NCBI GenBank assembly: GCA_011525875.1
Contig: WYBN01000012.1
Location: 434,001 to 498,000, forward strand
DNA length: 64,000 nt
Source: Melioribacteraceae bacterium
Lineage (GTDB): Bacteria > Bacteroidota > Ignavibacteria > Ignavibacteriales > Melioribacteraceae
Direction of reading: 5' to 3'
The notes beneath the pieces were generated by a model. The model made no database searches, was not told the origin of the DNA, and saw only the letters and a program-made list of their open reading frames with translations. A program made the position numbers and the translations under genes. This document shows, in pieces, positions 1 through 64,000 of this stretch (within the stretch, counting starts at the first letter, position 1; each line of letters begins with the position of its first letter).

Positions 1-1603
<1,603 letters not shown>

Positions 1604-1615
1604 TCAATTTTAAAA

Positions 1616-1909
1616 TTATTTTACAATACCGTAAATATCGCTTTCACGCATGATCAAATATTCTTCGCCGTCAACTGTTATTTCGGTTCCGCCATATTTA
1701 CCATAAAGAACCACATCACCAACTTTAACACCGGGTTGAATCGTTTTTCCGTCTTCAACCTTTCCTGGACCAACAGCAACTATAGTTCCCTCAATTGGTT
1801 TTTCTTTCGCTGTATCCGGTAAAATAATACCGCCTTTTGTTTTTTCTTCGGCTTCTTTTGGTTTTACAATAACTCTGTCAGCCAAAGGTTTAATTTTGAA
1901 ATCTGCCAT
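1616..1909 (-). CDS. groES: Co-chaperonin GroES (Hsp10)
   Basis: This 97-residue protein is the lid of the GroEL chamber. It begins [13 protein letters not shown] and has the mobile-loop region [11 protein letters not shown] and the late [11 protein letters not shown] strand, all typical of GroES at normal length. A longer in-frame start exists at 1945, but it would begin inside the CIRCE operator. The ATG at 1909 has AAGGAGG just upstream, so I chose it. It is the first gene of the groES-groEL operon and is expected to be repressed by HrcA and induced by heat. Confidence 0.97.
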
Positions 1910-1934
1910 AAATCCTCCTTTTAATTTAAATGAA

Positions 1935-1961
1935 ATAGCACTCATTATTAACGAGTGCTAA
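1935..1961 (-). promoter_or_regulatory. CIRCE operator (HrcA binding site)
   Basis: This is an inverted repeat of TAGCACTC and GAGTGCTA separated by exactly 9 bp. It matches the CIRCE consensus TTAGCACTC-N9-GAGTGCTAA at all but the outermost left base. It lies 26 bp upstream of the groES start and abuts the predicted -10 element, the usual position for HrcA repression of chaperonin operons. hrcA itself is not in this window. Confidence 0.96.
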
Positions 1962-1988
1962 TTTAATTTTTGTTATAATTTTTGTCAA
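1960..1988 (-). promoter_or_regulatory. Predicted groESL promoter
   Basis: Reading the minus strand, a perfect TTGACA at 1988-1983 is followed after 17 bp by TAAATT at 1965-1960, directly abutting CIRCE. The -35 and the spacing fit a housekeeping sigma-70 promoter; the -10 is imperfect. The overlap with the operator supports HrcA blocking polymerase. It is predicted from sequence only. Confidence 0.6.
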
Positions 1989-2097
1989 GTATATAATTGA
2001 TTTTTTTTGCACTATTTAGTGGTTATTTGTGAAAAAGATAATACAATTCGAAAAGATATCTTTTAGAAAGAGAAATAGGATGAGTTATATTTTTAAT

Positions 2098-3399
2098 TTA
2101 ATCTAATTCAACTGACCTGCTAAATATATAATCCACGTTTTTAAGCATTTTTTCGTATGAAAAAATTTCCTTAATCTCATTTTCTGTTAAAATTCTCATT
2201 ACTTCTTCTGAATCCAATAACTCGTCTTTTAAATTCTTATTTTTGTCAGTCCAAACTGCCATAGCAGGTTCCTGCACAAGTTTATAAGCTGCTTCCCGAG
2301 AAGTTCCTTTTTCAATTAACTTTAATAAGATCGATTGCGAAAAAATTAATCCTCGCGTAAGTTCTAAGTTTTGAAGCATATTTTGCGGATAAACTATTAA
2401 TCTGTCAATTAATTTAACGATTAAATCAAGCATATAATGAAGGGTAATACAGCTATCTGGAACTATAATCCGCTCAACAGATGAATGTGAAATATCGCGC
2501 TCGTGCCAAAGAGCAACATTTTCGAATGCTGCTAATGCATTAGCTCTAAGTATTCTTGACAAACCGGTTATTCGCTCGCTAATTATCGGGTTCCTCTTGT
2601 GAGGCATTGCCGAAGAGCCTTTTTGCCCTTTACTAAAAAATTCTTCTGCTTCCAGAACTTCCGTCCGCTGAAGGTGGCGAATCTCAACAGAGATTTTCTC
2701 TAACGTACTGCCGATTATGGCAATACTTGACAAAAATTCAGCATGTCTATCCCGTTGAATAACCTGTGTTGAAACCGAAGCCGGTTGAAGTCCCATTTTT
2801 TTGCACACATATTCTTCGACTTTAGGCGAAAGATGCTCAAATGTACCAACCGCGCCACTGATTTGCCCGACCGAAATTGATGCAATAGAATTTTGAAGTC
2901 TTCTAATATTTCGTTTAGTCTCTTCGTACCAAAGGGCAAATTTTAAGCCCATTGAGGTAGGCTCGGCGTGAATCCCGTGGCTTCTGCCGATACAAATTGT
3001 GTGTTTGTGTTCTAATGCTTTTCTCTTCAATACTTTTTTGAAATCATTTAAACTTTTAAGTAAAAGTTCTCCGGCTGTCTTCATCTGATAAGAGAGAGTT
3101 GTGTCAAGAATATCCGATGATGTCATACCGTAGTGAATATGCCTAGATTCTTCGCCTACATACTCGGCAACATTTGTCAGAAAAGCAATTACATCATGTT
3201 TAGTAGTTTCTTCTATCTCTAAAATTCTCTTCACATCAAACTTTGCCTTATCTTTAATTATTTTTACAGCTCCAGCGGGTATTTCACCCAATTTTGCACG
3301 AGCTTCGCAAGCAAGAATTTCTATTTTAAGCCAGGTTGAAAACTTAAATTCATCTTCAAAAATTTTACCCATTTCGGGTAGCGTATACCTTTCGATCAT
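2098..3399 (-). CDS. purB: Adenylosuccinate lyase
   Basis: A fumarase/aspartase-superfamily enzyme of 433 residues, the usual length for PurB. It removes fumarate from SAICAR and from adenylosuccinate in purine synthesis. The signature loop GSSAMPHKRNP lies near residues 261-271 and supplies the mobile catalytic serine. The general-acid histidine is in RSHGIHAEPTSMG (H141), with TTKHDV near residue 66. The start overlaps the stop of the upstream protease by 4 bp (ATGA type), so it is translationally coupled as the last gene of a plsY-htrA-purB leftward unit. purE lies 29 kb away, so purine genes are scattered here. Confidence 0.96.
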   Translation of the reverse strand: MIERYTLPEMGKIFEDEFKFSTWLKIEILACEARAKLGEIPAGAVKIIKDKAKFDVKRILEIEETTKHDVIAFLTNVAEYVGEESRHIHYGMTSSDILDTTLSYQMKTAGELLLKSLNDFKKVLKRKALEHKHTICIGRSHGIHAEPTSMGLKFALWYEETKRNIRRLQNSIASISVGQISGAVGTFEHLSPKVEEYVCKKMGLQPASVSTQVIQRDRHAEFLSSIAIIGSTLEKISVEIRHLQRTEVLEAEEFFSKGQKGSSAMPHKRNPIISERITGLSRILRANALAAFENVALWHERDISHSSVERIIVPDSCITLHYMLDLIVKLIDRLIVYPQNMLQNLELTRGLIFSQSILLKLIEKGTSREAAYKLVQEPAMAVWTDKNKNLKDELLDSEEVMRILTENEIKEIFSYEKMLKNVDYIFSRSVELD

Positions 3400-4592
3400 C
3401 TTGGTTTCTCCAGTTTCATTTTGATATTTCTTGATTGCCCGTCTCTCAATATTGTAAATGGTACAGTTTCATCAGTCTTATAATGCATTAACATACCCTG
3501 GAGAATTTGACTGTTATCAACCCGGATATCATTGATTGCTACTATTACATCATAAGGCTTAAACCCGGCTCTTTCAGCGGGAGAGTTGTTTGTAATTTCT
3601 TTCACAAGAACGCCTCTTGATCTAGGAAGATTAAAATAAGTTGCAATACCTTCATCTACATCTTGTATCTTAAGACCTGTCCAGTAATTTCTATCAAACT
3701 TTCCGTTTGATTTTAGCTCGCTTATCACTTTCTTTATTTTGTTAACGGGAATTGCAAAACCAATACCGATATTTCCAGATGATCCATCGGCAGTATATAT
3801 AATCGTGTTCATGCCGATCATTTCACCGAGGCTATTTACAAGCGGACCTCCCGAGTTGCCTTGATTGATTGAAGCATCTGTTTGGATCATGTTTAAATAA
3901 TAACGGTTATTCAACGGTGAAAGATTCATTCCTACAGCGCTGATCACTCCGACGGTAACAGTGGGCTTTTCTGATTGACTGAATAACCCGAAAGGATTTC
4001 CTATAGCAATTGACCATTCACCTATAATTATTTCGTCTGAATCTCCCAATTTTACATAAGGAAGATTCAAGCCATTTACTTTCAGCAAACATATATCCGT
4101 TGTATAATCTGTGCCTATCCGTTCTGCTTTTAATATTCGTCCGTCTTGCAAAGTGATTGTTATCTCGTCTGCGGTTCCAGCTACATGATCATTTGTTAGA
4201 ATGTAGCCGTCAGTGGATATAATAACCCCCGAGCCAATACCTTGAACCTCCTGATTATAAATACCGCTTCCAAAAAAATGACGCCAGAAAGGATCGTTGC
4301 TCCATGGAGATCTGTACTGCCTGATTTCCTTAACATTTATTCCAACAACTGCAGGGCTTACTTTTCTAATAGTTTCAGTAATAATATTTTGTCTCTGTGA
4401 CACAATATCCTGGCTTAGCGATTCTCTTTCTCTACTATCAGAAACAACTGAAGTTTGGTTTTCGATTAGCTGATCAAAAGTAATTGTCGTATCACTTGAA
4501 CCATTTGTCTGCGAATATATTATCATAAATGCTGCCGATACAATTAAAAAAGTTACAATGGAAGATAACAACGCTGTTTTGAATTTACTCAT
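3396..4592 (-). CDS. HtrA/DegP-family serine protease, single PDZ
   Basis: A 398-residue trypsin-like periplasmic protease. Residues 5-27 form an uncleaved-looking membrane anchor. The catalytic triad is visible as H136 (NDHVAG), D166 (TTDICLL) and S247 (GNSGGP). One PDZ domain follows (about 310-390), with SRGVLVKEI and SPAERAGFKPYDVI. One PDZ plus an N-terminal anchor resembles DegS-like members more than two-PDZ DegP, but the substrate cannot be told from sequence. The start has a strong GGGGG-rich ribosome site. It overlaps plsY by 8 bp and purB by 4 bp, so the three are probably one operon. Confidence 0.93.
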   Translation of the reverse strand: MSKFKTALLSSIVTFLIVSAAFMIIYSQTNGSSDTTITFDQLIENQTSVVSDSRERESLSQDIVSQRQNIITETIRKVSPAVVGINVKEIRQYRSPWSNDPFWRHFFGSGIYNQEVQGIGSGVIISTDGYILTNDHVAGTADEITITLQDGRILKAERIGTDYTTDICLLKVNGLNLPYVKLGDSDEIIIGEWSIAIGNPFGLFSQSEKPTVTVGVISAVGMNLSPLNNRYYLNMIQTDASINQGNSGGPLVNSLGEMIGMNTIIYTADGSSGNIGIGFAIPVNKIKKVISELKSNGKFDRNYWTGLKIQDVDEGIATYFNLPRSRGVLVKEITNNSPAERAGFKPYDVIVAINDIRVDNSQILQGMLMHYKTDETVPFTILRDGQSRNIKMKLEKPR

Positions 4593-5229
4593 AATTTTCC
4601 CCCTTGCTTTTATTATCTCTCTTAAAATATTTATTGATTTCTTCTCCGTGCTTAGACAATATTATCAAAAGCATTATTACAACGGTGAGAGAAAAAGTTA
4701 AATTCGAATCAGCAGGACTAAATGTGAACCATTTTTCCGTATTAAGTATTTCTGCTGAAGTAATACTGATAAGACCGGTCAGAACAGTTGCAAATAAGTT
4801 TGCGAAATTAATATGTTTCTTAAAGATGAAAGAAATCACCCAAAAAACTAACCAGATTATTAAGACAGACGGCGCAATAAGGAGAGAGCCGCCTGCTGCC
4901 GTAGCTAATCCTTTGCCCCCTTTAAACTTGAGCCAGGGTGTGTAACAATGAGCAAAAACAGCTGCATTCAGCGCTAAAGCGGCAGATGAAAAACTATCAC
5001 CGAAGAGATTATTTACTATCAACACTGGGATGAACCCCTTTAATGCATCGATAATTAACACTGCAGTCGCGATATAACCCGAGGCCGAAACCTTATATGA
5101 ATTCATAGCTCCCATATTTTTCGAACCTGCTTCGGTTATATCGATATTCTTTGCTTTCTTGAGCAGAATATATGCTGTCGGGATTGAACCAAACAAATAG
5201 CCGATTAAAAGAGATAATATGTATTCCAT
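4585..5229 (-). CDS. plsY: Acyl-phosphate:glycerol-3-phosphate acyltransferase PlsY
   Basis: An integral membrane enzyme of 214 residues that makes lysophosphatidate from acyl-phosphate and glycerol-3-phosphate, the first step of phospholipid synthesis. The three conserved loops are present: GYLFGSIPTAY, SKNMGAMNSY (here GAMN where many members have GATN) and LKFKGGKGLATAAGG. Several hydrophobic helices span the rest. It is first in the leftward plsY-htrA-purB cluster and faces the glucan phosphorylase gene across a 186-bp divergent gap. Confidence 0.94.
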   Translation of the reverse strand: MEYILSLLIGYLFGSIPTAYILLKKAKNIDITEAGSKNMGAMNSYKVSASGYIATAVLIIDALKGFIPVLIVNNLFGDSFSSAALALNAAVFAHCYTPWLKFKGGKGLATAAGGSLLIAPSVLIIWLVFWVISFIFKKHINFANLFATVLTGLISITSAEILNTEKWFTFSPADSNLTFSLTVVIMLLIILSKHGEEINKYFKRDNKSKGENYE

Positions 5230-5415
5230 AACTTTTGTATTTTATTGTTGGCGTTAAAATAATTATTATAAAAATGAATTTTTATTTTTTTACGTATCTG
5301 TTACAAAATATTTGCCGAAATGTTCTAAAATTTTTATCTGAAATACAAATTGTTTTTTTTTCGAAATAACCCTAAATATGCATTCATGTTTTTACAATAA
5401 ATATGACCCGGAGAA

Positions 5416-7998
5416 ATGATGGACAAGTTCATAGGTAGTTTTAACGTTATCCCTTCTTTGCCTGAAAACATTGAAAAGTTGAGATACATAGCAAAAAATA
5501 TTTTCTGGACGTGGAATGTAGACGCCATTAATCTGTTCAGGAGAATGGACAGGGAGCTCTGGCAGAAGACTAACCATAATCCTGTTCTGATGCTTGGAAT
5601 GATTGATCAAAAGAGATTAGAAGAACTTGCGGCAGACGACGGATTTCTTTCTCATATGCAAAGAGTAAGTTCTAATCTTGAAAAGTATCTTTCTGAGGCA
5701 AGATGGTATCAAAAAAATTATAACGATATTGATTATAAATACCTTGCGTATTTTTCGATGGAATACGGCTTAACCGAGTGTCTTCAAATATACTCGGGTG
5801 GTCTGGGTGTTCTTTCAGGCGATCATCTTAAATCTGCCAGTGACTTAGGATTACCGCTTGTCGGCGTTGGCATCTGCTATCAGGAAGGCTACTTTCAACA
5901 ATATCTTAATGCGGATGGTTGGCAGCAGGAGAGATATGAAATAATCGATTATTACAACCAGCCTATGGAATTAGTATTAAGGAAGGACGGCAGCCCAATA
6001 AAATTAGAACTCGATTTCCCTGGCAGAAAAGTATATTTTGTAATTTGGAAAATAGAAGTCGGGCGGATTCCGCTTTATCTTCTTGATACCAATATTTCTG
6101 AAAACTCGCCCGAAGACCAAAAAATTACGCGCGGACTTTATTCGGGTAATGTAGAAACAAGAATTCAGCAAGAGATTATTCTTGGTATCGGAGGAATCAG
6201 GGCTCTGCACGAACTTGGAGTAAAACCTTTTATCTGCCACATGAATGAAGGTCACTCGGCTTTTCTTGCCCTTGAAAGAATTAGGCTTCTTATGAAAACG
6301 CAGAACCTTTCTTTTAATGAAGCAAAAGATATCGGTTTTTATTCTAATATTTTCACCACACACACACCAGTCCCTGCGGGAATTGATGTATTTCCGAACG
6401 AACTAATAGAAAAATATTTTGGCGGTTATTACAGAAACGAATTGAATATATCTGATAAAGTTTTTTACCGGCTTGGCACTATAATTAAGCATAAAGAACC
6501 TTCTAATTTCAATATGGCTCATTTAGCTATGAATATGGCTGGATTTGTTAACGGAGTCAGTAAACTCCACGGCTCAGTTTCAAAGAAAATGTGGGTCAAT
6601 GGATTTGAAGATATCCCGTTTGATGAAATTCCGATTGACCATGTAACAAATGGCATCCACATTCCTTCGCACCTGGCTAATGAAATCTATGAACTTTATT
6701 ATCGATATTTAGGAGACGGGTTTCTGAACGATCCAAGTAATCCGGAAATATGGAAATCCGTTGAAGATATTCCTGATGAAGAATTATGGCGGACTCATGA
6801 AAGAAGAAGAGAAAGACTTGTCGCCTTTGCAAGAAGACGCCTAAGAAAACAGCTTATCAACCGGGGCGCATCTTATAACGATATTGAATCTTCCAAAGAA
6901 GTTTTGAACGCCGGAGCTTTAACTATAGGTTTTGCAAGAAGATTTGCAACTTACAAACGCGCCACTTTAATTTTTAAAGATATCGAAAGATTAGCTGCAA
7001 TTTTATTGAATAAAGAAAGACCCGTACAAATAATTATCGCTGGAAAAGCTCACCCGAAAGACGACGAGGGTAAAAAATTGATTCAGGAAATTGTTAGCCT
7101 TGCGAAAGACGAGCATCTGCGTAAAAGGATAATTTTTCTTGAGAATTACGACATGAATATTGCCCGGTACCTCGTGGAAGGCTGTGATATATGGCTGAAC
7201 AACCCTCGCAGACCTTTAGAAGCCAGCGGCACTTCGGGTATGAAAGTCATTGCAAACGGCGGTTTGAATTTTAGCGTTCTCGACGGGTGGTGGGATGAAG
7301 CATATAATTATAAAGTCGGATGGAAAATTGGAAACGCTGAAGAATATGAAGACCTCGATTATCAAGATGAGGTGGAGTGCAATCTTATTTACGATACCCT
7401 TGAGAATGAAATCATCCCGCTTTTCTATGAAAGAGGCGACGAGAGACTCCCAAGAAGATGGATTGGAATGATGAAAGAATCTATCAAGCAATTAGCCCCA
7501 TTCTTTAACACTAACCGTATGGTAAAGGAATACGCAAACAAATTTTATTTTCCTGCATTTAATAAGAGAAACATGCTGATGGAAGGCAATTGGAAAAAAG
7601 CAAAAGAGTTTAATGCATGGAAATCGAAATTGATTGCAGCCTGGCCCGAAGTAAAAATTCTTAGAGTTGATAATCCTGATAATGGAAGCGAAATTAAAAT
7701 CGGGTCTACTTACAAATTGAAAGCCGAAATACATCTTGGAGAGCTTGTTCCCGAAGATGTTGAAGTTCAGATTTATTACGGGAGTTCTGAAAGCCGTTAC
7801 AAACCATTAGATAACAATTCTGTTAAAATGAACTGTATTACAAAAAGATCATCCGGCGGTAAATATAAATACGAAGGCGAAATTAATTGTGTTAAAACGG
7901 GTAAGTTTGGGTTTACCCTTAGAATATTACCTGCCCATGATTTATTGATAAATAAATTCGAATTAGGGTTGATTAAATGGGCTTCACAAAAGAGGTAA
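5416..7998 (+). CDS. glgP: Alpha-glucan (glycogen/maltodextrin) phosphorylase
   Basis: An 860-residue GT35 phosphorylase that releases glucose-1-phosphate from alpha-1,4-glucans using pyridoxal phosphate. The PLP lysine sits in EASGTSGMK (K610). An N-terminal domain of the DUF3417 type (NIFWTWNVDAINLFRRMD) and the motif AYFSMEYGL mark the archaeal/bacterial alpha-glucan phosphorylase branch (AGP type), not the E. coli MalP/GlgP branch. The last 130 residues form a beta-rich extra domain. Two adjacent ATGs occur (5416 and 5419); GGAG at 5410 suits the second slightly better. No glgA, glgB or glgC is nearby. Confidence 0.95.
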   Translation: MMDKFIGSFNVIPSLPENIEKLRYIAKNIFWTWNVDAINLFRRMDRELWQKTNHNPVLMLGMIDQKRLEELAADDGFLSHMQRVSSNLEKYLSEARWYQKNYNDIDYKYLAYFSMEYGLTECLQIYSGGLGVLSGDHLKSASDLGLPLVGVGICYQEGYFQQYLNADGWQQERYEIIDYYNQPMELVLRKDGSPIKLELDFPGRKVYFVIWKIEVGRIPLYLLDTNISENSPEDQKITRGLYSGNVETRIQQEIILGIGGIRALHELGVKPFICHMNEGHSAFLALERIRLLMKTQNLSFNEAKDIGFYSNIFTTHTPVPAGIDVFPNELIEKYFGGYYRNELNISDKVFYRLGTIIKHKEPSNFNMAHLAMNMAGFVNGVSKLHGSVSKKMWVNGFEDIPFDEIPIDHVTNGIHIPSHLANEIYELYYRYLGDGFLNDPSNPEIWKSVEDIPDEELWRTHERRRERLVAFARRRLRKQLINRGASYNDIESSKEVLNAGALTIGFARRFATYKRATLIFKDIERLAAILLNKERPVQIIIAGKAHPKDDEGKKLIQEIVSLAKDEHLRKRIIFLENYDMNIARYLVEGCDIWLNNPRRPLEASGTSGMKVIANGGLNFSVLDGWWDEAYNYKVGWKIGNAEEYEDLDYQDEVECNLIYDTLENEIIPLFYERGDERLPRRWIGMMKESIKQLAPFFNTNRMVKEYANKFYFPAFNKRNMLMEGNWKKAKEFNAWKSKLIAAWPEVKILRVDNPDNGSEIKIGSTYKLKAEIHLGELVPEDVEVQIYYGSSESRYKPLDNNSVKMNCITKRSSGGKYKYEGEINCVKTGKFGFTLRILPAHDLLINKFELGLIKWASQKR

Positions 7999-8004
7999 AA
8001 TTAA

Positions 8005-8898
8005 ATGCTTCTTGAAACGCTTGATATTATTAGAAACGATGTTGTGATTTATTCAGAAAATAAATTCGACCTTAAGGATAACTTTAAAATTATATTTAAG
8101 AGAGAACCTATTAAAACCCCAAGAAGCATTGACTATTTTGAGGTTTGTAAATTTGTCCGCGATCCAGTTCCAAAGAATGTAATTGTTTATCGGCTTCTTA
8201 CCAATGTATCCAAACTTGACGGCTACAGTACAAAATACGGTTATTTTATTAACACAACTAACGGGCTTGAACTAATTTACTTTGACCCAATTTTTGCTTT
8301 AAAGGATATACTGAATCTAAAGATTGATATCGAGTCGGCAAAATTCAGATTTAAAATACAGCAGGTTGGTTTGAGCGGAATTAATTCGCAAAATGACGAG
8401 GCATACTTTCGAGAAATGTACTCATTTGATTTAAGAGCAATTGAGGCTCAGAACCAAAATGATAGAATATTTGCTGATGCTATTTTTGCTTTTGATGATT
8501 CTTATGTCCCAGACATAACTGCCGAGGCACAGAGAAGGCATCCGAATGACCGCAGTCGAGGCGGAATTATTGAAGATCAGTCCGGAGGCAACCCCATGTT
8601 TACAAAAGCTAAGATTGCCGGGAATAAAACCGGCATAAGATTTAATGAAGAAAATATTGATAAGCTGAAAAAATCTTTCAAATCTGAATGGGATGAGAAT
8701 TACAAAGCATACAATGACTTCCAATCAACTATTTATAAAGAGGATTCACGGGGAAAAACAAAAACAAGACGATCATTCTCGGATTTCTTGGAAGAGCAAC
8801 AAACATCCGGAGATGATAAACGAGATTTGTTAAGATCTGCTTCAGAGTTTCAGAAGGGAAGGAATGAACCCGTAATTTTACGCTTTCCGGACAAATAG
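8005..8898 (+). CDS. Hypothetical protein, unrecognised family
   Basis: A 297-residue soluble protein that I do not recognise. It starts 6 bp after glgP with ATG and a weak ribosome site, so it is probably co-transcribed. The first 170 residues look folded, with alternating beta-like segments. From about 180 on it is charged and polar (RRHPNDRSRGG, KEDSRGKTKTRRS), suggesting a disordered tail. No signal peptide, membrane segment or cysteine cluster is seen. Context hints at a link to glucan metabolism, but nothing in the protein itself supports a function. Confidence 0.75.
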   Translation: MLLETLDIIRNDVVIYSENKFDLKDNFKIIFKREPIKTPRSIDYFEVCKFVRDPVPKNVIVYRLLTNVSKLDGYSTKYGYFINTTNGLELIYFDPIFALKDILNLKIDIESAKFRFKIQQVGLSGINSQNDEAYFREMYSFDLRAIEAQNQNDRIFADAIFAFDDSYVPDITAEAQRRHPNDRSRGGIIEDQSGGNPMFTKAKIAGNKTGIRFNEENIDKLKKSFKSEWDENYKAYNDFQSTIYKEDSRGKTKTRRSFSDFLEEQQTSGDDKRDLLRSASEFQKGRNEPVILRFPDK

Positions 8899-8997
8899 CG
8901 TTTTCTCAAAAGAAAATCTATATTGAAACCTTGAACTTTTTACCAAGATTAAGAAACTTTTAATAAAACATTTAGAATAAAATCAAATAGGAATAAT

Positions 8998-10173
8998 ATG
9001 CAAGTACCATTGTTAGATTTGAAACCGCAGTATCAACAGTTGAAAAAAGAAATTGACGAAACCCTAATTCGAATTGCCGAATCACAATATTTTATTTTGG
9101 GCCCTGAAGTTGAGAAAATGGAGAAAGCTTTTACGGAATTCTTGGGGTGTAAGTATGCAATTGGTGTTTCTTCGGGAACCGATGCACTCCTCCTTGCACT
9201 CATGGCAATTGATATTCAACCCGGCGATGAAGTCATTGTCCCTACATATTCTTTTTTCGCATCTGCAGGTGTTGTATCAAGATTAAACGCAGTTCCCGTT
9301 CTAACAGATATTGATCCTGTCACTTTTAACATAGATACAAAGGATATAGAAAGCAAAATCACAAATAAAACAAAAGCAATTATGCCTGTTCATCTCTACG
9401 GTCAAAGCGCTGATATGGAAAGGATAGTTGATATTGCACAGAAATATAACCTGAGAATTATCGAAGATGCCGCGCAAGCAATAAGCGCTGTTTATTCAGA
9501 TGGCAGACCAGTTGGAACAATTGGCGATATTGGTTGCTATTCATTTTTTCCCAGTAAAAACCTTGGCTGCTTCGGGGATGGAGGGTTAGTAGTTACAAAT
9601 GATGACAATCTGGCTGAATTGCTCCTTATAAAACGCGTTCATGGCGGAAAACCAAAGTATTTTCATAAAGTTATAGGCGGAAACTTTCGACTGGATGCTA
9701 TACAAGCTGCGATAATTAACGTAAAATTACCATATTTGAATTCGTGGTCGGAAGCACGAAGAAATAATGCTGCTCTGTATAATAAATTGTTTGTCGATAA
9801 AGGATTAAGCCAAGGAGAGGGAGAAATTGCATTTGACGGGGAAAACAAGGTTCTGCTGCCAAGGGCTGTTTATAAGCCAGCAATTCAAAATGAAAAAATG
9901 AAGAATCATCATATTTATAACCAATATATCATTCGGGTGGAAAAACGAGATGAACTTAGAGACTTCCTCGCGAAGAATAATATCGCTACGGAAATTTATT
10001 ACCCCATTCCTTTTCACCAACAAGAATGTTTTGGATATCTGGGTTATAAAACAGGAGATTTTCCTAAATCGGAATTTGCAGCAGCTCATTCGCTTGCTTT
10101 GCCGATCTATCCTGAATTAACGGAATCTCAGATTACTTACGTAGTTGATAAAATCGAGCAATTTATGACTTAA
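8998..10173 (+). CDS. DegT/DnrJ/EryC1/StrS-family sugar aminotransferase
   Basis: A 391-residue PLP enzyme of the family that aminates nucleotide-activated keto-sugars for polysaccharide or O-antigen synthesis. The fold-defining features are VPLLDLKPQY at the start, GVSSGTDALLLAL, EDAAQAI and the PLP-binding lysine in FFPSKNLGCFGDGG (K187). The C-terminal half has the usual HIYNQYIIRVEKRDEL and YYPIPFHQQ segments. The length is normal. No glycosyltransferase or other nucleotide-sugar genes flank it, so its substrate is unknown. It stands alone between a hypothetical gene and clpC. Confidence 0.93.
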   Translation: MQVPLLDLKPQYQQLKKEIDETLIRIAESQYFILGPEVEKMEKAFTEFLGCKYAIGVSSGTDALLLALMAIDIQPGDEVIVPTYSFFASAGVVSRLNAVPVLTDIDPVTFNIDTKDIESKITNKTKAIMPVHLYGQSADMERIVDIAQKYNLRIIEDAAQAISAVYSDGRPVGTIGDIGCYSFFPSKNLGCFGDGGLVVTNDDNLAELLLIKRVHGGKPKYFHKVIGGNFRLDAIQAAIINVKLPYLNSWSEARRNNAALYNKLFVDKGLSQGEGEIAFDGENKVLLPRAVYKPAIQNEKMKNHHIYNQYIIRVEKRDELRDFLAKNNIATEIYYPIPFHQQECFGYLGYKTGDFPKSEFAAAHSLALPIYPELTESQITYVVDKIEQFMT

Positions 10174-10298
10174 GCAGTATTTATTGCATTTTTCTGCTCG
10201 ATTTAATAACCTTGATAAGAGCCTTTTCAATGCTTATATTTATTGAACCTATTTACAGCAAGTATTTGTTAAATGATTATCATTAGAAGGAATTGAAT

Positions 10299-12806
10299 AT
10301 GGAAGGTAATTTTTCAGAAAGAGTACAAGAAGTTATAAGACTAAGCAGAGAAGAAGCCCTGAGACTTGGGCATGACTATATAGGAACTGAACATCTGCTC
10401 CTTGGAATAATCCGTGAAGGGCAGGGAGTTGCCGTTAAAATCATTCGTAACCTTGAAGTTGACCTGCTTAAGTTAAAAAAAGCTGTTGAAGATACAGTTC
10501 GTGCTTCAGGAGGCACAATCACTATTGGAAATATCCCGCTTACAAAGCAAGCTGAAAAAGTTTTAAAAATCACGCAAATTGAATCAAAAATTTACAAATC
10601 AGATGTTATTGGTACGGAGCACATTTTACTTTCTCTTTTAAGGGATGAAGACAATATAGCAACTCAAATTTTACATCAATTTCATGTCACATACGAAACT
10701 GCCCGGGCTGAATTGAATAACATACTCAGCAGCAAAGAGAGCGGTAAAATTCCACAAACTCCTCAAGGTTCTAAAAAAACTGAAAAGACAAAAACACCTG
10801 TTTTAGATAATTTTGGGAGAGATTTAACTAAGTTAGCTTTAGAAAATAAGTTAGACCCCGTCATCGGAAGAGAAAAAGAGATTGAAAGAGTAGCGCAAGT
10901 TCTAAGTAGAAGAAAGAAAAATAACCCAGTTTTAATTGGTGAACCAGGAGTTGGTAAAACTGCAATAGCCGAAGGACTAGCACTTAAGATAATCAACCGA
11001 AAAGTTCCCCGTATTCTACAGGATAAACGAGTCGTTACGCTCGATTTAGCCGGTTTAGTCGCGGGGACTAAATACCGCGGACAATTCGAAGAACGAATGA
11101 AAGCTTTAATGAACGAATTAGAAAAAGCCAATGATGTGATTTTATTCATTGACGAATTGCATACGCTCGTCGGAGCAGGTGGAGCAAGCGGTTCGTTAGA
11201 TGCTTCAAATATGTTTAAACCTGCTTTGGCTCGCGGCGATATTCAATGTATCGGCGCTACGACATTAGACGAGTACAGAAAATTCATCGAAACTGATGGA
11301 GCCCTTGACAGACGATTTCAAAAGGTTATGATTGATCCTCCTTCTGTAGAAGAGACTATCGAGATTCTTGAAAATATAAAAGTTAAATACGAGGAACATC
11401 ACAGTGTCCGTTATTCTTCCGAGGCAATACAGCAGGCTGTCAGGCTCAGCGATAGGTATATAACTGACCGTTATTTCCCGGATAAGGCCATTGATGTCTT
11501 GGATGAAGCAGGATCGCGCGTTCATATGGGAAATTTTACTGTTTCGGATGAAATACTTCATTTAGAAGAAGAAATAGAAAAAATCAAAAAGAGCAAAATA
11601 GATGTTGTAAAAAAACAGGATTATGAAGAAGCTGCAAGACTCCGCGATCATGAAAGAAAACTTCAATCTGATCTTGAAATTGCAAAAAGAGAATGGGAAA
11701 ACACCAATAAAGGATTAGTTTTTGATGTTACTGAAGACGATATAGGAACAGTTGTATCGATGATGACTGGAATTCCCGTAACACGTGTAGTTCAAGCCGA
11801 AAGCGAAAAATTAATTAAAATGGAAGAGGCTTTAAAATCAAAAATCATTGGACAGGATGAAGCAGTAATTAAGCTGACAAAAGCTATAAGAAGAACTCGT
11901 GCCGGACTGAAAAATAGAAATAAACCTATTGGCAGCTTCATTTTCCTGGGGCCAACTGGAGTTGGAAAAACTGAACTCGCTAAAGTGATGGCTCGGTACC
12001 TATTCGATTCTAATGATGCATTGATTCGAATTGATATGAGCGAATACATGGAAAAATATTCGGTCTCAAGGCTGGTAGGCGCTCCTCCCGGATACGTTGG
12101 CTATGAAGAAGGTGGACAATTGACAGAGCGGGTTAGGAGAAAACCCTATTCAGTTGTTCTTTTCGACGAAATTGAAAAAGCACATCCGGATGTTTTTAAT
12201 ATACTTCTACAAGTACTTGATGACGGCGTTTTGACTGATAGTTTGGGTAGAAAAGTTGATTTTAAAAATGCAGTAATTATTATGACATCTAATGTGGGAA
12301 CTAAAGATATTAAAGAAACAGGAGGAATTGGATTTAGCGGTGAAAGTATTGTTGATAAATACTCGAACTTAAAAAATACCGTCGAAGATGCAATGAAGCA
12401 TTTATTTAATCCTGAATTTTTGAACAGAGTTGATGAAACAATTGTATTCAGAAGTCTTGACAGGGATTCTATAAAGAAAATTATTAAAATTGAACTTAAC
12501 GAGCTTATTAAAAATGTTAAAGAGAATAAGATGACAATTTCGCTTGACGAATCCGCTGAGGAATTTCTGGCTGATAAAGGATTCGATGAAAAGTTCGGCG
12601 CAAGACCCTTGAAAAGAGCCATACAAAAATATGTTGAAGACCCGCTCGCTGAAGAGATGTTGTTAGGACGCATTAAAGAGGGTGATACTATAATAGTTAA
12701 GCATAAACCGGAAACAGAGAAACTTTATTTTATTGAAGAAATTGAAAATGTCGGCAGAGAAAAATCAGAGGAAACCAACAACTCCAAAATTGAGAAAGTT
12801 GATTAA
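10299..12806 (+). CDS. clpC: ATP-dependent Clp protease ATPase subunit ClpC
   Basis: A class I Hsp100 unfoldase of 835 residues that feeds proteins to ClpP. In order it has two Clp-N repeats (residues 1-145), AAA1 with Walker A GEPGVGKTA, a UVR-type coiled middle (YEEAARLRDHERKL) typical of ClpC, AAA2 with GPTGVGKTE, and a C-terminal D2-small domain. The ATG at 10299 is preceded by AAGG with 8-bp spacing. A TTG six bases earlier is too close to that site, so I rejected it. No ctsR or mcsAB genes are adjacent, unlike Firmicutes. A pterin dehydratase follows after 3 bp. Confidence 0.96.
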   Translation: MEGNFSERVQEVIRLSREEALRLGHDYIGTEHLLLGIIREGQGVAVKIIRNLEVDLLKLKKAVEDTVRASGGTITIGNIPLTKQAEKVLKITQIESKIYKSDVIGTEHILLSLLRDEDNIATQILHQFHVTYETARAELNNILSSKESGKIPQTPQGSKKTEKTKTPVLDNFGRDLTKLALENKLDPVIGREKEIERVAQVLSRRKKNNPVLIGEPGVGKTAIAEGLALKIINRKVPRILQDKRVVTLDLAGLVAGTKYRGQFEERMKALMNELEKANDVILFIDELHTLVGAGGASGSLDASNMFKPALARGDIQCIGATTLDEYRKFIETDGALDRRFQKVMIDPPSVEETIEILENIKVKYEEHHSVRYSSEAIQQAVRLSDRYITDRYFPDKAIDVLDEAGSRVHMGNFTVSDEILHLEEEIEKIKKSKIDVVKKQDYEEAARLRDHERKLQSDLEIAKREWENTNKGLVFDVTEDDIGTVVSMMTGIPVTRVVQAESEKLIKMEEALKSKIIGQDEAVIKLTKAIRRTRAGLKNRNKPIGSFIFLGPTGVGKTELAKVMARYLFDSNDALIRIDMSEYMEKYSVSRLVGAPPGYVGYEEGGQLTERVRRKPYSVVLFDEIEKAHPDVFNILLQVLDDGVLTDSLGRKVDFKNAVIIMTSNVGTKDIKETGGIGFSGESIVDKYSNLKNTVEDAMKHLFNPEFLNRVDETIVFRSLDRDSIKKIIKIELNELIKNVKENKMTISLDESAEEFLADKGFDEKFGARPLKRAIQKYVEDPLAEEMLLGRIKEGDTIIVKHKPETEKLYFIEEIENVGREKSEETNNSKIEKVD

Positions 12807-12809
12807 GTA

Positions 12810-13091
12810 ATGCATAAACTTTCTGAATCGGAGATTGATGAAAAAATTGCCGAACTTAATAACTGGACACTTGTTGTAAAATCTATTCAGAAGGAATTTG
12901 AGTTCGACAATTTTTCATCAGCTATTGGTTTTGTAATGAAAGTAGCAATAGAATCTGAAAAGTTGGATCATCACCCTGACATCTTTATTCACTCATGGAA
13001 TAAAGTCAAAATTATTTTAAGTACTCATAGTACAGGTGGTTTGACAGATAATGACTTCATTCTTGCAGAGATTATTGAAGCGCTTGATTAA
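12810..13091 (+). CDS. phhB: 4a-hydroxytetrahydrobiopterin dehydratase (PCD/DCoH)
   Basis: A 93-residue protein of the pterin-4-alpha-carbinolamine dehydratase family, which normally recycles the pterin cofactor after aromatic amino acid hydroxylation. The hallmark KLDHHPDI segment and the downstream T-x-x-T-x-G-G-L-T-D pattern are intact, and the length is standard. It begins 3 bp after clpC, so it is probably read with it. No phenylalanine hydroxylase is in this window. In bacteria lacking one, PCD proteins may serve molybdopterin-related or other roles, so the substrate here is open. Confidence 0.9.
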   Translation: MHKLSESEIDEKIAELNNWTLVVKSIQKEFEFDNFSSAIGFVMKVAIESEKLDHHPDIFIHSWNKVKIILSTHSTGGLTDNDFILAEIIEALD

Positions 13092-13247
13092 GTCTTTGTT
13101 TTCAATCCCCATATTTTGACTTTCGAATTATACAATAAACGATTAAAATCATTCAAAAATTTTTGGGATTAACTTAATATTTTCAATTTAATCTCAATGA
13201 TTAACTGACAAATATTTATATTTCCGGGCAAAATTCAATATAATAAT

Positions 13248-14498
13248 ATGAAACAGAAAATCTTATTTAGAACTTTAGAAAATATAACGTCAAAAAAATT
13301 CAACTCGACCAAGGAAATGCTTCATGAGGTTTTACAGCAGATTGTCAGCAACAAGGAAATCCATGTTAGCGGGGGCAGAATCTGGCAGCTTGACTCGACA
13401 AATTCTTGTTATAAACTTCTTTTCCAAACCGGTAATGTGCAAAGAATAGAAGATAACTTTGCCCTTCCTTTGGGCGATTATCCAATTTTTGAACATATTT
13501 CAAAAGAAAGAACAATTCTCGCAGACGAAACAAATCATGTTCTTATTAAGAAAGGAATTTTTAAATATTCCGCTTCCGGAGTCGGATCTAAAATTAAGTT
13601 GAACAATAAATTTTATTATCAATATTTACTTGCTCTCAACAGCGATTCAATTGACGAGGAACTTAGAGATGTGCTCAATGTTGTGGCTACTGTTCTAACT
13701 TCCAAGATGCGTGAGAGCCATGAGAAAAGATCCCGTCAAAACTTATTGGCGAATATTGATAAAGCCCGTGAACTTCAGCGCAGCATTTTACCCGAACATG
13801 AATTGAAATTTAACAACTATGAAGTTTTCGGCGTAACTATTCCTTCGGAAATTATCGGCGGCGATTATTTCGATTACCTCAAGATTGGTGATGACGAGGA
13901 AAGAGTAGGCATTATTGTAGGCGATGCTGCATCGAAGGGTTTAAGCGCAGCAGCAGAGGCTATGTACATATCTGGCGCCATTAGAATGGCTTCGACTTTT
14001 CAAATGAAAATTTCACCTATGATGTTTCGATTGAATAATCTGATTAATAAAATATTTAGCGACGATAAATTTACTTCTCTATTTTATGGAGAACTTTCCA
14101 CCGATAAAAAAGGATTATTCTTGTACGCTAATGCCGGACATAACCCGCCGCTTTATTTTACTGCTAAACAGAAAGGGATAACTTATCTTGAACCGACCGG
14201 ACCTCTTCTTGGACCCGCTCCTAATTCCAGATTTGAAACGGACAGCCTTAATTTTGACTGTGGGGATTTACTTGTGATTTATTCAGACGGAATTGTTGAA
14301 GCCGCTAATCATAACTTTGATTTTTACGGCGAAGAACGGCTGGAAAAAATAATTTTTAATAACTTTAAACTCAGTCCAAGAGAGATTGTTTACAAAATCC
14401 TTGAAGACGTTGAAATTTTTTCTACGAGAGACAGTAAATATCAAGATGATAAAACAGTTGTTGTAATAAAGAAAAAAGAAGCCGATGGAACTGGTTAA
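13248..14498 (+). CDS. PP2C/SpoIIE-type serine phosphatase with N-terminal sensory domain
   Basis: A 416-residue cytosolic protein. Residues 1-155 look like a GAF-type sensor (hydrophobic strands, AVVA-like helix), and residues 165-410 are a RsbU/SpoIIE PP2C phosphatase. Metal-binding motifs are visible in ELQRSILP, GGDYFDY, GDAASKGLSAA and YSDGIVEA. Such enzymes dephosphorylate anti-sigma-factor antagonists in partner-switching pathways. No STAS protein or anti-sigma kinase gene lies nearby, so the partner is unknown. Its end overlaps the start of the following PduS-like gene by 14 bp, implying coupled translation. Confidence 0.9.
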   Translation: MKQKILFRTLENITSKKFNSTKEMLHEVLQQIVSNKEIHVSGGRIWQLDSTNSCYKLLFQTGNVQRIEDNFALPLGDYPIFEHISKERTILADETNHVLIKKGIFKYSASGVGSKIKLNNKFYYQYLLALNSDSIDEELRDVLNVVATVLTSKMRESHEKRSRQNLLANIDKARELQRSILPEHELKFNNYEVFGVTIPSEIIGGDYFDYLKIGDDEERVGIIVGDAASKGLSAAAEAMYISGAIRMASTFQMKISPMMFRLNNLINKIFSDDKFTSLFYGELSTDKKGLFLYANAGHNPPLYFTAKQKGITYLEPTGPLLGPAPNSRFETDSLNFDCGDLLVIYSDGIVEAANHNFDFYGEERLEKIIFNNFKLSPREIVYKILEDVEIFSTRDSKYQDDKTVVVIKKKEADGTG

Positions 14499-15798
14499 AA
14501 AAATTTTTAATGCAGGCGTTGTCGGTGCAGGAGGGGCTGGATTTCCCGCCCATATTAAAGCTGCAAAGAAAGTTGAATATGTGCTTGCTAACGGCGCTGA
14601 ATGCGAACCTTTAGTGCATAAAGATTATGAGATAATGATTAACTTCCCAGGCAGAATTATCCAAGGATTAAATTTAATAATTGAAGAATCAAAGGCTGAC
14701 AAAGGGTATTTCGGAATAAAATCAAAAAATCAAAAAGCCATCGAAGCCATTGAAAGTAAAGTTGATAATTCAAAAATTGAACTAAGTCTGCTGGGTGATT
14801 TTTACCCTTCTGGCGATGAATATGAACTTGTGTATCACGCAACAGGCAGATTAATTCCTCCCCACGGTCTTCCGCTTGATATAGGCTGTCTCGTTCAAAA
14901 TGTTGAAACTCTTTTTAATATTTCAAATGCTGTTGAAGATATTCCCGTAACAGATAAATTTGTCTCCGTCAACGGTATCGTAAAAAAACCTTCGTCTTTT
15001 TTTATTCCAGTCGGAACAAGTTTCAGACATCTGATTGATTTAGCGGAAGGTACGCAGATGGATGACTATGCAATATTCGTAAGCGGTCTTTTAATGGGAA
15101 AGCTTACATTTGATCCCGATGAGGTTGTAACTAAAACAACAGCCGGTATAATCATTCTTCCTAAAAACCATTATCTTGTAGATAGAATGAACCGACCCAT
15201 ACAGGATATGAACAGAATTGGGAAATCTGCGTGCGATCAGTGCAGTTACTGCACAGAGTTTTGCCCCCGTTACTTATTAGGCTATGACGTACAACCTCAT
15301 AAAGTAATGAGATCGCTCGGTTTCACAACCTCGGGTGAAAGTTTTTGGAATCAATATGCAGATTTATGCTGCTCATGCGGACTTTGTTCATTATATGCAT
15401 GTCCTGAAGACCTTTATCCAAGAGAAGCATGTGTGCAGGGAAAATCGGAATTGAAAAACAGGGGATTTGTTTACCAGCAGCCTAATCCGGTTAAAGTTCA
15501 TCCAATTAAAGAGGGAAGGCGCGTTCCGCTTAATCAATTGATGAAAAGAATTGATGTGCTTAAATATGATAAGCAGACACCTTTCGTAAGAAATGTTGAA
15601 CAACCCGGATTGGTTAAAGTTTTCTTAAAGCAGCACATCGGAGTTTACGCAAAACCGATTGTTCAATCAGGCAGCGTTGTTCATAAAGGCGATATGATTG
15701 CTTCGGTTGGTGATAATGAGATTGGCGCAAAAATTCATGCGCCGATATACGGTAAAGTCAAAAAAATCAACAGTGAGTTTATAATAATCGAATCATAA
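14485..15798 (+). CDS. PduS-like RnfC/SLBB electron-transfer flavoprotein
   Basis: This 437-residue protein matches the RnfC/NuoF-like core (VGAGGAGFPAHIKAA, LANGAECEPL, GLPLDIGCLVQNVETL) with an SLBB segment. Two [4Fe-4S] motifs follow: C250-x2-C253-x2-C256-x3-C260 and a second cysteine group at 295-306. A C-terminal barrel-sandwich region ends it. Architecture and length fit PduS, the cobalamin reductase that works inside propanediol microcompartments, and the next gene encodes a PduT-like shell protein. In PDU operons these two are neighbours and are thought to pass electrons across the shell. No diol dehydratase or other shell genes are present here. Confidence 0.85.
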   Translation: MELVKKIFNAGVVGAGGAGFPAHIKAAKKVEYVLANGAECEPLVHKDYEIMINFPGRIIQGLNLIIEESKADKGYFGIKSKNQKAIEAIESKVDNSKIELSLLGDFYPSGDEYELVYHATGRLIPPHGLPLDIGCLVQNVETLFNISNAVEDIPVTDKFVSVNGIVKKPSSFFIPVGTSFRHLIDLAEGTQMDDYAIFVSGLLMGKLTFDPDEVVTKTTAGIIILPKNHYLVDRMNRPIQDMNRIGKSACDQCSYCTEFCPRYLLGYDVQPHKVMRSLGFTTSGESFWNQYADLCCSCGLCSLYACPEDLYPREACVQGKSELKNRGFVYQQPNPVKVHPIKEGRRVPLNQLMKRIDVLKYDKQTPFVRNVEQPGLVKVFLKQHIGVYAKPIVQSGSVVHKGDMIASVGDNEIGAKIHAPIYGKVKKINSEFIIIES

Positions 15799-15819
15799 TA
15801 ATAACCTTAAGTGATAAGA

Positions 15820-16365
15820 ATGAATTCAATTGGATTAATAGAAATGACAAGCATAGCCGCAGGAATGCAAGCAGCTGATATAATGCTTAAAACTGCCAGC
15901 GTGGAATTAATTTTATCAAGAACAATTTGTTCGGGTAAATATATGGTTTTAGTCGGAGGAGATGTTGCAGAGGTAGAGTCTGCGGTTGATGCGGCAGCAT
16001 CTAAAATTGATTTTGCCGTGATTGATACATTTGTAATTCCGAATGTTCACAAAGACATTTTCCCCGCGCTTTCTGGTCATAGCAATGTAGAGTTACTTGA
16101 AGCCCTTGGAATTCTCGAATCATTTTCCGTTGCATCTTTAATAGAAGGCTCGGATGCCGCTGTAAAAGCGGCTAACGTAAGAATAATTGAGATAAGACTT
16201 GCAATGGCACTTGGCGGGAAGGCTTTCTGTACGATAACAGGCGAAGTCGGCGCGGTTACTAGTGCAGTGGAAGCAGGAGCTCATTTGATTTCTGAAAAGG
16301 GGCTGTTGGTAAACAAAGTTGTTATTCCACATCCAAGACGCGAACTGCTTTCGGAGATGATCTGA
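15820..16365 (+). CDS. PduT-like trimeric BMC shell protein with Fe-S cysteine
   Basis: A tandem BMC-domain protein of 181 residues (each half about 90 residues: IGLIEMTSIAAG and LGILESFSVASL). It closely follows PduT in length and pattern. The cysteine in SRTICSGK falls where PduT C38 binds a central-pore [4Fe-4S] cluster at the trimer axis. The 15820 ATG is chosen because it lines up with the PduT start; a GTG at 15811 would add three residues. It lies 21 bp after the PduS-like gene. The pair looks like an electron conduit through a protein shell whose other components must be elsewhere. Confidence 0.88.
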   Translation: MNSIGLIEMTSIAAGMQAADIMLKTASVELILSRTICSGKYMVLVGGDVAEVESAVDAAASKIDFAVIDTFVIPNVHKDIFPALSGHSNVELLEALGILESFSVASLIEGSDAAVKAANVRIIEIRLAMALGGKAFCTITGEVGAVTSAVEAGAHLISEKGLLVNKVVIPHPRRELLSEMI

Positions 16366-16421
16366 AGACTTTTCTGCTCTATATTTTAACTCATTAATTT
16401 CTAAGAATAAGCTCAAGTAAA

Positions 16422-18872
16422 ATGAAAATTCTTAAATTTGGCGGCTCAAGTGTTGGCAACTCTCAAAGAATTAATAATGTAATTTCTATATTAAAAAATT
16501 ATGTTAAACGAGGGGAGAAATTCTCCGTTGTTTTCTCAGCATTTCAAGGCGTTACAGACAAGCTGATTGAAATAGCTAACCTTGCCCACAAACATGATAT
16601 AAAATACGCTGACGAACTTAACAAATTAAGGGCAAATCATATCTTTGTCGCTGAAGAATTAAACGGCGGTAAAAATTATGGGAAAACAGCTTCGAAAATA
16701 ATGGAATTATTCATTGAACTCGAAGAAATACTAAACGGCGTATATTTAATCCGTGAATTGACGCCCCGCTCACTTGATTACGTAATGAGTTTTGGCGAAA
16801 GATTGTCATGCACGATTATTACGGAAACTTTAAAGAGACGAGGCGTGAAATGCAATTTTCTAAACGCTTCTAACTTAATTAGAACTGACAGTAATTTTGG
16901 GAATGCAAGGGTTAACTTTAAACTGACTAATAAAAACATAACAGAATATTTTAAAAATACCGTAGGCATTCAAATAGTAACAGGATTCATAGCATCAACG
17001 GAAGATAACGAAATTACAACTCTCGGCAGAGGCGGATCTGATTATACAGCGTCAATTTTTGGCGCAGCTCTTGACGTAAATGAAATAGAAATATGGACCG
17101 ACGTTAACGGGATACTTACTGCCGATCCACGTAAAGTTGAAAATGCTTTCCCCTTAAAAGCTGTTACGTATGAAGAAGCTATGGAGCTTTCACATTTCGG
17201 CGCAAAAGTAATTCATCCGCCAACTATGCTTCCGGCTCTTCAAAAGAAGATCCGCTTAAGAATAAAAAACACTTTCAATCCAGAGCATAAGGGAACGGTA
17301 ATAATTGAGCGCGAAAAATCAATAGCCTTCAATGTAAAGGGGATATCTTCGATAGAAGAAATTTCTTTAGTGAGAGTTCAGGGTGGAGGTATGGTAGGTG
17401 TTACGGGTATTGCCGGAAGATTATTTACTTCATTGGCTGAAAAGGGAATCAATATTATACTTATTACGCAAGCTTCCTCAGAGCACAGCATTTGCTTTGC
17501 AGTATCTCCTAATTACGGCTCGGCTGCAAAAAAGGCAATCGAAGAGGAATTTAAACTTGAGATGCTCGAAGGCAGAATAGGCAAAGTAATTGTCGAAAAT
17601 GAACTGTCGATTATAGCTGTGGTGGGCGAAGATATGAAAAGAACTCCCGGCATATCGGGTAAGGTTTTTCAGGCTTTAGGTAAAAACGGAATCAATATTA
17701 TTGCTATTGCTCAGGGCTCATCAGAACTGAATATTTCGCTTGTTATTGAGAAAGCAAGCCTCACAAAGGCGGTTAATGTTCTTCACGATGCATTATTTAT
17801 ATCAAAATACAAAACAACAAACCTGTTTATTGTTGGTCCTGGATTAGTTGGTGGAGAATTGTTAAAGCTGATCGGCGTGCGATCTGAATTAATGAGAACA
17901 GAACATCAAACAAATTTGAAGGTTATTGCATTAGCAGACAGTAAGAAACTTCTCTTCAACCCGAGCGGATTAGAAATAAACGATTGGGAAAATTCATTAA
18001 AAAAATCATCGAATGCATCTGATGTCAAAGCTTTCATTCTCAAAATGAAAAATATGAATCTGCCTAACAGCATTTTTGTGGACTGTACGGCAGGTGATAA
18101 ATACGTTAATTACTATGTAGATATTCTAAAAAGCAGCGTTTCGATAGTAACGCCTAATAAAATTGCAAACACAAGAAGTTACGAAGAATTTGTTATTCTC
18201 CGAGACACGGCAAAGAATCATAATGTGCAATTCAGGTTTGGAACAAATGTCGGGGCTGCGCTGCCCGTTATCAGTAATCTTAGAGACCTGGTAAACAACG
18301 GTGACGAAATAATAAAAATTGAAGCAGTTCTATCCGGCACACTGAGTTTCATATTTAATTCATTAAAGCCCGGCAGAAAATTTTCGGAATCTGTTAAAGA
18401 AGCAAAAATGATGGGATACACTGAGCCTGATCCGCGGGATGATCTAAGCGGATTGGATGTGGCACGAAAGTTATTAATCCTTATAAGAGAATCGAGAATT
18501 CCTTTCGAGATGAATCGAATTAAAATTGAAAACTTAGTCCCGAAGCCTCTCCGCAAGAAGGGAATTGACCTGCTCTCTTTTTTGGATAAATATGATAATG
18601 AATTTGAAGAACGTGTAAACGCCTCAGACAAAAAAGGATGCAAACTGTGTTACATTGCCAAATATCACCGCGGCAATGCCACGGTAAAAGTTGAGGAGAT
18701 TAATAGTTCGCATCCGTTTTACAACTTAACCGAAACTGATAATGTAGTTTCGTTTACAACAAAAAATTATTCGAAGAAACCGTTCGTGATTAGGGGTCCC
18801 GGAGCGGGCGCCTATAATACGGCATTTGGAATATTCGTAGACATCATGAGAATTTCAAACTATTTAGGGTAA
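16422..18872 (+). CDS. thrA: Bifunctional aspartokinase/homoserine dehydrogenase I
   Basis: An 816-residue fusion catalysing two steps of the aspartate pathway. The kinase half starts with KFGGSSVGNSQRI and contains the LGRGGSDYTA motif. Two ACT regulatory domains follow (about 310-465: VTGIAGRLFTSLAEKGINI and TPGISGKVFQALGKNGINI). The homoserine dehydrogenase half has a GPGLVGGELL nucleotide-binding loop and GYTEPDPRDDLSGLD. Length matches E. coli ThrA (820). The ACT domains suggest threonine feedback. It opens a four-gene threonine cluster with 3-bp spacing to asd. Confidence 0.96.
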   Translation: MKILKFGGSSVGNSQRINNVISILKNYVKRGEKFSVVFSAFQGVTDKLIEIANLAHKHDIKYADELNKLRANHIFVAEELNGGKNYGKTASKIMELFIELEEILNGVYLIRELTPRSLDYVMSFGERLSCTIITETLKRRGVKCNFLNASNLIRTDSNFGNARVNFKLTNKNITEYFKNTVGIQIVTGFIASTEDNEITTLGRGGSDYTASIFGAALDVNEIEIWTDVNGILTADPRKVENAFPLKAVTYEEAMELSHFGAKVIHPPTMLPALQKKIRLRIKNTFNPEHKGTVIIEREKSIAFNVKGISSIEEISLVRVQGGGMVGVTGIAGRLFTSLAEKGINIILITQASSEHSICFAVSPNYGSAAKKAIEEEFKLEMLEGRIGKVIVENELSIIAVVGEDMKRTPGISGKVFQALGKNGINIIAIAQGSSELNISLVIEKASLTKAVNVLHDALFISKYKTTNLFIVGPGLVGGELLKLIGVRSELMRTEHQTNLKVIALADSKKLLFNPSGLEINDWENSLKKSSNASDVKAFILKMKNMNLPNSIFVDCTAGDKYVNYYVDILKSSVSIVTPNKIANTRSYEEFVILRDTAKNHNVQFRFGTNVGAALPVISNLRDLVNNGDEIIKIEAVLSGTLSFIFNSLKPGRKFSESVKEAKMMGYTEPDPRDDLSGLDVARKLLILIRESRIPFEMNRIKIENLVPKPLRKKGIDLLSFLDKYDNEFEERVNASDKKGCKLCYIAKYHRGNATVKVEEINSSHPFYNLTETDNVVSFTTKNYSKKPFVIRGPGAGAYNTAFGIFVDIMRISNYLG

Positions 18873-18875
18873 TGA

Positions 18876-19931
18876 ATGAACACAGGTAAAATACCGGTAG
18901 GTATTCTTGGCGCTACCGGAAGCGTGGGACAAAAATTTGTTGAACTGCTTTCAGACCATCCGTGGTTTAAAATTTCAGACCTTGCTGCTTCAGAAAGGAA
19001 TTCGGGTAAAAAATACAAAGAGGCGGTAAACTGGATTCAATCCACACCGTTATCAGATAAAATCGGCAGCATTAAGTTGAAAAAGTGTGAACCGGAACTT
19101 GATTCTAAAATTCTTTTCTCAGCACTTGATGCTTCGGTAGCGGGAGAAATTGAAACTGAATTCGCAAAGCGAGGTTACTTCGTCATTTCTAATGCAAAAA
19201 ATCATAGATTCGATCCCGAAGTTCCGCTCATAATTCCAGAAGTAAATCCTGATCACATCACTCTAATAAAAAATCAGAGGACAAAAGGCGCTATTATTAC
19301 TAATCCCAATTGTTCTACGATAGGCTTGACTCTTGCATTAAAACCTATTCAAGATAAATTTGGAATCAACAAGGTTAACGTTGTAACTATGCAGGCAATT
19401 TCTGGCGCTGGATATCCTGGTCTTCCTAGTATGGATATAATAGAGAATGTTGTGCCTTATATTTCGGGCGAAGAAACAAAAATGGAAACAGAGCCTCTAA
19501 AAATTCTCGGCACTTATTATGAAAACGGCATTGTAAATTCCGATATGAAAATAAGTGCGCAATGTAATAGAGTTCCTGTTATAGACGGACATACAGAGTG
19601 TGTTCAAATTGCTTTAGATAAGAAAACCGGTCTTGATGAAATTATAAGATGCTGGAAAGAATTTAAAGCGCTTCCTCAAGAATTGAACCTTCCATCGGCT
19701 CCGATGAATCCAATATTATATTTGAGCGAAGCGAATTATCCGCAGCCAAAAATCCACCGGAATGTTGACGGGGGAATGGCAGTTTCTATCGGTCGTTTAC
19801 GTGAATGCAGTATCTTTGATTTTAAGTTTGTCGTTTTATCGCATAATACTATAAGAGGAGCAGCCGGCGGCACAATTCTTATAGCGGAATTAATGAAGGC
19901 TCAAGGCTATTTTGACGGGGTAATATGCTAA
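18876..19931 (+). CDS. asd: Aspartate-semialdehyde dehydrogenase
   Basis: A 351-residue NADPH-dependent enzyme converting aspartyl phosphate to aspartate semialdehyde, the step between the two ThrA activities. It shows GATGSVGQKF at the nucleotide-binding loop, the catalytic cysteine in TNPNCSTIGL, and the histidine segment CNRVPVIDGHTECV. The form resembles the archaeal/fungal-type branch (PNCST with VPVIDGH), not the E. coli branch. The end overlaps thrB by 7 bp. Insertion of asd between thrA and thrB makes the operon carry the full aspartate-to-threonine route. Confidence 0.95.
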   Translation: MNTGKIPVGILGATGSVGQKFVELLSDHPWFKISDLAASERNSGKKYKEAVNWIQSTPLSDKIGSIKLKKCEPELDSKILFSALDASVAGEIETEFAKRGYFVISNAKNHRFDPEVPLIIPEVNPDHITLIKNQRTKGAIITNPNCSTIGLTLALKPIQDKFGINKVNVVTMQAISGAGYPGLPSMDIIENVVPYISGEETKMETEPLKILGTYYENGIVNSDMKISAQCNRVPVIDGHTECVQIALDKKTGLDEIIRCWKEFKALPQELNLPSAPMNPILYLSEANYPQPKIHRNVDGGMAVSIGRLRECSIFDFKFVVLSHNTIRGAAGGTILIAELMKAQGYFDGVIC

Positions 19932-20860
19932 ATGATTCGATAAGAGTATTCGCGCCGGCTTCCATCTCAAATGTTGGACCTGGCTTCGACATAATGGGAT
20001 TTGCTTTAAATGAACCAGGCGATGAAATTATTCTCAGGAAAAGAAAGGATAGAAAATTATTTATAAAAAAAATCACCGGTACAAGCGTTGAGTTGCCTTA
20101 CCAGCCAAAACTAAATACAGCAACAGCCGGCATAATTAACATTCTCAAAGAAAAAAATCTTGATTACGGAATCGATGTCGAAATTCACAAAAAAATGGGA
20201 ATTGGAAGCGGTCTTGGCAGCAGTGCGGCAAGCGCCGTTGGCGGAGTCTTCGCAATAAATGAATTATTATCCCTAAAGCTTACTCATTATGAATTACTAA
20301 AATATTCGCTGGTTGGAGAATCAATTGCGAGCAAAGCAATACATGCAGACAACGTAGCCCCATGCTTATACGGAGGATTTATATTAGTCCGCAGTTACGA
20401 TCCGATTGATATAGTAAGAATTGAATATCCAAAAAATATTTTCTGTTCGATAGTTTATCCCGGTATTGTAATTAAAACAAGCGAAGCAAGAAAGCTGTTG
20501 AGCAAAATGGTGTCTCTCAAAAAAGCTGTTTCCCAAGCCGGTAACGCGGCAGGGCTGATAGCCGGATTGATGAAAAACGACATGGGTTTAATAAAGAGAT
20601 CGATGGTTGATCATATTGCAGAAAGTAAAAGATCAAAATTGATTCCATATTATGACGAAATTAGAAAAGCGGCTTTTAATGCCGGTGCTATGAATTGTAA
20701 TATAACCGGCTCAGGTCCATCAATGTTTGCATTCAGTACATCCCGGCATGAAGCAGAAAAAATTGCCGCGGCAATGTCGGCAGTCGTGCTCGGATTTGGT
20801 CATGAATGTATCCGTTATATTTCTGGAATAAATAGCAAAGGTCCTAAAATCCTCGGATGA
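19925..20860 (+). CDS. thrB: Homoserine kinase
   Basis: A GHMP-superfamily kinase of 311 residues that phosphorylates homoserine. The N-terminal motif PASISNVGPGFDIMGFAL and the ATP loop GIGSGLGSSAASAVGG are both present, and the C-terminal GSGPSMFAF glycine motif is intact. It overlaps asd (7 bp) and thrC (4 bp), so translation is coupled throughout the cluster. Confidence 0.96.
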   Translation: MLNDSIRVFAPASISNVGPGFDIMGFALNEPGDEIILRKRKDRKLFIKKITGTSVELPYQPKLNTATAGIINILKEKNLDYGIDVEIHKKMGIGSGLGSSAASAVGGVFAINELLSLKLTHYELLKYSLVGESIASKAIHADNVAPCLYGGFILVRSYDPIDIVRIEYPKNIFCSIVYPGIVIKTSEARKLLSKMVSLKKAVSQAGNAAGLIAGLMKNDMGLIKRSMVDHIAESKRSKLIPYYDEIRKAAFNAGAMNCNITGSGPSMFAFSTSRHEAEKIAAAMSAVVLGFGHECIRYISGINSKGPKILG

Positions 20861-22164
20861 AATATTACAGCACTAAAAACAGGCAGCAAGCATTTTCGTT
20901 CAAAGAAGCGGTGATGCAAGGTTTAGCAGCAGACGGCGGATTGTTTATGCCGGAATATTTCCCGAGTCAAACTAAGCTTGTTTCAAATATCTCGCAGTAC
21001 AGTTTTGCCGAATTATCACTTGAAATTATCAAGCCTTTTATCGGTATGGAAATTTCCTTTAATGATTTACACAGAATTATTAATGAAGCCATTTCATTTC
21101 CGGCACTAATTAGCAGACTAGCAAAAAACCTTTTTGTTTTGGAACTGCACCACGGACCGACACTCGCATTCAAGGATTTCGGCGCGCGTTTTATGGCTAA
21201 GACAATGGGATTTTTCACCGCTTCCGAAAACAAATCCTTAAATATATTAGTCGCAACTTCAGGCGATACCGGCAGCGCGGTCGCAAACGGTTTCTATGAC
21301 ACAACGGGAATAAATGTTTACATTCTTTATCCTTCAGGCAAAGTAAGTTTTATCCAGGAACAACAGCTCACGACTTTAGATAAGAATATCACCGCTATTG
21401 AAATTGACGGAACGTTTGACGACTGCCAGCGGTTAGTCAAACAAGCTTTTCTGGATAAAGAGTTGAATATTAAGATGAATCTTTCATCTGCAAATTCGAT
21501 TAATATTTCCAGACTGCTTCCACAATCTTTCTATTATTTTGAAGCGTATAAACAATTAAAGAATATGCAGGAAGAATTTGTTTTTTCTGTGCCTTCGGGT
21601 AATTTAGGAAATTTAACCGCCGGCATTTTTGCTAAACGGATGGGATTGCCTGTTAAAAATTTTATTGCTGCAACTAACTCAAATGATGTCTTCACTCAAT
21701 ATTTACTTAACGGTGATTTCCTGCCAAGAAAATCTACCCAAACATATTCGAATGCAATGGATGTTGGCGACCCGAGCAATCTTGTTAGAATTGACAAATT
21801 GTACAATTATGAATTAAATGAAATGAGAGAAGAGATTTATTCGTTCTCTTTCAATGATGCAGATACTATATCGTCGATGAAAGAAGTTTATGAAAAATTT
21901 AATTATATAATTGACCCGCATGGAGCGGTAGGTTATTTAGCTTACAAAAGTTTTACCGGACTGGATAATTCCGAAAAACAAACAGGCATAATTTTAGAAA
22001 CCGCTCATCCTGCAAAGTTTCAAGACGTTGTTGAAAAAGCATTAAATATTAAGATTGATGTACCTCAAAGATTGGCTGAATGTCTGACCAAAAATAAATC
22101 AACCATCAAACTTTCCGCGGAATACAAATCATTAAAAGAATTTTTATGGTCAAGAAACTACTAA
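20857..22164 (+). CDS. thrC: Threonine synthase
   Basis: A 435-residue PLP enzyme that converts O-phosphohomoserine to threonine, the last step of the cluster. The PLP lysine lies in GPTLAFKDFGARF and the phosphate-binding loop in SGDTGSAVANG. Length fits the E. coli-type (shorter, class 1) enzyme. It ends in a tail-to-tail 4-bp overlap with the converging TraB-family gene (22161-22164), and I see no hairpin terminator between them. Confidence 0.96.
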   Translation: MKYYSTKNRQQAFSFKEAVMQGLAADGGLFMPEYFPSQTKLVSNISQYSFAELSLEIIKPFIGMEISFNDLHRIINEAISFPALISRLAKNLFVLELHHGPTLAFKDFGARFMAKTMGFFTASENKSLNILVATSGDTGSAVANGFYDTTGINVYILYPSGKVSFIQEQQLTTLDKNITAIEIDGTFDDCQRLVKQAFLDKELNIKMNLSSANSINISRLLPQSFYYFEAYKQLKNMQEEFVFSVPSGNLGNLTAGIFAKRMGLPVKNFIAATNSNDVFTQYLLNGDFLPRKSTQTYSNAMDVGDPSNLVRIDKLYNYELNEMREEIYSFSFNDADTISSMKEVYEKFNYIIDPHGAVGYLAYKSFTGLDNSEKQTGIILETAHPAKFQDVVEKALNIKIDVPQRLAECLTKNKSTIKLSAEYKSLKEFLWSRNY

Positions 22165-23384
22165 TTAAGCAGGTTCTTAATAATCTCGTACGCGCCCACA
22201 TAAGTCCCGATAACACTTCCCAAACTACATAAAACAAATACGAGCATAATTCTTAGAAGTCTGTTCTGCCACCAGTTTCTCAGCTTTCTTGCGTCAGTGC
22301 TGACAGTGCTGAATTCTTTAACGATAGGGGGGGCATAATACGATTGAACAAAAGCTGCTACATATCCAGCGCCGATAAGTGGAGTCAGACTTGTTAAAGG
22401 TGCGGCAATAAAAGAGATTACTATAGTAAAGGGATGAGCAAAAGCAATTAGAGAGCCAATACTCGCTGGAATTCCATTAGCGAGCACCCAAAAAACTGCG
22501 TTATCCCCTGCAGCAGTAAAACCTTTTGAGAAGCCGATAATAATTATTGATGCCAAAATGATAACGGGGATTGCCCAGCCAATTATCTTAACCCAAATGG
22601 AAGATGCCGGCACTTTTTCCAAATCAGATAAGCTAATTCGTTCATGATCCTTTACTGCGGCAACAATTCCTTTTACATGTCCGGCGCCAACTACAGCAAC
22701 AATCCTACTGCCGGGCGATTCTAGAATTTTTTTAGTAAGATATTGATCACGTTCGTCTATTAATACCAGCTTAAGAACAGGGAGGGCTTTACCAAGCTCA
22801 TTCATCAAATTGTTCATCACATCAGTCTGTTTCAGTTCGGCTAATTTTTCTTCCGTAATTTCTTCTTTATCGTAAATGCCTGCAATGCCGCTGGTAAGGA
22901 ATTTAAGTTTTTGCCAGAGTGACATTGAATTCCACGACCGTTTTAGTGTTATGCGGACATCCCGGTCGCAAAGTTCTACGGGGATGCTATTATCTTTTGC
23001 AATGTTTATAGCGGCAAGAAGTTCGACCCCGGGAATTACCCCCAGCTTATCACCAAGTTTTTTTTGATAGGAAGCCAATAGAATGTTAATCAATAAAGTT
23101 GAAAGCTGCTTTTTGCGTATTACTTCCTTTAAATCAAGCGCTTCCCATTTTTTGTTTTCAGATAAAGCTTTGAATCTCTGGTTATCAAGTTCGACGCATA
23201 CCGTGTCTGGTCTTTCCGATTCGATAACATTTTTTACCAGTTCAGCCGATTCTTTTGAAATATGGGCGGTGCCGACTATTATTAACTCTTTACCTTCAAC
23301 TTCTATTCTTGTAACATCACTGTGATCTATAATTCTGCTGCTCTTTACTTTTTCTGAAACTTCCAATTTTCGTAATACTCCCAA
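22161..23384 (-). CDS. TraB/PrgY-family membrane protein
   Basis: A 407-residue protein with an N-terminal TraB domain: GTAHISKESAE near residue 37, CVELDNQRF, and VGAGHVKGI near residue 232. A C-terminal membrane half follows with four to five helices. The family includes PrgY, which limits peptide pheromone activity in enterococci; conserved histidine and glutamate suggest a metallo-hydrolase, but the biochemical role is not settled. The start is uncertain: TTG at 23384, or TTG at 23366 that sits better behind GGGAG. It overlaps the CBS gene, so the two are co-translated. Confidence 0.9.
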   Translation of the reverse strand: MGVLRKLEVSEKVKSSRIIDHSDVTRIEVEGKELIIVGTAHISKESAELVKNVIESERPDTVCVELDNQRFKALSENKKWEALDLKEVIRKKQLSTLLINILLASYQKKLGDKLGVIPGVELLAAINIAKDNSIPVELCDRDVRITLKRSWNSMSLWQKLKFLTSGIAGIYDKEEITEEKLAELKQTDVMNNLMNELGKALPVLKLVLIDERDQYLTKKILESPGSRIVAVVGAGHVKGIVAAVKDHERISLSDLEKVPASSIWVKIIGWAIPVIILASIIIIGFSKGFTAAGDNAVFWVLANGIPASIGSLIAFAHPFTIVISFIAAPLTSLTPLIGAGYVAAFVQSYYAPPIVKEFSTVSTDARKLRNWWQNRLLRIMLVFVLCSLGSVIGTYVGAYEIIKNLLN

Positions 23385-23806
23385 CTTACAATAGCATTAA
23401 GCGCTTGCAGTTCTTTAGTTTTTTCGTTTAGATTTGCTTTAATTACGTCACCCATCGATAGGACGCCAATATATTTGCCATTTTTCTGTATGAGAAGATG
23501 CCTGAATCTTTTCCCGAGAAAAATATCGAGCAGAGAATATAATGTTGCGTCGTGCGGCGCCGATGTAATATTTCTCGTCATATACTTCCCGACATCATCA
23601 TTATTTATGTCGAATGATTCGAGGAGTGAATTTCTCAGAAAATCTCTTTCGGTCCATATACCTATGATATTATCATTATCAGTTACGAGAATGGAACCGA
23701 TTTTTCTATCTACCATTTTCTTAATTGCGTCTTTTATCTTAGTTTCAGAAGGTGTTGTAAACATCTCAGTACCTTTTTGTTTAAGTACATCTTCGGCAGT
23801 GTACAT
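23345..23806 (-). CDS. CBS-domain pair protein
   Basis: A 153-residue protein made of two CBS motifs and little else (DRKIGSILVTDNDNIIGIWTERD near residues 32-55 and KRFRHLLIQ... VLSMGDVIKA near 95-125). Such Bateman modules bind adenine nucleotides and act as energy sensors. It has a good AGGAGG ribosome site just before the ATG. It shares a transcript with the TraB-like membrane protein, so it may regulate that protein, but this is inference. Confidence 0.9.
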   Translation of the reverse strand: MYTAEDVLKQKGTEMFTTPSETKIKDAIKKMVDRKIGSILVTDNDNIIGIWTERDFLRNSLLESFDINNDDVGKYMTRNITSAPHDATLYSLLDIFLGKRFRHLLIQKNGKYIGVLSMGDVIKANLNEKTKELQALNAIVSWEYYENWKFQKK

Positions 23807-23957
23807 ATTTCCTCCTTTTTTAAATTATGCTATCTATTAAGTTTTGCTATTAAATTTGTTTTAAAGATAAAGAAAATAATTATTATAAATTAATCTCGAA
23901 TCAGAAAAATATTTAAATCATTTCTTTGAATTTAATATCCAAATAAACCCGTAAAGT

Positions 23958-25625
23958 TTAAAAATCCTTCTTAATTGCCTTCAAACCGGCAGAATAGAAA
24001 ACAGCAGTTACAGTAACTGAAAATAACACGAAATATGAATAGGCCGTATTAAGGTTTCGATGATCGTAATTACCATGTTTTAAGATTGATTCAAAATGCG
24101 CAAGCACTGGGTTAAATGTCATTATTATCATGAAAAGCATGTAAACGATGCACAGAAGAAATGTTATTGTTGCGCCTCGCGAAGAGGCTAAGCGTATAGC
24201 ATTTTTTTCTTTGTAATTTGAAAAGATAGAACCCATAGCGTAATTTAACGTAACAATAGCCGAAATACCGGGAATAAAAATGAGCATATTTTTTACGATA
24301 AGATGAGGTGCAAGTTTTATAAAAGAAAAATAAATTAAGGTTTCGCCGGAGATCACCATAGCTATGATAGAAAAAAATAGTTTTATATTGTAAATATAGC
24401 TTAAATCAATTGTACTGCTTCTTATCTTCCAAAAAGCTTTTCCTTCTAAGCTTATATATGGGAAGACAAATCTGAGTGATAATGTTGTAATGAGTAGTAA
24501 GTTGAATAACTGAAGAGCAAGATATATCATCGTTATCATATAAGGATCCGACAAATTGGAAATCGAGATACCTGAAGCACTTGAGACAAAAATCAGAAGA
24601 AGCAAGACAAATACGGACAGGTGTATTACCTGTGTTGAATCACGAACGAATAAGAGAAAATCTTTGACCATAATTGATAAATATTTGTGTTTGACTGTAT
24701 CAATCTTTTCTAATAAACTTCTTTTAAGTTTTGTCTTGGGCGAAACGAACGAGAAATTCATCAGCCAGGTTTTATAATACCACCTATGCCCGAGAAATAT
24801 AGTTAATCCAAATAACAAAGCAGCGGCTGAAAGCAAATAAACTGACCCGGCAGCAGCGTTGGTGTAATCTTCATTAACGATCCAGTAAAGAGAATCAGCG
24901 AACCATCTATTCGGCAGATATTTAAGCGCCGAAGGGATTAAATCGCTGAAATACTGATCCGTAAAAGGATAATATTCCATCACTTTTCTGACTAACAGCA
25001 CAGGTGAAGAGACTTTAAAGAAAAGAAAAAGGGAGAATAAATAAATAACACAAAGAAATATCAGCACCTTTCTTGCCCCGTATAAAGCCGAAAGCTTCAC
25101 AACAATTATCATAATTGAAACCCCGAGAGAAGAAGCGATGATAATGAAAGGAATCAAATACAAAAATATTATTAGAATAAAATCAGCAAACGAAAGGTTG
25201 AAATACACAGTATATCCTAAGAACAATGCGAATAAAATCATCATCAAAGTGGATGAACTATAAAATAGATTATCAAAATATTTGATGATAAATATTTTGA
25301 ACGGCTTAACAGGTTTTGTAAAAAGAAAAGAGACTTCTGCCGATTTATACAATGTAGACCATGAAACTATTATGTTTCCAACATTTATGGCGAGGAAGAA
25401 AATGAAAAAAATTATAGAAATAAATTCATGAAGAAGAAAATATCCGAGACGGGCTTTTTGAAGCACAAAATCAAGCACAGATAATGAAAAGAAAAAAGCT
25501 CCTGCTGCAAACCCGGCATAAACTAATGTGCCGGCAGAATTTTTCACTATCTCGCTTAATGTTATGTTAGTCGTCCTAAAATAGGCTGTGAGTTTATATT
25601 TAATTATTACTAAAATCTGGTTCAT
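23958..25625 (-). CDS. ABC-2 type exporter permease
   Basis: A very hydrophobic protein of about 555 residues with roughly twelve membrane segments, starting MNQILVIIKYKL. An ATG at 25673 would add 16 residues deep inside the ATPase gene, so I prefer the ATG at 25625; the overlap with the ATPase is then 26 bp. The pairing with an immediately upstream ATP-binding protein identifies it as the membrane half of an ABC-2 exporter. Substrate cannot be inferred. It lacks any periplasmic binding protein, which fits export. Confidence 0.82.
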   Translation of the reverse strand: MNQILVIIKYKLTAYFRTTNITLSEIVKNSAGTLVYAGFAAGAFFFSLSVLDFVLQKARLGYFLLHEFISIIFFIFFLAINVGNIIVSWSTLYKSAEVSFLFTKPVKPFKIFIIKYFDNLFYSSSTLMMILFALFLGYTVYFNLSFADFILIIFLYLIPFIIIASSLGVSIMIIVVKLSALYGARKVLIFLCVIYLFSLFLFFKVSSPVLLVRKVMEYYPFTDQYFSDLIPSALKYLPNRWFADSLYWIVNEDYTNAAAGSVYLLSAAALLFGLTIFLGHRWYYKTWLMNFSFVSPKTKLKRSLLEKIDTVKHKYLSIMVKDFLLFVRDSTQVIHLSVFVLLLLIFVSSASGISISNLSDPYMITMIYLALQLFNLLLITTLSLRFVFPYISLEGKAFWKIRSSTIDLSYIYNIKLFFSIIAMVISGETLIYFSFIKLAPHLIVKNMLIFIPGISAIVTLNYAMGSIFSNYKEKNAIRLASSRGATITFLLCIVYMLFMIIMTFNPVLAHFESILKHGNYDHRNLNTAYSYFVLFSVTVTAVFYSAGLKAIKKDF

Positions 25626-26343
25626 CTTCTGTAAGCTCAATAAATAATTCTTCCAGGTTGCGGTCTTTCTCATTTTTAAGTTTGAGTAATTCAGCTATGG
25701 AATCATCAAAGATCATTTTGCCTTTGTTGATAATACCGACCCTGCCGCATATTTCCTCGACGACGTGGAGACTGTGTGTAGACATAAAAATAGTTTTTCC
25801 GTTATCCGTATATTTTTTAAAAACGTTTTTGATTATATGCGCACTCTGCGGGTCAAGCCCGATCATCGGTTCATCAACAAGTATTAAGTCAGGTTCATGA
25901 AGAAAAGCTGAAGCGATCACAATTCTTTGCTTCATACCCTGGGAATAATCTTCTGTGTTTTTGTTTATCCAGCTTCCGATTTTTAGCTGATCTATGACAT
26001 TATCGATACGTTCCTTTAAGGTGTTTTTTTCAATACCATAGAGAGAGCCGGAAAAAAAAAGGAATTCCTTTCCTGTCAAACGATCGTAGATAAATGGCTG
26101 ATCTGGAATGTATCCGATAATACTTTTCGCTTCTATAGTTTCTGCTGCAAGATCAAATCCATTAATATCAATCTTGCCAGCAGATGGTTTTATCAGTCCA
26201 GTTATCATTTTTATTGTCGTTGTTTTGCCTGCTCCGTTTGGACCGAGAAAACCGAATAACTCGCCCTTATTCAATTCAAGCGATATGTTATCAACGGCTG
26301 TGAAATTCCCGAATCTTTTTGTTAATGAATTCAATTTGAGCAT
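25600..26343 (-). CDS. ABC transporter ATP-binding protein
   Basis: A 247-residue ABC ATPase with Walker A GPNGAGKTT, the signature YSQGMKQR, Walker B LILVDEP and the H-loop STHSLH. The IGYIPDQPFIYDRLT Q-loop region is typical of the drug/Na+/ABC-2 exporter ATPases (CcmA-like COG1131). It is coupled by overlap to the downstream membrane protein and sits 22 bp after the triple-AAA gene, all on the minus strand. Confidence 0.94.
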   Translation of the reverse strand: MLKLNSLTKRFGNFTAVDNISLELNKGELFGFLGPNGAGKTTTIKMITGLIKPSAGKIDINGFDLAAETIEAKSIIGYIPDQPFIYDRLTGKEFLFFSGSLYGIEKNTLKERIDNVIDQLKIGSWINKNTEDYSQGMKQRIVIASAFLHEPDLILVDEPMIGLDPQSAHIIKNVFKKYTDNGKTIFMSTHSLHVVEEICGRVGIINKGKMIFDDSIAELLKLKNEKDRNLEELFIELTEDEPDFSNN

Positions 26344-26365
26344 AAGATTTCCGAAAAGGGTGGTA

Positions 26366-29300
26366 TTAAAAATCTTCCAATTTTATTTTTGCTACATCTT
26401 CATATATAATAGTCATAAGGTCTTCATCATTATAATCATATAATGTAGTAATTCTTTCTTCTTGGTAGCTGATTGCTTTATAGAGAATATTTTTTGCCGT
26501 ACGGGCATTACCAAAATTTTTATCTCTCTTTGTATAAAGTGTGTCGAATACTTCAAGAAAAAGCTGAAGCGCTCCCTCATCCAATTTATACCCGCTCTGA
26601 TCGGCAATATTAACAGCTATTTCAAGGAGCTGTCTTGACTCGTAATCTTCAAAATGGAAGAAATTTGTGAATCTTGAAGATAGCCCGGGATTTGATTCAA
26701 GAAAGTTTTTCATCTCGTCAGTATAACCGGCAGCAATAACAATAAACTGTCCGCGGTAATCTTCCATTCTTTTAAGTAGAGTATCAATTGCCTCCTGTCC
26801 AAAGTCATTTTTACCTCTTGATAGAGTGTAAGCTTCGTCTATAAACAATGTGCCGCCCAATGAACGTTCGATAATTTTATCGGTCTTTATTGCCGTCTGC
26901 CCCTGATACCCTGCAACGAGAGAGGATCTATCAACTTCTACGAGATGTCCTTTTTCGATCAGCCCGAGTTCTTTATAGATGCGGCTCATTAATCTGGCGA
27001 CTGTTGTTTTTCCGGTGCCAGGATTGCCCACGAAGACTGAGTGAAGATTTTTTTCAATTACTTTCAAACCGCGGTCTTTGCGCATCTTAGCTACTTTTAA
27101 CCCGCTGATAAGTTTTTCTACATTCGACTTAACTGAATTCAAGCCTGTTAGAGTCTGCAATTCTTCCATCAATTTTTCAAGTTTTTGAGGATCGCCTTTA
27201 ACTTCGTAAGGCTTTTTAATTACCTTTTTACCGATTCCGTATTCAATATCTTCAAGAAGTATTTTCTTTGATTCTTCACCATCTCTTTCTTCTGCCGGAA
27301 GATCTGCCAAGCGAAGAAGTCTCTTCTGAATTGCTTTTTCAAATATGGATCTTACAATTCTTGCATTTCCAAAATTCTTATCCCGCGATCGATATATTTC
27401 GTTAAAATGCCTTAGTAATTCATTTTCTGCATCTTTATCAATCAATAGCTTTTGGCTGCTTAAGAGCCTTCTGCTTATTTCAATCAATTCCGAAGGGTTA
27501 TAGTCTTCGAACATGAAAGTTTTGGTAAATCGTGACTGCATGCCGGGATTACTTTCAATAAAATTTTTCATTTCTTCAGTATAACCTGCCGCAATAACTA
27601 TAAATTTACCGCGCTCATCTTCCATAAGTTTCAAAAGAGTATCAATAGCTTCTTTACCAAAATCGTTCGGGTTGTCTTTAACAGTAAGAGTATAAGCTTC
27701 ATCAATAAATAATGTGCCGCCCATTGCCTGAGCAATTAAAGATTTTGTCTTTTCTGCAGTACCTCCCACATGGCTTGCAACTAAAGCCTGCCGGTCGGCT
27801 TCCACAACATGTCCTTTAGGAAGTATGCTTAGAGCGGAGTATATTCTCGCCAAAATACGTGCTGCCGTTGTTTTGCCTGTTCCTGGATTGCCAAGAAATA
27901 AAACATGGGATGAAAATTTTTCCTTAACATCCTCACTTTGTTCAATAAAATAACGAACAAGCTTAACCAAATCTCTAATTTCATTTTTAACCGATTCTAG
28001 TCCAATAAGTTTATTCAAATCATTTAAAGACTCGTTCAAGGCTTCTTCATCAATAGGAAGAATGACTGACTTACCGCTTTCGGGTTTGATAACTTCTTCA
28101 ACATCAGATTCTATTATGGTTCGCATTGCGTCTTTTGTACGCTCTTCTTCCGGCATGCCAATTAATCTTTTACTGAGAGCGAGTTTAATCTTTTCAAATA
28201 ACTGACGGGATAACCTTCCGTTTCCAAAGGTTTTATCACGTTTTCTATACATTCGTATTAATTCTTTCTTCAGTAAACCTTTTGCTCCATCGTTTATTAC
28301 GTAATCGCTTTTATTGAGCAGGGAAGTGAAGATTTCAATTAATTCGTCTGGAGTATAATCTTCAAAGATAAATGTATGATTAAACCGTGATTTCATTCCC
28401 GGGTTTGAAGTTAAGAACGTTTCCATTTCTTCAGGATAGCCTGCCGCAATTACAACAAATTTACCTTTTCTATCCTCCATACGTTTTAATAAAATATCAA
28501 TTGCTTCCTGTCCGAAATCTTGACCGCCTCCTTTTGATTTTACAAGGGTATAAGCTTCATCAATGAACAAAACGCCGCCCATAGCATCCTCAATAATCTT
28601 GTCGGTTTTCTGAGCAGTTTCACCGATATATTGTCCGACTAGAGCTGCCCGGTCAACTTCTACAACATGCCCCTTGGGAATAATGCCCATCGATTTAAAA
28701 ATCTCGCCAAGCAATCTTGCAATTGTAGTTTTGCCTGTGCCTGGATTGCCAACAAAAACAGCATTAATCTGAAGACCGTCTTCAGATTTCAACCCTAAGT
28801 TTTCTCTTTCTTTTTGAAATTTTAAGTAATCAACAAAATCACGAATTGACTTTTTGATAGAGCCAAGTCCTATAAATGTATCCAGCTCAGCAATCAGCTC
28901 CTCAATGGGCCGAGCCGGAGTAATTGTTTCGTCTTTGTCAGTTAATGCTTCGTCTGATTGCAGTATTTCCTGCTCAATTTTTTCGTCGAACTTTTCTTCT
29001 TGTTTTGGAAGCGGTTCGGTCAAAACAGGAATTTCATTATTGTCAACAAAGAACCACTTCTCGCATACTTTAAACTTTTCTATATAAATTTCAATCTTAC
29101 ATTGCCCTAATGACCATCGATGATCTTCTTCGGCGCCGCATTGTTGTGTAAAAATAACCGAGTCCCAGTCCTTGTTTACCTTCAAGACAAAATCATTTTT
29201 ATATACTTGAAAATCATTTAAATACCAGACTGCCTGGCAGTCGAAGGTTTTATTGTGTACTCTAAAATTTGGATTGCTGAAAATAATTTCAGCACAAATT

Positions 29301-30316
29301 TCATTTGTTTTCTTAATATCAAATTGTTCGAGGAAAATTTTTTCATTGCTTTTATGAAAATCTGCAAGATCATAAAGCTTAGCGGAAAATACTTCCACGT
29401 TATCATTCGGGAAATAAGAGGCGGAATACTTCTTTTTCTTTGGAACATCGTTTTCATCATGCAGAGTTTTTCTAACCACATTTTCTTGAGTAAATCTTAA
29501 TATGGGTTTGGGTATGTCTGGTTTTGGCTTTTCTTCATCTCTTGCATTTTCCTCTTTTGTCATCTTTTCCAGAGCAGAATAAATCTGATCGAATCTTTTA
29601 TTCTTCTTGAACATCCCTTTAAGAGTTTCAGCTTTAGCAAACGCAGGTTTAAACTGGTGGGTATGAAGCATTGCTTCAAGTTCGATTAGATGAGCTTCTT
29701 CGTGAAAAGCCTCTAATGACTGGCTTGCCAAGACAATTTTGGATACGAAAAGTGAAAACCACGATTCTTTCTCGCGTAAGGATTTATTTGCCATATCCAA
29801 TAATTCAGTTACTTCAGTTTTACTTAAATTTTTTTTCTTCTTTTCAACTTCCTCTGCTTTGTCATAAACTTTAGAAATAAAATCCGATTCTTGATTATTA
29901 TTCATTAGCATGCAAAGTTTGACTGATAGTTTTGCTTCTTTAAACCTGCCTAATCCGGCAAGGGAACGTGCTTTGTTCAAATAAGCCAAGCCAAGCAATC
30001 CTTTCTGTTCCTCAATAGTTCTATCTAAGTCAGTAATCGCTCCCTCCAAAATCCCGAGCCGCATCAAAATATATCCTCTGCCCAGATGCGATCTTATGGT
30101 GTTACCATGAAGTTCAACAGCTAAGTTAGCAAATTCCATTGCTTTGGAAGGCTGTCCGTTTTCGAGCAATGCCCAAGCATAATAAATTACCGCTTCGCTG
30201 TTATTAGGCCGTTCTGTAATCAACTGTTTGGAGGTTTTAAGAGCAAGCCGGTACCTTCCGTTCATTAAGTGGTCAAAGGTTTCCGACTGAAGTTTGTTTA
30301 GTTCTATCTCGTTCAA
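26366..30316 (-). CDS. TPR protein with three tandem CbbX/SpoVK-type AAA+ ATPase domains
   Basis: A 1316-residue cytosolic protein. Residues 1-270 form TPR-like helices (AVIYYAWALLENGQPSKAMEFA). Residues about 330-450 form a beta-rich segment of unknown class (HRWSLGQCKIEIYIEKFKV). Three AAA+ modules of about 285 residues follow, with Walker A GNPGTGKTT near residues 522, 808 and 1096. Each has its own LFIDEAYTL Walker B glutamate and a sensor-like AGY segment, so all three look catalytically competent. The modules belong to the CbbX/SpoVK/EccA branch, which remodels Rubisco or assists type VII secretion, but neither system is seen here. Substrate unknown. Confidence 0.9.
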   Translation of the reverse strand: MNEIELNKLQSETFDHLMNGRYRLALKTSKQLITERPNNSEAVIYYAWALLENGQPSKAMEFANLAVELHGNTIRSHLGRGYILMRLGILEGAITDLDRTIEEQKGLLGLAYLNKARSLAGLGRFKEAKLSVKLCMLMNNNQESDFISKVYDKAEEVEKKKKNLSKTEVTELLDMANKSLREKESWFSLFVSKIVLASQSLEAFHEEAHLIELEAMLHTHQFKPAFAKAETLKGMFKKNKRFDQIYSALEKMTKEENARDEEKPKPDIPKPILRFTQENVVRKTLHDENDVPKKKKYSASYFPNDNVEVFSAKLYDLADFHKSNEKIFLEQFDIKKTNEICAEIIFSNPNFRVHNKTFDCQAVWYLNDFQVYKNDFVLKVNKDWDSVIFTQQCGAEEDHRWSLGQCKIEIYIEKFKVCEKWFFVDNNEIPVLTEPLPKQEEKFDEKIEQEILQSDEALTDKDETITPARPIEELIAELDTFIGLGSIKKSIRDFVDYLKFQKERENLGLKSEDGLQINAVFVGNPGTGKTTIARLLGEIFKSMGIIPKGHVVEVDRAALVGQYIGETAQKTDKIIEDAMGGVLFIDEAYTLVKSKGGGQDFGQEAIDILLKRMEDRKGKFVVIAAGYPEEMETFLTSNPGMKSRFNHTFIFEDYTPDELIEIFTSLLNKSDYVINDGAKGLLKKELIRMYRKRDKTFGNGRLSRQLFEKIKLALSKRLIGMPEEERTKDAMRTIIESDVEEVIKPESGKSVILPIDEEALNESLNDLNKLIGLESVKNEIRDLVKLVRYFIEQSEDVKEKFSSHVLFLGNPGTGKTTAARILARIYSALSILPKGHVVEADRQALVASHVGGTAEKTKSLIAQAMGGTLFIDEAYTLTVKDNPNDFGKEAIDTLLKLMEDERGKFIVIAAGYTEEMKNFIESNPGMQSRFTKTFMFEDYNPSELIEISRRLLSSQKLLIDKDAENELLRHFNEIYRSRDKNFGNARIVRSIFEKAIQKRLLRLADLPAEERDGEESKKILLEDIEYGIGKKVIKKPYEVKGDPQKLEKLMEELQTLTGLNSVKSNVEKLISGLKVAKMRKDRGLKVIEKNLHSVFVGNPGTGKTTVARLMSRIYKELGLIEKGHLVEVDRSSLVAGYQGQTAIKTDKIIERSLGGTLFIDEAYTLSRGKNDFGQEAIDTLLKRMEDYRGQFIVIAAGYTDEMKNFLESNPGLSSRFTNFFHFEDYESRQLLEIAVNIADQSGYKLDEGALQLFLEVFDTLYTKRDKNFGNARTAKNILYKAISYQEERITTLYDYNDEDLMTIIYEDVAKIKLEDF

Positions 30317-30461
30317 TTAATAGCCGGCAATGTGGTTAATTTGTTTCGTTTAATTATCCTAAATATAATAATTATGTATTTATTATATACCTGATTAATA
30401 ATATTTTTCTTATAACAAAATATTGGCTTATGCGTCTAAAATTCTAAAATCCGAGGTTGAT

Positions 30462-31112
30462 ATGAGAGTAAAGTTACTAATTTTAATTTTAACGGCATCA
30501 TTTTTTACAATTTCCTGCAGTTCATGGGGTGGAATACGTGGCAGCGGTGAAATATTTGAAGAAAAACGTAACATTGATGAATACAGTCAGATCGAAATAT
30601 CTGGCGCATTTGCGGTAAAAGTTTTTGTAGGCGAAGAAGCTGCGCTGCAGATTTCAGGCGATAAAAATCTTCTTCAATATGTGGTCACTCAAGTTAAAGG
30701 CGATAGATTAATTATCTCCACAAAGAGAAATATTAATCCTAAAAACGAATTGAGAATAATTACATCTACCCAGAATCTTGAGGCGCTATTCCTAAGCGGC
30801 GCAAATAAAGTAAAAGTGGAAGGAATAGACGCAGAAAAATTTATTGCTGAGATAAGCGGAGCCTGCAATGTCGAGCTTGATGGAATTGTAGAGCAGCTCA
30901 AGATCAATCTTTCAGGTGCTTCAAAAATTAATTCTGAAGACTTGATCGCTGAAGACGTGAAAATTGACTGCAGTGGTGCATCGAATGCACTGATACATGC
31001 ATCTAATACATTACTTGCTAATGTATCGGGAGTAGGAAAGATCGATTTCAAAGGCGACCCGCAAAAAGTAAAATCGAGCGTATCCGGAATTGGTAGTATT
31101 AACAGAAAATAA
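30462..31112 (+). CDS. Head-GIN domain lipoprotein (DUF2807)
   Basis: A 216-residue envelope protein. Residues 1-18 are a lipoprotein signal with cysteine C19 in TISCSS. The rest is a right-handed beta-repeat with recurring GA/GS turns (LSGANKVKVEG, ISGACNVELDG, LSGASKIN, CSGASNALI), characteristic of the head-GIN/DUF2807 family common in Bacteroidota. Function is unknown; these proteins are suspected adhesins or surface scaffolds. The ATG at 30462 has GAGG 5 bp upstream; an upstream start at 30423 would put the signal peptide inside the protein. It is divergent from the triple-AAA gene. Confidence 0.88.
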   Translation: MRVKLLILILTASFFTISCSSWGGIRGSGEIFEEKRNIDEYSQIEISGAFAVKVFVGEEAALQISGDKNLLQYVVTQVKGDRLIISTKRNINPKNELRIITSTQNLEALFLSGANKVKVEGIDAEKFIAEISGACNVELDGIVEQLKINLSGASKINSEDLIAEDVKIDCSGASNALIHASNTLLANVSGVGKIDFKGDPQKVKSSVSGIGSINRK

Positions 31113-31208
31113 AACGATTTAATGATTACTTAATTTATAAGATTTTGCTTAAAATCGAAAAAGCATTAAATTGAATCTGTTGATCAATAATTTTTGGAGA
31201 ATCGATTT

Positions 31209-31697
31209 ATGAACAAACCGCTAATCGGTATAATTATGGGTAGCGATTCTGATTTAAATATTATGCGCGCAGCAGTTGATGTATGCCGTGAGTTCAGTGT
31301 TCCTTTTGAATTAAAAGTACTTTCAGCTCACCGAACACCTGAACAGCACGCCGAATGGACCAAAAATGCCGGAAAGAGAGGGATTAAAGTAATTATCGCC
31401 GCTGCCGGCGGAGCAGCACATCTTCCTGGTGTTACTGCTGCAAATACTATTCTACCGGTTATTGGAGTGCCAATAAAAGGTAAAGCCCTCGAAGGCTTAG
31501 ACGCACTATATTCAATTGTTCAAATGCCGAGTGGAATTCCTGTTGCAACCGTCGCGATTGATGGTTCGAAAAATGCAGCTTTGCTTGCTATACAAATCCT
31601 ATCTTTATCGGATAATATGCTGCAAGAAAAGTTCGTTGAATATAAAATAAAAATGGCGGAAGATTCGATGAAGAAAAATAATTCGCTCGAATATTGA
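31209..31697 (+). CDS. purE: N5-carboxyaminoimidazole ribonucleotide mutase
   Basis: A 162-residue class I PurE that interconverts N5-CAIR and CAIR in purine synthesis. It shows [18 protein letters not shown] and [11 protein letters not shown], the family's binding loops. The ATG at 31209 is preceded by GGAG with 9-bp spacing; a TTG at 31194 overlaps that site, so I rejected it. No purK is adjacent. It converges on the downstream cation transporter gene with a 9-bp gap and no visible terminator. Confidence 0.96.
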
Positions 31698-31706
31698 CGC
31701 TATTAA

Positions 31707-32675
31707 TTACAGAATAGGTTTACCGATCATTTTTTCAGTATTCCATTTTACTTCAGCTTCTTTTTTTTGAGTTCGGTATTGACAGTTTGTGTAGTCGCAG
31801 AACTTACATAAATTTTCATTGCAGTAATCGAGATGTACCTTCAGCTGAACGTAATTAAATTCCTCTCTAAGGAATTTAATTATTCTGTCTTCTTCTTCAT
31901 GAGCCATTTGTATAGTGAAGTAGAAAGGCAGTATTAAATGAAAATCAATAAATGTTTTTTCCGCCGATTCCCAGAACCGCAAATCATGAATATCAATCCA
32001 AAAGTCTTTTTTGTTTCTTCTGAGAGTAATTATGATTTTATCGAGTTTCTCTTCGTCTGTTTCATTCATTAAACCGCCTATCGACTGTCTGAGTAATTTG
32101 TAACCGGTAAAAAGAATATTTATCGCAACGAGAATTGCAAATAAAGGGTCAAGTATAACGAAACCGGTAACAAGCACTAATATCAACCCAATGATAACGC
32201 CTATACTCGTATAAGAATCAGTAAGAACATGTTTGCCGTCTGCAATTAAAGCAAGCGAGTTTGTTTGCTTTCCTTTTTTAATAAGATAAAAACCGAGGAA
32301 TAAATTAATAAAGCCCGCAGCCGAAATGATGATAATTCCTAAATCCAATTCTTCAGGGGCTATGCCAGAAATTATTTTTTTAACAGATATGAATATGATA
32401 GCTAAGGCAGCAATTATAATTAAAAGTCCTTCGATTCCGGCGGAGAAGTATTCTACATTGCCATGACCGTACAAATGTGATTTATCCGGCGGCTTAGAAC
32501 TTAGCACAATGCTGAACAAAGCCATTGAGGTTGCTATTACATGCACAACTGATTCAGCCGCATCGGAAAATATCGCACTTGAATCAGTTATAAAGTAAGC
32601 TGTTATTTTCGCTGCAAACATTCCAATACCAACAAACATTGAAAGGAGTGCAGCTCTTATTTTTATCTCTGTCAA
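31707..32675 (-). CDS. Cation diffusion facilitator (CDF) transporter with Cys-rich tail
   Basis: A 322-residue CDF family protein with six membrane helices and a cytosolic C-terminal domain. The metal-site aspartates occur in DSSAIFSDAAESVVH and DGKHVLTDSYTS, the usual membrane-helix pairs, so it exports divalent metal such as Zn, Mn, Fe or Co. The C-terminal tail carries C285, C290, C293 and C298 (YCNENLCKFCDYTNC), a compact four-cysteine site that could bind metal and is not present in all CDF proteins. It stands alone on the minus strand. Confidence 0.92.
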   Translation of the reverse strand: MTEIKIRAALLSMFVGIGMFAAKITAYFITDSSAIFSDAAESVVHVIATSMALFSIVLSSKPPDKSHLYGHGNVEYFSAGIEGLLIIIAALAIIFISVKKIISGIAPEELDLGIIIISAAGFINLFLGFYLIKKGKQTNSLALIADGKHVLTDSYTSIGVIIGLILVLVTGFVILDPLFAILVAINILFTGYKLLRQSIGGLMNETDEEKLDKIIITLRRNKKDFWIDIHDLRFWESAEKTFIDFHLILPFYFTIQMAHEEEDRIIKFLREEFNYVQLKVHLDYCNENLCKFCDYTNCQYRTQKKEAEVKWNTEKMIGKPIL

Positions 32676-32917
32676 ATTTATTTAGTGTACATTATTTTCT
32701 GGCAAAACATATAGAATATTTTATTCCCTTCAAAAAAATATTGATCAAAGAGCTTCTTTTTCTTGGGAAAATGCTAAAATGAATTCTTATAGATAGGAAA
32801 TTGGCAGATTTATCATAAATATATTCTTTAAAAAATCCTCTTAATCAATATTAAAATAAACAGTTAAGTGGCATATAAATTGGATAAAAAAGTAAAAATA
32901 ATAAATGCGGGAATATC
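32676..32917. other. Divergent intergenic region upstream of the hydrogenase cluster
   Basis: This 242-bp AT-rich gap separates the CDF gene (leftward) from hydC1 (rightward) and should hold the promoter of the ten-gene hydrogenase unit. I see no clear sigma-70 pair and no Rex-type or other inverted operator. A near sigma-54 match occurs at 32869-32883, but its invariant GC is GG (see findings). No small gene was found in it. Confidence 0.5.
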
Positions 32918-33409
32918 ATGATTACAAATATCTATTCTAACTACTCAAAAAACGACAGAAGCAGTTTAATTCCGATATTACAGGACATACAAGAAGAAAT
33001 TGGTTATCTGCCAGAATCAGAACTGAAGAGAGCAGCAGAATTTATCGGCATTCCTCTTAGTACAGTTTATGGAGTAGCAACTTTTTATAATCAATTCCGC
33101 CTTACTCCGCTTGGAAAGAATATAATAAGAGTCTGCCGCGGGACAGCATGTCATGTAAAAAATTCAGCAAATATTTTACAGGCTCTTGAAACAGAACTGC
33201 GTATTAAAGCCGGCGAGACAACGAGAGATAAATTATTTACTCTTGAAACTGTAGCATGTATTGGCGCATGCAGCATTGCACCAGTAATAAGCGTAAATGA
33301 TGAATACTTTGGCAGACTGAATGTAAAAGATATTCCCAAAATTATTACTAAATATACAAGAGAATCCAAACTCAAAAAATCTGCAGAAACAACTATGGCG
33401 GGTCAATAA
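32918..33409 (+). CDS. hydC: [FeFe]-hydrogenase HydC subunit, module 1 (NuoE-like)
   Basis: A 163-residue thioredoxin-like [2Fe-2S] protein. The four ligands C73, C78, C114 and C118 are present in the C-x4-C...C-x3-C pattern (CRGTAC and CIGAC), and an N-terminal helical bundle (DIQEEIGYLPESEL) is typical of NuoE. In trimeric hydrogenases it relays electrons between NAD(H) on HydB and the rest of the complex. It is the first gene of the unit; the hydB1 ATG shares a base with its stop codon. Confidence 0.93.
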   Translation: MITNIYSNYSKNDRSSLIPILQDIQEEIGYLPESELKRAAEFIGIPLSTVYGVATFYNQFRLTPLGKNIIRVCRGTACHVKNSANILQALETELRIKAGETTRDKLFTLETVACIGACSIAPVISVNDEYFGRLNVKDIPKIITKYTRESKLKKSAETTMAGQ

Positions 33410-35385
33410 TGAATAGTTTTTTGGAAATAAAATTTAAAGATGGGTTTCATACACCTGAAAATCCTAAGCCGGAATTTATTGCTCACTGCACTAATCCTTC
33501 ACTGAATCCCGCTCAGGAAAATGAGATAAAGGATTTTATCTCTGAGTTGTTGTATGAAAAGCATAATGTACCTCTAATATTTGTCGGTATGGATACTAGT
33601 GGTCTGGCTTCCGGAGCCGGAAAGGTAAAAGAATCGATTGATACTGAATTGATAAAATTAAAAATAAATGCGAAAGTGATTCCCATAGGCGGTTTGGGCT
33701 GCGGAGCGATTGAACCAGTTGTTGAAATAAAGCATCCGGACGGTGATAGAATAATTTACAGTGAAATTAGTTTTAAAGATGTTCCGGAACTGCTAACTAC
33801 TACGTTGATAAACAAAGAGATTTATAAGAAAAAGATTTTTGCGAAACACGGTAAAACTGAAAAGGAGATCCCAAGTATCTCAGAAACTCTTTTCTTTAAG
33901 AAACAACTTAGAATAGTGTTGAACAACTGCGGAATAATCTGCCCCGATTCAATTGATGAATACATTGCTTCAGGCGGTTTCAAAAGTCTGGATAAAGCTT
34001 TGAGATTGATGAATCCTACGGAAGTACTGCAAGATGTGTTAGATAGCGGCTTAAGGGGTCGTGGCGGCGGCGGCTTCCCAACAGGGTTAAAATGGCAAAT
34101 GGCTCATAGAAATTCTTCAGATCAAAAATATATTATCTGCAATGCGGACGAAGGCGACCCGGGTGCTTTTATGGACAGATCCATTCTTGAGGGGGATCCC
34201 TTTAAACTGGTGGAAGGAATGATAATCGGCGGTTATGCAATAGGCGCAACAATTGGATATGTATATTGCAGAGCAGAATATCCACTTGCTATTCAGAAAC
34301 TTGAAAATGCTATAAAAGAATGTAAGCGATATGGTCTGCTCGGAAATAATATTTTGGGCAGCGGCTTTTCCTTCCAATTAAAAATTAAGAAAGGCGCTGG
34401 CGCATTTGTCTGCGGAGAAGAAACAGCTCTAATAGCGTCCATCGAAGGGAAAAGAGGTATGCCAAGACCAAGACCCCCTTATCCGACAGATTCAGGTCTT
34501 TGGGGAAAGCCGACTGTCATAAATAATGTTGAAACATTCGCAAACATCTCAAGCATAATTATTAATGGTTCAAAATGGTATTCTTCAATTGGAACTGAAT
34601 CGAGCAAGGGAACAAAAGTATTTGCATTGAGCGGTAAAATAAAAAACACGGGTCTCGTTGAAGTGCCGATGGGTATAACTCTTCGCGAAGTTGTTTTTGA
34701 TATCGGCGGAGGAATACCCTCGAATAAAAAGTTTAAAGCCCTCCAAATCGGTGGACCTTCGGGTGGATGTCTGCCTGAATCCGTTTTAGATACTCCGGTG
34801 GATTATGAATCTCTTAAACAAGTTGGGGCTATGATGGGCTCGGGCGGTTTCGTGGTTATGGATGAAGATACATGCATGGTTGATGTTGCAAAATTCTTTC
34901 TGACTTTCATACAAAATGAATCTTGCGGCAAATGCGTTCCATGCCGCGAAGGGACGAAAAGAATGCTGGAAATAATAGAAAGAATAACGAAAAATTATGA
35001 TAAGATGGGCGACCAAACAGAGGCTCTTCAAAGATTCAAAGGAATCATTTATTTAAATAGATTAGCCGAAGTCATCAAAGACACTTCTTTGTGCGGTTTA
35101 GGTCAAAGTGCTCCGAATCCTGTATTATCTGGTCTTCACTATTTTAGGGACGAATACGAAGCTCATATCTATGACAGAAAATGCAGTTCGCACGTGTGCA
35201 AGGAATTGTTGACTTTCAGTATCGATAATACATTATGCACAGGCTGCGGAGTATGCACTCGCAAATGTTCTGCGGAAGCTATTGTCGGAGATAAGAAACA
35301 CCCGCATTACATTATAGAAAGTAAGTGCATTAAATGTGGCATGTGCGTTGAATCTTGCCGTTTCGATGCAATATTAGTTAATTAA
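33409..35385 (+). CDS. hydB: [FeFe]-hydrogenase HydB subunit, module 1 (NuoF-like, with ferredoxin tail)
   Basis: A 658-residue NADH/FMN subunit. The core has FMN motif GRGGGGFPTG near 216-226, NADEGDPGAFMDRS and the [4Fe-4S] site ESCGKCVPCREG with a later Cys. The C-terminus adds C592/C597 and two ferredoxin clusters, C610-C613-C616-C620 and C640-C643-C646-C650, as in bifurcating HydB. The N-terminal domain (1-160) has the fold pattern of a 2Fe-2S thioredoxin domain but not its cysteines: the TCG position is TSG (S64), and the GCxGxC positions read G95 and G99. That cluster is probably absent. Confidence 0.93.
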   Translation: MNSFLEIKFKDGFHTPENPKPEFIAHCTNPSLNPAQENEIKDFISELLYEKHNVPLIFVGMDTSGLASGAGKVKESIDTELIKLKINAKVIPIGGLGCGAIEPVVEIKHPDGDRIIYSEISFKDVPELLTTTLINKEIYKKKIFAKHGKTEKEIPSISETLFFKKQLRIVLNNCGIICPDSIDEYIASGGFKSLDKALRLMNPTEVLQDVLDSGLRGRGGGGFPTGLKWQMAHRNSSDQKYIICNADEGDPGAFMDRSILEGDPFKLVEGMIIGGYAIGATIGYVYCRAEYPLAIQKLENAIKECKRYGLLGNNILGSGFSFQLKIKKGAGAFVCGEETALIASIEGKRGMPRPRPPYPTDSGLWGKPTVINNVETFANISSIIINGSKWYSSIGTESSKGTKVFALSGKIKNTGLVEVPMGITLREVVFDIGGGIPSNKKFKALQIGGPSGGCLPESVLDTPVDYESLKQVGAMMGSGGFVVMDEDTCMVDVAKFFLTFIQNESCGKCVPCREGTKRMLEIIERITKNYDKMGDQTEALQRFKGIIYLNRLAEVIKDTSLCGLGQSAPNPVLSGLHYFRDEYEAHIYDRKCSSHVCKELLTFSIDNTLCTGCGVCTRKCSAEAIVGDKKHPHYIIESKCIKCGMCVESCRFDAILVN

Positions 35386-35401
35386 ACAAAAAAGGTTTGT
35401 C

Positions 35402-37129
35402 ATGATTGAGCTAACAATAAATAATATCAAAGTCAAAGCCGAAAGCGGAATGACAATACTCGATGCTGCAAAATCAGTTGGAATTCATATTCCGACACTC
35501 TGCCATATGAAAGAATTATTTCCCACCGGCGCATGCAGAATCTGCGTTGTCGAAGTCGAGGGCATGAGAGGGTTAACCCCAAGTTGTGCTTACCCTGTCC
35601 AAGAAAATATGGTCGTTCAAACGAATTCATCCCGTGTGCGCAGAGCAAGGAAAACCATAGTTGAACTGCTTGTTGAGAATCATCCTCAGGATTGTTTGAT
35701 TTGCGTGCGGAATAAAAACTGCGAACTACAGGATTTGTCAGAAAAATATGCATTGCGAGAGCATAGATATGCAGGCGAAAAGAAAGATCATGCCATTGAC
35801 ATTTCAAGCGCATCTATGGAAAGAGATCCCGCTAAATGTATTCTCTGCGGACGCTGCGTGAGAGTTTGCAACGAAATCCAGAAGGTCGGTGCTATCGACT
35901 TTACTAACCGCGGATTCAAAAGTAATGTAACGACTCCTTTTAATAAAGGATTGAACATCAGCGACTGTATCCTTTGCGGGCAGTGTATTTTAGTTTGTCC
36001 GACTGCCGCCTTGAGAGAAAAAAGCCATTCGAAGGAGGTGGCTGATGCTTTAAACAACAAGAAAAAATATTGTATTGTTCAAATAGCCCCTGCGGTCAGA
36101 GCTTCGCTTGGCGAAGAATACAACCTCCCGATGGGCAGCAATGTAACCGGTCAAATAGTTACCGGATTGAGAAGATTAGGTTTCAAAAAAGTTTTCGATA
36201 CAAATTTTGCGGCAGACTTAACAATAATGGAAGAAGCAACTGAATTGATTCATCGAATAGAGGAGGGCGGCAAGCTCCCCATGTTCACGAGCTGCTGCCC
36301 GGGATGGGTAAAATACATAGAACAAAACAGACCTCATTTGCTCGATCATGTTTCTACATGCAAGTCACCTCACGAAATGGAGGGAGCGGTTCTTAAATCC
36401 TATTATGCGAAAAAGATGGGAATAAATCCAGAAGATATGTTTGTGGTTTCGGTGATGCCGTGCACCGTCAAAAAGTTTGAGTCGGAACGTCCGGAATTAT
36501 CATCCGAAAAATTACCTGATGTTGATGCCGTTTTAACCGTACGCGAACTTGTGCGCATGTTTAAAATGGCAGGTATTGATTTTGACGATTTGCCGGAAGA
36601 CAATTTTGATAATCCGCTTGGCGAATCCACCGGAGCGGCTGTAATTTTTGGAAGCAGCGGCGGGGTAATGGAAGCTGCTCTCAGAACTGCTTACTTCAAA
36701 ATAACAGGTGATAACCTCGAGAATCTTGAATTAAACGATCTGCGAGGCATGGGTGGAATAAAAGAAGCTTCTATTAAGATTAGCGATAAAGATGTAAAGG
36801 TAGCTGTAGTTAACGGAATAGGTAATGTTGGCAAAGTATTGGATAAAATTGAAGAGGGAAGCTGCGACTATACATTCATTGAAGTAATGGCTTGCCCCGG
36901 CGGGTGTGTTAACGGCGGTGGTCAACCGATACATCAAAAACCAGAAAAAATTCGCAAACGGGTTCAATCATTATATGAGATAGACTCTAAATCAAGTTCA
37001 AGAATGTCGCACGAAAACGAATCCGTATTAAAAATATACGATGAATTATTAGGAGAACCTAACAGTCGAAAGGCACACGAAATTTTACATACGACTTATG
37101 TAGATAGAAAAATTCATTTTAGGAAATAA
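35402..37129 (+). CDS. hydA: [FeFe]-hydrogenase catalytic subunit HydA, module 1
   Basis: A 575-residue group A-type [FeFe]-hydrogenase making or consuming H2. In order: [2Fe-2S] (C34, C45, C48, C62), His-ligated [4Fe-4S] (H94, C98, C101, C107), two ferredoxin [4Fe-4S] clusters (146-156 and 189-199), then the H domain. The signature loops are canonical: TSCCPGW (C298/C299), MPCTVKKFE (C354), and EVMACPGGC with GGGQP (C498/C502). A small-subunit-like tail ends it. With hydC1 and hydB1 it forms the trimeric NAD(P)H-linked, possibly ferredoxin-bifurcating, enzyme. The HydEFG maturases are not in the window. Confidence 0.96.
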   Translation: MIELTINNIKVKAESGMTILDAAKSVGIHIPTLCHMKELFPTGACRICVVEVEGMRGLTPSCAYPVQENMVVQTNSSRVRRARKTIVELLVENHPQDCLICVRNKNCELQDLSEKYALREHRYAGEKKDHAIDISSASMERDPAKCILCGRCVRVCNEIQKVGAIDFTNRGFKSNVTTPFNKGLNISDCILCGQCILVCPTAALREKSHSKEVADALNNKKKYCIVQIAPAVRASLGEEYNLPMGSNVTGQIVTGLRRLGFKKVFDTNFAADLTIMEEATELIHRIEEGGKLPMFTSCCPGWVKYIEQNRPHLLDHVSTCKSPHEMEGAVLKSYYAKKMGINPEDMFVVSVMPCTVKKFESERPELSSEKLPDVDAVLTVRELVRMFKMAGIDFDDLPEDNFDNPLGESTGAAVIFGSSGGVMEAALRTAYFKITGDNLENLELNDLRGMGGIKEASIKISDKDVKVAVVNGIGNVGKVLDKIEEGSCDYTFIEVMACPGGCVNGGGQPIHQKPEKIRKRVQSLYEIDSKSSSRMSHENESVLKIYDELLGEPNSRKAHEILHTTYVDRKIHFRK

Positions 37130-37142
37130 CGTTTTATAAACC

Positions 37143-39134
37143 ATGGTCAATGAGATTGTAAGTACAATTGGACAGAAATGCAAAAGATGCTATTCATGTG
37201 TTCGTGAATGTCCAGCAATTGCAATCCGTGTGGAAAACGGTCAAGCTGTCGTAATTCAAGAAAGATGCATCAGCTGTGGTCACTGTGTTAAAGTATGTTC
37301 ACAAAATGCCAAGCAAATTTATTGTGATACAGAAAGGTTACTCAAAGAAATTATACCTAACTATGAAACATATGCCATTGTTGCGCCATCGTTTGCCGCT
37401 TCGTTTGGTGAATATTATAAAAAACTCCCAGCTGCGTTGCGCAGAATGGGATTTTCAAAAATTATAGAGACTGCTTTTGGAGCCGATTTGATAAGTTCGA
37501 GCTATGAAAAAATAATAGATCAAATTGATAAAGAAGTTATCATAAGCTCACCCTGCCCTGCAATCTATAATTATATAGAAAAATATTTTACCGAATTAGT
37601 TCCTAACCTCGCAAAAGTTGTTTCTCCGATGATAGCATTAGGTAAATACCTAAAGGATAATTACGGCAATAATATTAAAATTGTTTTCATTGGACCGTGC
37701 GTCGCAAAAAAAAGTGAATATACGGATAATGACGTAGCTGGGAATGTTGATGCGGTTTTGACCTTTACAGAATTGAAAGATGTTTTTGAATCATTAAACA
37801 TTTGTCTTGCAGAATTAGAAAATTCAACATTTGATCCGCCATATTCTTTTATGGGCAAATCCTACCCGCTGCCGGGCGGCTTGCTTAAAACCGCCCAAAT
37901 ATCAAGCGACGTACTCGATAAAAAAATTATTGTTGTAGAAGGTAAAGATAAAGTTCAGGAGATAATAGAAGACATATCTTCTGGAAAAATTAAATCGAAA
38001 TTTATTGATATCCTTTTTTGTGAAGGATGCATCAGCGGTCCGGCTATAGACACTGGTTTAAACTACTATTCGAGAAGGGAAAAAATCATAAACTATATAG
38101 ATGAGAGCATTCATCAATGCGATAAAAATGTGTGGAAGAGCGAACTATTTAACAGCCGTGGGATGAATTTCAGCAGACAATTTACCGCTAAATCGCAAAG
38201 ACGACCGATGCCTACAGACGAAAAAATAAAAGAAATTTTAGCACGAACAAAAAAGTATGATGTATCCGATGAACTAAACTGCGGCGCTTGCGGTTACAAA
38301 ACTTGCAGAGAATACGCTGTTGCAATAGGGAAAGGTTTAGCAGAAGAAGAAATGTGCCTGCCCTTCCTTATTGAAGAACTGGAAGATGCTTATAGAGAAC
38401 TGAAGCTAACACAGGAACAGTTACACAGCGCAGAGAAACTTGCTTCGATAGGGCAGCTTGCCGCTGGCATCGCTCATGAAATAAACAATCCTCTCGGAAC
38501 CATACTGCTTTACAGTTCGATGCTGAAAAAGGGAATTGAAAAATGCAAAAGCGCTAAATCTATTTCCGATGACCTTTCTCTTATTATCTCCGAAACTAAT
38601 AGATGCCGTGATATTGTTTCAAACCTTCTTAACTTTGCAAGGCAGGGCAAACTAAAAATAACGCTTTTCCAATTACAGAATATCATAAATGAAATATTGA
38701 GACCGATAAAACATAATCCAAATAATAAAATTTTAGTAAATACTATTGATGAAATAAATGGATTGATGATTGAAGGGGATGCCGATCAATTGAAGCAAGT
38801 ATTGATAAACATCATTTCAAACTCTTGCGAAGCGATGGAAGAAACAAACAAAAAATATTTAACGATCAAAACTGTAAAAAACGGGAACAATGTAGTTATT
38901 GAAATATCCGATACCGGCTGCGGCATACCGGCTGAAAATATTTCAAAATTGTTTACTCCTTTTTTTACTACAAAAAAAATCGGGAAGGGAACGGGACTCG
39001 GTCTTGCAATTTCATATGGCATTATTAAAATGCACAGGGGTGATATCAGAATAGAAAGCCAAAAGGAAGAAGGTTCAAAAGTAATTATCACAATTCCCGT
39101 GAAGAATAAATCGATGCAGGCTATAATGAATTAA
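37143..39134 (+). CDS. Histidine kinase with [FeFe]-hydrogenase-like sensory domain
   Basis: A 663-residue soluble protein. Two ferredoxin clusters (C13-C23, C42-C52) lead a hydrogenase-like H domain at about 75-310, a four-cysteine Fe-S motif (C380, C383, C388, C405), then HisKA with H445 in AHEINNP and an HATPase with DTGCGIP and GTGLGL. The H-cluster ligands are kept (C138, C186, C293, C296), but the proton-relay cysteine is proline (SSPCPA) and loop 3 is CEGC in place of CPGGC. This is the pattern of sensory [FeFe] hydrogenases linked to kinases (group C type). I infer an H2 or redox sensor. It sits between the two HydABC modules. Confidence 0.92.
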   Translation: MVNEIVSTIGQKCKRCYSCVRECPAIAIRVENGQAVVIQERCISCGHCVKVCSQNAKQIYCDTERLLKEIIPNYETYAIVAPSFAASFGEYYKKLPAALRRMGFSKIIETAFGADLISSSYEKIIDQIDKEVIISSPCPAIYNYIEKYFTELVPNLAKVVSPMIALGKYLKDNYGNNIKIVFIGPCVAKKSEYTDNDVAGNVDAVLTFTELKDVFESLNICLAELENSTFDPPYSFMGKSYPLPGGLLKTAQISSDVLDKKIIVVEGKDKVQEIIEDISSGKIKSKFIDILFCEGCISGPAIDTGLNYYSRREKIINYIDESIHQCDKNVWKSELFNSRGMNFSRQFTAKSQRRPMPTDEKIKEILARTKKYDVSDELNCGACGYKTCREYAVAIGKGLAEEEMCLPFLIEELEDAYRELKLTQEQLHSAEKLASIGQLAAGIAHEINNPLGTILLYSSMLKKGIEKCKSAKSISDDLSLIISETNRCRDIVSNLLNFARQGKLKITLFQLQNIINEILRPIKHNPNNKILVNTIDEINGLMIEGDADQLKQVLINIISNSCEAMEETNKKYLTIKTVKNGNNVVIEISDTGCGIPAENISKLFTPFFTTKKIGKGTGLGLAISYGIIKMHRGDIRIESQKEEGSKVIITIPVKNKSMQAIMN

Positions 39135-39147
39135 GGAGAATCTTATT

Positions 39148-39546
39148 ATGAAAATATTAAAAAAATACAACAAAATACTTCTGGTTGATGATGATTACGA
39201 TTTGCTCGAGCAGAATAAATTACTCCTTGAATCAATGGGATTTAGCATTGTAACAGCAGAATCTGGAGAGGAAGGGCTTAAAGTATTTAAAGAAGAAAAA
39301 CCGGATGCGGCAATAGTTGATTTAATAATGGAAAATGCCGACTCTGGATTTATATTATGCCATCGTATAAAACGCACAGAGCAAGGGAAAAAAATTCCGG
39401 TATATATTTTAACTTCAGCAGCCTATGAAACTGGTTATAAATTCAGCGCTTCTACAAAAGAAGAAAAAGAATGGATTAAGTGCGACGGTATATTGAATAA
39501 ACCCGTTTCTGTTGAGGAATTGATCTCAAAATTGGAGAGTTTTTGA
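39148..39546 (+). CDS. Stand-alone response regulator receiver
   Basis: A 132-residue REC domain with nothing attached. The acidic pocket is DDD at positions 14-16, the phospho-acceptor is D58 (IVDLIME), T/S is in LTSA, and the switch lysine is in LNKPVS. It begins 13 bp after the hydrogenase-like kinase, its likely partner. There is no DNA-binding or enzymatic output domain, so it must relay or act by protein contact. Confidence 0.92.
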   Translation: MKILKKYNKILLVDDDYDLLEQNKLLLESMGFSIVTAESGEEGLKVFKEEKPDAAIVDLIMENADSGFILCHRIKRTEQGKKIPVYILTSAAYETGYKFSASTKEEKEWIKCDGILNKPVSVEELISKLESF

Positions 39547-39549
39547 TCA

Positions 39550-41028
39550 ATGAATAACAATAACCCACATATTATTATCATCGATGATGAAAAAGGGTTG
39601 CGTGAAGGTACAAAACGTCTGCTCGAAGAAGAGAACTACACTGTGGATACTGCCGAGAACGGACTTAAGGGAATTGAGCTTATAAAAAAAAATGATTATG
39701 ATTTAGCCATAATTGATTTACGCATGCCGGATATTGAAGGTACTGATGTATTGAAAGAACTAAAGCTATATAGACCGAACACCGTAAGTTTTATAGCTAC
39801 AGCTTATGCTAGTTTTGAGACTGCCGTTGAATCAACAAGGTTAGGCGCTTACAGCTATATACCTAAGCCTTTCTCTCCGGATGAACTTCTGCATCAGCTT
39901 AAGCAAGGGTATAAGCAGCGTTTGCTGCTCCTTGAAGCAGAAAGATTAAAAATTGAAAGGGAGAAAAACCTTCTTGAGATTGCTCACGAGAAAAGCAGGC
40001 TTAAAACCATTATCGAAGCGATAAGCAGCGGAGTTTTGCTTATTAATAAAGAAGGAGAGGTGGTTTATTATAATAACGCCACTCTCCATAAATTGAATAT
40101 TGACCGGCTCAATATCGGGGAAAGGATAAGAGGCAAACTGCCTGATAAAATCGCTGCAATCCTTGATTCTTTTCTGGTATCGGACGAATATCACGATAAA
40201 TCGGTTACGGCACAAATCGAAATTATTCCCCAAAACCGTTTAGTAATTGACGCAACTTTTTCTCCCGTACCTCACCCCGACGGAAGTTTTGCCGGAGTAG
40301 TAATTGTATTAAAAAATATCACCGGGTTCAAACAGGTTGAACATATCAAGAATGAGTTTATATCTATGGTTGCGCACGAACTTAAAACTCCAATCGCAGC
40401 AGTGCTTGGTTATATCAAAATCATTCTTGATGATACAATACCAGTGACTTATGAACAGCAGCATGATTTTCTTTCGCGTTCGCATATCCGGTTGAAAAGT
40501 TTACTTGATCTTATTAATGACCTTCTGGATATCTCGAGGATGGAATTAAAAACTAAGCAGAGAGAAATCCAAAAAATTGACATAAAGGAAATTCTTGAAT
40601 CTTCCTTAAATCTGCTTGAGATTGAAATTAGCAAGAAGCGGCTGGAAATAACTACGGATATTGATTACGATCTTCCTGAGCTGAAAGCCGACTATGCGGA
40701 AATTTCAAGAGTATTGCTTAACCTGTTAAGCAATGCAATCAAATACAATATAGAAAACGGGAAAATATTTATTAAGATTCATCAGAGTCCTAACCACCTG
40801 ATAATAAAAGTTGAGGACACCGGCATTGGGATTAAAACCGATGATAAAGAAAAAATATTCTCTGAATTTTTTAGAGCTAAAAATAAATTTACAAGAAGTA
40901 TAAGCGGCACCGGGCTCGGTTTGACGATTGTAAAACGAATTGTAGAATCATATCACGGCAAGATTGATGTTGAGAGCGAATATGAAAAAGGAACGGCTTT
41001 TACTATTCATTTACCAATAAATAAATAA
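39550..41028 (+). CDS. REC-PAS-histidine kinase
   Basis: A 492-residue soluble protein. REC at 1-120 has phospho-acceptor D56 (IIDLRMP). A coiled linker and a PAS-like domain (about 150-265) follow, then HisKA with H276 (VAHELKTP) and a full HATPase (EDTGIGI, GTGLGL). There are no membrane segments. A receiver before the kinase suggests it takes phosphate from another kinase or is gated by it. It begins 3 bp after the first stand-alone receiver and 22 bp before the next, making a phosphorelay among these four proteins plausible. Confidence 0.93.
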   Translation: MNNNNPHIIIIDDEKGLREGTKRLLEEENYTVDTAENGLKGIELIKKNDYDLAIIDLRMPDIEGTDVLKELKLYRPNTVSFIATAYASFETAVESTRLGAYSYIPKPFSPDELLHQLKQGYKQRLLLLEAERLKIEREKNLLEIAHEKSRLKTIIEAISSGVLLINKEGEVVYYNNATLHKLNIDRLNIGERIRGKLPDKIAAILDSFLVSDEYHDKSVTAQIEIIPQNRLVIDATFSPVPHPDGSFAGVVIVLKNITGFKQVEHIKNEFISMVAHELKTPIAAVLGYIKIILDDTIPVTYEQQHDFLSRSHIRLKSLLDLINDLLDISRMELKTKQREIQKIDIKEILESSLNLLEIEISKKRLEITTDIDYDLPELKADYAEISRVLLNLLSNAIKYNIENGKIFIKIHQSPNHLIIKVEDTGIGIKTDDKEKIFSEFFRAKNKFTRSISGTGLGLTIVKRIVESYHGKIDVESEYEKGTAFTIHLPINK

Positions 41029-41050
41029 TCACTAATTGAAGGAGAAAAAA

Positions 41051-41437
41051 ATGGCTCTAATAGTAATCATTGATGATGATCCCGATATCATTGAAGTGAG
41101 CACATTAGTATTAAAATCTAAGGGATATGACATTGCCACGGCTAATAATCCTGAAGACGGCTTTGAAATCGTTAATAAGCTGAAACCGCAGCTGATAATT
41201 CTTGACGTTATGATGGATGAACCGGACGATGGCTTTTTCCTTGCTCAAAAATTTAGAAGAAATAAAATCGACATACCGATTTTGATGTACACTTCCGTTT
41301 CTAAAGCCATCGGGTTTGAATATGGAGCTGGGGAGATGGTACCAGTTGATGATTTTGTTGAAAAGCCAATTTCGCCCGAACAACTTGTCGAGAAAGTAGA
41401 AAATCTTTTAAAGAAAGAAAAAAAGAGGAGTAAATAA
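41051..41437 (+). CDS. Stand-alone response regulator receiver, second copy
   Basis: A 128-residue REC-only protein with DDD at 8-10, the acceptor D52 (ILDVMMD), TS in YTSVS and the lysine in VEKPIS. The ATG at 41051 has GGAG upstream; an earlier TTG at 41036 overlaps that site, so I rejected it. The stop is one base from the hydC2 ATG. Like the other receiver it has no output domain. Confidence 0.92.
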   Translation: MALIVIIDDDPDIIEVSTLVLKSKGYDIATANNPEDGFEIVNKLKPQLIILDVMMDEPDDGFFLAQKFRRNKIDIPILMYTSVSKAIGFEYGAGEMVPVDDFVEKPISPEQLVEKVENLLKKEKKRSK

Positions 41438-41438
41438 T

Positions 41439-41912
41439 ATGCTTGTTGTCGAGAAAAATTCACTTACTGATGAGATAGAAGTTCTTGTTGAAAAATATGG
41501 CAAGGAAAGATCTTCATTACTCCCGATTCTACAAGAGATTCAGAGAAATCACAAGTACATTTCGGACTTCGCACAACAGGAAATTGCCCGTTTACTTGAT
41601 ATTCATCCTGTTGAGGTTTACTCGGTAATTACGTTCTATTCATTTCTGAATGCTAAACCTAAGGGAAGGAACATTGTGCGATTATGCCGAACAATTACAT
41701 GCGATCTTTTGGGAAAAGAAAATGTAGTGGCTGCAATTGAGAGGGAATTGGGTATTAAATTCGGGGAAACTACAAAGGATAACCGCATCACGTTAGAATA
41801 TGCGAACTGTCTTGGTATGTGCGATCAAGGTCCGGCTCTGCTGGTCAATGATAAGGTATATACTGAGTTAACACCTGAAAAAGCTGTTCAAATCTTAAAC
41901 AGTGTGAGGTAG
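41439..41912 (+). CDS. hydC: [FeFe]-hydrogenase HydC subunit, module 2 (NuoE-like)
   Basis: A 157-residue NuoE-like [2Fe-2S] protein with all four ligands (C83, C88, C124, C128; CRTITC and CLGMC). It differs clearly from the first copy (for example CDLLGKEN in place of CHVKNSAN), so it is not a recent duplication. A strong GAGGAG ribosome site precedes its ATG, one base after the receiver gene. It is followed one base later by hydB2. Confidence 0.93.
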   Translation: MLVVEKNSLTDEIEVLVEKYGKERSSLLPILQEIQRNHKYISDFAQQEIARLLDIHPVEVYSVITFYSFLNAKPKGRNIVRLCRTITCDLLGKENVVAAIERELGIKFGETTKDNRITLEYANCLGMCDQGPALLVNDKVYTELTPEKAVQILNSVR

Positions 41913-41913
41913 C

Positions 41914-43125
41914 ATGACTATGAAAAATAAAACTAATCAAAGCAACGGTAAAGTGCTCTTCTCTCAATATAATAGAGGGGATGCGATTAAAAAATTGAGC
42001 GGTCTTTCAAGAGAAGATGTCTTATATGAGCTAAAGGTCTCTAAATTAAAAGGAAGAGGTGGTGCAGGATTTCCGACTTCGACAAAATGGATGCTGACAG
42101 CTGCGGCAGTCAGCCAAGAAAAATATCTAATTTGCAACGCAGATGAAGGCGAACCTGGAACATTTAAAGACCGCGTTTTACTCCTAGAACACTCAGAACT
42201 TGTATTTGACGGAATGGTCGTGGGAGCTTATACTATTGGGGCAAAAAAAGGCTTTGTCTATCTGCGAGGCGAATATGAATATATGCTCTCTTCACTTGAA
42301 GATTTTCTTGAGACAATGCGTAATGATAATCTCCTTGGTGAATCAATATGCGGAATTAAAGGATTTGACTTCGATATCGAAATTAGACTTGGTTCGGGAG
42401 CTTATGTTTGCGGCGAAGAAACTGCTTTGATCGAATCACTCGAGGGACACAGAGGCGAAGCGCGTAATCGACCGCCATTTCCCGTTAGTAAAGGTTATAA
42501 AGGAAAACCGACGACAGTTAATAACGTTGAAACATTTGCCTCGGTTGTTCATATTGTTATGAAAGGAGGAGAATGGTTTCAAAAACATGGTACCGATAAG
42601 TCTACTGGCTCAAAATTGTTTTCAGTTTCAGGCGACTGCGAACGGCCTGGAGTTTATGAACTGCCTTGGGGAACAAAAATTTCTGAATTGCTTGAGATTA
42701 TAGGAGCCAAAAACACGAAAGCCGTTCAGGTAGGTGGAGCTTCGGGAATATGCGTTAACAAATCACAGTTCGAACGAACTTTGGCATATGAAGACTGCTC
42801 TACAGGAGGTTCAATCATGGTATTCAACGAAACGAGAAATATGCTTCATGTGTTGAAAAACTTTATGGAATTTTTTGTGGAAGAAAGCTGCGGTCAATGT
42901 ACACCGTGCCGGATTGGAAATACAAAACTTCTTGAGGGAGTTGAAATGCTTGAAAGCGATGAATACACATTTGCTTACATCAATAAATTAAAAGAACTTG
43001 GCAAGACAATGCAGATTGCATCAAAATGCGGACTGGGTCAATCCAGTCCTAACTCGTTTTTGTCAATATTAGAAAATTTCAAAGATGAAATATTTAATGG
43101 GCGCGGAGGTAAATATGGAAAATAA
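41914..43125 (+). CDS. hydB: [FeFe]-hydrogenase HydB subunit, module 2 (NuoF-like, minimal)
   Basis: A 403-residue NuoF-type NADH/FMN subunit. It has GRGGAGFPTSTKW near 48-60, NADEGEPGTFKDR, GEETALIESLEG and the [4Fe-4S] site ESCGQCTPC with a later KCGLGQ. It lacks the N-terminal thioredoxin domain and the C-terminal pair of ferredoxin clusters seen in HydB1. It is therefore closer to plain NuoF in layout, which raises the question of whether this module can bifurcate. The end overlaps the hydA2 start by 11 bp. Confidence 0.93.
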   Translation: MTMKNKTNQSNGKVLFSQYNRGDAIKKLSGLSREDVLYELKVSKLKGRGGAGFPTSTKWMLTAAAVSQEKYLICNADEGEPGTFKDRVLLLEHSELVFDGMVVGAYTIGAKKGFVYLRGEYEYMLSSLEDFLETMRNDNLLGESICGIKGFDFDIEIRLGSGAYVCGEETALIESLEGHRGEARNRPPFPVSKGYKGKPTTVNNVETFASVVHIVMKGGEWFQKHGTDKSTGSKLFSVSGDCERPGVYELPWGTKISELLEIIGAKNTKAVQVGGASGICVNKSQFERTLAYEDCSTGGSIMVFNETRNMLHVLKNFMEFFVEESCGQCTPCRIGNTKLLEGVEMLESDEYTFAYINKLKELGKTMQIASKCGLGQSSPNSFLSILENFKDEIFNGRGGKYGK

Positions 43126-45034
43126 GAATGGATTAAGAGCACCGGTAAGTCAAAAACCACATGTTGTTCCAAAACCGGAAGATACTTCAACAATCGGTGG
43201 AACAGTTTCGATAGAAATTAATGATGTAAAATACTCTGTGCCTCTTGGTACGACCATACTTGAAGCATGCAGAGAAAATCATATTCACATACCAACATTA
43301 TGTCATCACGACGACCTTTGCATTGCCGGGGTCTGCCGACTATGTGTTGTGGAAGTGACGGGTATGAGAACACTCCAGGCTTCATGCGCTTACCCCATAA
43401 CCGCACCAATAAAAATTAAAACTTCAACTCCTATGGTTCGTAAAGCCCGCAGACACATTATTGATTTGATGTTAAGCGAACATCATGGAGAATGTTATTC
43501 GTGTGTAAGAAATAATAATTGCGAGCTTCAGGCGCTCGCTAAAGAATATGGCGTTGATTGTTATAATTTTGGGCATGTGAAAGAATCCCAGTATGAGATT
43601 GACGATTCTTCTTACTCTGTAGTAAGGGATATGGATAAGTGCGTATTATGCAAAAGATGTGTAAGAACTTGTATTGATCTTCAGGAAGTAGGCGTTCTGG
43701 AAGCGATTAACCGAGGCGGTGAAACAATGATCAGTACATTTATGGATAAACAGCTGGCAGATGTAATATGCATTAATTGCGGGCAGTGTATAAACAGATG
43801 CCCTACCGGTGCGCTTCATGAAAAGGACACTTCGGACGATATCTGGAAAGCAATTGATGACCATGCAAAACATGTCGTCATACAGACCGCTCCTTCTCCG
43901 CGTGCAGCGATTGGCGAAGAGTTCGGGTTGGGCGCGGGACACTCAATGACCTATGAGCTGAATACTGCTTTAAAGCGTATAGGTTTTGATGCTGTATTCG
44001 ATACAAACTTTACTGCTGATTTGACAATAATTGAAGAAGGTACTGAATTAATAATCCGTTTATATAAAGCGCTGATAGAGAAAGATAAAGAGGTTGCACT
44101 CCCACAATTCACTTCATGTTCGCCGGGTTGGGTTAAATATTTAGAACATTTCTACCCAGAATATATACCTAATCTCAGCTCGGCAAAATCGCCTCAGCAG
44201 ATGTTCGGTGCTTTAATAAAAACTTTTTACGCTGATAAGGTTGGCGTTGATGCCAAAGATATAGTCAGTGTTGCAGTCATGCCCTGTTCAGCAAAAAAAT
44301 TTGAATGTAACCGTCCAGAGATGGAAGATTCAGGTTTTAAGGATGTTGATTATGGATTGACCACCCGCGAGATGGCAAAGATGATTAAAGAAGCCGGAAT
44401 CCATCTGCCGGAAATGCCTAAAACACATTTCGATAGTCCATTTGGAGATGCTTCAGGCGCTGGTTTAATATTTGGCGCCACTGGCGGCGTAATGGAAGCT
44501 GCCATTCGAACTGTTGTAGAGTTCGTAACCGGCAATAAAACTGAAGACATATTCGAGAAGGCAAATATTCTTCCGCTTAGAGGATTTGAAGGTATAAAGT
44601 ACATGGAAATACCCATTGGTAATAATGTCGGGCCTGTTCCTGATCTTATCAAGCATCTTGTTCCCGACTGGAATTGGCTGAAGGGAGCTGTACTAAAGGT
44701 TGCAGTTGCGCACGGCACAGCTAACGCTAAGAAAATCATGGAGGATATTAAGCGAGGTGGGAAATTCAGCGAATGTCATTTCATAGAATTTATGGCTTGT
44801 CCTGGCGGATGTATTGGCGGCGGAGGACAGCCTATACCTACCACTCCAGAAATTAGAAAGAAACGTGCCGAAGCAATTTACGCTGAAGATGAATCTCTCG
44901 AAATAAGAAAATCGCATGATAATCCATCCATCAAGAAAATTTATCAGGAATTTTTGAATGAAGGTCCATGCAGCCATCTTTCTCACAAATTGCTCCACAC
45001 TCACTACAAGAAGAGAGGAAGATATATAGCTTAA
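43115..45034 (+). CDS. hydA: [FeFe]-hydrogenase catalytic subunit HydA, module 2 (TSCSP variant)
   Basis: A 639-residue HydA. The ATG at 43115 has a GGAGG site; an ATG at 43085 lies well inside hydB2 and is less likely. Clusters: [2Fe-2S] C63, C74, C77, C91; His-ligated H123, C127, C130, C136; two ferredoxin sets at 176-186 and 219-229. H domain loops: TSCSPGW (C335, S336), MPCSAKKFE (C391) and MACPGGC (C562/C566) with GGGGQP. The S336 replaces the second cysteine of the usual TSCCP. An extra 30-residue N-terminus precedes the [2Fe-2S] domain. It is the last gene of the unit, before a hairpin. Confidence 0.95.
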   Translation: MENKNGLRAPVSQKPHVVPKPEDTSTIGGTVSIEINDVKYSVPLGTTILEACRENHIHIPTLCHHDDLCIAGVCRLCVVEVTGMRTLQASCAYPITAPIKIKTSTPMVRKARRHIIDLMLSEHHGECYSCVRNNNCELQALAKEYGVDCYNFGHVKESQYEIDDSSYSVVRDMDKCVLCKRCVRTCIDLQEVGVLEAINRGGETMISTFMDKQLADVICINCGQCINRCPTGALHEKDTSDDIWKAIDDHAKHVVIQTAPSPRAAIGEEFGLGAGHSMTYELNTALKRIGFDAVFDTNFTADLTIIEEGTELIIRLYKALIEKDKEVALPQFTSCSPGWVKYLEHFYPEYIPNLSSAKSPQQMFGALIKTFYADKVGVDAKDIVSVAVMPCSAKKFECNRPEMEDSGFKDVDYGLTTREMAKMIKEAGIHLPEMPKTHFDSPFGDASGAGLIFGATGGVMEAAIRTVVEFVTGNKTEDIFEKANILPLRGFEGIKYMEIPIGNNVGPVPDLIKHLVPDWNWLKGAVLKVAVAHGTANAKKIMEDIKRGGKFSECHFIEFMACPGGCIGGGGQPIPTTPEIRKKRAEAIYAEDESLEIRKSHDNPSIKKIYQEFLNEGPCSHLSHKLLHTHYKKRGRYIA

Positions 45035-45050
45035 TTATTATTTTTGATAC

Positions 45051-45097
45051 TGCCGGCATTATAAATTAATGCCGGCATTTATACTTTAATTTTTTTT
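45051..45097 (+). terminator. Intrinsic terminator after the hydrogenase operon
   Basis: A perfect 11-bp stem (45051-45061 with 45067-45077, core TGCCGGCATTA) with a 5-base TAAAT loop, followed by a T-rich run ending in eight Ts. It lies 17 bp after hydA2. The GC-rich stem plus T tract is typical of a Rho-independent terminator and separates the ten-gene unit from the following membrane kinase. Confidence 0.85.
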
Positions 45098-45132
45098 GCA
45101 TAAGTTATAATTGAATTATAAAAAAAGTTCTA

Positions 45133-46557
45133 ATGATACTTTTAGTTCCAAAATGGGCATATAATTACGACGAATTCTGGATTACTATAAGACGGAGAAA
45201 CCTATGGTTTATTAAATTACGGTATGTTGCCGCGGTGACTCTCATTCTTTTTCTCATCATCAGCCAGTATCTTCTGAACCTTGAGTTTGATCATGTCCAA
45301 GTCCAGGCAATCTCCATCATTGCATTATCCCTATTCACTTATAATATCACTATACATATCGTCCGTCCTAAAGTGAGCATCAATCCGGATAAATTTAATG
45401 CCATGCATCTTTCGCTTATACAAATGGTATTAGATTTAACCGCATTACTTTTGCTTGTCTATTATACCGGCACAATTGATTCCCCGATATATGTATTTTT
45501 TATATTCCACATGGTAATTGGCAGTTTGATTTTACCCGGAGTTTTAATTTACACAATCTGCGGCATCGTTATAGTAATGTATTCTTTATTCATTTTTCTG
45601 CAGCAAGTTGATATATTCCGTTCGCATTATATCGCCGGTTTATACGATCAAATACCTCAGCATAATTTAAATTATGTAATAATGTTCGTTCTTATGTTTG
45701 CAGCTATGATGATAGTAACCGTTATACTTGCTAACCGGATAGCAAGTAATCTCCTTAAAAGAGAGGGGGAATTACGTGAAACTCTGGATAAAATACAGGA
45801 GATTGAGACGGCTAAACAGAAGTATATTATGGGCGTTGTGCATGAAATAAAAACACCTATTGCCGCGGTGAAATCACTAATAGATTTAATCGTCCAGAAA
45901 TTTATTGGCCCCGTTAGCGCTGAAGTTGAAGAAAAATTGTTGCGTGCTAAAGGCAGATGCGAAGAAGCGCTGGATTTAATAAATGATGTGTTACGTATCT
46001 CAAGACTTAAACTTCTTCAGTCAACAGAAAAGCAGAGAGTATTTTTAATCGATTTGATAAATCAAGCTATCCTCGAAAGACAGGAAGCATTCAATGCTAA
46101 GAATATTGAAGTAGAAGTGATAGATTACCGCGAAAAGAAAAAACCGGTTTTCGGAGATAAGGATCTTCTCTACTTAGCAATTTCTAATTTAATTTCTAAC
46201 GAAGCTAAATATGTAAACGAGAACGGGCATGTAAAAATTGAGATCAGCGAACATAAAGAGCTTGTTTGTATTAAGATAATTGACGATGGAATCGGAATCC
46301 CTTGGAAAGATATTGATAAGGTTTTCGAACAATTCTACCGTGCATCGAATATCAAAAAACAGAAAACAGAGGGTAGCGGATTGGGTTTATCAATTGTTAA
46401 GGAAATAATCGACCATCATGACGGCGAAATTAAAGTTGAAAGTCCATCACCAATCGGCAATGCTGAAAGTCCCGGCACTTTATTTATAATTCATATACCA
46501 TTCATGAAAGAGGATACGGAAAAGACTGAAACCGTTACGTTATTGGACGGCTTATAA
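45133..46557 (+). CDS. Membrane sensor histidine kinase
   Basis: A 474-residue protein. About six membrane helices lie between residues 27 and 200, with no large periplasmic loop, then a short coiled linker, HisKA with H237 (VVHEIKTP), and HATPase with DDGIGIP, GSGLGLSIV. No classic input domain is seen, so the membrane bundle itself probably senses. It lies after the terminator of the hydrogenase unit, so it may be separately expressed, but no response regulator follows. It ends tail to tail with ispE, overlapping by 23 bp. Confidence 0.93.
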   Translation: MILLVPKWAYNYDEFWITIRRRNLWFIKLRYVAAVTLILFLIISQYLLNLEFDHVQVQAISIIALSLFTYNITIHIVRPKVSINPDKFNAMHLSLIQMVLDLTALLLLVYYTGTIDSPIYVFFIFHMVIGSLILPGVLIYTICGIVIVMYSLFIFLQQVDIFRSHYIAGLYDQIPQHNLNYVIMFVLMFAAMMIVTVILANRIASNLLKREGELRETLDKIQEIETAKQKYIMGVVHEIKTPIAAVKSLIDLIVQKFIGPVSAEVEEKLLRAKGRCEEALDLINDVLRISRLKLLQSTEKQRVFLIDLINQAILERQEAFNAKNIEVEVIDYREKKKPVFGDKDLLYLAISNLISNEAKYVNENGHVKIEISEHKELVCIKIIDDGIGIPWKDIDKVFEQFYRASNIKKQKTEGSGLGLSIVKEIIDHHDGEIKVESPSPIGNAESPGTLFIIHIPFMKEDTEKTETVTLLDGL

Positions 46558-47371
46558 AAGTAAAATACTTCTGTGGAAATTTAGAGGCTGCGTCCATCGC
46601 TTTTTTCTCGTCGTTAAATATGCCATATACTGTTGAACCGGTGCCTGACATAAGAGCAAATAAAGCGCCTTCCTCGTAAAGTATTTCTTTAATATTTTTT
46701 ATTTCACTGTGCAAAAGAAAAATATAATTCTCGAAATCATTAGTTATATTTTCAGAGAATGAAAACCATTTCTTTCCGCAGATTATTTTTTCCCAATCAA
46801 GTTTTATTCTTTCAGGGCTAATATTTTCAAAAGCTTTTTTCGTCGAAATGTGTATGCCGGGATTAACAAGAAGTATATAATTATCAATTTCGAAATCAAT
46901 TAATTTTATTTTTTCACCTCTGCCTCCAGCTAAAGCCGGTTTAGGGTTCAAAAAATAAGGCACGTCCGAGCCAAGAAGCAGAGCAAGCGAAGATAGTGAT
47001 TTATCTCCGATGTTAAGGTTGAACATTTCATTCAGACTTAAAAGAGTTGCAGCTGCGTCTGAACTGCCGCCGCCGAGACCTGCTCCGACAGGTATATTCT
47101 TTTGCAGTTTTACATCTACTGTTATTTTGCGGGAAGTTATTTCTTCGAGCAAATGGACTGCTCTGATAATCAAATTGTCATCCGGATTAATGCCGGCTGC
47201 ATTACCGCATTCGAATGAAAAATTATCGCTTTTACGGAACACTATAAGATCATACAAATCCTGGATAGGGTAGAAGCATGTTTCCAGGTTATGAAAACCA
47301 TCGTTACGCTTAGAGACTATGCGCAGCCCTAAATTAATTTTAGCCGGCGCCTTAATTTGAATTAATCTCAA
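46535..47371 (-). CDS. ispE: 4-(cytidine-5'-diphospho)-2-C-methyl-D-erythritol kinase
   Basis: A GHMP kinase of 278 residues in the non-mevalonate isoprenoid route. The N-terminus IKAPAKINLGLRIVSKRNDGFH and the ATP loop PVGAGLGGGSSDAAA are diagnostic, and LMSGTGSTVYGIF is the C-terminal glycine motif. It implies the MEP pathway. Its start overlaps the upstream methyltransferase gene by 20 bp. Confidence 0.96.
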   Translation of the reverse strand: MRLIQIKAPAKINLGLRIVSKRNDGFHNLETCFYPIQDLYDLIVFRKSDNFSFECGNAAGINPDDNLIIRAVHLLEEITSRKITVDVKLQKNIPVGAGLGGGSSDAAATLLSLNEMFNLNIGDKSLSSLALLLGSDVPYFLNPKPALAGGRGEKIKLIDFEIDNYILLVNPGIHISTKKAFENISPERIKLDWEKIICGKKWFSFSENITNDFENYIFLLHSEIKNIKEILYEEGALFALMSGTGSTVYGIFNDEKKAMDAASKFPQKYFTFISRPIT

Positions 47372-48230
47372 AAAGTGATTCCTTTATTGATTTTGTAAAT
47401 TCCGGGTCGGAGCCGCAGCAAGAACCCACAAACAACAAATTATTCCCGAAATAATTCTTTATTCTTTGTGAATATTCATTGGCAGTACATGCCGGGGAGA
47501 GCGAGTTCTTTGTTCTATCCTCGTTCAATACATTAAGGTAGAAACCCCAAAGATAATTCTTTTCAAATTGCGCCATAAGCCTGAGGAAATTATTATAGCT
47601 TATGCAGTTGAAGCCGATTGCTGCCGGATTATAATCGTAAACTATATCCAATACTTCAAAAATATTTTCTCCGCTTAAGATCCTAAGATCAGCATCGAAT
47701 AGCAGACTAATAACAAATGGAATTTCATTTTTCGAGCAAAAACTGCAAGCGGTTTTAATCTCATCAAGATGACTGAATGTTTCGTTCCAAATAACATCTA
47801 CGCCGGATTCATAAAGAATAGATATGTGTGTTTTATGGTTATAATCAAGATCGAAAACAGAAATTGTTCTTTCTGGCTGGTAGCAGTCTTCAGCAGGAGC
47901 ATTTGATCCGCCGATAACAACGTCTTTCCCGTCTGCAGCGGTTTTTGCTAATTGCACAGCTATTTTTGCCATTTGATATGATTTGTAACTGTGTCCGGCA
48001 AATTTTAGTGAAATCGGATTAGTTCTGAACGTGTTTGTCGTAATGATATCAGCTCCTGCAGAAATATATTCTAAATGAAGTTTCGTAATTAGCGAGGGAT
48101 TCTCCATTATTGCACGAGCTGACCATAATTTATCGTTGTGAGCATAATTCAATTTCTGGAGATAACTTCCCATTGCGCCCGCCAATACAAGAGTCCGCTT
48201 TTTTAATAAATACAGATCAAGAATTTTCAT
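47352..48230 (-). CDS. Homocysteine S-methyltransferase family protein
   Basis: A 292-residue single Hcy-binding domain protein. Zinc ligands are visible as the cysteine in GFNCIS and the CC pair in GSCCGS, and the N-terminus LAGAMGSYLQKL fits. Such free-standing domains use S-methylmethionine, betaine or other donors to methylate homocysteine, or other thiol substrates; the donor cannot be told. It lacks the cobalamin domains of MetH. It overlaps the DoxX/MauE gene by 14 bp, suggesting a shared pathway. Confidence 0.88.
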   Translation of the reverse strand: MKILDLYLLKKRTLVLAGAMGSYLQKLNYAHNDKLWSARAIMENPSLITKLHLEYISAGADIITTNTFRTNPISLKFAGHSYKSYQMAKIAVQLAKTAADGKDVVIGGSNAPAEDCYQPERTISVFDLDYNHKTHISILYESGVDVIWNETFSHLDEIKTACSFCSKNEIPFVISLLFDADLRILSGENIFEVLDIVYDYNPAAIGFNCISYNNFLRLMAQFEKNYLWGFYLNVLNEDRTKNSLSPACTANEYSQRIKNYFGNNLLFVGSCCGSDPEFTKSIKESLFEINSN

Positions 48231-48678
48231 CCACAGTGCCCTTCAGTAAGAGTTTATGATTCTTCTGATAGAATAACTTTAGCCCGAGAATAAGCAGAAC
48301 AACATTTTCAATAATTTTTTGCAGTCCGACTTTTTGACCGTCAAGCGTTCCGAAGCAGCCGCATTCTATATCAAGTCCTCTGATAAAAGCAGAAGCGATA
48401 AGAATGATAAATATTATCAGCATAATGTTTACAATAAAAGATGACTCCTTGATTACAAAACCAAATAGAACAAAGAGACCGGTAATAAGTTCGACCCACG
48501 GCACTATGATTGCGACAAAATTTACCGCAAAGATCGGGAAGATCCTATAATTAGTAATTGATACAGCAAAGGATTCGGGGTCGATAATCTTTTCTATACT
48601 GGAAATAATAAACACTAATCCGAGTATTATTCTTATCAAAAGTGTCAAATACGGATTATTCAAGATGCTCTTAATCAT
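48217..48678 (-). CDS. DoxX/MauE-like membrane protein
   Basis: A 153-residue, four-helix membrane protein (RIILGLVFIISSIEKI, FVAIIVPWVELITGLFVLFG). The motif IECGCFG near residue 107 with its cysteine pair is typical of MauE/DoxX-type members connected with disulfide or sulfur chemistry. The ATG at 48678 sits behind GGAGG; a longer start at 48723 lies inside the rhodanese gene. It stands between a rhodanese and a methyltransferase, which favours a thiol or sulfur role. Confidence 0.85.
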   Translation of the reverse strand: MIKSILNNPYLTLLIRIILGLVFIISSIEKIIDPESFAVSITNYRIFPIFAVNFVAIIVPWVELITGLFVLFGFVIKESSFIVNIMLIIFIILIASAFIRGLDIECGCFGTLDGQKVGLQKIIENVVLLILGLKLFYQKNHKLLLKGTVDENS

Positions 48679-49189
48679 CATTCCCTCCAAATCCGATAGG
48701 GTAGCCGGCGCTTTGCCATTCAAGAAAACCGCCCACGTAAATTAAAATATTTTCAAAATTCAATTTCATCAATTCTTCAGCAAGCCGTTTGCTTGTGTCG
48801 CAATCGTCACCAGAACAGTAAATGATATATGAAGCTTGTTTGTCTAAATCATTAATATTTGAGTCATTCGGATCGAAACTGAATTCAGGAATATTTATAG
48901 CTCCCCTGATATGAGCTTCGGCAAAATCCCATTGGTCTCTTGCATCAATAAAAGTTGCATTTTCTGAAAGAAAAAGTCTATAAGCTGTTTCGAGTTTTAT
49001 CCCTTTGAGCTGTAAATCTAAAGCAGCGCCGGTACTGATTTCATCGATAGGAATCTCGTCGATAAATTCTATTCCTTTTTGAACCCTTAGTAAAGGTATA
49101 CTATCCTTTCTGATTGCGTTATAAATAAATCCAAGAGCGGAAGAAACAATAATAATAATGGCAATATTCTTAAAATTAATTGCTTTCAT
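48671..49189 (-). CDS. Membrane-anchored rhodanese-like protein
   Basis: About 172 residues. A single membrane helix (residues 5-24) anchors an extracytoplasmic rhodanese domain. The active-site loop YCSGDDCDTSKRLA carries the expected cysteine, and FIDARDQWDFAEAHIRGA is the CH2A/CH2B-like signature. Rhodaneses move sulfane sulfur. The start is uncertain between 49189 and 49210. It is coupled to the DoxX/MauE-like gene by overlap. Confidence 0.86.
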   Translation of the reverse strand: MKAINFKNIAIIIIVSSALGFIYNAIRKDSIPLLRVQKGIEFIDEIPIDEISTGAALDLQLKGIKLETAYRLFLSENATFIDARDQWDFAEAHIRGAINIPEFSFDPNDSNINDLDKQASYIIYCSGDDCDTSKRLAEELMKLNFENILIYVGGFLEWQSAGYPIGFGGNDD

Positions 49190-50807
49190 AGTCCGATATT
49201 TCCTCCGCATTTGATGGGATCTCCGGTTTTACGAGCAGAACTTTTTCTTTGGAGACAATGACTTGCCCGGGATTTAATCCTTTCGCTTTTCTTACAAATT
49301 TGCGCAACGTATATGCAACGGGCGCTGTGCCAGATGTTTTTGCTTTGCTGAAATAAGCCGCTATTGATGCGACTTTTATCAAAACATTTTTGGGAACTGG
49401 TTCTTTTGTGTTAGTTACTTTCAAAATTACATGAGAGCCGGCATAGCCGCGGGCATGAAAAAAATAATCGTTTTGTCTTGCAATTTTCATCGTCAATAAA
49501 TCATTGCTTCTGCTGTCTTTTCCTACCATCACCTCGAATTTGCCCTCAATTAAAAACGTTCTGTATCTTGGGGTATCTTCGCCGAATTTTTCCATTTTAA
49601 TATTCTTTTTAATAATTATTTTGGATGAAATCTTCTTTAGTTCATCGTACGATTGAGTATTGAACAGCGAATCATTTATCGCCTTATATTTATGAAACTT
49701 TGCAAGAGTCGATTCAAACAATTCTTCTGATTTTTTAAAGCTAATTTTTTCATCTTTAGCTTTGCTAAAATAATAATCAACTGATTCTTTTGCAGAGTGC
49801 TCAGGGTTTAATTTAATAATTAATTCTTCGTTAGATTCGGGATCAAAAAGTTTAATCCCTCTAATTCCTTTGCGCAGCAACCCGAAATTTGCAAGAAGCA
49901 TACGCCCGTACTTATAATAGATTAAATCCTGCGGTCCTTTATCTATACGCACAGAGAGATTATTCAGCTTATTCGATAAGTATAAAATCTCTTTCTCAAT
50001 AACTTGCGTGAGTTGATTTTTCAGATTAATGAAGCGGGCAAAAGCGTAATTTAGAAACAAATAATTCTGAAGAGCTTCATTATATGAATCGAATGAATTC
50101 TGTTCTATTGTATCGGCGGCATAAAATTTTTCCGGCAGAAAAAACGCATTATTATTAGCGCGGTCGTAACCGATTTTAATTCTGTCTCTTAATACCTCTA
50201 CTACACATTCATCCAATACTGCGGTTATGTCACTTCCTTTTTTGCATCTAATCAATATTTCATTGAAGAGTTCTCTTGAAATAAAGGGGTTATCTTTTTT
50301 TGCGCTCTGGAAAGAGACCGAACTGGAATCAATGCGTTTATTTATTTTGTTTTCGGATGATGTATAACTTTCGCCGTTAAGAATAGTAATAATTTCTTCT
50401 GTGGTTTCGTTTATCGTCTTAAAAGACTGGAGATCGCCTGAAGATTTTAGAAAATAGATATTAGTTTTTCTGCCGGCTATTCTAAAGAATATCGATGCAA
50501 ATTGCAAAGAAATCTTAATCAGTCTGTCTGATAATGCTATTTCAATTCTTTGTATCCGGTCGGGTAGATTTTCCGAGAAAAAATTAATCGTATTCTTTTT
50601 TGCCTTATAATGTTCATTCTTGATTAAGAGATAAGGCTCCTGTGAATTGGCAGAGATTATTAGATGTCTTTGCGGGACTTTGTCATCTGGAATATGAAGA
50701 AATAATTTTTCCTTTTCTTGAGTGAAAATCTCATTAATAACTAATCCCGTTAATTCAAGATTCAGTTCAATTACGCTTCTGTTAAGATAATGATAGTCTT
50801 TAAACAT
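49176..50807 (-). CDS. rqcH: NFACT-family protein (RqcH/Rqc2-like, FbpA N-terminal)
   Basis: A 543-residue protein with the NFACT-N fold, a coiled-coil middle (about 270-400) and an NFACT-R domain (RYRTFLIEGKFEVMVG, YFFHARGYAGSHVIL). This is the bacterial homologue of Rqc2, which adds alanine tails to peptides stuck on 50S subunits. I chose the ATG at 50807 because MFKDYHYLNRSVIELNLEL fits the family start; an in-frame start at 50936 would overlap nagB. Confidence 0.88.
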   Translation of the reverse strand: MFKDYHYLNRSVIELNLELTGLVINEIFTQEKEKLFLHIPDDKVPQRHLIISANSQEPYLLIKNEHYKAKKNTINFFSENLPDRIQRIEIALSDRLIKISLQFASIFFRIAGRKTNIYFLKSSGDLQSFKTINETTEEIITILNGESYTSSENKINKRIDSSSVSFQSAKKDNPFISRELFNEILIRCKKGSDITAVLDECVVEVLRDRIKIGYDRANNNAFFLPEKFYAADTIEQNSFDSYNEALQNYLFLNYAFARFINLKNQLTQVIEKEILYLSNKLNNLSVRIDKGPQDLIYYKYGRMLLANFGLLRKGIRGIKLFDPESNEELIIKLNPEHSAKESVDYYFSKAKDEKISFKKSEELFESTLAKFHKYKAINDSLFNTQSYDELKKISSKIIIKKNIKMEKFGEDTPRYRTFLIEGKFEVMVGKDSRSNDLLTMKIARQNDYFFHARGYAGSHVILKVTNTKEPVPKNVLIKVASIAAYFSKAKTSGTAPVAYTLRKFVRKAKGLNPGQVIVSKEKVLLVKPEIPSNAEEISDYESN

Positions 50808-50871
50808 TTTTCTGTAAGTTATTGAAAGGGGGAAGAATTGCAAAACAATTTTTCCCCGAATAAATTGAATA

Positions 50872-51681
50872 CTAAAGAAGTGATTCCGGATCGAGATTTG
50901 CCGCTTCAATATCTTTGAAATATTGCACCGTACCAACTTTCAATTCGTATGTTGCTTCATCGTCACACACTATCAAGCCTTTTGGATGCAGTTGAAGCGC
51001 GCTGACAGTCCACATATGGTTAACTCCTTCCTCAACAACTTTAGCCAAAGCGCGTGCTTTTTTATAACCGTTGATTATGATTAAAACTTCCTCAGCGTCC
51101 ATAACAGTTTTCACACCGACTGTCAAAGCCATTTTGGGCACCTTTGTAACATCATTGTCAAAGAAACGCGAGTTGGCAATAATTGTATCTTTTGTAAGTG
51201 TTTTCAGTCTAGTTCTTGACCCGAGAGAAGATCCTGGCTCGTTAAAAGCAATATGTCCGTCAGGTCCTATTCCACCGACAAAAAGATTTATTCCGCCATA
51301 ACTTCTGATTTTTATCTCATAATCACGGCACTCTTTTTCAAGATCAGCGGCATTGCCGTCAAGTATATGTACATTTTCTTTCTGAACATCCACATTGCTA
51401 AAAAAATTATTCCACATGAATGAATAATAACTTTCCGGGTGTTCTTTAGGAATGTTCACATATTCGTCCATATTGAATGTGACAACATTTTTGAAAGAAA
51501 CTATTTTCTTCTTATTAAGCTCAATCAGTTCTTTATACATACCCATAGGCGAGGAACCTGTTGGAAGACCAAGTACAAATGGTTTTTCAGCAGAAGGATT
51601 GAATTCAATAATTTTGGATGCTACATAATTAGCAGCCCACTTTGAAACTAAACCGTAATGTGGTTGGATGATTAACCGCAT
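50872..51681 (-). CDS. nagB: Glucosamine-6-phosphate deaminase
   Basis: A 269-residue isomerase/deaminase converting glucosamine-6-phosphate to fructose-6-phosphate and ammonia. FNMDEYVNI and [17 protein letters not shown] hold the catalytic Asp, His and Glu residues. The length is normal. The alternative glmU gene lies 31 bp upstream and nagA about 5 kb away on the other strand, so amino-sugar breakdown and synthesis share this neighbourhood. Confidence 0.96.
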
Positions 51682-51712
51682 AGCAACTCCTGCATATTTT
51701 TATTTGAAAAAA

Positions 51713-52981
51713 TTAATTAGGCATACCTCGTTTTCTGCGTTCTTCTTTAGTCAAATCAAAAACTTTTCGAAAAACCCTTTCGTCGGTGTCAGTAAACTTA
51801 ATATTTCTTCTGTTCATCACTCTCTTGGCTACATCCATGCTTCGTTCTAAGTCGTAAGTGGTTAGGGCGTCGGAGCCTCCCCATGAAAATGACGGAAGAT
51901 ATTTTGAAGGGAAACCGGAGCCGAAGACATTCGCCGAAACTCCTACAACACTGCCGGTATTAAACATAGTATTGATAGACGTTTTAGAGTGATCACCCAT
52001 TGTAAGCCCGACAAACATCAAACCGCTGTCAATCCGTTCGTCGTTGACTAATACTTTTACGCTTCCATAATTATTCTTCAAATCGCTGTTGTTTGTATCG
52101 GCGCCAATATTCACCCAACTTCCGAGGTAAGAGTGACCCAAAAATCCATCGTGTTGTTTATTGGAATACGAATGAATAATAGATTCCTCAACCTCGCCTC
52201 CGACCTTACAAACTTCACCAATACTTGAGCCTTCATAAATTTTTGCGCCGATTTTAACCGTTGTGTTATCTCCTATAAAACATGGACCTTCAATAACTGC
52301 ATTCGAAAAAACCTTAACATTTTTGCCGATGTAAATCGGTCCGCTCTCAGCGTCGAGGACTGCGCCGGGTTTGATTTTTGTTTTTTCATCTATGAAAATA
52401 TTTTTTTTGTCAATAAGATGAGCTCCGTCATAAATTTCGCCGCGTATCATTTTTTCTTTTCGGTTAACAAGCCTTTCAAAATCCGATACGATTTGGGATG
52501 GATTGTTTGAAATCAAATCCCAGGTAAAATTAATATATTTAATATTAACCTCAGTTTTCAGCAGACCGGCAAAATCTGAAAGCGAAAACACGTCATTCAT
52601 CGCACGTTTGAGCACTGTGAGATTACTTCCGCTTACCCGCGCGGCAATTATTGTTTCGCCGTCAACATAAAGCATATCTGGACCATCGGCAGGAACCTTA
52701 TCTGCAAAATCTTCTCCGGCAAGCACCCTTCCGTTGATGAAGAGAACGCTGTTTATATCCTCGCCAAGTTCATTTACTTTCAAGCCGGGATTTTTTTCCC
52801 TGACTGAATCTGCAAGATAAGCTCTGCAGTGCAACGTAATCGGTATATCCGGATAGTTTAACTGAATCTTTTCTCTCAGTTTTAGTATTCCGCATCGCAG
52901 TTCATAAACGGGTCTGAAGTAGACAAGAGGAAGCAGGCGGGAATAATACATACCCTCTATGACACATATAGTATCAACCAT
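51713..52981 (-). CDS. Bacteroidota-type alternative GlmU (sugar nucleotidyltransferase/acetyltransferase)
   Basis: A 422-residue fusion. The N-terminal half (1-200) is a divergent nucleotidyltransferase with an unusual start (MYYSRLLPLVYFRPVYELRCG) where standard GlmU has the LAAGxGTRM loop. The C-terminal half is a left-handed beta helix (GPIYIGKNVKVFSNAVIEGP, IGDNTTVKIGAKI). This matches the alternative GlmU family known in Bacteroidota (TIGR03991-type), which makes UDP-GlcNAc. The exact activities were not tested. Confidence 0.88.
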   Translation of the reverse strand: MVDTICVIEGMYYSRLLPLVYFRPVYELRCGILKLREKIQLNYPDIPITLHCRAYLADSVREKNPGLKVNELGEDINSVLFINGRVLAGEDFADKVPADGPDMLYVDGETIIAARVSGSNLTVLKRAMNDVFSLSDFAGLLKTEVNIKYINFTWDLISNNPSQIVSDFERLVNRKEKMIRGEIYDGAHLIDKKNIFIDEKTKIKPGAVLDAESGPIYIGKNVKVFSNAVIEGPCFIGDNTTVKIGAKIYEGSSIGEVCKVGGEVEESIIHSYSNKQHDGFLGHSYLGSWVNIGADTNNSDLKNNYGSVKVLVNDERIDSGLMFVGLTMGDHSKTSINTMFNTGSVVGVSANVFGSGFPSKYLPSFSWGGSDALTTYDLERSMDVAKRVMNRRNIKFTDTDERVFRKVFDLTKEERRKRGMPN

Positions 52982-53128
52982 ATATTTTCTCCCGATTAAT
53001 TATATTTTTTTTAAGATTGCTTTAATCAGAAAAGATTTCTAATCAATTTTAATGAAGAACAATTTTGCCGGTAAATATATTAAAAAAAGACTTTTGATTA
53101 GGAATTTATTTATAACCGGATTTGTGAT

Positions 53129-53154
53129 AAAAAAAAACCCCGCCGTAGCGGGGG
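53129..53154 (-). terminator. Intrinsic terminator after the POT transporter
   Basis: On the minus strand a perfect 6-bp GC stem (53138-53143 with 53148-53153, CCCCGC/GCGGGG, loop CGTA) is followed by a run of nine Ts (53137-53129). It lies 8 bp beyond the transporter stop codon. This is a textbook Rho-independent terminator. Confidence 0.92.
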
Positions 53155-53161
53155 ACTCAAA

Positions 53162-54664
53162 TTAACGAGTGGCATGTTTTAATTTTTTTAGAAATACTTT
53201 CACGAGCAGGGCGGCAAATATCGAAGTGACAACAAGCAGTAAGAAAAACTGCCATAATTCCCAGTTCTGATAGAATCTTCCGACAAATCCTGAAAGATAG
53301 TTCCCGACAGCTGTAGCTCCGAACCAACCGCCCATCATCAATCCCTTCATCTTTGGTGGAGCCACCTTTGAGACGAAAGATAATCCCATTGGGCTTAAAT
53401 GTAATTCTGCTATTGTCAATGTAAAATACGTGGTAATAAGCCAGTAAGGTGAAACAGTTAACAGCGATCTGCCGCCCTCCAATGAATGTACAGGCATTAA
53501 ACCCTGCGCTGCAAAAATCATTACAATGTATGCTGCGGCTGTAACTAACATACCGATACCAATCTTAGCCGGAGATGAAGGTTCTTTGCCTTTTTTGTTT
53601 AAAAAAGCAAACCATCCAACAACAAGAGGAGTCAGAAGCACAATAAACATGGGATTAAACGACTGGAACTGTTCCGGAGCGATTTCGTTGACGTCACTTA
53701 GCGTATTCATTTTAAAAATTATAACAGCTATACCGGCGGCAACAAAAAACAAACCGAGCCCAAGTTTTTTCCATGAACCTTTAGAGGTGATGGCAGCTGC
53801 ACTACCGAGCAAAACTGCAAGCAATGCATGCAGCCCGATAACATCAAATAATAAAGCAGTAATTTTACCAACAATCTGATGTGTATAATCTCTTGCAAAA
53901 AGTGAAAGGGCACTTCCGTTCTGATGAAAAGCCATCCAGAAAAAAATAACAATGAAGAAAATTGTAATCAATGCTACAATTCTTTCTTTTTCTTGTTCTT
54001 TCGTCAGCACCAAATCTCTAACTTCGTCTTTCTTATCTTTAGCTTTATAATCGGCGGACGCATATTGCTTTCTAAAAAAATAGAATATTAACAGGGATAT
54101 TATCATACCGAGCGCCGCAATTGCAAAACCGGCATTATATCCGTTGGCAAGCGTAAAATCAAAATTCTCCATTACAAATCTTCGTATACCGGCAGCAGCC
54201 ATCGGGGCGTAAAAGGCGCCGATATTAATTCCCATATAGAAGATGTTGTAGCCAGCATCTTTAAGTGAGCCTTCGGCGTGTCCGTATAGATTTCCGACAA
54301 GAACGGATATATTGGCTTTGAATAATCCGTTTCCGACACACACTATAGCCAATGCAATATAAAGCGTCATCGGGCTCTGAGTGGGTATAGCCATCATTGC
54401 ATATCCAGCGGCAAGAATTATGGCTCCTAATGAAATTGTTTTCCCGTATCCCAGAAAATTATCTGCAATCCATCCTCCGAGAATAGGTGTAAAATAAACG
54501 CCGGCAAGGAAAATTCCATAAACATTTGTAGCTGTCGCGGCATCCCAGCCAAAATTTGCCTGCATGTAGTAGATAAAGATTGCCAGCATGGTGTAGAAAC
54601 CGAAACGCTCCCACATTTCCGTAAAGAAAAGAACCGCCAATCCTTTAGGGTGCTTTTTGAACAT
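53162..54664 (-). CDS. POT/PTR2-family proton-coupled oligopeptide transporter
   Basis: A 500-residue MFS transporter with about 12-14 helices. The family start FFTEMWERFGFYTM contains the ExxER motif of proton coupling, and the second helix has GVYFTPILGGWIAD. It imports di- and tripeptides with protons. It is a single-gene unit, with its own terminator, and diverges from the PASTA gene. Confidence 0.95.
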   Translation of the reverse strand: MFKKHPKGLAVLFFTEMWERFGFYTMLAIFIYYMQANFGWDAATATNVYGIFLAGVYFTPILGGWIADNFLGYGKTISLGAIILAAGYAMMAIPTQSPMTLYIALAIVCVGNGLFKANISVLVGNLYGHAEGSLKDAGYNIFYMGINIGAFYAPMAAAGIRRFVMENFDFTLANGYNAGFAIAALGMIISLLIFYFFRKQYASADYKAKDKKDEVRDLVLTKEQEKERIVALITIFFIVIFFWMAFHQNGSALSLFARDYTHQIVGKITALLFDVIGLHALLAVLLGSAAAITSKGSWKKLGLGLFFVAAGIAVIIFKMNTLSDVNEIAPEQFQSFNPMFIVLLTPLVVGWFAFLNKKGKEPSSPAKIGIGMLVTAAAYIVMIFAAQGLMPVHSLEGGRSLLTVSPYWLITTYFTLTIAELHLSPMGLSFVSKVAPPKMKGLMMGGWFGATAVGNYLSGFVGRFYQNWELWQFFLLLVVTSIFAALLVKVFLKKLKHATR

Positions 54665-54827
54665 AAGTACTCCCTGTTAATTATTGAATGATTATTTCAA
54701 AACTTCACTAAAAAAAACGTTAAAATTGATTGATGAAAATAGGAATATAAGCTTAAATAAAAAATAAGAATAGTTCTAAAAATGAAAGAATTTGGTTAAC
54801 AAAAGCCAAATAAGTATTTTTGTTTCC

Positions 54828-55568
54828 ATGAAAAAGAAATTGAAAAAAGCACTTTTTATACTGTTTCTGTTAATAATTTTTCTGACTTCGGGCTTGCTCA
54901 TACTCGATAATTTTATACTGCCATCCTATGTTTCCGAGGAAGAAATTGCCGTGCCTGATGTTATAGGTTTGCATAAAGATGAAGCGATAGAAATACTGAA
55001 AACAAAGAATCTTAATCCAGTTCTCATTGGACCGAGGTATGATGAGAAATTTAAGGCTGATGAAATAATGTTTCAGAAGCCTGCCGGAGCAAATATTGTT
55101 AAGAAAAACCGGAGGATTTATCTTCATGTTAGCGGCGGAGAGGCTCTAATAAAAATACCAGATGTTGTTGGTAAAACTTTTCGCGACGCTAAAGTCTCGT
55201 TGGAAAGAAAAGGCATTTACGTCCGTCAAGTCGAACAGGTAAAATCCGATTTACCGCGAAATACTGTTATAGCACAAGAATTCCAGGAAGGCTCTTCTTT
55301 ATCGAGGGGAGACTCGATAACACTATCTGTAAGCGTGGGACCCAGCATCGGAATGATAAGAGTCCCAAATATCATAGCAAAATCTCTTAAGGAGGCAGAC
55401 AGAACTTTGCGGATAAATAATTTAATCTTAGGTAATGTTTCCTATATTACATCACCAACTCTTTTAACCAATACAATTGTGAGTCAGTATCCGAGCGAAA
55501 ATTCCCTTCTCAACGTCGGAGACAGCGTAGATGTGGTTGTTGCAAAGAGTAAAATTAATCCTAATTGA
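54828..55568 (+). CDS. Membrane-anchored triple-PASTA protein
   Basis: A 246-residue protein with one N-terminal membrane helix (about 7-27) and three extracytoplasmic PASTA repeats (about 40-110, 112-178 and 180-246; VPDVIGLHKDEAIEIL, IPDVVGKTFRDAKVSL, VPNIIAKSLKEADRTL). PASTA domains bind peptidoglycan precursors and normally occur on Ser/Thr kinases or PBPs, but no such catalytic domain is attached here. An upstream start at 54792 lacks a good ribosome site, so I prefer 54828. rpe follows 4 bp later. Confidence 0.88.
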   Translation: MKKKLKKALFILFLLIIFLTSGLLILDNFILPSYVSEEEIAVPDVIGLHKDEAIEILKTKNLNPVLIGPRYDEKFKADEIMFQKPAGANIVKKNRRIYLHVSGGEALIKIPDVVGKTFRDAKVSLERKGIYVRQVEQVKSDLPRNTVIAQEFQEGSSLSRGDSITLSVSVGPSIGMIRVPNIIAKSLKEADRTLRINNLILGNVSYITSPTLLTNTIVSQYPSENSLLNVGDSVDVVVAKSKINPN

Positions 55569-55572
55569 AAAA

Positions 55573-56232
55573 ATGAAACAACTGGCACCATCAATTTTGT
55601 CGGCGGACTTTGGCAACCTTTCACAGCAGATCAGAATGATTGAAATCGGCGGGGCTGATTTAGTACATTGCGATATTATGGACGGGAAATTCGTTCCAAA
55701 TATTTCATTCGGTCCGATGGTAGTAAAAGCGGTCCGCGAATTAACTAAATTGCCGCTTGATGTTCATCTGATGATTGATAAACCGGAAAACTATATTGAG
55801 GATTTTCGAAACGCCGGAGCTGACCTATTATCAGTTCATTTTGAAGGTGTTCATCATCTTGACAGGATTATAAACCGGATTAAGGAAATTGGAGCTAAAG
55901 CCGGCGTAGTGCTTAATCCCGCAACTCCATTAAATATGATAGAAAATATACTTGAAAATATTGATTTTGTTCTGCTAATGTCTGTTAATCCGGGATTCGG
56001 TGGACAGAAATATATAAATTATGTCACTCGGAAAATTAGTGATCTTGCCTCTATACGTGAAAAGTATAATTACAAATTTTTAATTGAAGTCGACGGCGGC
56101 GTTGATGAAAATAATATTAAAAGCATTTCAATTGCCGGCTGCGATATATTTGTTGCCGGTTCTTCGATTTTCAAGAAAAGCAATATAACTGCGGCAACCG
56201 TTAACTTAAAAAATCTAATTAAGGATAGTTGA
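55573..56232 (+). CDS. rpe: Ribulose-phosphate 3-epimerase
   Basis: A 219-residue TIM-barrel enzyme of the pentose phosphate pathway. APSILSADFGNL at the start, VHCDIMDGKFVPNISFG and LLMSVNPGFGGQ are diagnostic, and the late EVDGGV segment is present. The ATG at 55573 aligns with the family; the track start at 55531 lies inside the PASTA gene. It is coupled to the PASTA gene and to nagA, which follows 4 bp later. Confidence 0.96.
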   Translation: MKQLAPSILSADFGNLSQQIRMIEIGGADLVHCDIMDGKFVPNISFGPMVVKAVRELTKLPLDVHLMIDKPENYIEDFRNAGADLLSVHFEGVHHLDRIINRIKEIGAKAGVVLNPATPLNMIENILENIDFVLLMSVNPGFGGQKYINYVTRKISDLASIREKYNYKFLIEVDGGVDENNIKSISIAGCDIFVAGSSIFKKSNITAATVNLKNLIKDS

Positions 56233-56236
56233 TGAA

Positions 56237-57400
56237 ATGAATTATTTGGCTTTGATTGGAGGTACGATTTATACGCCTTTTCGTGAAATTAGAGACGGTG
56301 TAATTGTTTTATCTGACGGTAAAATTTATGAGGTCGGTAATATTGACGACGTACGGATTCCCGACGGAACTGAGCTGATAGATGTTAGCGGAAGTATTAT
56401 AGCGCCCGGTTTCGTTGATCTTTTAGTCCACGGCGGTGCAGGCTATGGCTTTTCCGATGCAATACCTGAAAATTATCAAATCATTAGCGATTATTTTTTA
56501 GCACATGGATCTACAACGATGCTTGGAAGCCTTCATGCCAAGCCAAAAAATGACTTGCTCCATGATCTTGACTTGTTATCAAAATATATAAAAGATAACC
56601 CGGAATCAAATATTAAAGCAATCCACATGGAAGGTCCTTATCTCAATCCTTTGCTTAAAGGAGCGATGAACGAAAGCTATCTCTGGATTCCTTCCCGTGA
56701 ATCTTTTTTGGAGATGTGGGAAGCCTCAAGGGGATTGATGAAGATGATGACAATTGCACCTGAACTTGACGGGGCTATGGAAGTTATTAGAGAAGCTTCA
56801 TTCCGGGGGGTTGTTTGCTCAATTGGTCATTCCACCGCTGATTATGAAATCATTGACAAAGCAATTGACCACGGCGCTACGCATGTAACTCACATGTTTA
56901 ACGCAATGAAACCTCTGCATCATAGATTTCCAAGTGTAGTTACTGCATCGTTTCTACGGGATGAATTAAAAATTCAATTGATTGCGGACACCTACCACGT
57001 TCATCCGGCGGTAATGGAACTCTTAATAAAAATTAAGTCTCCTAAAAACATAATTCTTATAACCGATTCAATTAGGGCAGGCGGCATGCACGAAGGGGAA
57101 TATCATTTCTCGGATCAAAAAGTTCTTTTAAAAGATCAGAAAGCATTCCTTGAAGACGGAACGCTTGCCGGCAGCACGCTAACATTGAATGCCGCAGTAA
57201 AGAATATTGTAAAAACAACCGGCACTAAAATTACAGACGCTTTGCGTATGTCTTCGTTAAATGCATGCAAAGTGATAGGAAGCGGTAAGGGTATATTAGC
57301 CGCCGGCAAAGCGGCAGACATCGTCGTTATGAGTGCAAACTTCGAAATAGAATACACTATCATCGATGGTAAAATCAGATTCAAGAAAAAGTTTAATTAG
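56237..57400 (+). CDS. nagA: N-acetylglucosamine-6-phosphate deacetylase
   Basis: A 387-residue metal-dependent amidohydrolase removing acetate from GlcNAc-6-phosphate ahead of NagB. Motifs are DLLVHGGAGYG, MEGPYLNP, IGHSTADYE, THMFNAM and DSIRAGGM, with a GTLAGS segment. The N-terminal and C-terminal beta strands form the usual sandwich (GGTIYTPFREIRDG). It is co-oriented with rpe. Confidence 0.95.
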   Translation: MNYLALIGGTIYTPFREIRDGVIVLSDGKIYEVGNIDDVRIPDGTELIDVSGSIIAPGFVDLLVHGGAGYGFSDAIPENYQIISDYFLAHGSTTMLGSLHAKPKNDLLHDLDLLSKYIKDNPESNIKAIHMEGPYLNPLLKGAMNESYLWIPSRESFLEMWEASRGLMKMMTIAPELDGAMEVIREASFRGVVCSIGHSTADYEIIDKAIDHGATHVTHMFNAMKPLHHRFPSVVTASFLRDELKIQLIADTYHVHPAVMELLIKIKSPKNIILITDSIRAGGMHEGEYHFSDQKVLLKDQKAFLEDGTLAGSTLTLNAAVKNIVKTTGTKITDALRMSSLNACKVIGSGKGILAAGKAADIVVMSANFEIEYTIIDGKIRFKKKFN

Positions 57401-57495
57401 ATTTGATGTGCTAAAGAATAGTTTAATTAATAAACAAAATTTGATGCAATTGCACTTCTTGGTGAACCCGGATCGGAATCGGAAGGAGTTTTGAT

Positions 57496-58683
57496 TTGAT
57501 CATTAAAATAGTAGATATTTCATTAGACAAAGTCTTCAAGAAATACAGCGCTGAGTTTGGAATTTACCGGGATTTATTTGCAATAGATTCCTTTGCATTG
57601 GAAATACGAGAATGCAAAAAAGAAACTGCCGAAAACCTTCACAAAATATTTCTTGAAAGCGGCGAATTGTCTTATATCAAATCAATAAGTGAAGGTAAGT
57701 ACGATCTGTTCACCATGGGACAAATATCTACATACAAAGATATTTCGAAAATTATTAAGTCTAACATTAATGAAGAAATAGGACACAAAATTTCCTCGCT
57801 AATAAAGAATTTCATTGAATACGATAAATTGAAGATCAACATTGGCGGAAAAATTTTTCGCATGTCTGAAGCCCATGTTATCGGGATACTTAACATAACG
57901 CCTGATTCTTTTTTTGACGGAGGCAATTATTTTACTAAGGAAAAGGCAACGGCTCATGCTTACAAGATGCTCGAAGAAGGCGCGGATATAATCGATATCG
58001 GTGGCGAATCGACACGCCCCGGGTCGGATCCGGTTCAAGCTGAGGAAGAGTTGAGAAGAGTCATGCCTGTGATTGAAGAAATAAAAAAGAATTTTCCAGA
58101 TACTGTTATTTCGGTTGATACCTATAAATCGGATGTAGCGCGTTTGGCTATTGATGCTGGATGTTCGATGGTAAATGACATAAGCGGCTTTACTTTCGAC
58201 AGTGAAATGAAGAATATTATCAGGCAGAAATCAAGCACAGCAGTTTTGATGCACATAAAGGGCAAACCCAAGACAATGCAGGATTTACCGGAATACGAAA
58301 ATACAGTCAGCGAAGTCTATTCGTTTCTTAACAATAAGGTTCATTCTGCACAAAAGGAGAATATCAAAAATATAATCATAGACCCCGGGATTGGGTTCGG
58401 GAAAAGGCTATCTGATAATTTTGAACTATTGAGCAGGCTGAAAGAATTTAAAGGAATAGGCTGCCCAATAATGATAGGGGTTTCAAATAAATCCTTAATC
58501 GGAAATAGTTTAGGTTTGCCTGCAGACAGCCGAATAAATGCAACCGCAGTTCTTGAGGCATATTCAATAATGAACGGCGCAAGATTCATAAGAACTCATA
58601 ACGTAAAGAATGCAGTTGAAGCTAAAAAGCTCTATAATTTTATCCAACACACGGAAGTAACAGCTGATGTTCGAACTATTTAA
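57496..58683 (+). CDS. folP: Dihydropteroate synthase, long form
   Basis: A 395-residue enzyme of folate synthesis. The DHPS barrel occupies about 130-395 (GILNITPDSFFDGG, DIGGESTRPGSDPV, GIGFGKRLSDNF). An extra 130-residue N-terminal domain precedes it, as in some anaerobic Firmicutes and Thermotogae. The start is TTG at 57496, preceded by GGAAGGAG with a 7-bp gap. It overlaps cdaA by 17 bp. Confidence 0.92.
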   Translation: MIIKIVDISLDKVFKKYSAEFGIYRDLFAIDSFALEIRECKKETAENLHKIFLESGELSYIKSISEGKYDLFTMGQISTYKDISKIIKSNINEEIGHKISSLIKNFIEYDKLKINIGGKIFRMSEAHVIGILNITPDSFFDGGNYFTKEKATAHAYKMLEEGADIIDIGGESTRPGSDPVQAEEELRRVMPVIEEIKKNFPDTVISVDTYKSDVARLAIDAGCSMVNDISGFTFDSEMKNIIRQKSSTAVLMHIKGKPKTMQDLPEYENTVSEVYSFLNNKVHSAQKENIKNIIIDPGIGFGKRLSDNFELLSRLKEFKGIGCPIMIGVSNKSLIGNSLGLPADSRINATAVLEAYSIMNGARFIRTHNVKNAVEAKKLYNFIQHTEVTADVRTI

Positions 58684-59488
58684 AATAGGATTCCTTTCTA
58701 TAAATTTTACTGATATTATAGATATTCTGCTTGTAACTTTTATCATTTACAAGCTATATACGGTAATCAGAGGAACAATAGCGGCACAAATATTCATCGG
58801 GCTTATATTTGTATTATTACTGTCTTTCTTTGCACAAGCAGCTTATTTAAAAGCTCTTAGCTTTTTGCTAAGATTGATAACCGATATTTGGGTAATTGCA
58901 TTCATAATTCTGTTTCAGCCCGAAATAAGGAGGCTTTTGGTAATGCTTGGCAGAAGCCCCGTGATGAGAATTTTCAATAAAAATGTTCAGTATGATATTT
59001 CTAATATATTAACAGAGGCTGCATTCGAGCTTGCACAGAATCAGCACGGGGCTTTGATTGTTGTAGTAAGGTCTGCAGGGGTAAGAGGCATTGCCGAGAC
59101 AGGAGAAATAATTAATGCTGTTGCCAGCAAAAATTTATTACGCGCAATATTTTTTCCGCGCTCTCCTCTTCACGACGGAGCCGTAGTGATCAAAGGCAAT
59201 ATTATAGAGGCTGCTAGATGTACTCTTCCTCTTTATCAGGATACGGTAAAAGATGGACTAACCTTGGGAATGAGGCATAGAGCGGGGTTAGGAATTTCAG
59301 AAACAGCAGATGTTATTAGTATTATTGTCTCCGAAGAAACGGGAAGTATTTCCGTTGCAGATAACGGAATATTGAAGCGGGGTCTTTCAAAAGAATTTTT
59401 GCGTACCTATCTTGCAAAAAATATTTTTGCCGAGCGTGAAAAAGGAATAAAAGGAATATTCGATTTGTTTAGCAAGCAGAATAAATAA
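58667..59488 (+). CDS. cdaA: Diadenylate cyclase CdaA
   Basis: A 273-residue c-di-AMP synthase. Three N-terminal membrane helices (about 10-85) are followed by a DAC domain with the DGA motif (LHDGAVV) and the RHR motif (GMRHRAGLG). c-di-AMP controls potassium and osmotic balance and cell-wall stress. No CdaR regulator follows. The folP-cdaA overlap implies co-translation. Confidence 0.95.
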   Translation: MFELFKIGFLSINFTDIIDILLVTFIIYKLYTVIRGTIAAQIFIGLIFVLLLSFFAQAAYLKALSFLLRLITDIWVIAFIILFQPEIRRLLVMLGRSPVMRIFNKNVQYDISNILTEAAFELAQNQHGALIVVVRSAGVRGIAETGEIINAVASKNLLRAIFFPRSPLHDGAVVIKGNIIEAARCTLPLYQDTVKDGLTLGMRHRAGLGISETADVISIIVSEETGSISVADNGILKRGLSKEFLRTYLAKNIFAEREKGIKGIFDLFSKQNK

Positions 59489-59557
59489 TCAGCCTTCCAT
59501 AATTATTGATTTTTTTGCTTTAATAATTTAGTCAGATTAGTTAATCGAGAAAAAGAA

Positions 59558-60016
59558 GTGTCTCCAAAAACCAAATACAAAATAAACGGTTTAAAGAAGA
59601 GTCAAAACATTTGTACTGCAGGCGTTTACATTTTAGATCAGAAAATCCGTGCAGTGTTTAGTTGTATTGATGATTTCTTCGAAAATGATTCAACCGAAAA
59701 TCTTCATAATCTTAGAATTTCAATTAGAAGATTCCGATATATTCTTGAGATTTTTTACGACTGTGTTGATGAAAAACTTTATAATAAAGTTCTCAACCAT
59801 TGTAAGAAAATGCAGGATTTAGTCGGAGAGGGAAGAGACCTTGATGTGCTCGCCCCCAATATAAAGAATATAACAAAAGATTACCGGATGATAATTCCCC
59901 AAATATTCTTTTCGAAAATTGAGGATGAGCGGGTTGAGATAAGGCGTAAAATTAAGCTGGAATTGATTAAATTTAAGAGCAGCAAAAATGTAAACAAATT
60001 TATAAGGAGTGATTAA
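59558..60016 (+). CDS. Short CHAD-domain protein
   Basis: A 152-residue, lysine-rich protein with the CHAD hallmark LHNLRISIRRFRYILEIF and a later GEGRDLDVL. CHAD domains bind polyphosphate through conserved basic residues. Full domains are normally over 200 residues, so this is about half length and may be a minimal or degenerate copy. The start is GTG at 59558. It abuts the UPF0173 gene without a gap. Confidence 0.8.
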   Translation: MSPKTKYKINGLKKSQNICTAGVYILDQKIRAVFSCIDDFFENDSTENLHNLRISIRRFRYILEIFYDCVDEKLYNKVLNHCKKMQDLVGEGRDLDVLAPNIKNITKDYRMIIPQIFFSKIEDERVEIRRKIKLELIKFKSSKNVNKFIRSD

Positions 60017-60694
60017 ATGAAACTGAAATATTTTTCACATTCGGCTTTCTTAATTACAACTGATAACGGCAAACAAATTCTCATTGATCCGTTTTTAGAC
60101 GAAAACCCAACATCGCCTGTTAAATCGAAGGACGTTAATGCTGATTATATTATTTTAACACACGGACATGGCGATCATATCGGAGACGCTTTCAAAATAG
60201 CAAAGCGTACCGAACCGCTATTCATCTGCGTGAATGAACTGGCAAATTACTGCACCGAACAAGGATTCAAAGCCCATAATATGCACATAGGCGGAGGTTA
60301 TAATTTTGATTTCGGCAGAGTGAAGTTCACTATCGCACACCACGGCTCAAAAACACCCGACAATCAATATACTGGAGAGCCTGCCGGAGTAGTTATATCA
60401 ATTAACGGCAAAAATATTTATCACACCGGCGATACCGGTCTTTTTCTTGATATGAAACTTATCGGCGAATTAAATAAAATTGACTATATGCTTCTACCTA
60501 TAGGCGATAATTTTACGATGGGAATTGATGATGCTGTCAAAGCTGTTGAATTCGTAAATCCCGGAACTGCAATCCCAATGCATTACAATACTTTTCCGGT
60601 TATTAAGGCTGATCCATTGGAATTCAAGTCAAAGGTTGAAGCATCCGGCAGAAAGGTAGTTGTTTTGGGATTTGGAGAAGAAATTGAATTATGA
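60017..60694 (+). CDS. UPF0173 metal-dependent hydrolase (metallo-beta-lactamase fold)
   Basis: A 225-residue MBL-fold protein. The zinc motif THGHGDHIGD, a second histidine segment (IAHHGS), YHTGDTG and MHYNTFPV are all in place. This matches the UPF0173 family, hydrolases of unknown substrate. It starts directly after the CHAD stop. Confidence 0.93.
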   Translation: MKLKYFSHSAFLITTDNGKQILIDPFLDENPTSPVKSKDVNADYIILTHGHGDHIGDAFKIAKRTEPLFICVNELANYCTEQGFKAHNMHIGGGYNFDFGRVKFTIAHHGSKTPDNQYTGEPAGVVISINGKNIYHTGDTGLFLDMKLIGELNKIDYMLLPIGDNFTMGIDDAVKAVEFVNPGTAIPMHYNTFPVIKADPLEFKSKVEASGRKVVVLGFGEEIEL

Positions 60695-60720
60695 TCATAA
60701 ATGCGGAAACTGCGATTTAA

Positions 60721-61503
60721 ATGTCAAAAATAATTTCAATAGCTAATCAGAAAGGCGGTGTCGGAAAAACGACTACCGCCATTAATTTATCGGCTTCGGT
60801 TGCGGCAGCCGAGCATAAAACACTCTTGGTTGATATTGACCCGCAGTCCAATTCAACTTCAGGACTTGGCATCGAAAAGAATGACTCATCTGTTTACGAA
60901 TTGCTTGTAGGGCTAAAGAATCCCGCTGAATGCATTGTGAATACTTACATGCCTTTTCTCGATATAATTACGGCTAATATTAATTTAGTAGGGGCTGAAA
61001 TTGAATTAGTTAATTTAGACAATAGGGAATTTAGACTTAGAGACGGCTTGCTTCAGGTAAAAAAAGAGTATGATTATATATTTATTGACTGTCCCCCTTC
61101 ATTAGGTCTGCTCACGTTAAACGCTTTAACTGCATCAGATTCGGTCTTAATACCCGTTCAGTGCGAATACTTTGCTCTCGAAGGTTTGGGGCAGCTACTC
61201 AACACCATTAATATCGTGAGAAAACATTTGAATAATAATTTAACAATCGAAGGTGTTTTGCTGACGATGTATGATACAAGATTAAGACTTTCTAATCAGG
61301 TAAAAGAAGAAGTCAAAAAATACTTTGGCGATAAAGTTTTCGAAACATTAATTAACCGCAATGTGAGGCTTTCCGAATCGCCAAGCCATGCAAAGCCCAT
61401 ACTCATGTATGATTCGATTTCTACCGGCGCGAAAAATTACATGAGTCTTGCAGCCGAGCTGATTGAAAGAACAAATAATAAAATTTCTCAAGAACAATTA
61501 TGA
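60721..61503 (+). CDS. parA: Chromosome partitioning ATPase ParA (Soj)
   Basis: A 260-residue deviant Walker ATPase (KGGVGKTTTAIN, IDPQSNSTSG, DCPPSLGLL). It moves origin regions together with ParB. Short N-terminus and length mark the chromosomal Soj type, not a plasmid type with an HTH. It overlaps parB by 4 bp. No parS 16-mer was seen in the window. Confidence 0.96.
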   Translation: MSKIISIANQKGGVGKTTTAINLSASVAAAEHKTLLVDIDPQSNSTSGLGIEKNDSSVYELLVGLKNPAECIVNTYMPFLDIITANINLVGAEIELVNLDNREFRLRDGLLQVKKEYDYIFIDCPPSLGLLTLNALTASDSVLIPVQCEYFALEGLGQLLNTINIVRKHLNNNLTIEGVLLTMYDTRLRLSNQVKEEVKKYFGDKVFETLINRNVRLSESPSHAKPILMYDSISTGAKNYMSLAAELIERTNNKISQEQL

Positions 61504-62444
61504 CTAAAAATAAATTAGGTCTTGGAAGGGGATTAGATGCGCTGATTAATCCTAATTTCAAAAACGACAGCGATGAATCTTTAACAGTATCCTCATCAGA
61601 AATTAAGAGCGATGATGGAAGCAGTTTAGATTTTTTAGCGAAGATAGCCATCGGCAAAATAAAACCAAACCCGTTTCAACCGAGAACGGAGTTCGATAAA
61701 ACGGCTCTCGAAGAATTAAAGCAGTCGATTCTTCAGAACGGATTGATTCAGCCTATTACTGTCAGAAGAATAGACGGCGGACTTTATGAATTAATTTCGG
61801 GCGAAAGAAGACTCCGCGCCTGCAGCGAAATAGGTTACCGCGAAATTCCTGCCTACATAATCAAGGTCGAATCGAACGAAGACATGCTTGCTTTGTCGCT
61901 GATTGAAAATATCCAGCGTGAAAAATTAAATCCAATAGAGATAGCCAATGCTTACAAACGGCTAATAGAAGAGTGTAATTTATCCCAGGAAGAAGTTGCC
62001 GCGAGAGTTGGGAAAGATAGAACAACAATTACGAATACTATACGTTTACTGAAATTGCCAGAGGAAGTGCTAAATAGCATCGCTAAGGGCGAAATCAGCG
62101 CCGGACACGCCCGTGCATTGATTAATCTTAATGATCCGAGAATCCAGATAAAATTACTCAAGAAAATTATAGCGGGCCAATATTCCGTGAGAAAAGTTGA
62201 AAAAATAGTTAAAACAATCTCCAACGGAACCCGTGATGAAATTAACAGCAGGAGGAATGATACTTTCAGCCGCGATAAAATTTCGAATAACAACTTCGAA
62301 AATAAACTTAGAGGAATATTCGGAACGAAAGTAATCTGCCGCCATAAGAAAGACGGATCCGGCATGATTTCCATTGAATATTACTCAAATGACGAATTAG
62401 AAAGACTAATCGAGCTATTTGATTTAATTGAAAAATATAATTAA
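61500..62444 (+). CDS. parB: Chromosome partitioning protein ParB (Spo0J)
   Basis: A 314-residue CTP-dependent DNA clamp. It has the N-terminal LGRGLDALI, the CTP-binding GERRLRACSE, the IENIQREKLNPIE segment and an HTH (SQEEVAARVGKDRTTI), with a C-terminal dimer domain. It shares 4 bp with parA and 17 bp with the downstream membrane-protein gene. Confidence 0.96.
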   Translation: MTKNKLGLGRGLDALINPNFKNDSDESLTVSSSEIKSDDGSSLDFLAKIAIGKIKPNPFQPRTEFDKTALEELKQSILQNGLIQPITVRRIDGGLYELISGERRLRACSEIGYREIPAYIIKVESNEDMLALSLIENIQREKLNPIEIANAYKRLIEECNLSQEEVAARVGKDRTTITNTIRLLKLPEEVLNSIAKGEISAGHARALINLNDPRIQIKLLKKIIAGQYSVRKVEKIVKTISNGTRDEINSRRNDTFSRDKISNNNFENKLRGIFGTKVICRHKKDGSGMISIEYYSNDELERLIELFDLIEKYN

Positions 62445-62943
62445 AACTACAATACTATTGCTCTTATTATTAACTGCAACGATTTTCTCACAGGATACAT
62501 CAGGCACTGATCAATTAAGAGCCATGTCCGAAGAAGATTCGGTTTTTATCATGCAGAAATCACCATGGGGCGCAGTAGTCCGAAGCGTTGTTATTCCTGG
62601 TTTCGGTCAACTTTATAATGAATCATATTGGAAAATTCCTGTTGTGTGGGGATTTCTTTATTATTTCGGTTCTGTTTGGAAAAACCAAAACGATTACTAT
62701 ATCGAGTATCAAAAGTTGTATAAAAGCAGTTTGCTCGAATTCCCCGGAGTAGGTATTTCTGAATATCAGAGACTCAGAAATTTTTACCGCAATCAAAGAG
62801 ACGAATTCGCCGTCTACTTTTTCTTAACTTATTTCCTCCAATTAGTTGATGCATACGTTGATTCGCACCTCTTCGACTTTGACGTAACACCCAATAAGAT
62901 AAGCAATCTGCCTCAATTGAATTTAAGAATCAACCTGAACTAA
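62428..62943 (+). CDS. DUF5683-like envelope protein
   Basis: A 171-residue protein with a signal peptide (about residues 1-22, ending FSQD) and a hydrophobic segment around 50-85 (VVIPGFGQLYNESYWKIPVVWG). The GFGQLYN motif is typical of the DUF5683 family that often follows parAB in Bacteroidota. The start is TTG at 62428, overlapping parB. Function unknown. Confidence 0.82.
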   Translation: MKNIIKTTILLLLLLTATIFSQDTSGTDQLRAMSEEDSVFIMQKSPWGAVVRSVVIPGFGQLYNESYWKIPVVWGFLYYFGSVWKNQNDYYIEYQKLYKSSLLEFPGVGISEYQRLRNFYRNQRDEFAVYFFLTYFLQLVDAYVDSHLFDFDVTPNKISNLPQLNLRINLN

Positions 62944-62948
62944 TAGAT

Positions 62949-63680
62949 ATGAGATGCAGTAATTTCATAAAATGCAGCGGCTGCGGATTTGAAAATCACC
63001 ACTTTTCTTCTCTCTGTAATCAATGCGGCGCAACTCTGCGCGATAAAGTAGTAAATATAGATTTGTGGCATACGATATGGCTGCTGTTTGAAACACCCTT
63101 GAAAGCATTTCAAAACATTATTTTCTCTGAAAATAAAAATTTCATTGTTATGCTGTCAGTCATTATACCAATTAAGATGTTGCTGAATAGTTATTTCATT
63201 ATCAATTTTTTTGAAATAGATTTAGCAGAGAATAATCCCATGTATATTTCCATGATAATCTCATTGATCATTTCAGTTTTGTTGCTTACTTCCATATCTT
63301 TTATTAACAAATTCATTACTAATCTATTAGGAATAAAATCAAGGTTTACTGATACATATGCGCTAATTATTTACGCATTCATGCCAATCCTTTTTTCATT
63401 AGTAATATTGTTTCCGGTACAATATGCTCTGTTCGGTCAGCATTGGTTTTACTTTAACCCATCACCGTTTTTCTTAAAAGAAAAAGCTGCCTACGTACTA
63501 ATATTTTTAGAAGTAATATTGTTAATCTGGACAATTATTCTGATTTCGCTTGCATTCTTTGCTCAGACTAAATGTAAGGGATATTCTCTGTGTCTTGGAA
63601 TTTTAATTCCATCAGCGTATTATGCTGCTATAATCTCATCAGAATATTTAGTTGCTTATATTAGAAATTCTCTGGGTTGA
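62949..63680 (+). CDS. Zinc-ribbon membrane protein with Yip1-like domain
   Basis: A 243-residue protein. An N-terminal zinc ribbon (CSGCGF...CNQCGA, four cysteines at about 9-27) is followed by a membrane domain with about five helices (residues 60-240) that resembles Yip1-type proteins. Function is unknown. It follows the DUF5683-like gene by 5 bp and is probably in the parAB transcript. Confidence 0.75.
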   Translation: MRCSNFIKCSGCGFENHHFSSLCNQCGATLRDKVVNIDLWHTIWLLFETPLKAFQNIIFSENKNFIVMLSVIIPIKMLLNSYFIINFFEIDLAENNPMYISMIISLIISVLLLTSISFINKFITNLLGIKSRFTDTYALIIYAFMPILFSLVILFPVQYALFGQHWFYFNPSPFFLKEKAAYVLIFLEVILLIWTIILISLAFFAQTKCKGYSLCLGILIPSAYYAAIISSEYLVAYIRNSLG

Positions 63681-63731
63681 AATGAATAATTATATAGTCA
63701 TATATTGCAACAAGATTTTAAGGATTTCTGT

Positions 63732-64000
63732 ATGAAAATAAAAGAAAAAGAATTCGAAGAAATTTTGCAAAACCTTAAAACCCTGGCATCAGAAATGGGG
63801 ATTAAAGTTAGGTTCGAGAGGGGGGATTTTAAGGGCGGCTACTGCGTTGTTAAAGAAGATAGGGTAATAGTACTTAACAAGTTATCGAATCTTCAAAGAA
63901 AAGTGATCACCCTTGCAGCCGCTTTGAAAGAACTTGGGATAGAAGATATTTATCTTCAACCGAAATTAAGAGAAGTAATTGAAGAAATGGGAGAGGTTTA
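63732..64000 (+). CDS. Small conserved-looking protein, end at or beyond window edge
   Basis: I translated this stretch: at least 89 residues, charged, starting MKIKEKEFEEILQNL, with no cysteine cluster and no membrane segment. The last two bases (TA) could begin a stop codon, so the gene may be complete at 89 residues or continue. I do not recognise the family. An ATG with no strong ribosome site starts it. Confidence 0.55.
   Translation, partial: MKIKEKEFEEILQNLKTLASEMGIKVRFERGDFKGGYCVVKEDRVIVLNKLSNLQRKVITLAAALKELGIEDIYLQPKLREVIEEMGEV

Follow-up and report, generated by a model that had tools for sequence, protein, structure and literature searches.

A conserved, unnamed protein of Ignavibacteria with three CbbX-type AAA+ modules, whose decay in relatives suggests stacked homotypic rings

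The window considered here is a 64,000-nucleotide stretch of a contig from a Melioribacteraceae bacterium (WYBN01000012.1, positions 434,001 to 498,000; source genome 2.28 Mb, 81% complete). Its minus strand encodes a protein with three AAA+ modules behind two N-terminal domains, followed directly by an ABC-2 type ATPase and permease. The genes and domains are as follows (window coordinates):

23958..25673, minus strand: ABC-2 type permease (PF16949, Pfam 8.5e-49), its frame overlapping that of the ATPase
25600..26343, minus strand: ABC-2 type ATPase (Pfam ABC_tran), next gene after a 22-bp gap and probable operon partner
26366..30316, minus strand: whole gene, TPR, beta sandwich, linker and three CbbX-type AAA+ modules, 1316 aa
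26384..27178, minus strand: AAA+ module 3, residues 1047-1311, pore loop YQGQT, intact here, inactivated in 23/64 relatives
27236..28039, minus strand: AAA+ module 2, residues 760-1027, pore loop HVGGT, intact in 61/64 relatives
28091..28903, minus strand: AAA+ module 1, residues 472-742, pore loop YIGET, catalytic set intact in 63/64 relatives
28904..29026, minus strand: acidic, poorly conserved linker, residues ~431-471 (from pairwise identity)
29027..29428, minus strand: beta-sandwich domain, residues ~297-430 (AF2, Foldseek; outside Pfam)
29567..30289, minus strand: TPR or helical-repeat region, residues ~10-250, repeats clearest at 14-160 (Pfam TPR, PDB profile)
30423..31112, plus strand: divergent DUF2807 (head-GIN) gene, a conserved neighbour, probably by synteny only

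The gene is one uninterrupted open reading frame of 1316 codons. Its TTG start is plausible because the first alternative ATG (residue 18) comes after near-invariant residues. The earlier note, made from the letters alone, had the frame, the coordinates and the general description right: Pfam finds AAA (PF00004) and AAA_lid_6 (PF17866) three times each, and TPR_19 at residues 17-70. The comparison with the TPR region of EccA that it offered also stands, as Pfam TPR families are found in 30 of 30 family members; PDB profiles of TPR proteins match the same region with E-values down to 1.5e-10. The linker is the least constrained part, with a mean pairwise identity of 13%, whereas the domains on either side reach 37-63%.

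All three modules carry the GNPGTGKTT, LFIDEA, AAGY, NPGxxSR (arginine finger) and FGN(A/G)R (sensor 2) motifs, and each aligns over its full length with Rhodobacter-type CbbX (PDB 3zuh/3syk, E 1e-50 to 3e-54) and end to end with the AAA domain of EccA1, which upholds the CbbX-type assignment made earlier. From module 1 to module 3, the Walker B glutamates are E587, E873 and E1161, and the SR arginines R644, R929 and R1215. The pore loop of module 2 has a histidine in this protein as opposed to the tyrosine or phenylalanine of most relatives. Signatures of the SpoVK/CbbX/EccA higher-order clade are a GY in sensor 1, an asparagine before the arginine finger and a sensor-2 arginine; its members are described as dedicated chaperones whose N-terminal recruiting domains vary and which have no linked peptidases (Delerue et al., 2023, PMC10659427). 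The GY occurs in all three modules, within AAGY, and is retained by nearly all live relatives. The asparagine lies four residues ahead of the first arginine finger (N638, N923 and N1209, found in 62, 62 and 51 of 64 relatives); the first-finger position itself is K, Q or S here, and the SR arginine is retained. The sensor-2 arginines are R701, R986 and R1272. By these sequence signatures the protein is a member of the clade, and it falls outside the three named families because its single modules score under their cut-offs and its genome lacks matches to RuBisCO_large and WXG100.

Automatic naming could suggest otherwise. The whole protein exceeds the NCBIfam cut-offs for SpoVK, EccA and CbbX, because the scores of three modules sum; taken singly, the modules reach 204-278 bits against cut-offs of 423-467. 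Module by module, the CbbX model gives 204-226 bits (equivalog cut-off 459.25), the EccA model 226-240 bits (equivalog cut-off 466.65) and the SpoVK model, that of the best-scoring single-module family, 249-278 bits (cut-off 422.95). That the protein is a true orthologue of CbbX (a Rubisco activase) or of EccA (type VII secretion) is thus scarcely credible, the more so since the genome, at 81% completeness, contains no match to RuBisCO_large (PF00016) or to WXG100 (PF06013) in searches that were positive in control genomes; WXG100 is also absent from the neighbourhoods of the homologues. The earlier note had seen neither Rubisco nor type VII genes, and for RuBisCO_large and WXG100 this holds genome-wide; both roles were set aside on these negative searches.

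The known relatives differ in architecture as well. CbbX shares the GNPGTGKTT motif, a QYIG.T pore loop, the SNPG..SR motif and the lid domain, but consists of one module; the window protein has three, together with TPR and beta domains, in a genome without Rubisco, and each of its modules scores half the CbbX equivalog cut-off. EccA1/EccA (PDB 9lur) likewise has a TPR region ahead of a CbbX-type module, but it has a single module, lacks the beta sandwich and serves a type VII system whose WXG100 proteins are missing here; Pfam EccA1_N matches 1 of 30 family members, and weakly. SpoVK (TIGR02881), the MurG chaperone of sporulation, carries the same clade signatures, whereas the window modules fall under its cut-off and the host belongs to the Ignavibacteria and not to the Firmicutes; reports of SpoVK are confined to sporulating Firmicutes, and its N-terminal domain is short (PMC10659427). 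Tandem CbbX-type modules are already known elsewhere, as in the EccA-like/beta-helix AAA+ proteins of Streptomyces plasmids (e.g., WP_326813255.1), where they also follow a beta-rich domain; those proteins differ in having two modules and a beta-helix annotation, and they adjoin eccCa. The search for tandem CbbX-type proteins covered the phylum of the window and a plasmid collection. PADLOC matches the anti-phage ATPase IetA along three stretches (7e-26), but these matches reflect generic AAA+ similarity, the conserved neighbours include no subtilisin-like protease partner (IetS), and across the order the gene is kept beside housekeeping genes and not in mobile islands. A defence role is accordingly very improbable and was dropped.

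Of 58 genomes from the host's family and order, including the host's own, 44 have the full triple (from the match table; one of the 44, G026, is a partial match), with lengths of 1271-1371 aa and 37-63% identity to the window protein. A few further genomes have contig-end fragments or two-module versions. The named relatives that the N-terminal half retrieves belong to Melioribacteraceae, Ignavibacteriaceae and other Ignavibacteria. The family is thus order-wide, conserved and unnamed: of the earlier proviso that the architecture might turn out to be common and assigned, the first part applies and the second does not, since no library searched has a family or architecture name for it. The open-access literature yielded no earlier description of this architecture. 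Cousins carry 1, 2, 4, 5 or 6 AAA+ modules; in one distant lineage a zinc ribbon and a degenerate first module precede 3, 4 or 5 live modules, up to six in total.

The beta-rich region that the earlier note could not place (about residues 330-450) is a real domain at residues ~297-430. An AlphaFold model (AF2, family alignment) has nine strands with a pLDDT of 94.2 and a pTM of 0.86. The region has no match in Pfam, whether queried alone or as a 79-member family, and none among solved structures by PDB profile search; DUF3859 was considered as its identity, with nothing convincing. In a Foldseek search with the model, the first fifty matches are all UNC119, PDE6D or RhoGDI (best E 1.7e-5, TM 0.48; range ~1e-5 to 1e-4, TM ~0.5, 9-15% identity). 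The likeness of the predicted structure to these lipid-binding Ig-like sandwiches is taken as similarity of fold and not as homology, and a hydrophobic lipid pocket would be a guess. In a phylum-wide draw of 395 genomes, 43 carry the domain, almost all of them members of the order. Outside the order, seven genomes have it as a tandem pair; in six the pair precedes one or two AAA+ modules, and the protein of the seventh (L122) has no such module. It also forms a two-copy protein of 278 aa that starts with a signal-peptide-like stretch (L129, L130, L131) and is probably secreted.

The ABC-2 ATPase and permease lie directly downstream of the triple in 23 of 51 full-length loci with enough sequence, at a median gap of 26 bp (mostly 3-46 bp). 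Upstream, a divergent DUF2807 gene is found in 29 of 55 full-length loci, those of the Melioribacteraceae type, and groES-groEL in 11 of 55, among the others. The AAA+/ABC block recurs in both upstream contexts and also in L141, a relative with two modules, and for this reason the link is rated above synteny by descent. On the model of EccA in type VII secretion, the protein might be a remodeller devoted to the neighbouring exporter, preparing, delivering or assembling either that exporter or its substrate. This possibility has the tight and recurrent block in its favour but is on balance unlikely: the permease is present in just 25 of 58 genomes and the AAA+ gene in most, so that many genomes bear the latter without the former, two show the reverse, and co-occurrence barely exceeds independence. 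An obligatory partnership is weakened by the same pattern. The groES-groEL genes, where they adjoin, are directly upstream on the same strand, mostly with a perfect CIRCE before groES, as would suit heat-shock co-transcription and a general stress chaperone working with GroEL. However, every groEL-AAA gap examined has an intrinsic-terminator-like hairpin after groEL, so that adjacency does not imply co-transcription, the neighbour in Melioribacteraceae is DUF2807, and in the window groESL is 24 kb distant. A GroEL partner is therefore improbable, and more so than an exporter-bound remodeller.

The history of the modules was examined in a maximum-likelihood tree of 89 modules, along the line of the phylogeny of internal duplication that the earlier note had suggested. 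Module 1 of the triple clusters with the first module of double-beta/two-AAA proteins (99/92); the partner of module 3 is module 2 of TPR-beta-two-AAA proteins (100/94). Because the modules of one triple do not cluster together, the duplications are old and the positions have been kept apart since: the modules did duplicate, but anciently and with fixed places. The midpoint root, on a long branch, is arbitrary; CbbX and EccA are themselves long branches, and L141_m2 and module 1 of the zinc-ribbon lineage are placed unsurely.

The modules also differ in how often they have been lost. Catalytic motifs are intact in all three modules of the window protein, in keeping with the earlier statement that none looks dead, but this does not extend to the family. 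Among 64 non-redundant triple homologues, 27 modules are dead by loss of Walker B and 165 live. Walker B is lost once in module 1, three times in module 2 and in 23 sequences in module 3, the last through four changes on the tree, and every triple keeps at least one live module. Dead copies of module 3 retain their full length, and 87% of them the Walker A lysine. Of the 27 dead modules, 25 have lost their own trans-acting arginine finger, a loss seen in 0 of the 165 live modules. Among 100 conserved positions of dead module 3, none is more eroded than the finger arginine, which shares the last place and is retained in 9%, where the mean is 66%. The coupling within a module gives a Fisher p of 2e-29, which is not to be taken literally because the sequences are related and represent about seven separate decay events. 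Pairing of Walker B with the finger of another module shows no association (p 0.54 in both directions).

This pattern bears on the arrangement of the modules. In AAA+ rings, the arginine finger of one subunit acts on the ATP of its neighbor; for the SR arginine of these modules, the trans role is assumed by homology to FtsH and p97. Serial AAA+ modules are used in two ways: type II tandem proteins such as p97 and ClpB form stacked homotypic rings, whereas dynein places all six of its motors in the ring of one chain. Some modules of these proteins have also lost activity, although the window protein, in this general-knowledge comparison, differs by its three CbbX-type modules and unrelated N-terminal domains. 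If two chains closed one ring (m1-m2-m3-m1'-m2'-m3'), module 1 or 2 would rely on the finger of module 3, and that finger should be retained even where module 3 itself is dead; were each module to form a ring with its own copies, Walker B and finger should decay together. The earlier note had suggested a covalently linked half-hexamer, which corresponds to the former arrangement, with each finger serving a different module. Six is divisible by three, every module keeps its own lineage and place, and dead module 3 is kept rather than deleted, as if it were needed to close a ring. Against this, 23 live ATP sites would face a finger-less neighbor whichever way the ring runs, and two proteins (L121 and L145) live on module 1 only, with both possible finger donors dead. 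The loss of the own finger in dead but not in live modules favors homotypic stacking, and the numbers of modules in cousins fit it better because stacked modules need no divisor of six, whereas cousins with 4 and 5 modules and relatives with 2 sit poorly with a shared ring. The half-hexamer is thus unsupported and rather unlikely, and the coupled decay, read from the sequences, suggests stacked homotypic rings instead. An AF2 model of the three modules resolves the domains well and leaves their relative arrangement unfixed (pTM 0.39). In the zinc-ribbon cousins the Walker-B-dead first module retains its arginine, so that heterotypic contacts may occur there.

Taken together, the preferred reading, to which we give a probability of roughly 0.45, is a soluble (cytosolic) dedicated remodeller or chaperone of the SpoVK/CbbX/EccA clade that probably forms three stacked homotypic rings. 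Each module would pair with the same module of neighboring chains to build three tiers, as in p97 and ClpB. Module 1 would be the nearly indispensable, constant motor and module 3 the first to turn structural. The TPR and beta domains would recruit a specific protein client, and the pore loops (Y, H and Y here) would use ATP to pull on an exposed segment of it, releasing the client remodelled and not degraded. More speculatively, the client may belong to, or be delivered to, the ABC-2 exporter next door, which is the best lead to its identity. A bolder version is doubtful: six chains with three separately evolving CbbX-type rings (18 motors), a UNC119/RhoGDI-like beta sandwich with a lipid pocket and TPRs that read clients, serving an ABC-2 exporter of Ignavibacteria, with the number of tiers varying from one to six in the lineage.

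Characterised members of the clade have one motor, whereas this unnamed, order-wide family has three and its cousins one to six, so that the number of modules offers a way into the question of how AAA+ rings are built. The natural pattern of inactivation provides a testable claim, homotypic stacked rings over a shared ring, and singles out one near-indispensable module. The family adds a beta-sandwich domain outside Pfam that is shared between AAA+ proteins and two-domain proteins which are probably secreted. It also carries a warning for annotation, as summed scores would mislabel such a protein SpoVK, CbbX or EccA.

Tandem CbbX-type modules also occur in a distant cousin lineage of the main protein, the zinc-ribbon multi-AAA+ proteins of other genomes (coordinates within each locus):

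L132 156-5189, + strand
L133 5110-8454, - strand
L134 6075-10253, + strand
L135 4811-8968, + strand
L136 6061-10236, - strand
L140 4794-8135, - strand

Each chain carries 4 to 6 modules in total: a Walker-B-dead first AAA+ module that retains its arginine finger, then 3, 4 or 5 live CbbX-type modules. Two further proteins contain two CbbX-type modules:

L139 4397-7021, 874 aa
L147 1812-5156, WP_326813255.1, Streptomyces scopuliridis plasmid

In the former, these follow an N-terminal region of a different, undescribed type; the latter is annotated as a beta-helix protein and its gene adjoins eccCa.

The beta-sandwich domain is found outside AAA+ proteins, twice per chain behind a signal-peptide-like N-terminus, in 278-aa proteins:

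L129 4475-5311
L130 5026-5862
L131 37-873

Locus L122 encodes a 661-aa relative.

Elsewhere, the window contains:

2-1945, - strand, groEL-groES; CIRCE element at 1935, near-perfect
32918-37129, HymAB-type hydrogenase gene cluster
37143-39134, hydrogenase-like iron-sulphur protein/histidine kinase fusion
41439-45034, HymAB-type hydrogenase gene cluster

The fusion protein, encoded between both HymAB-type clusters, looks like a sensory hydrogenase.
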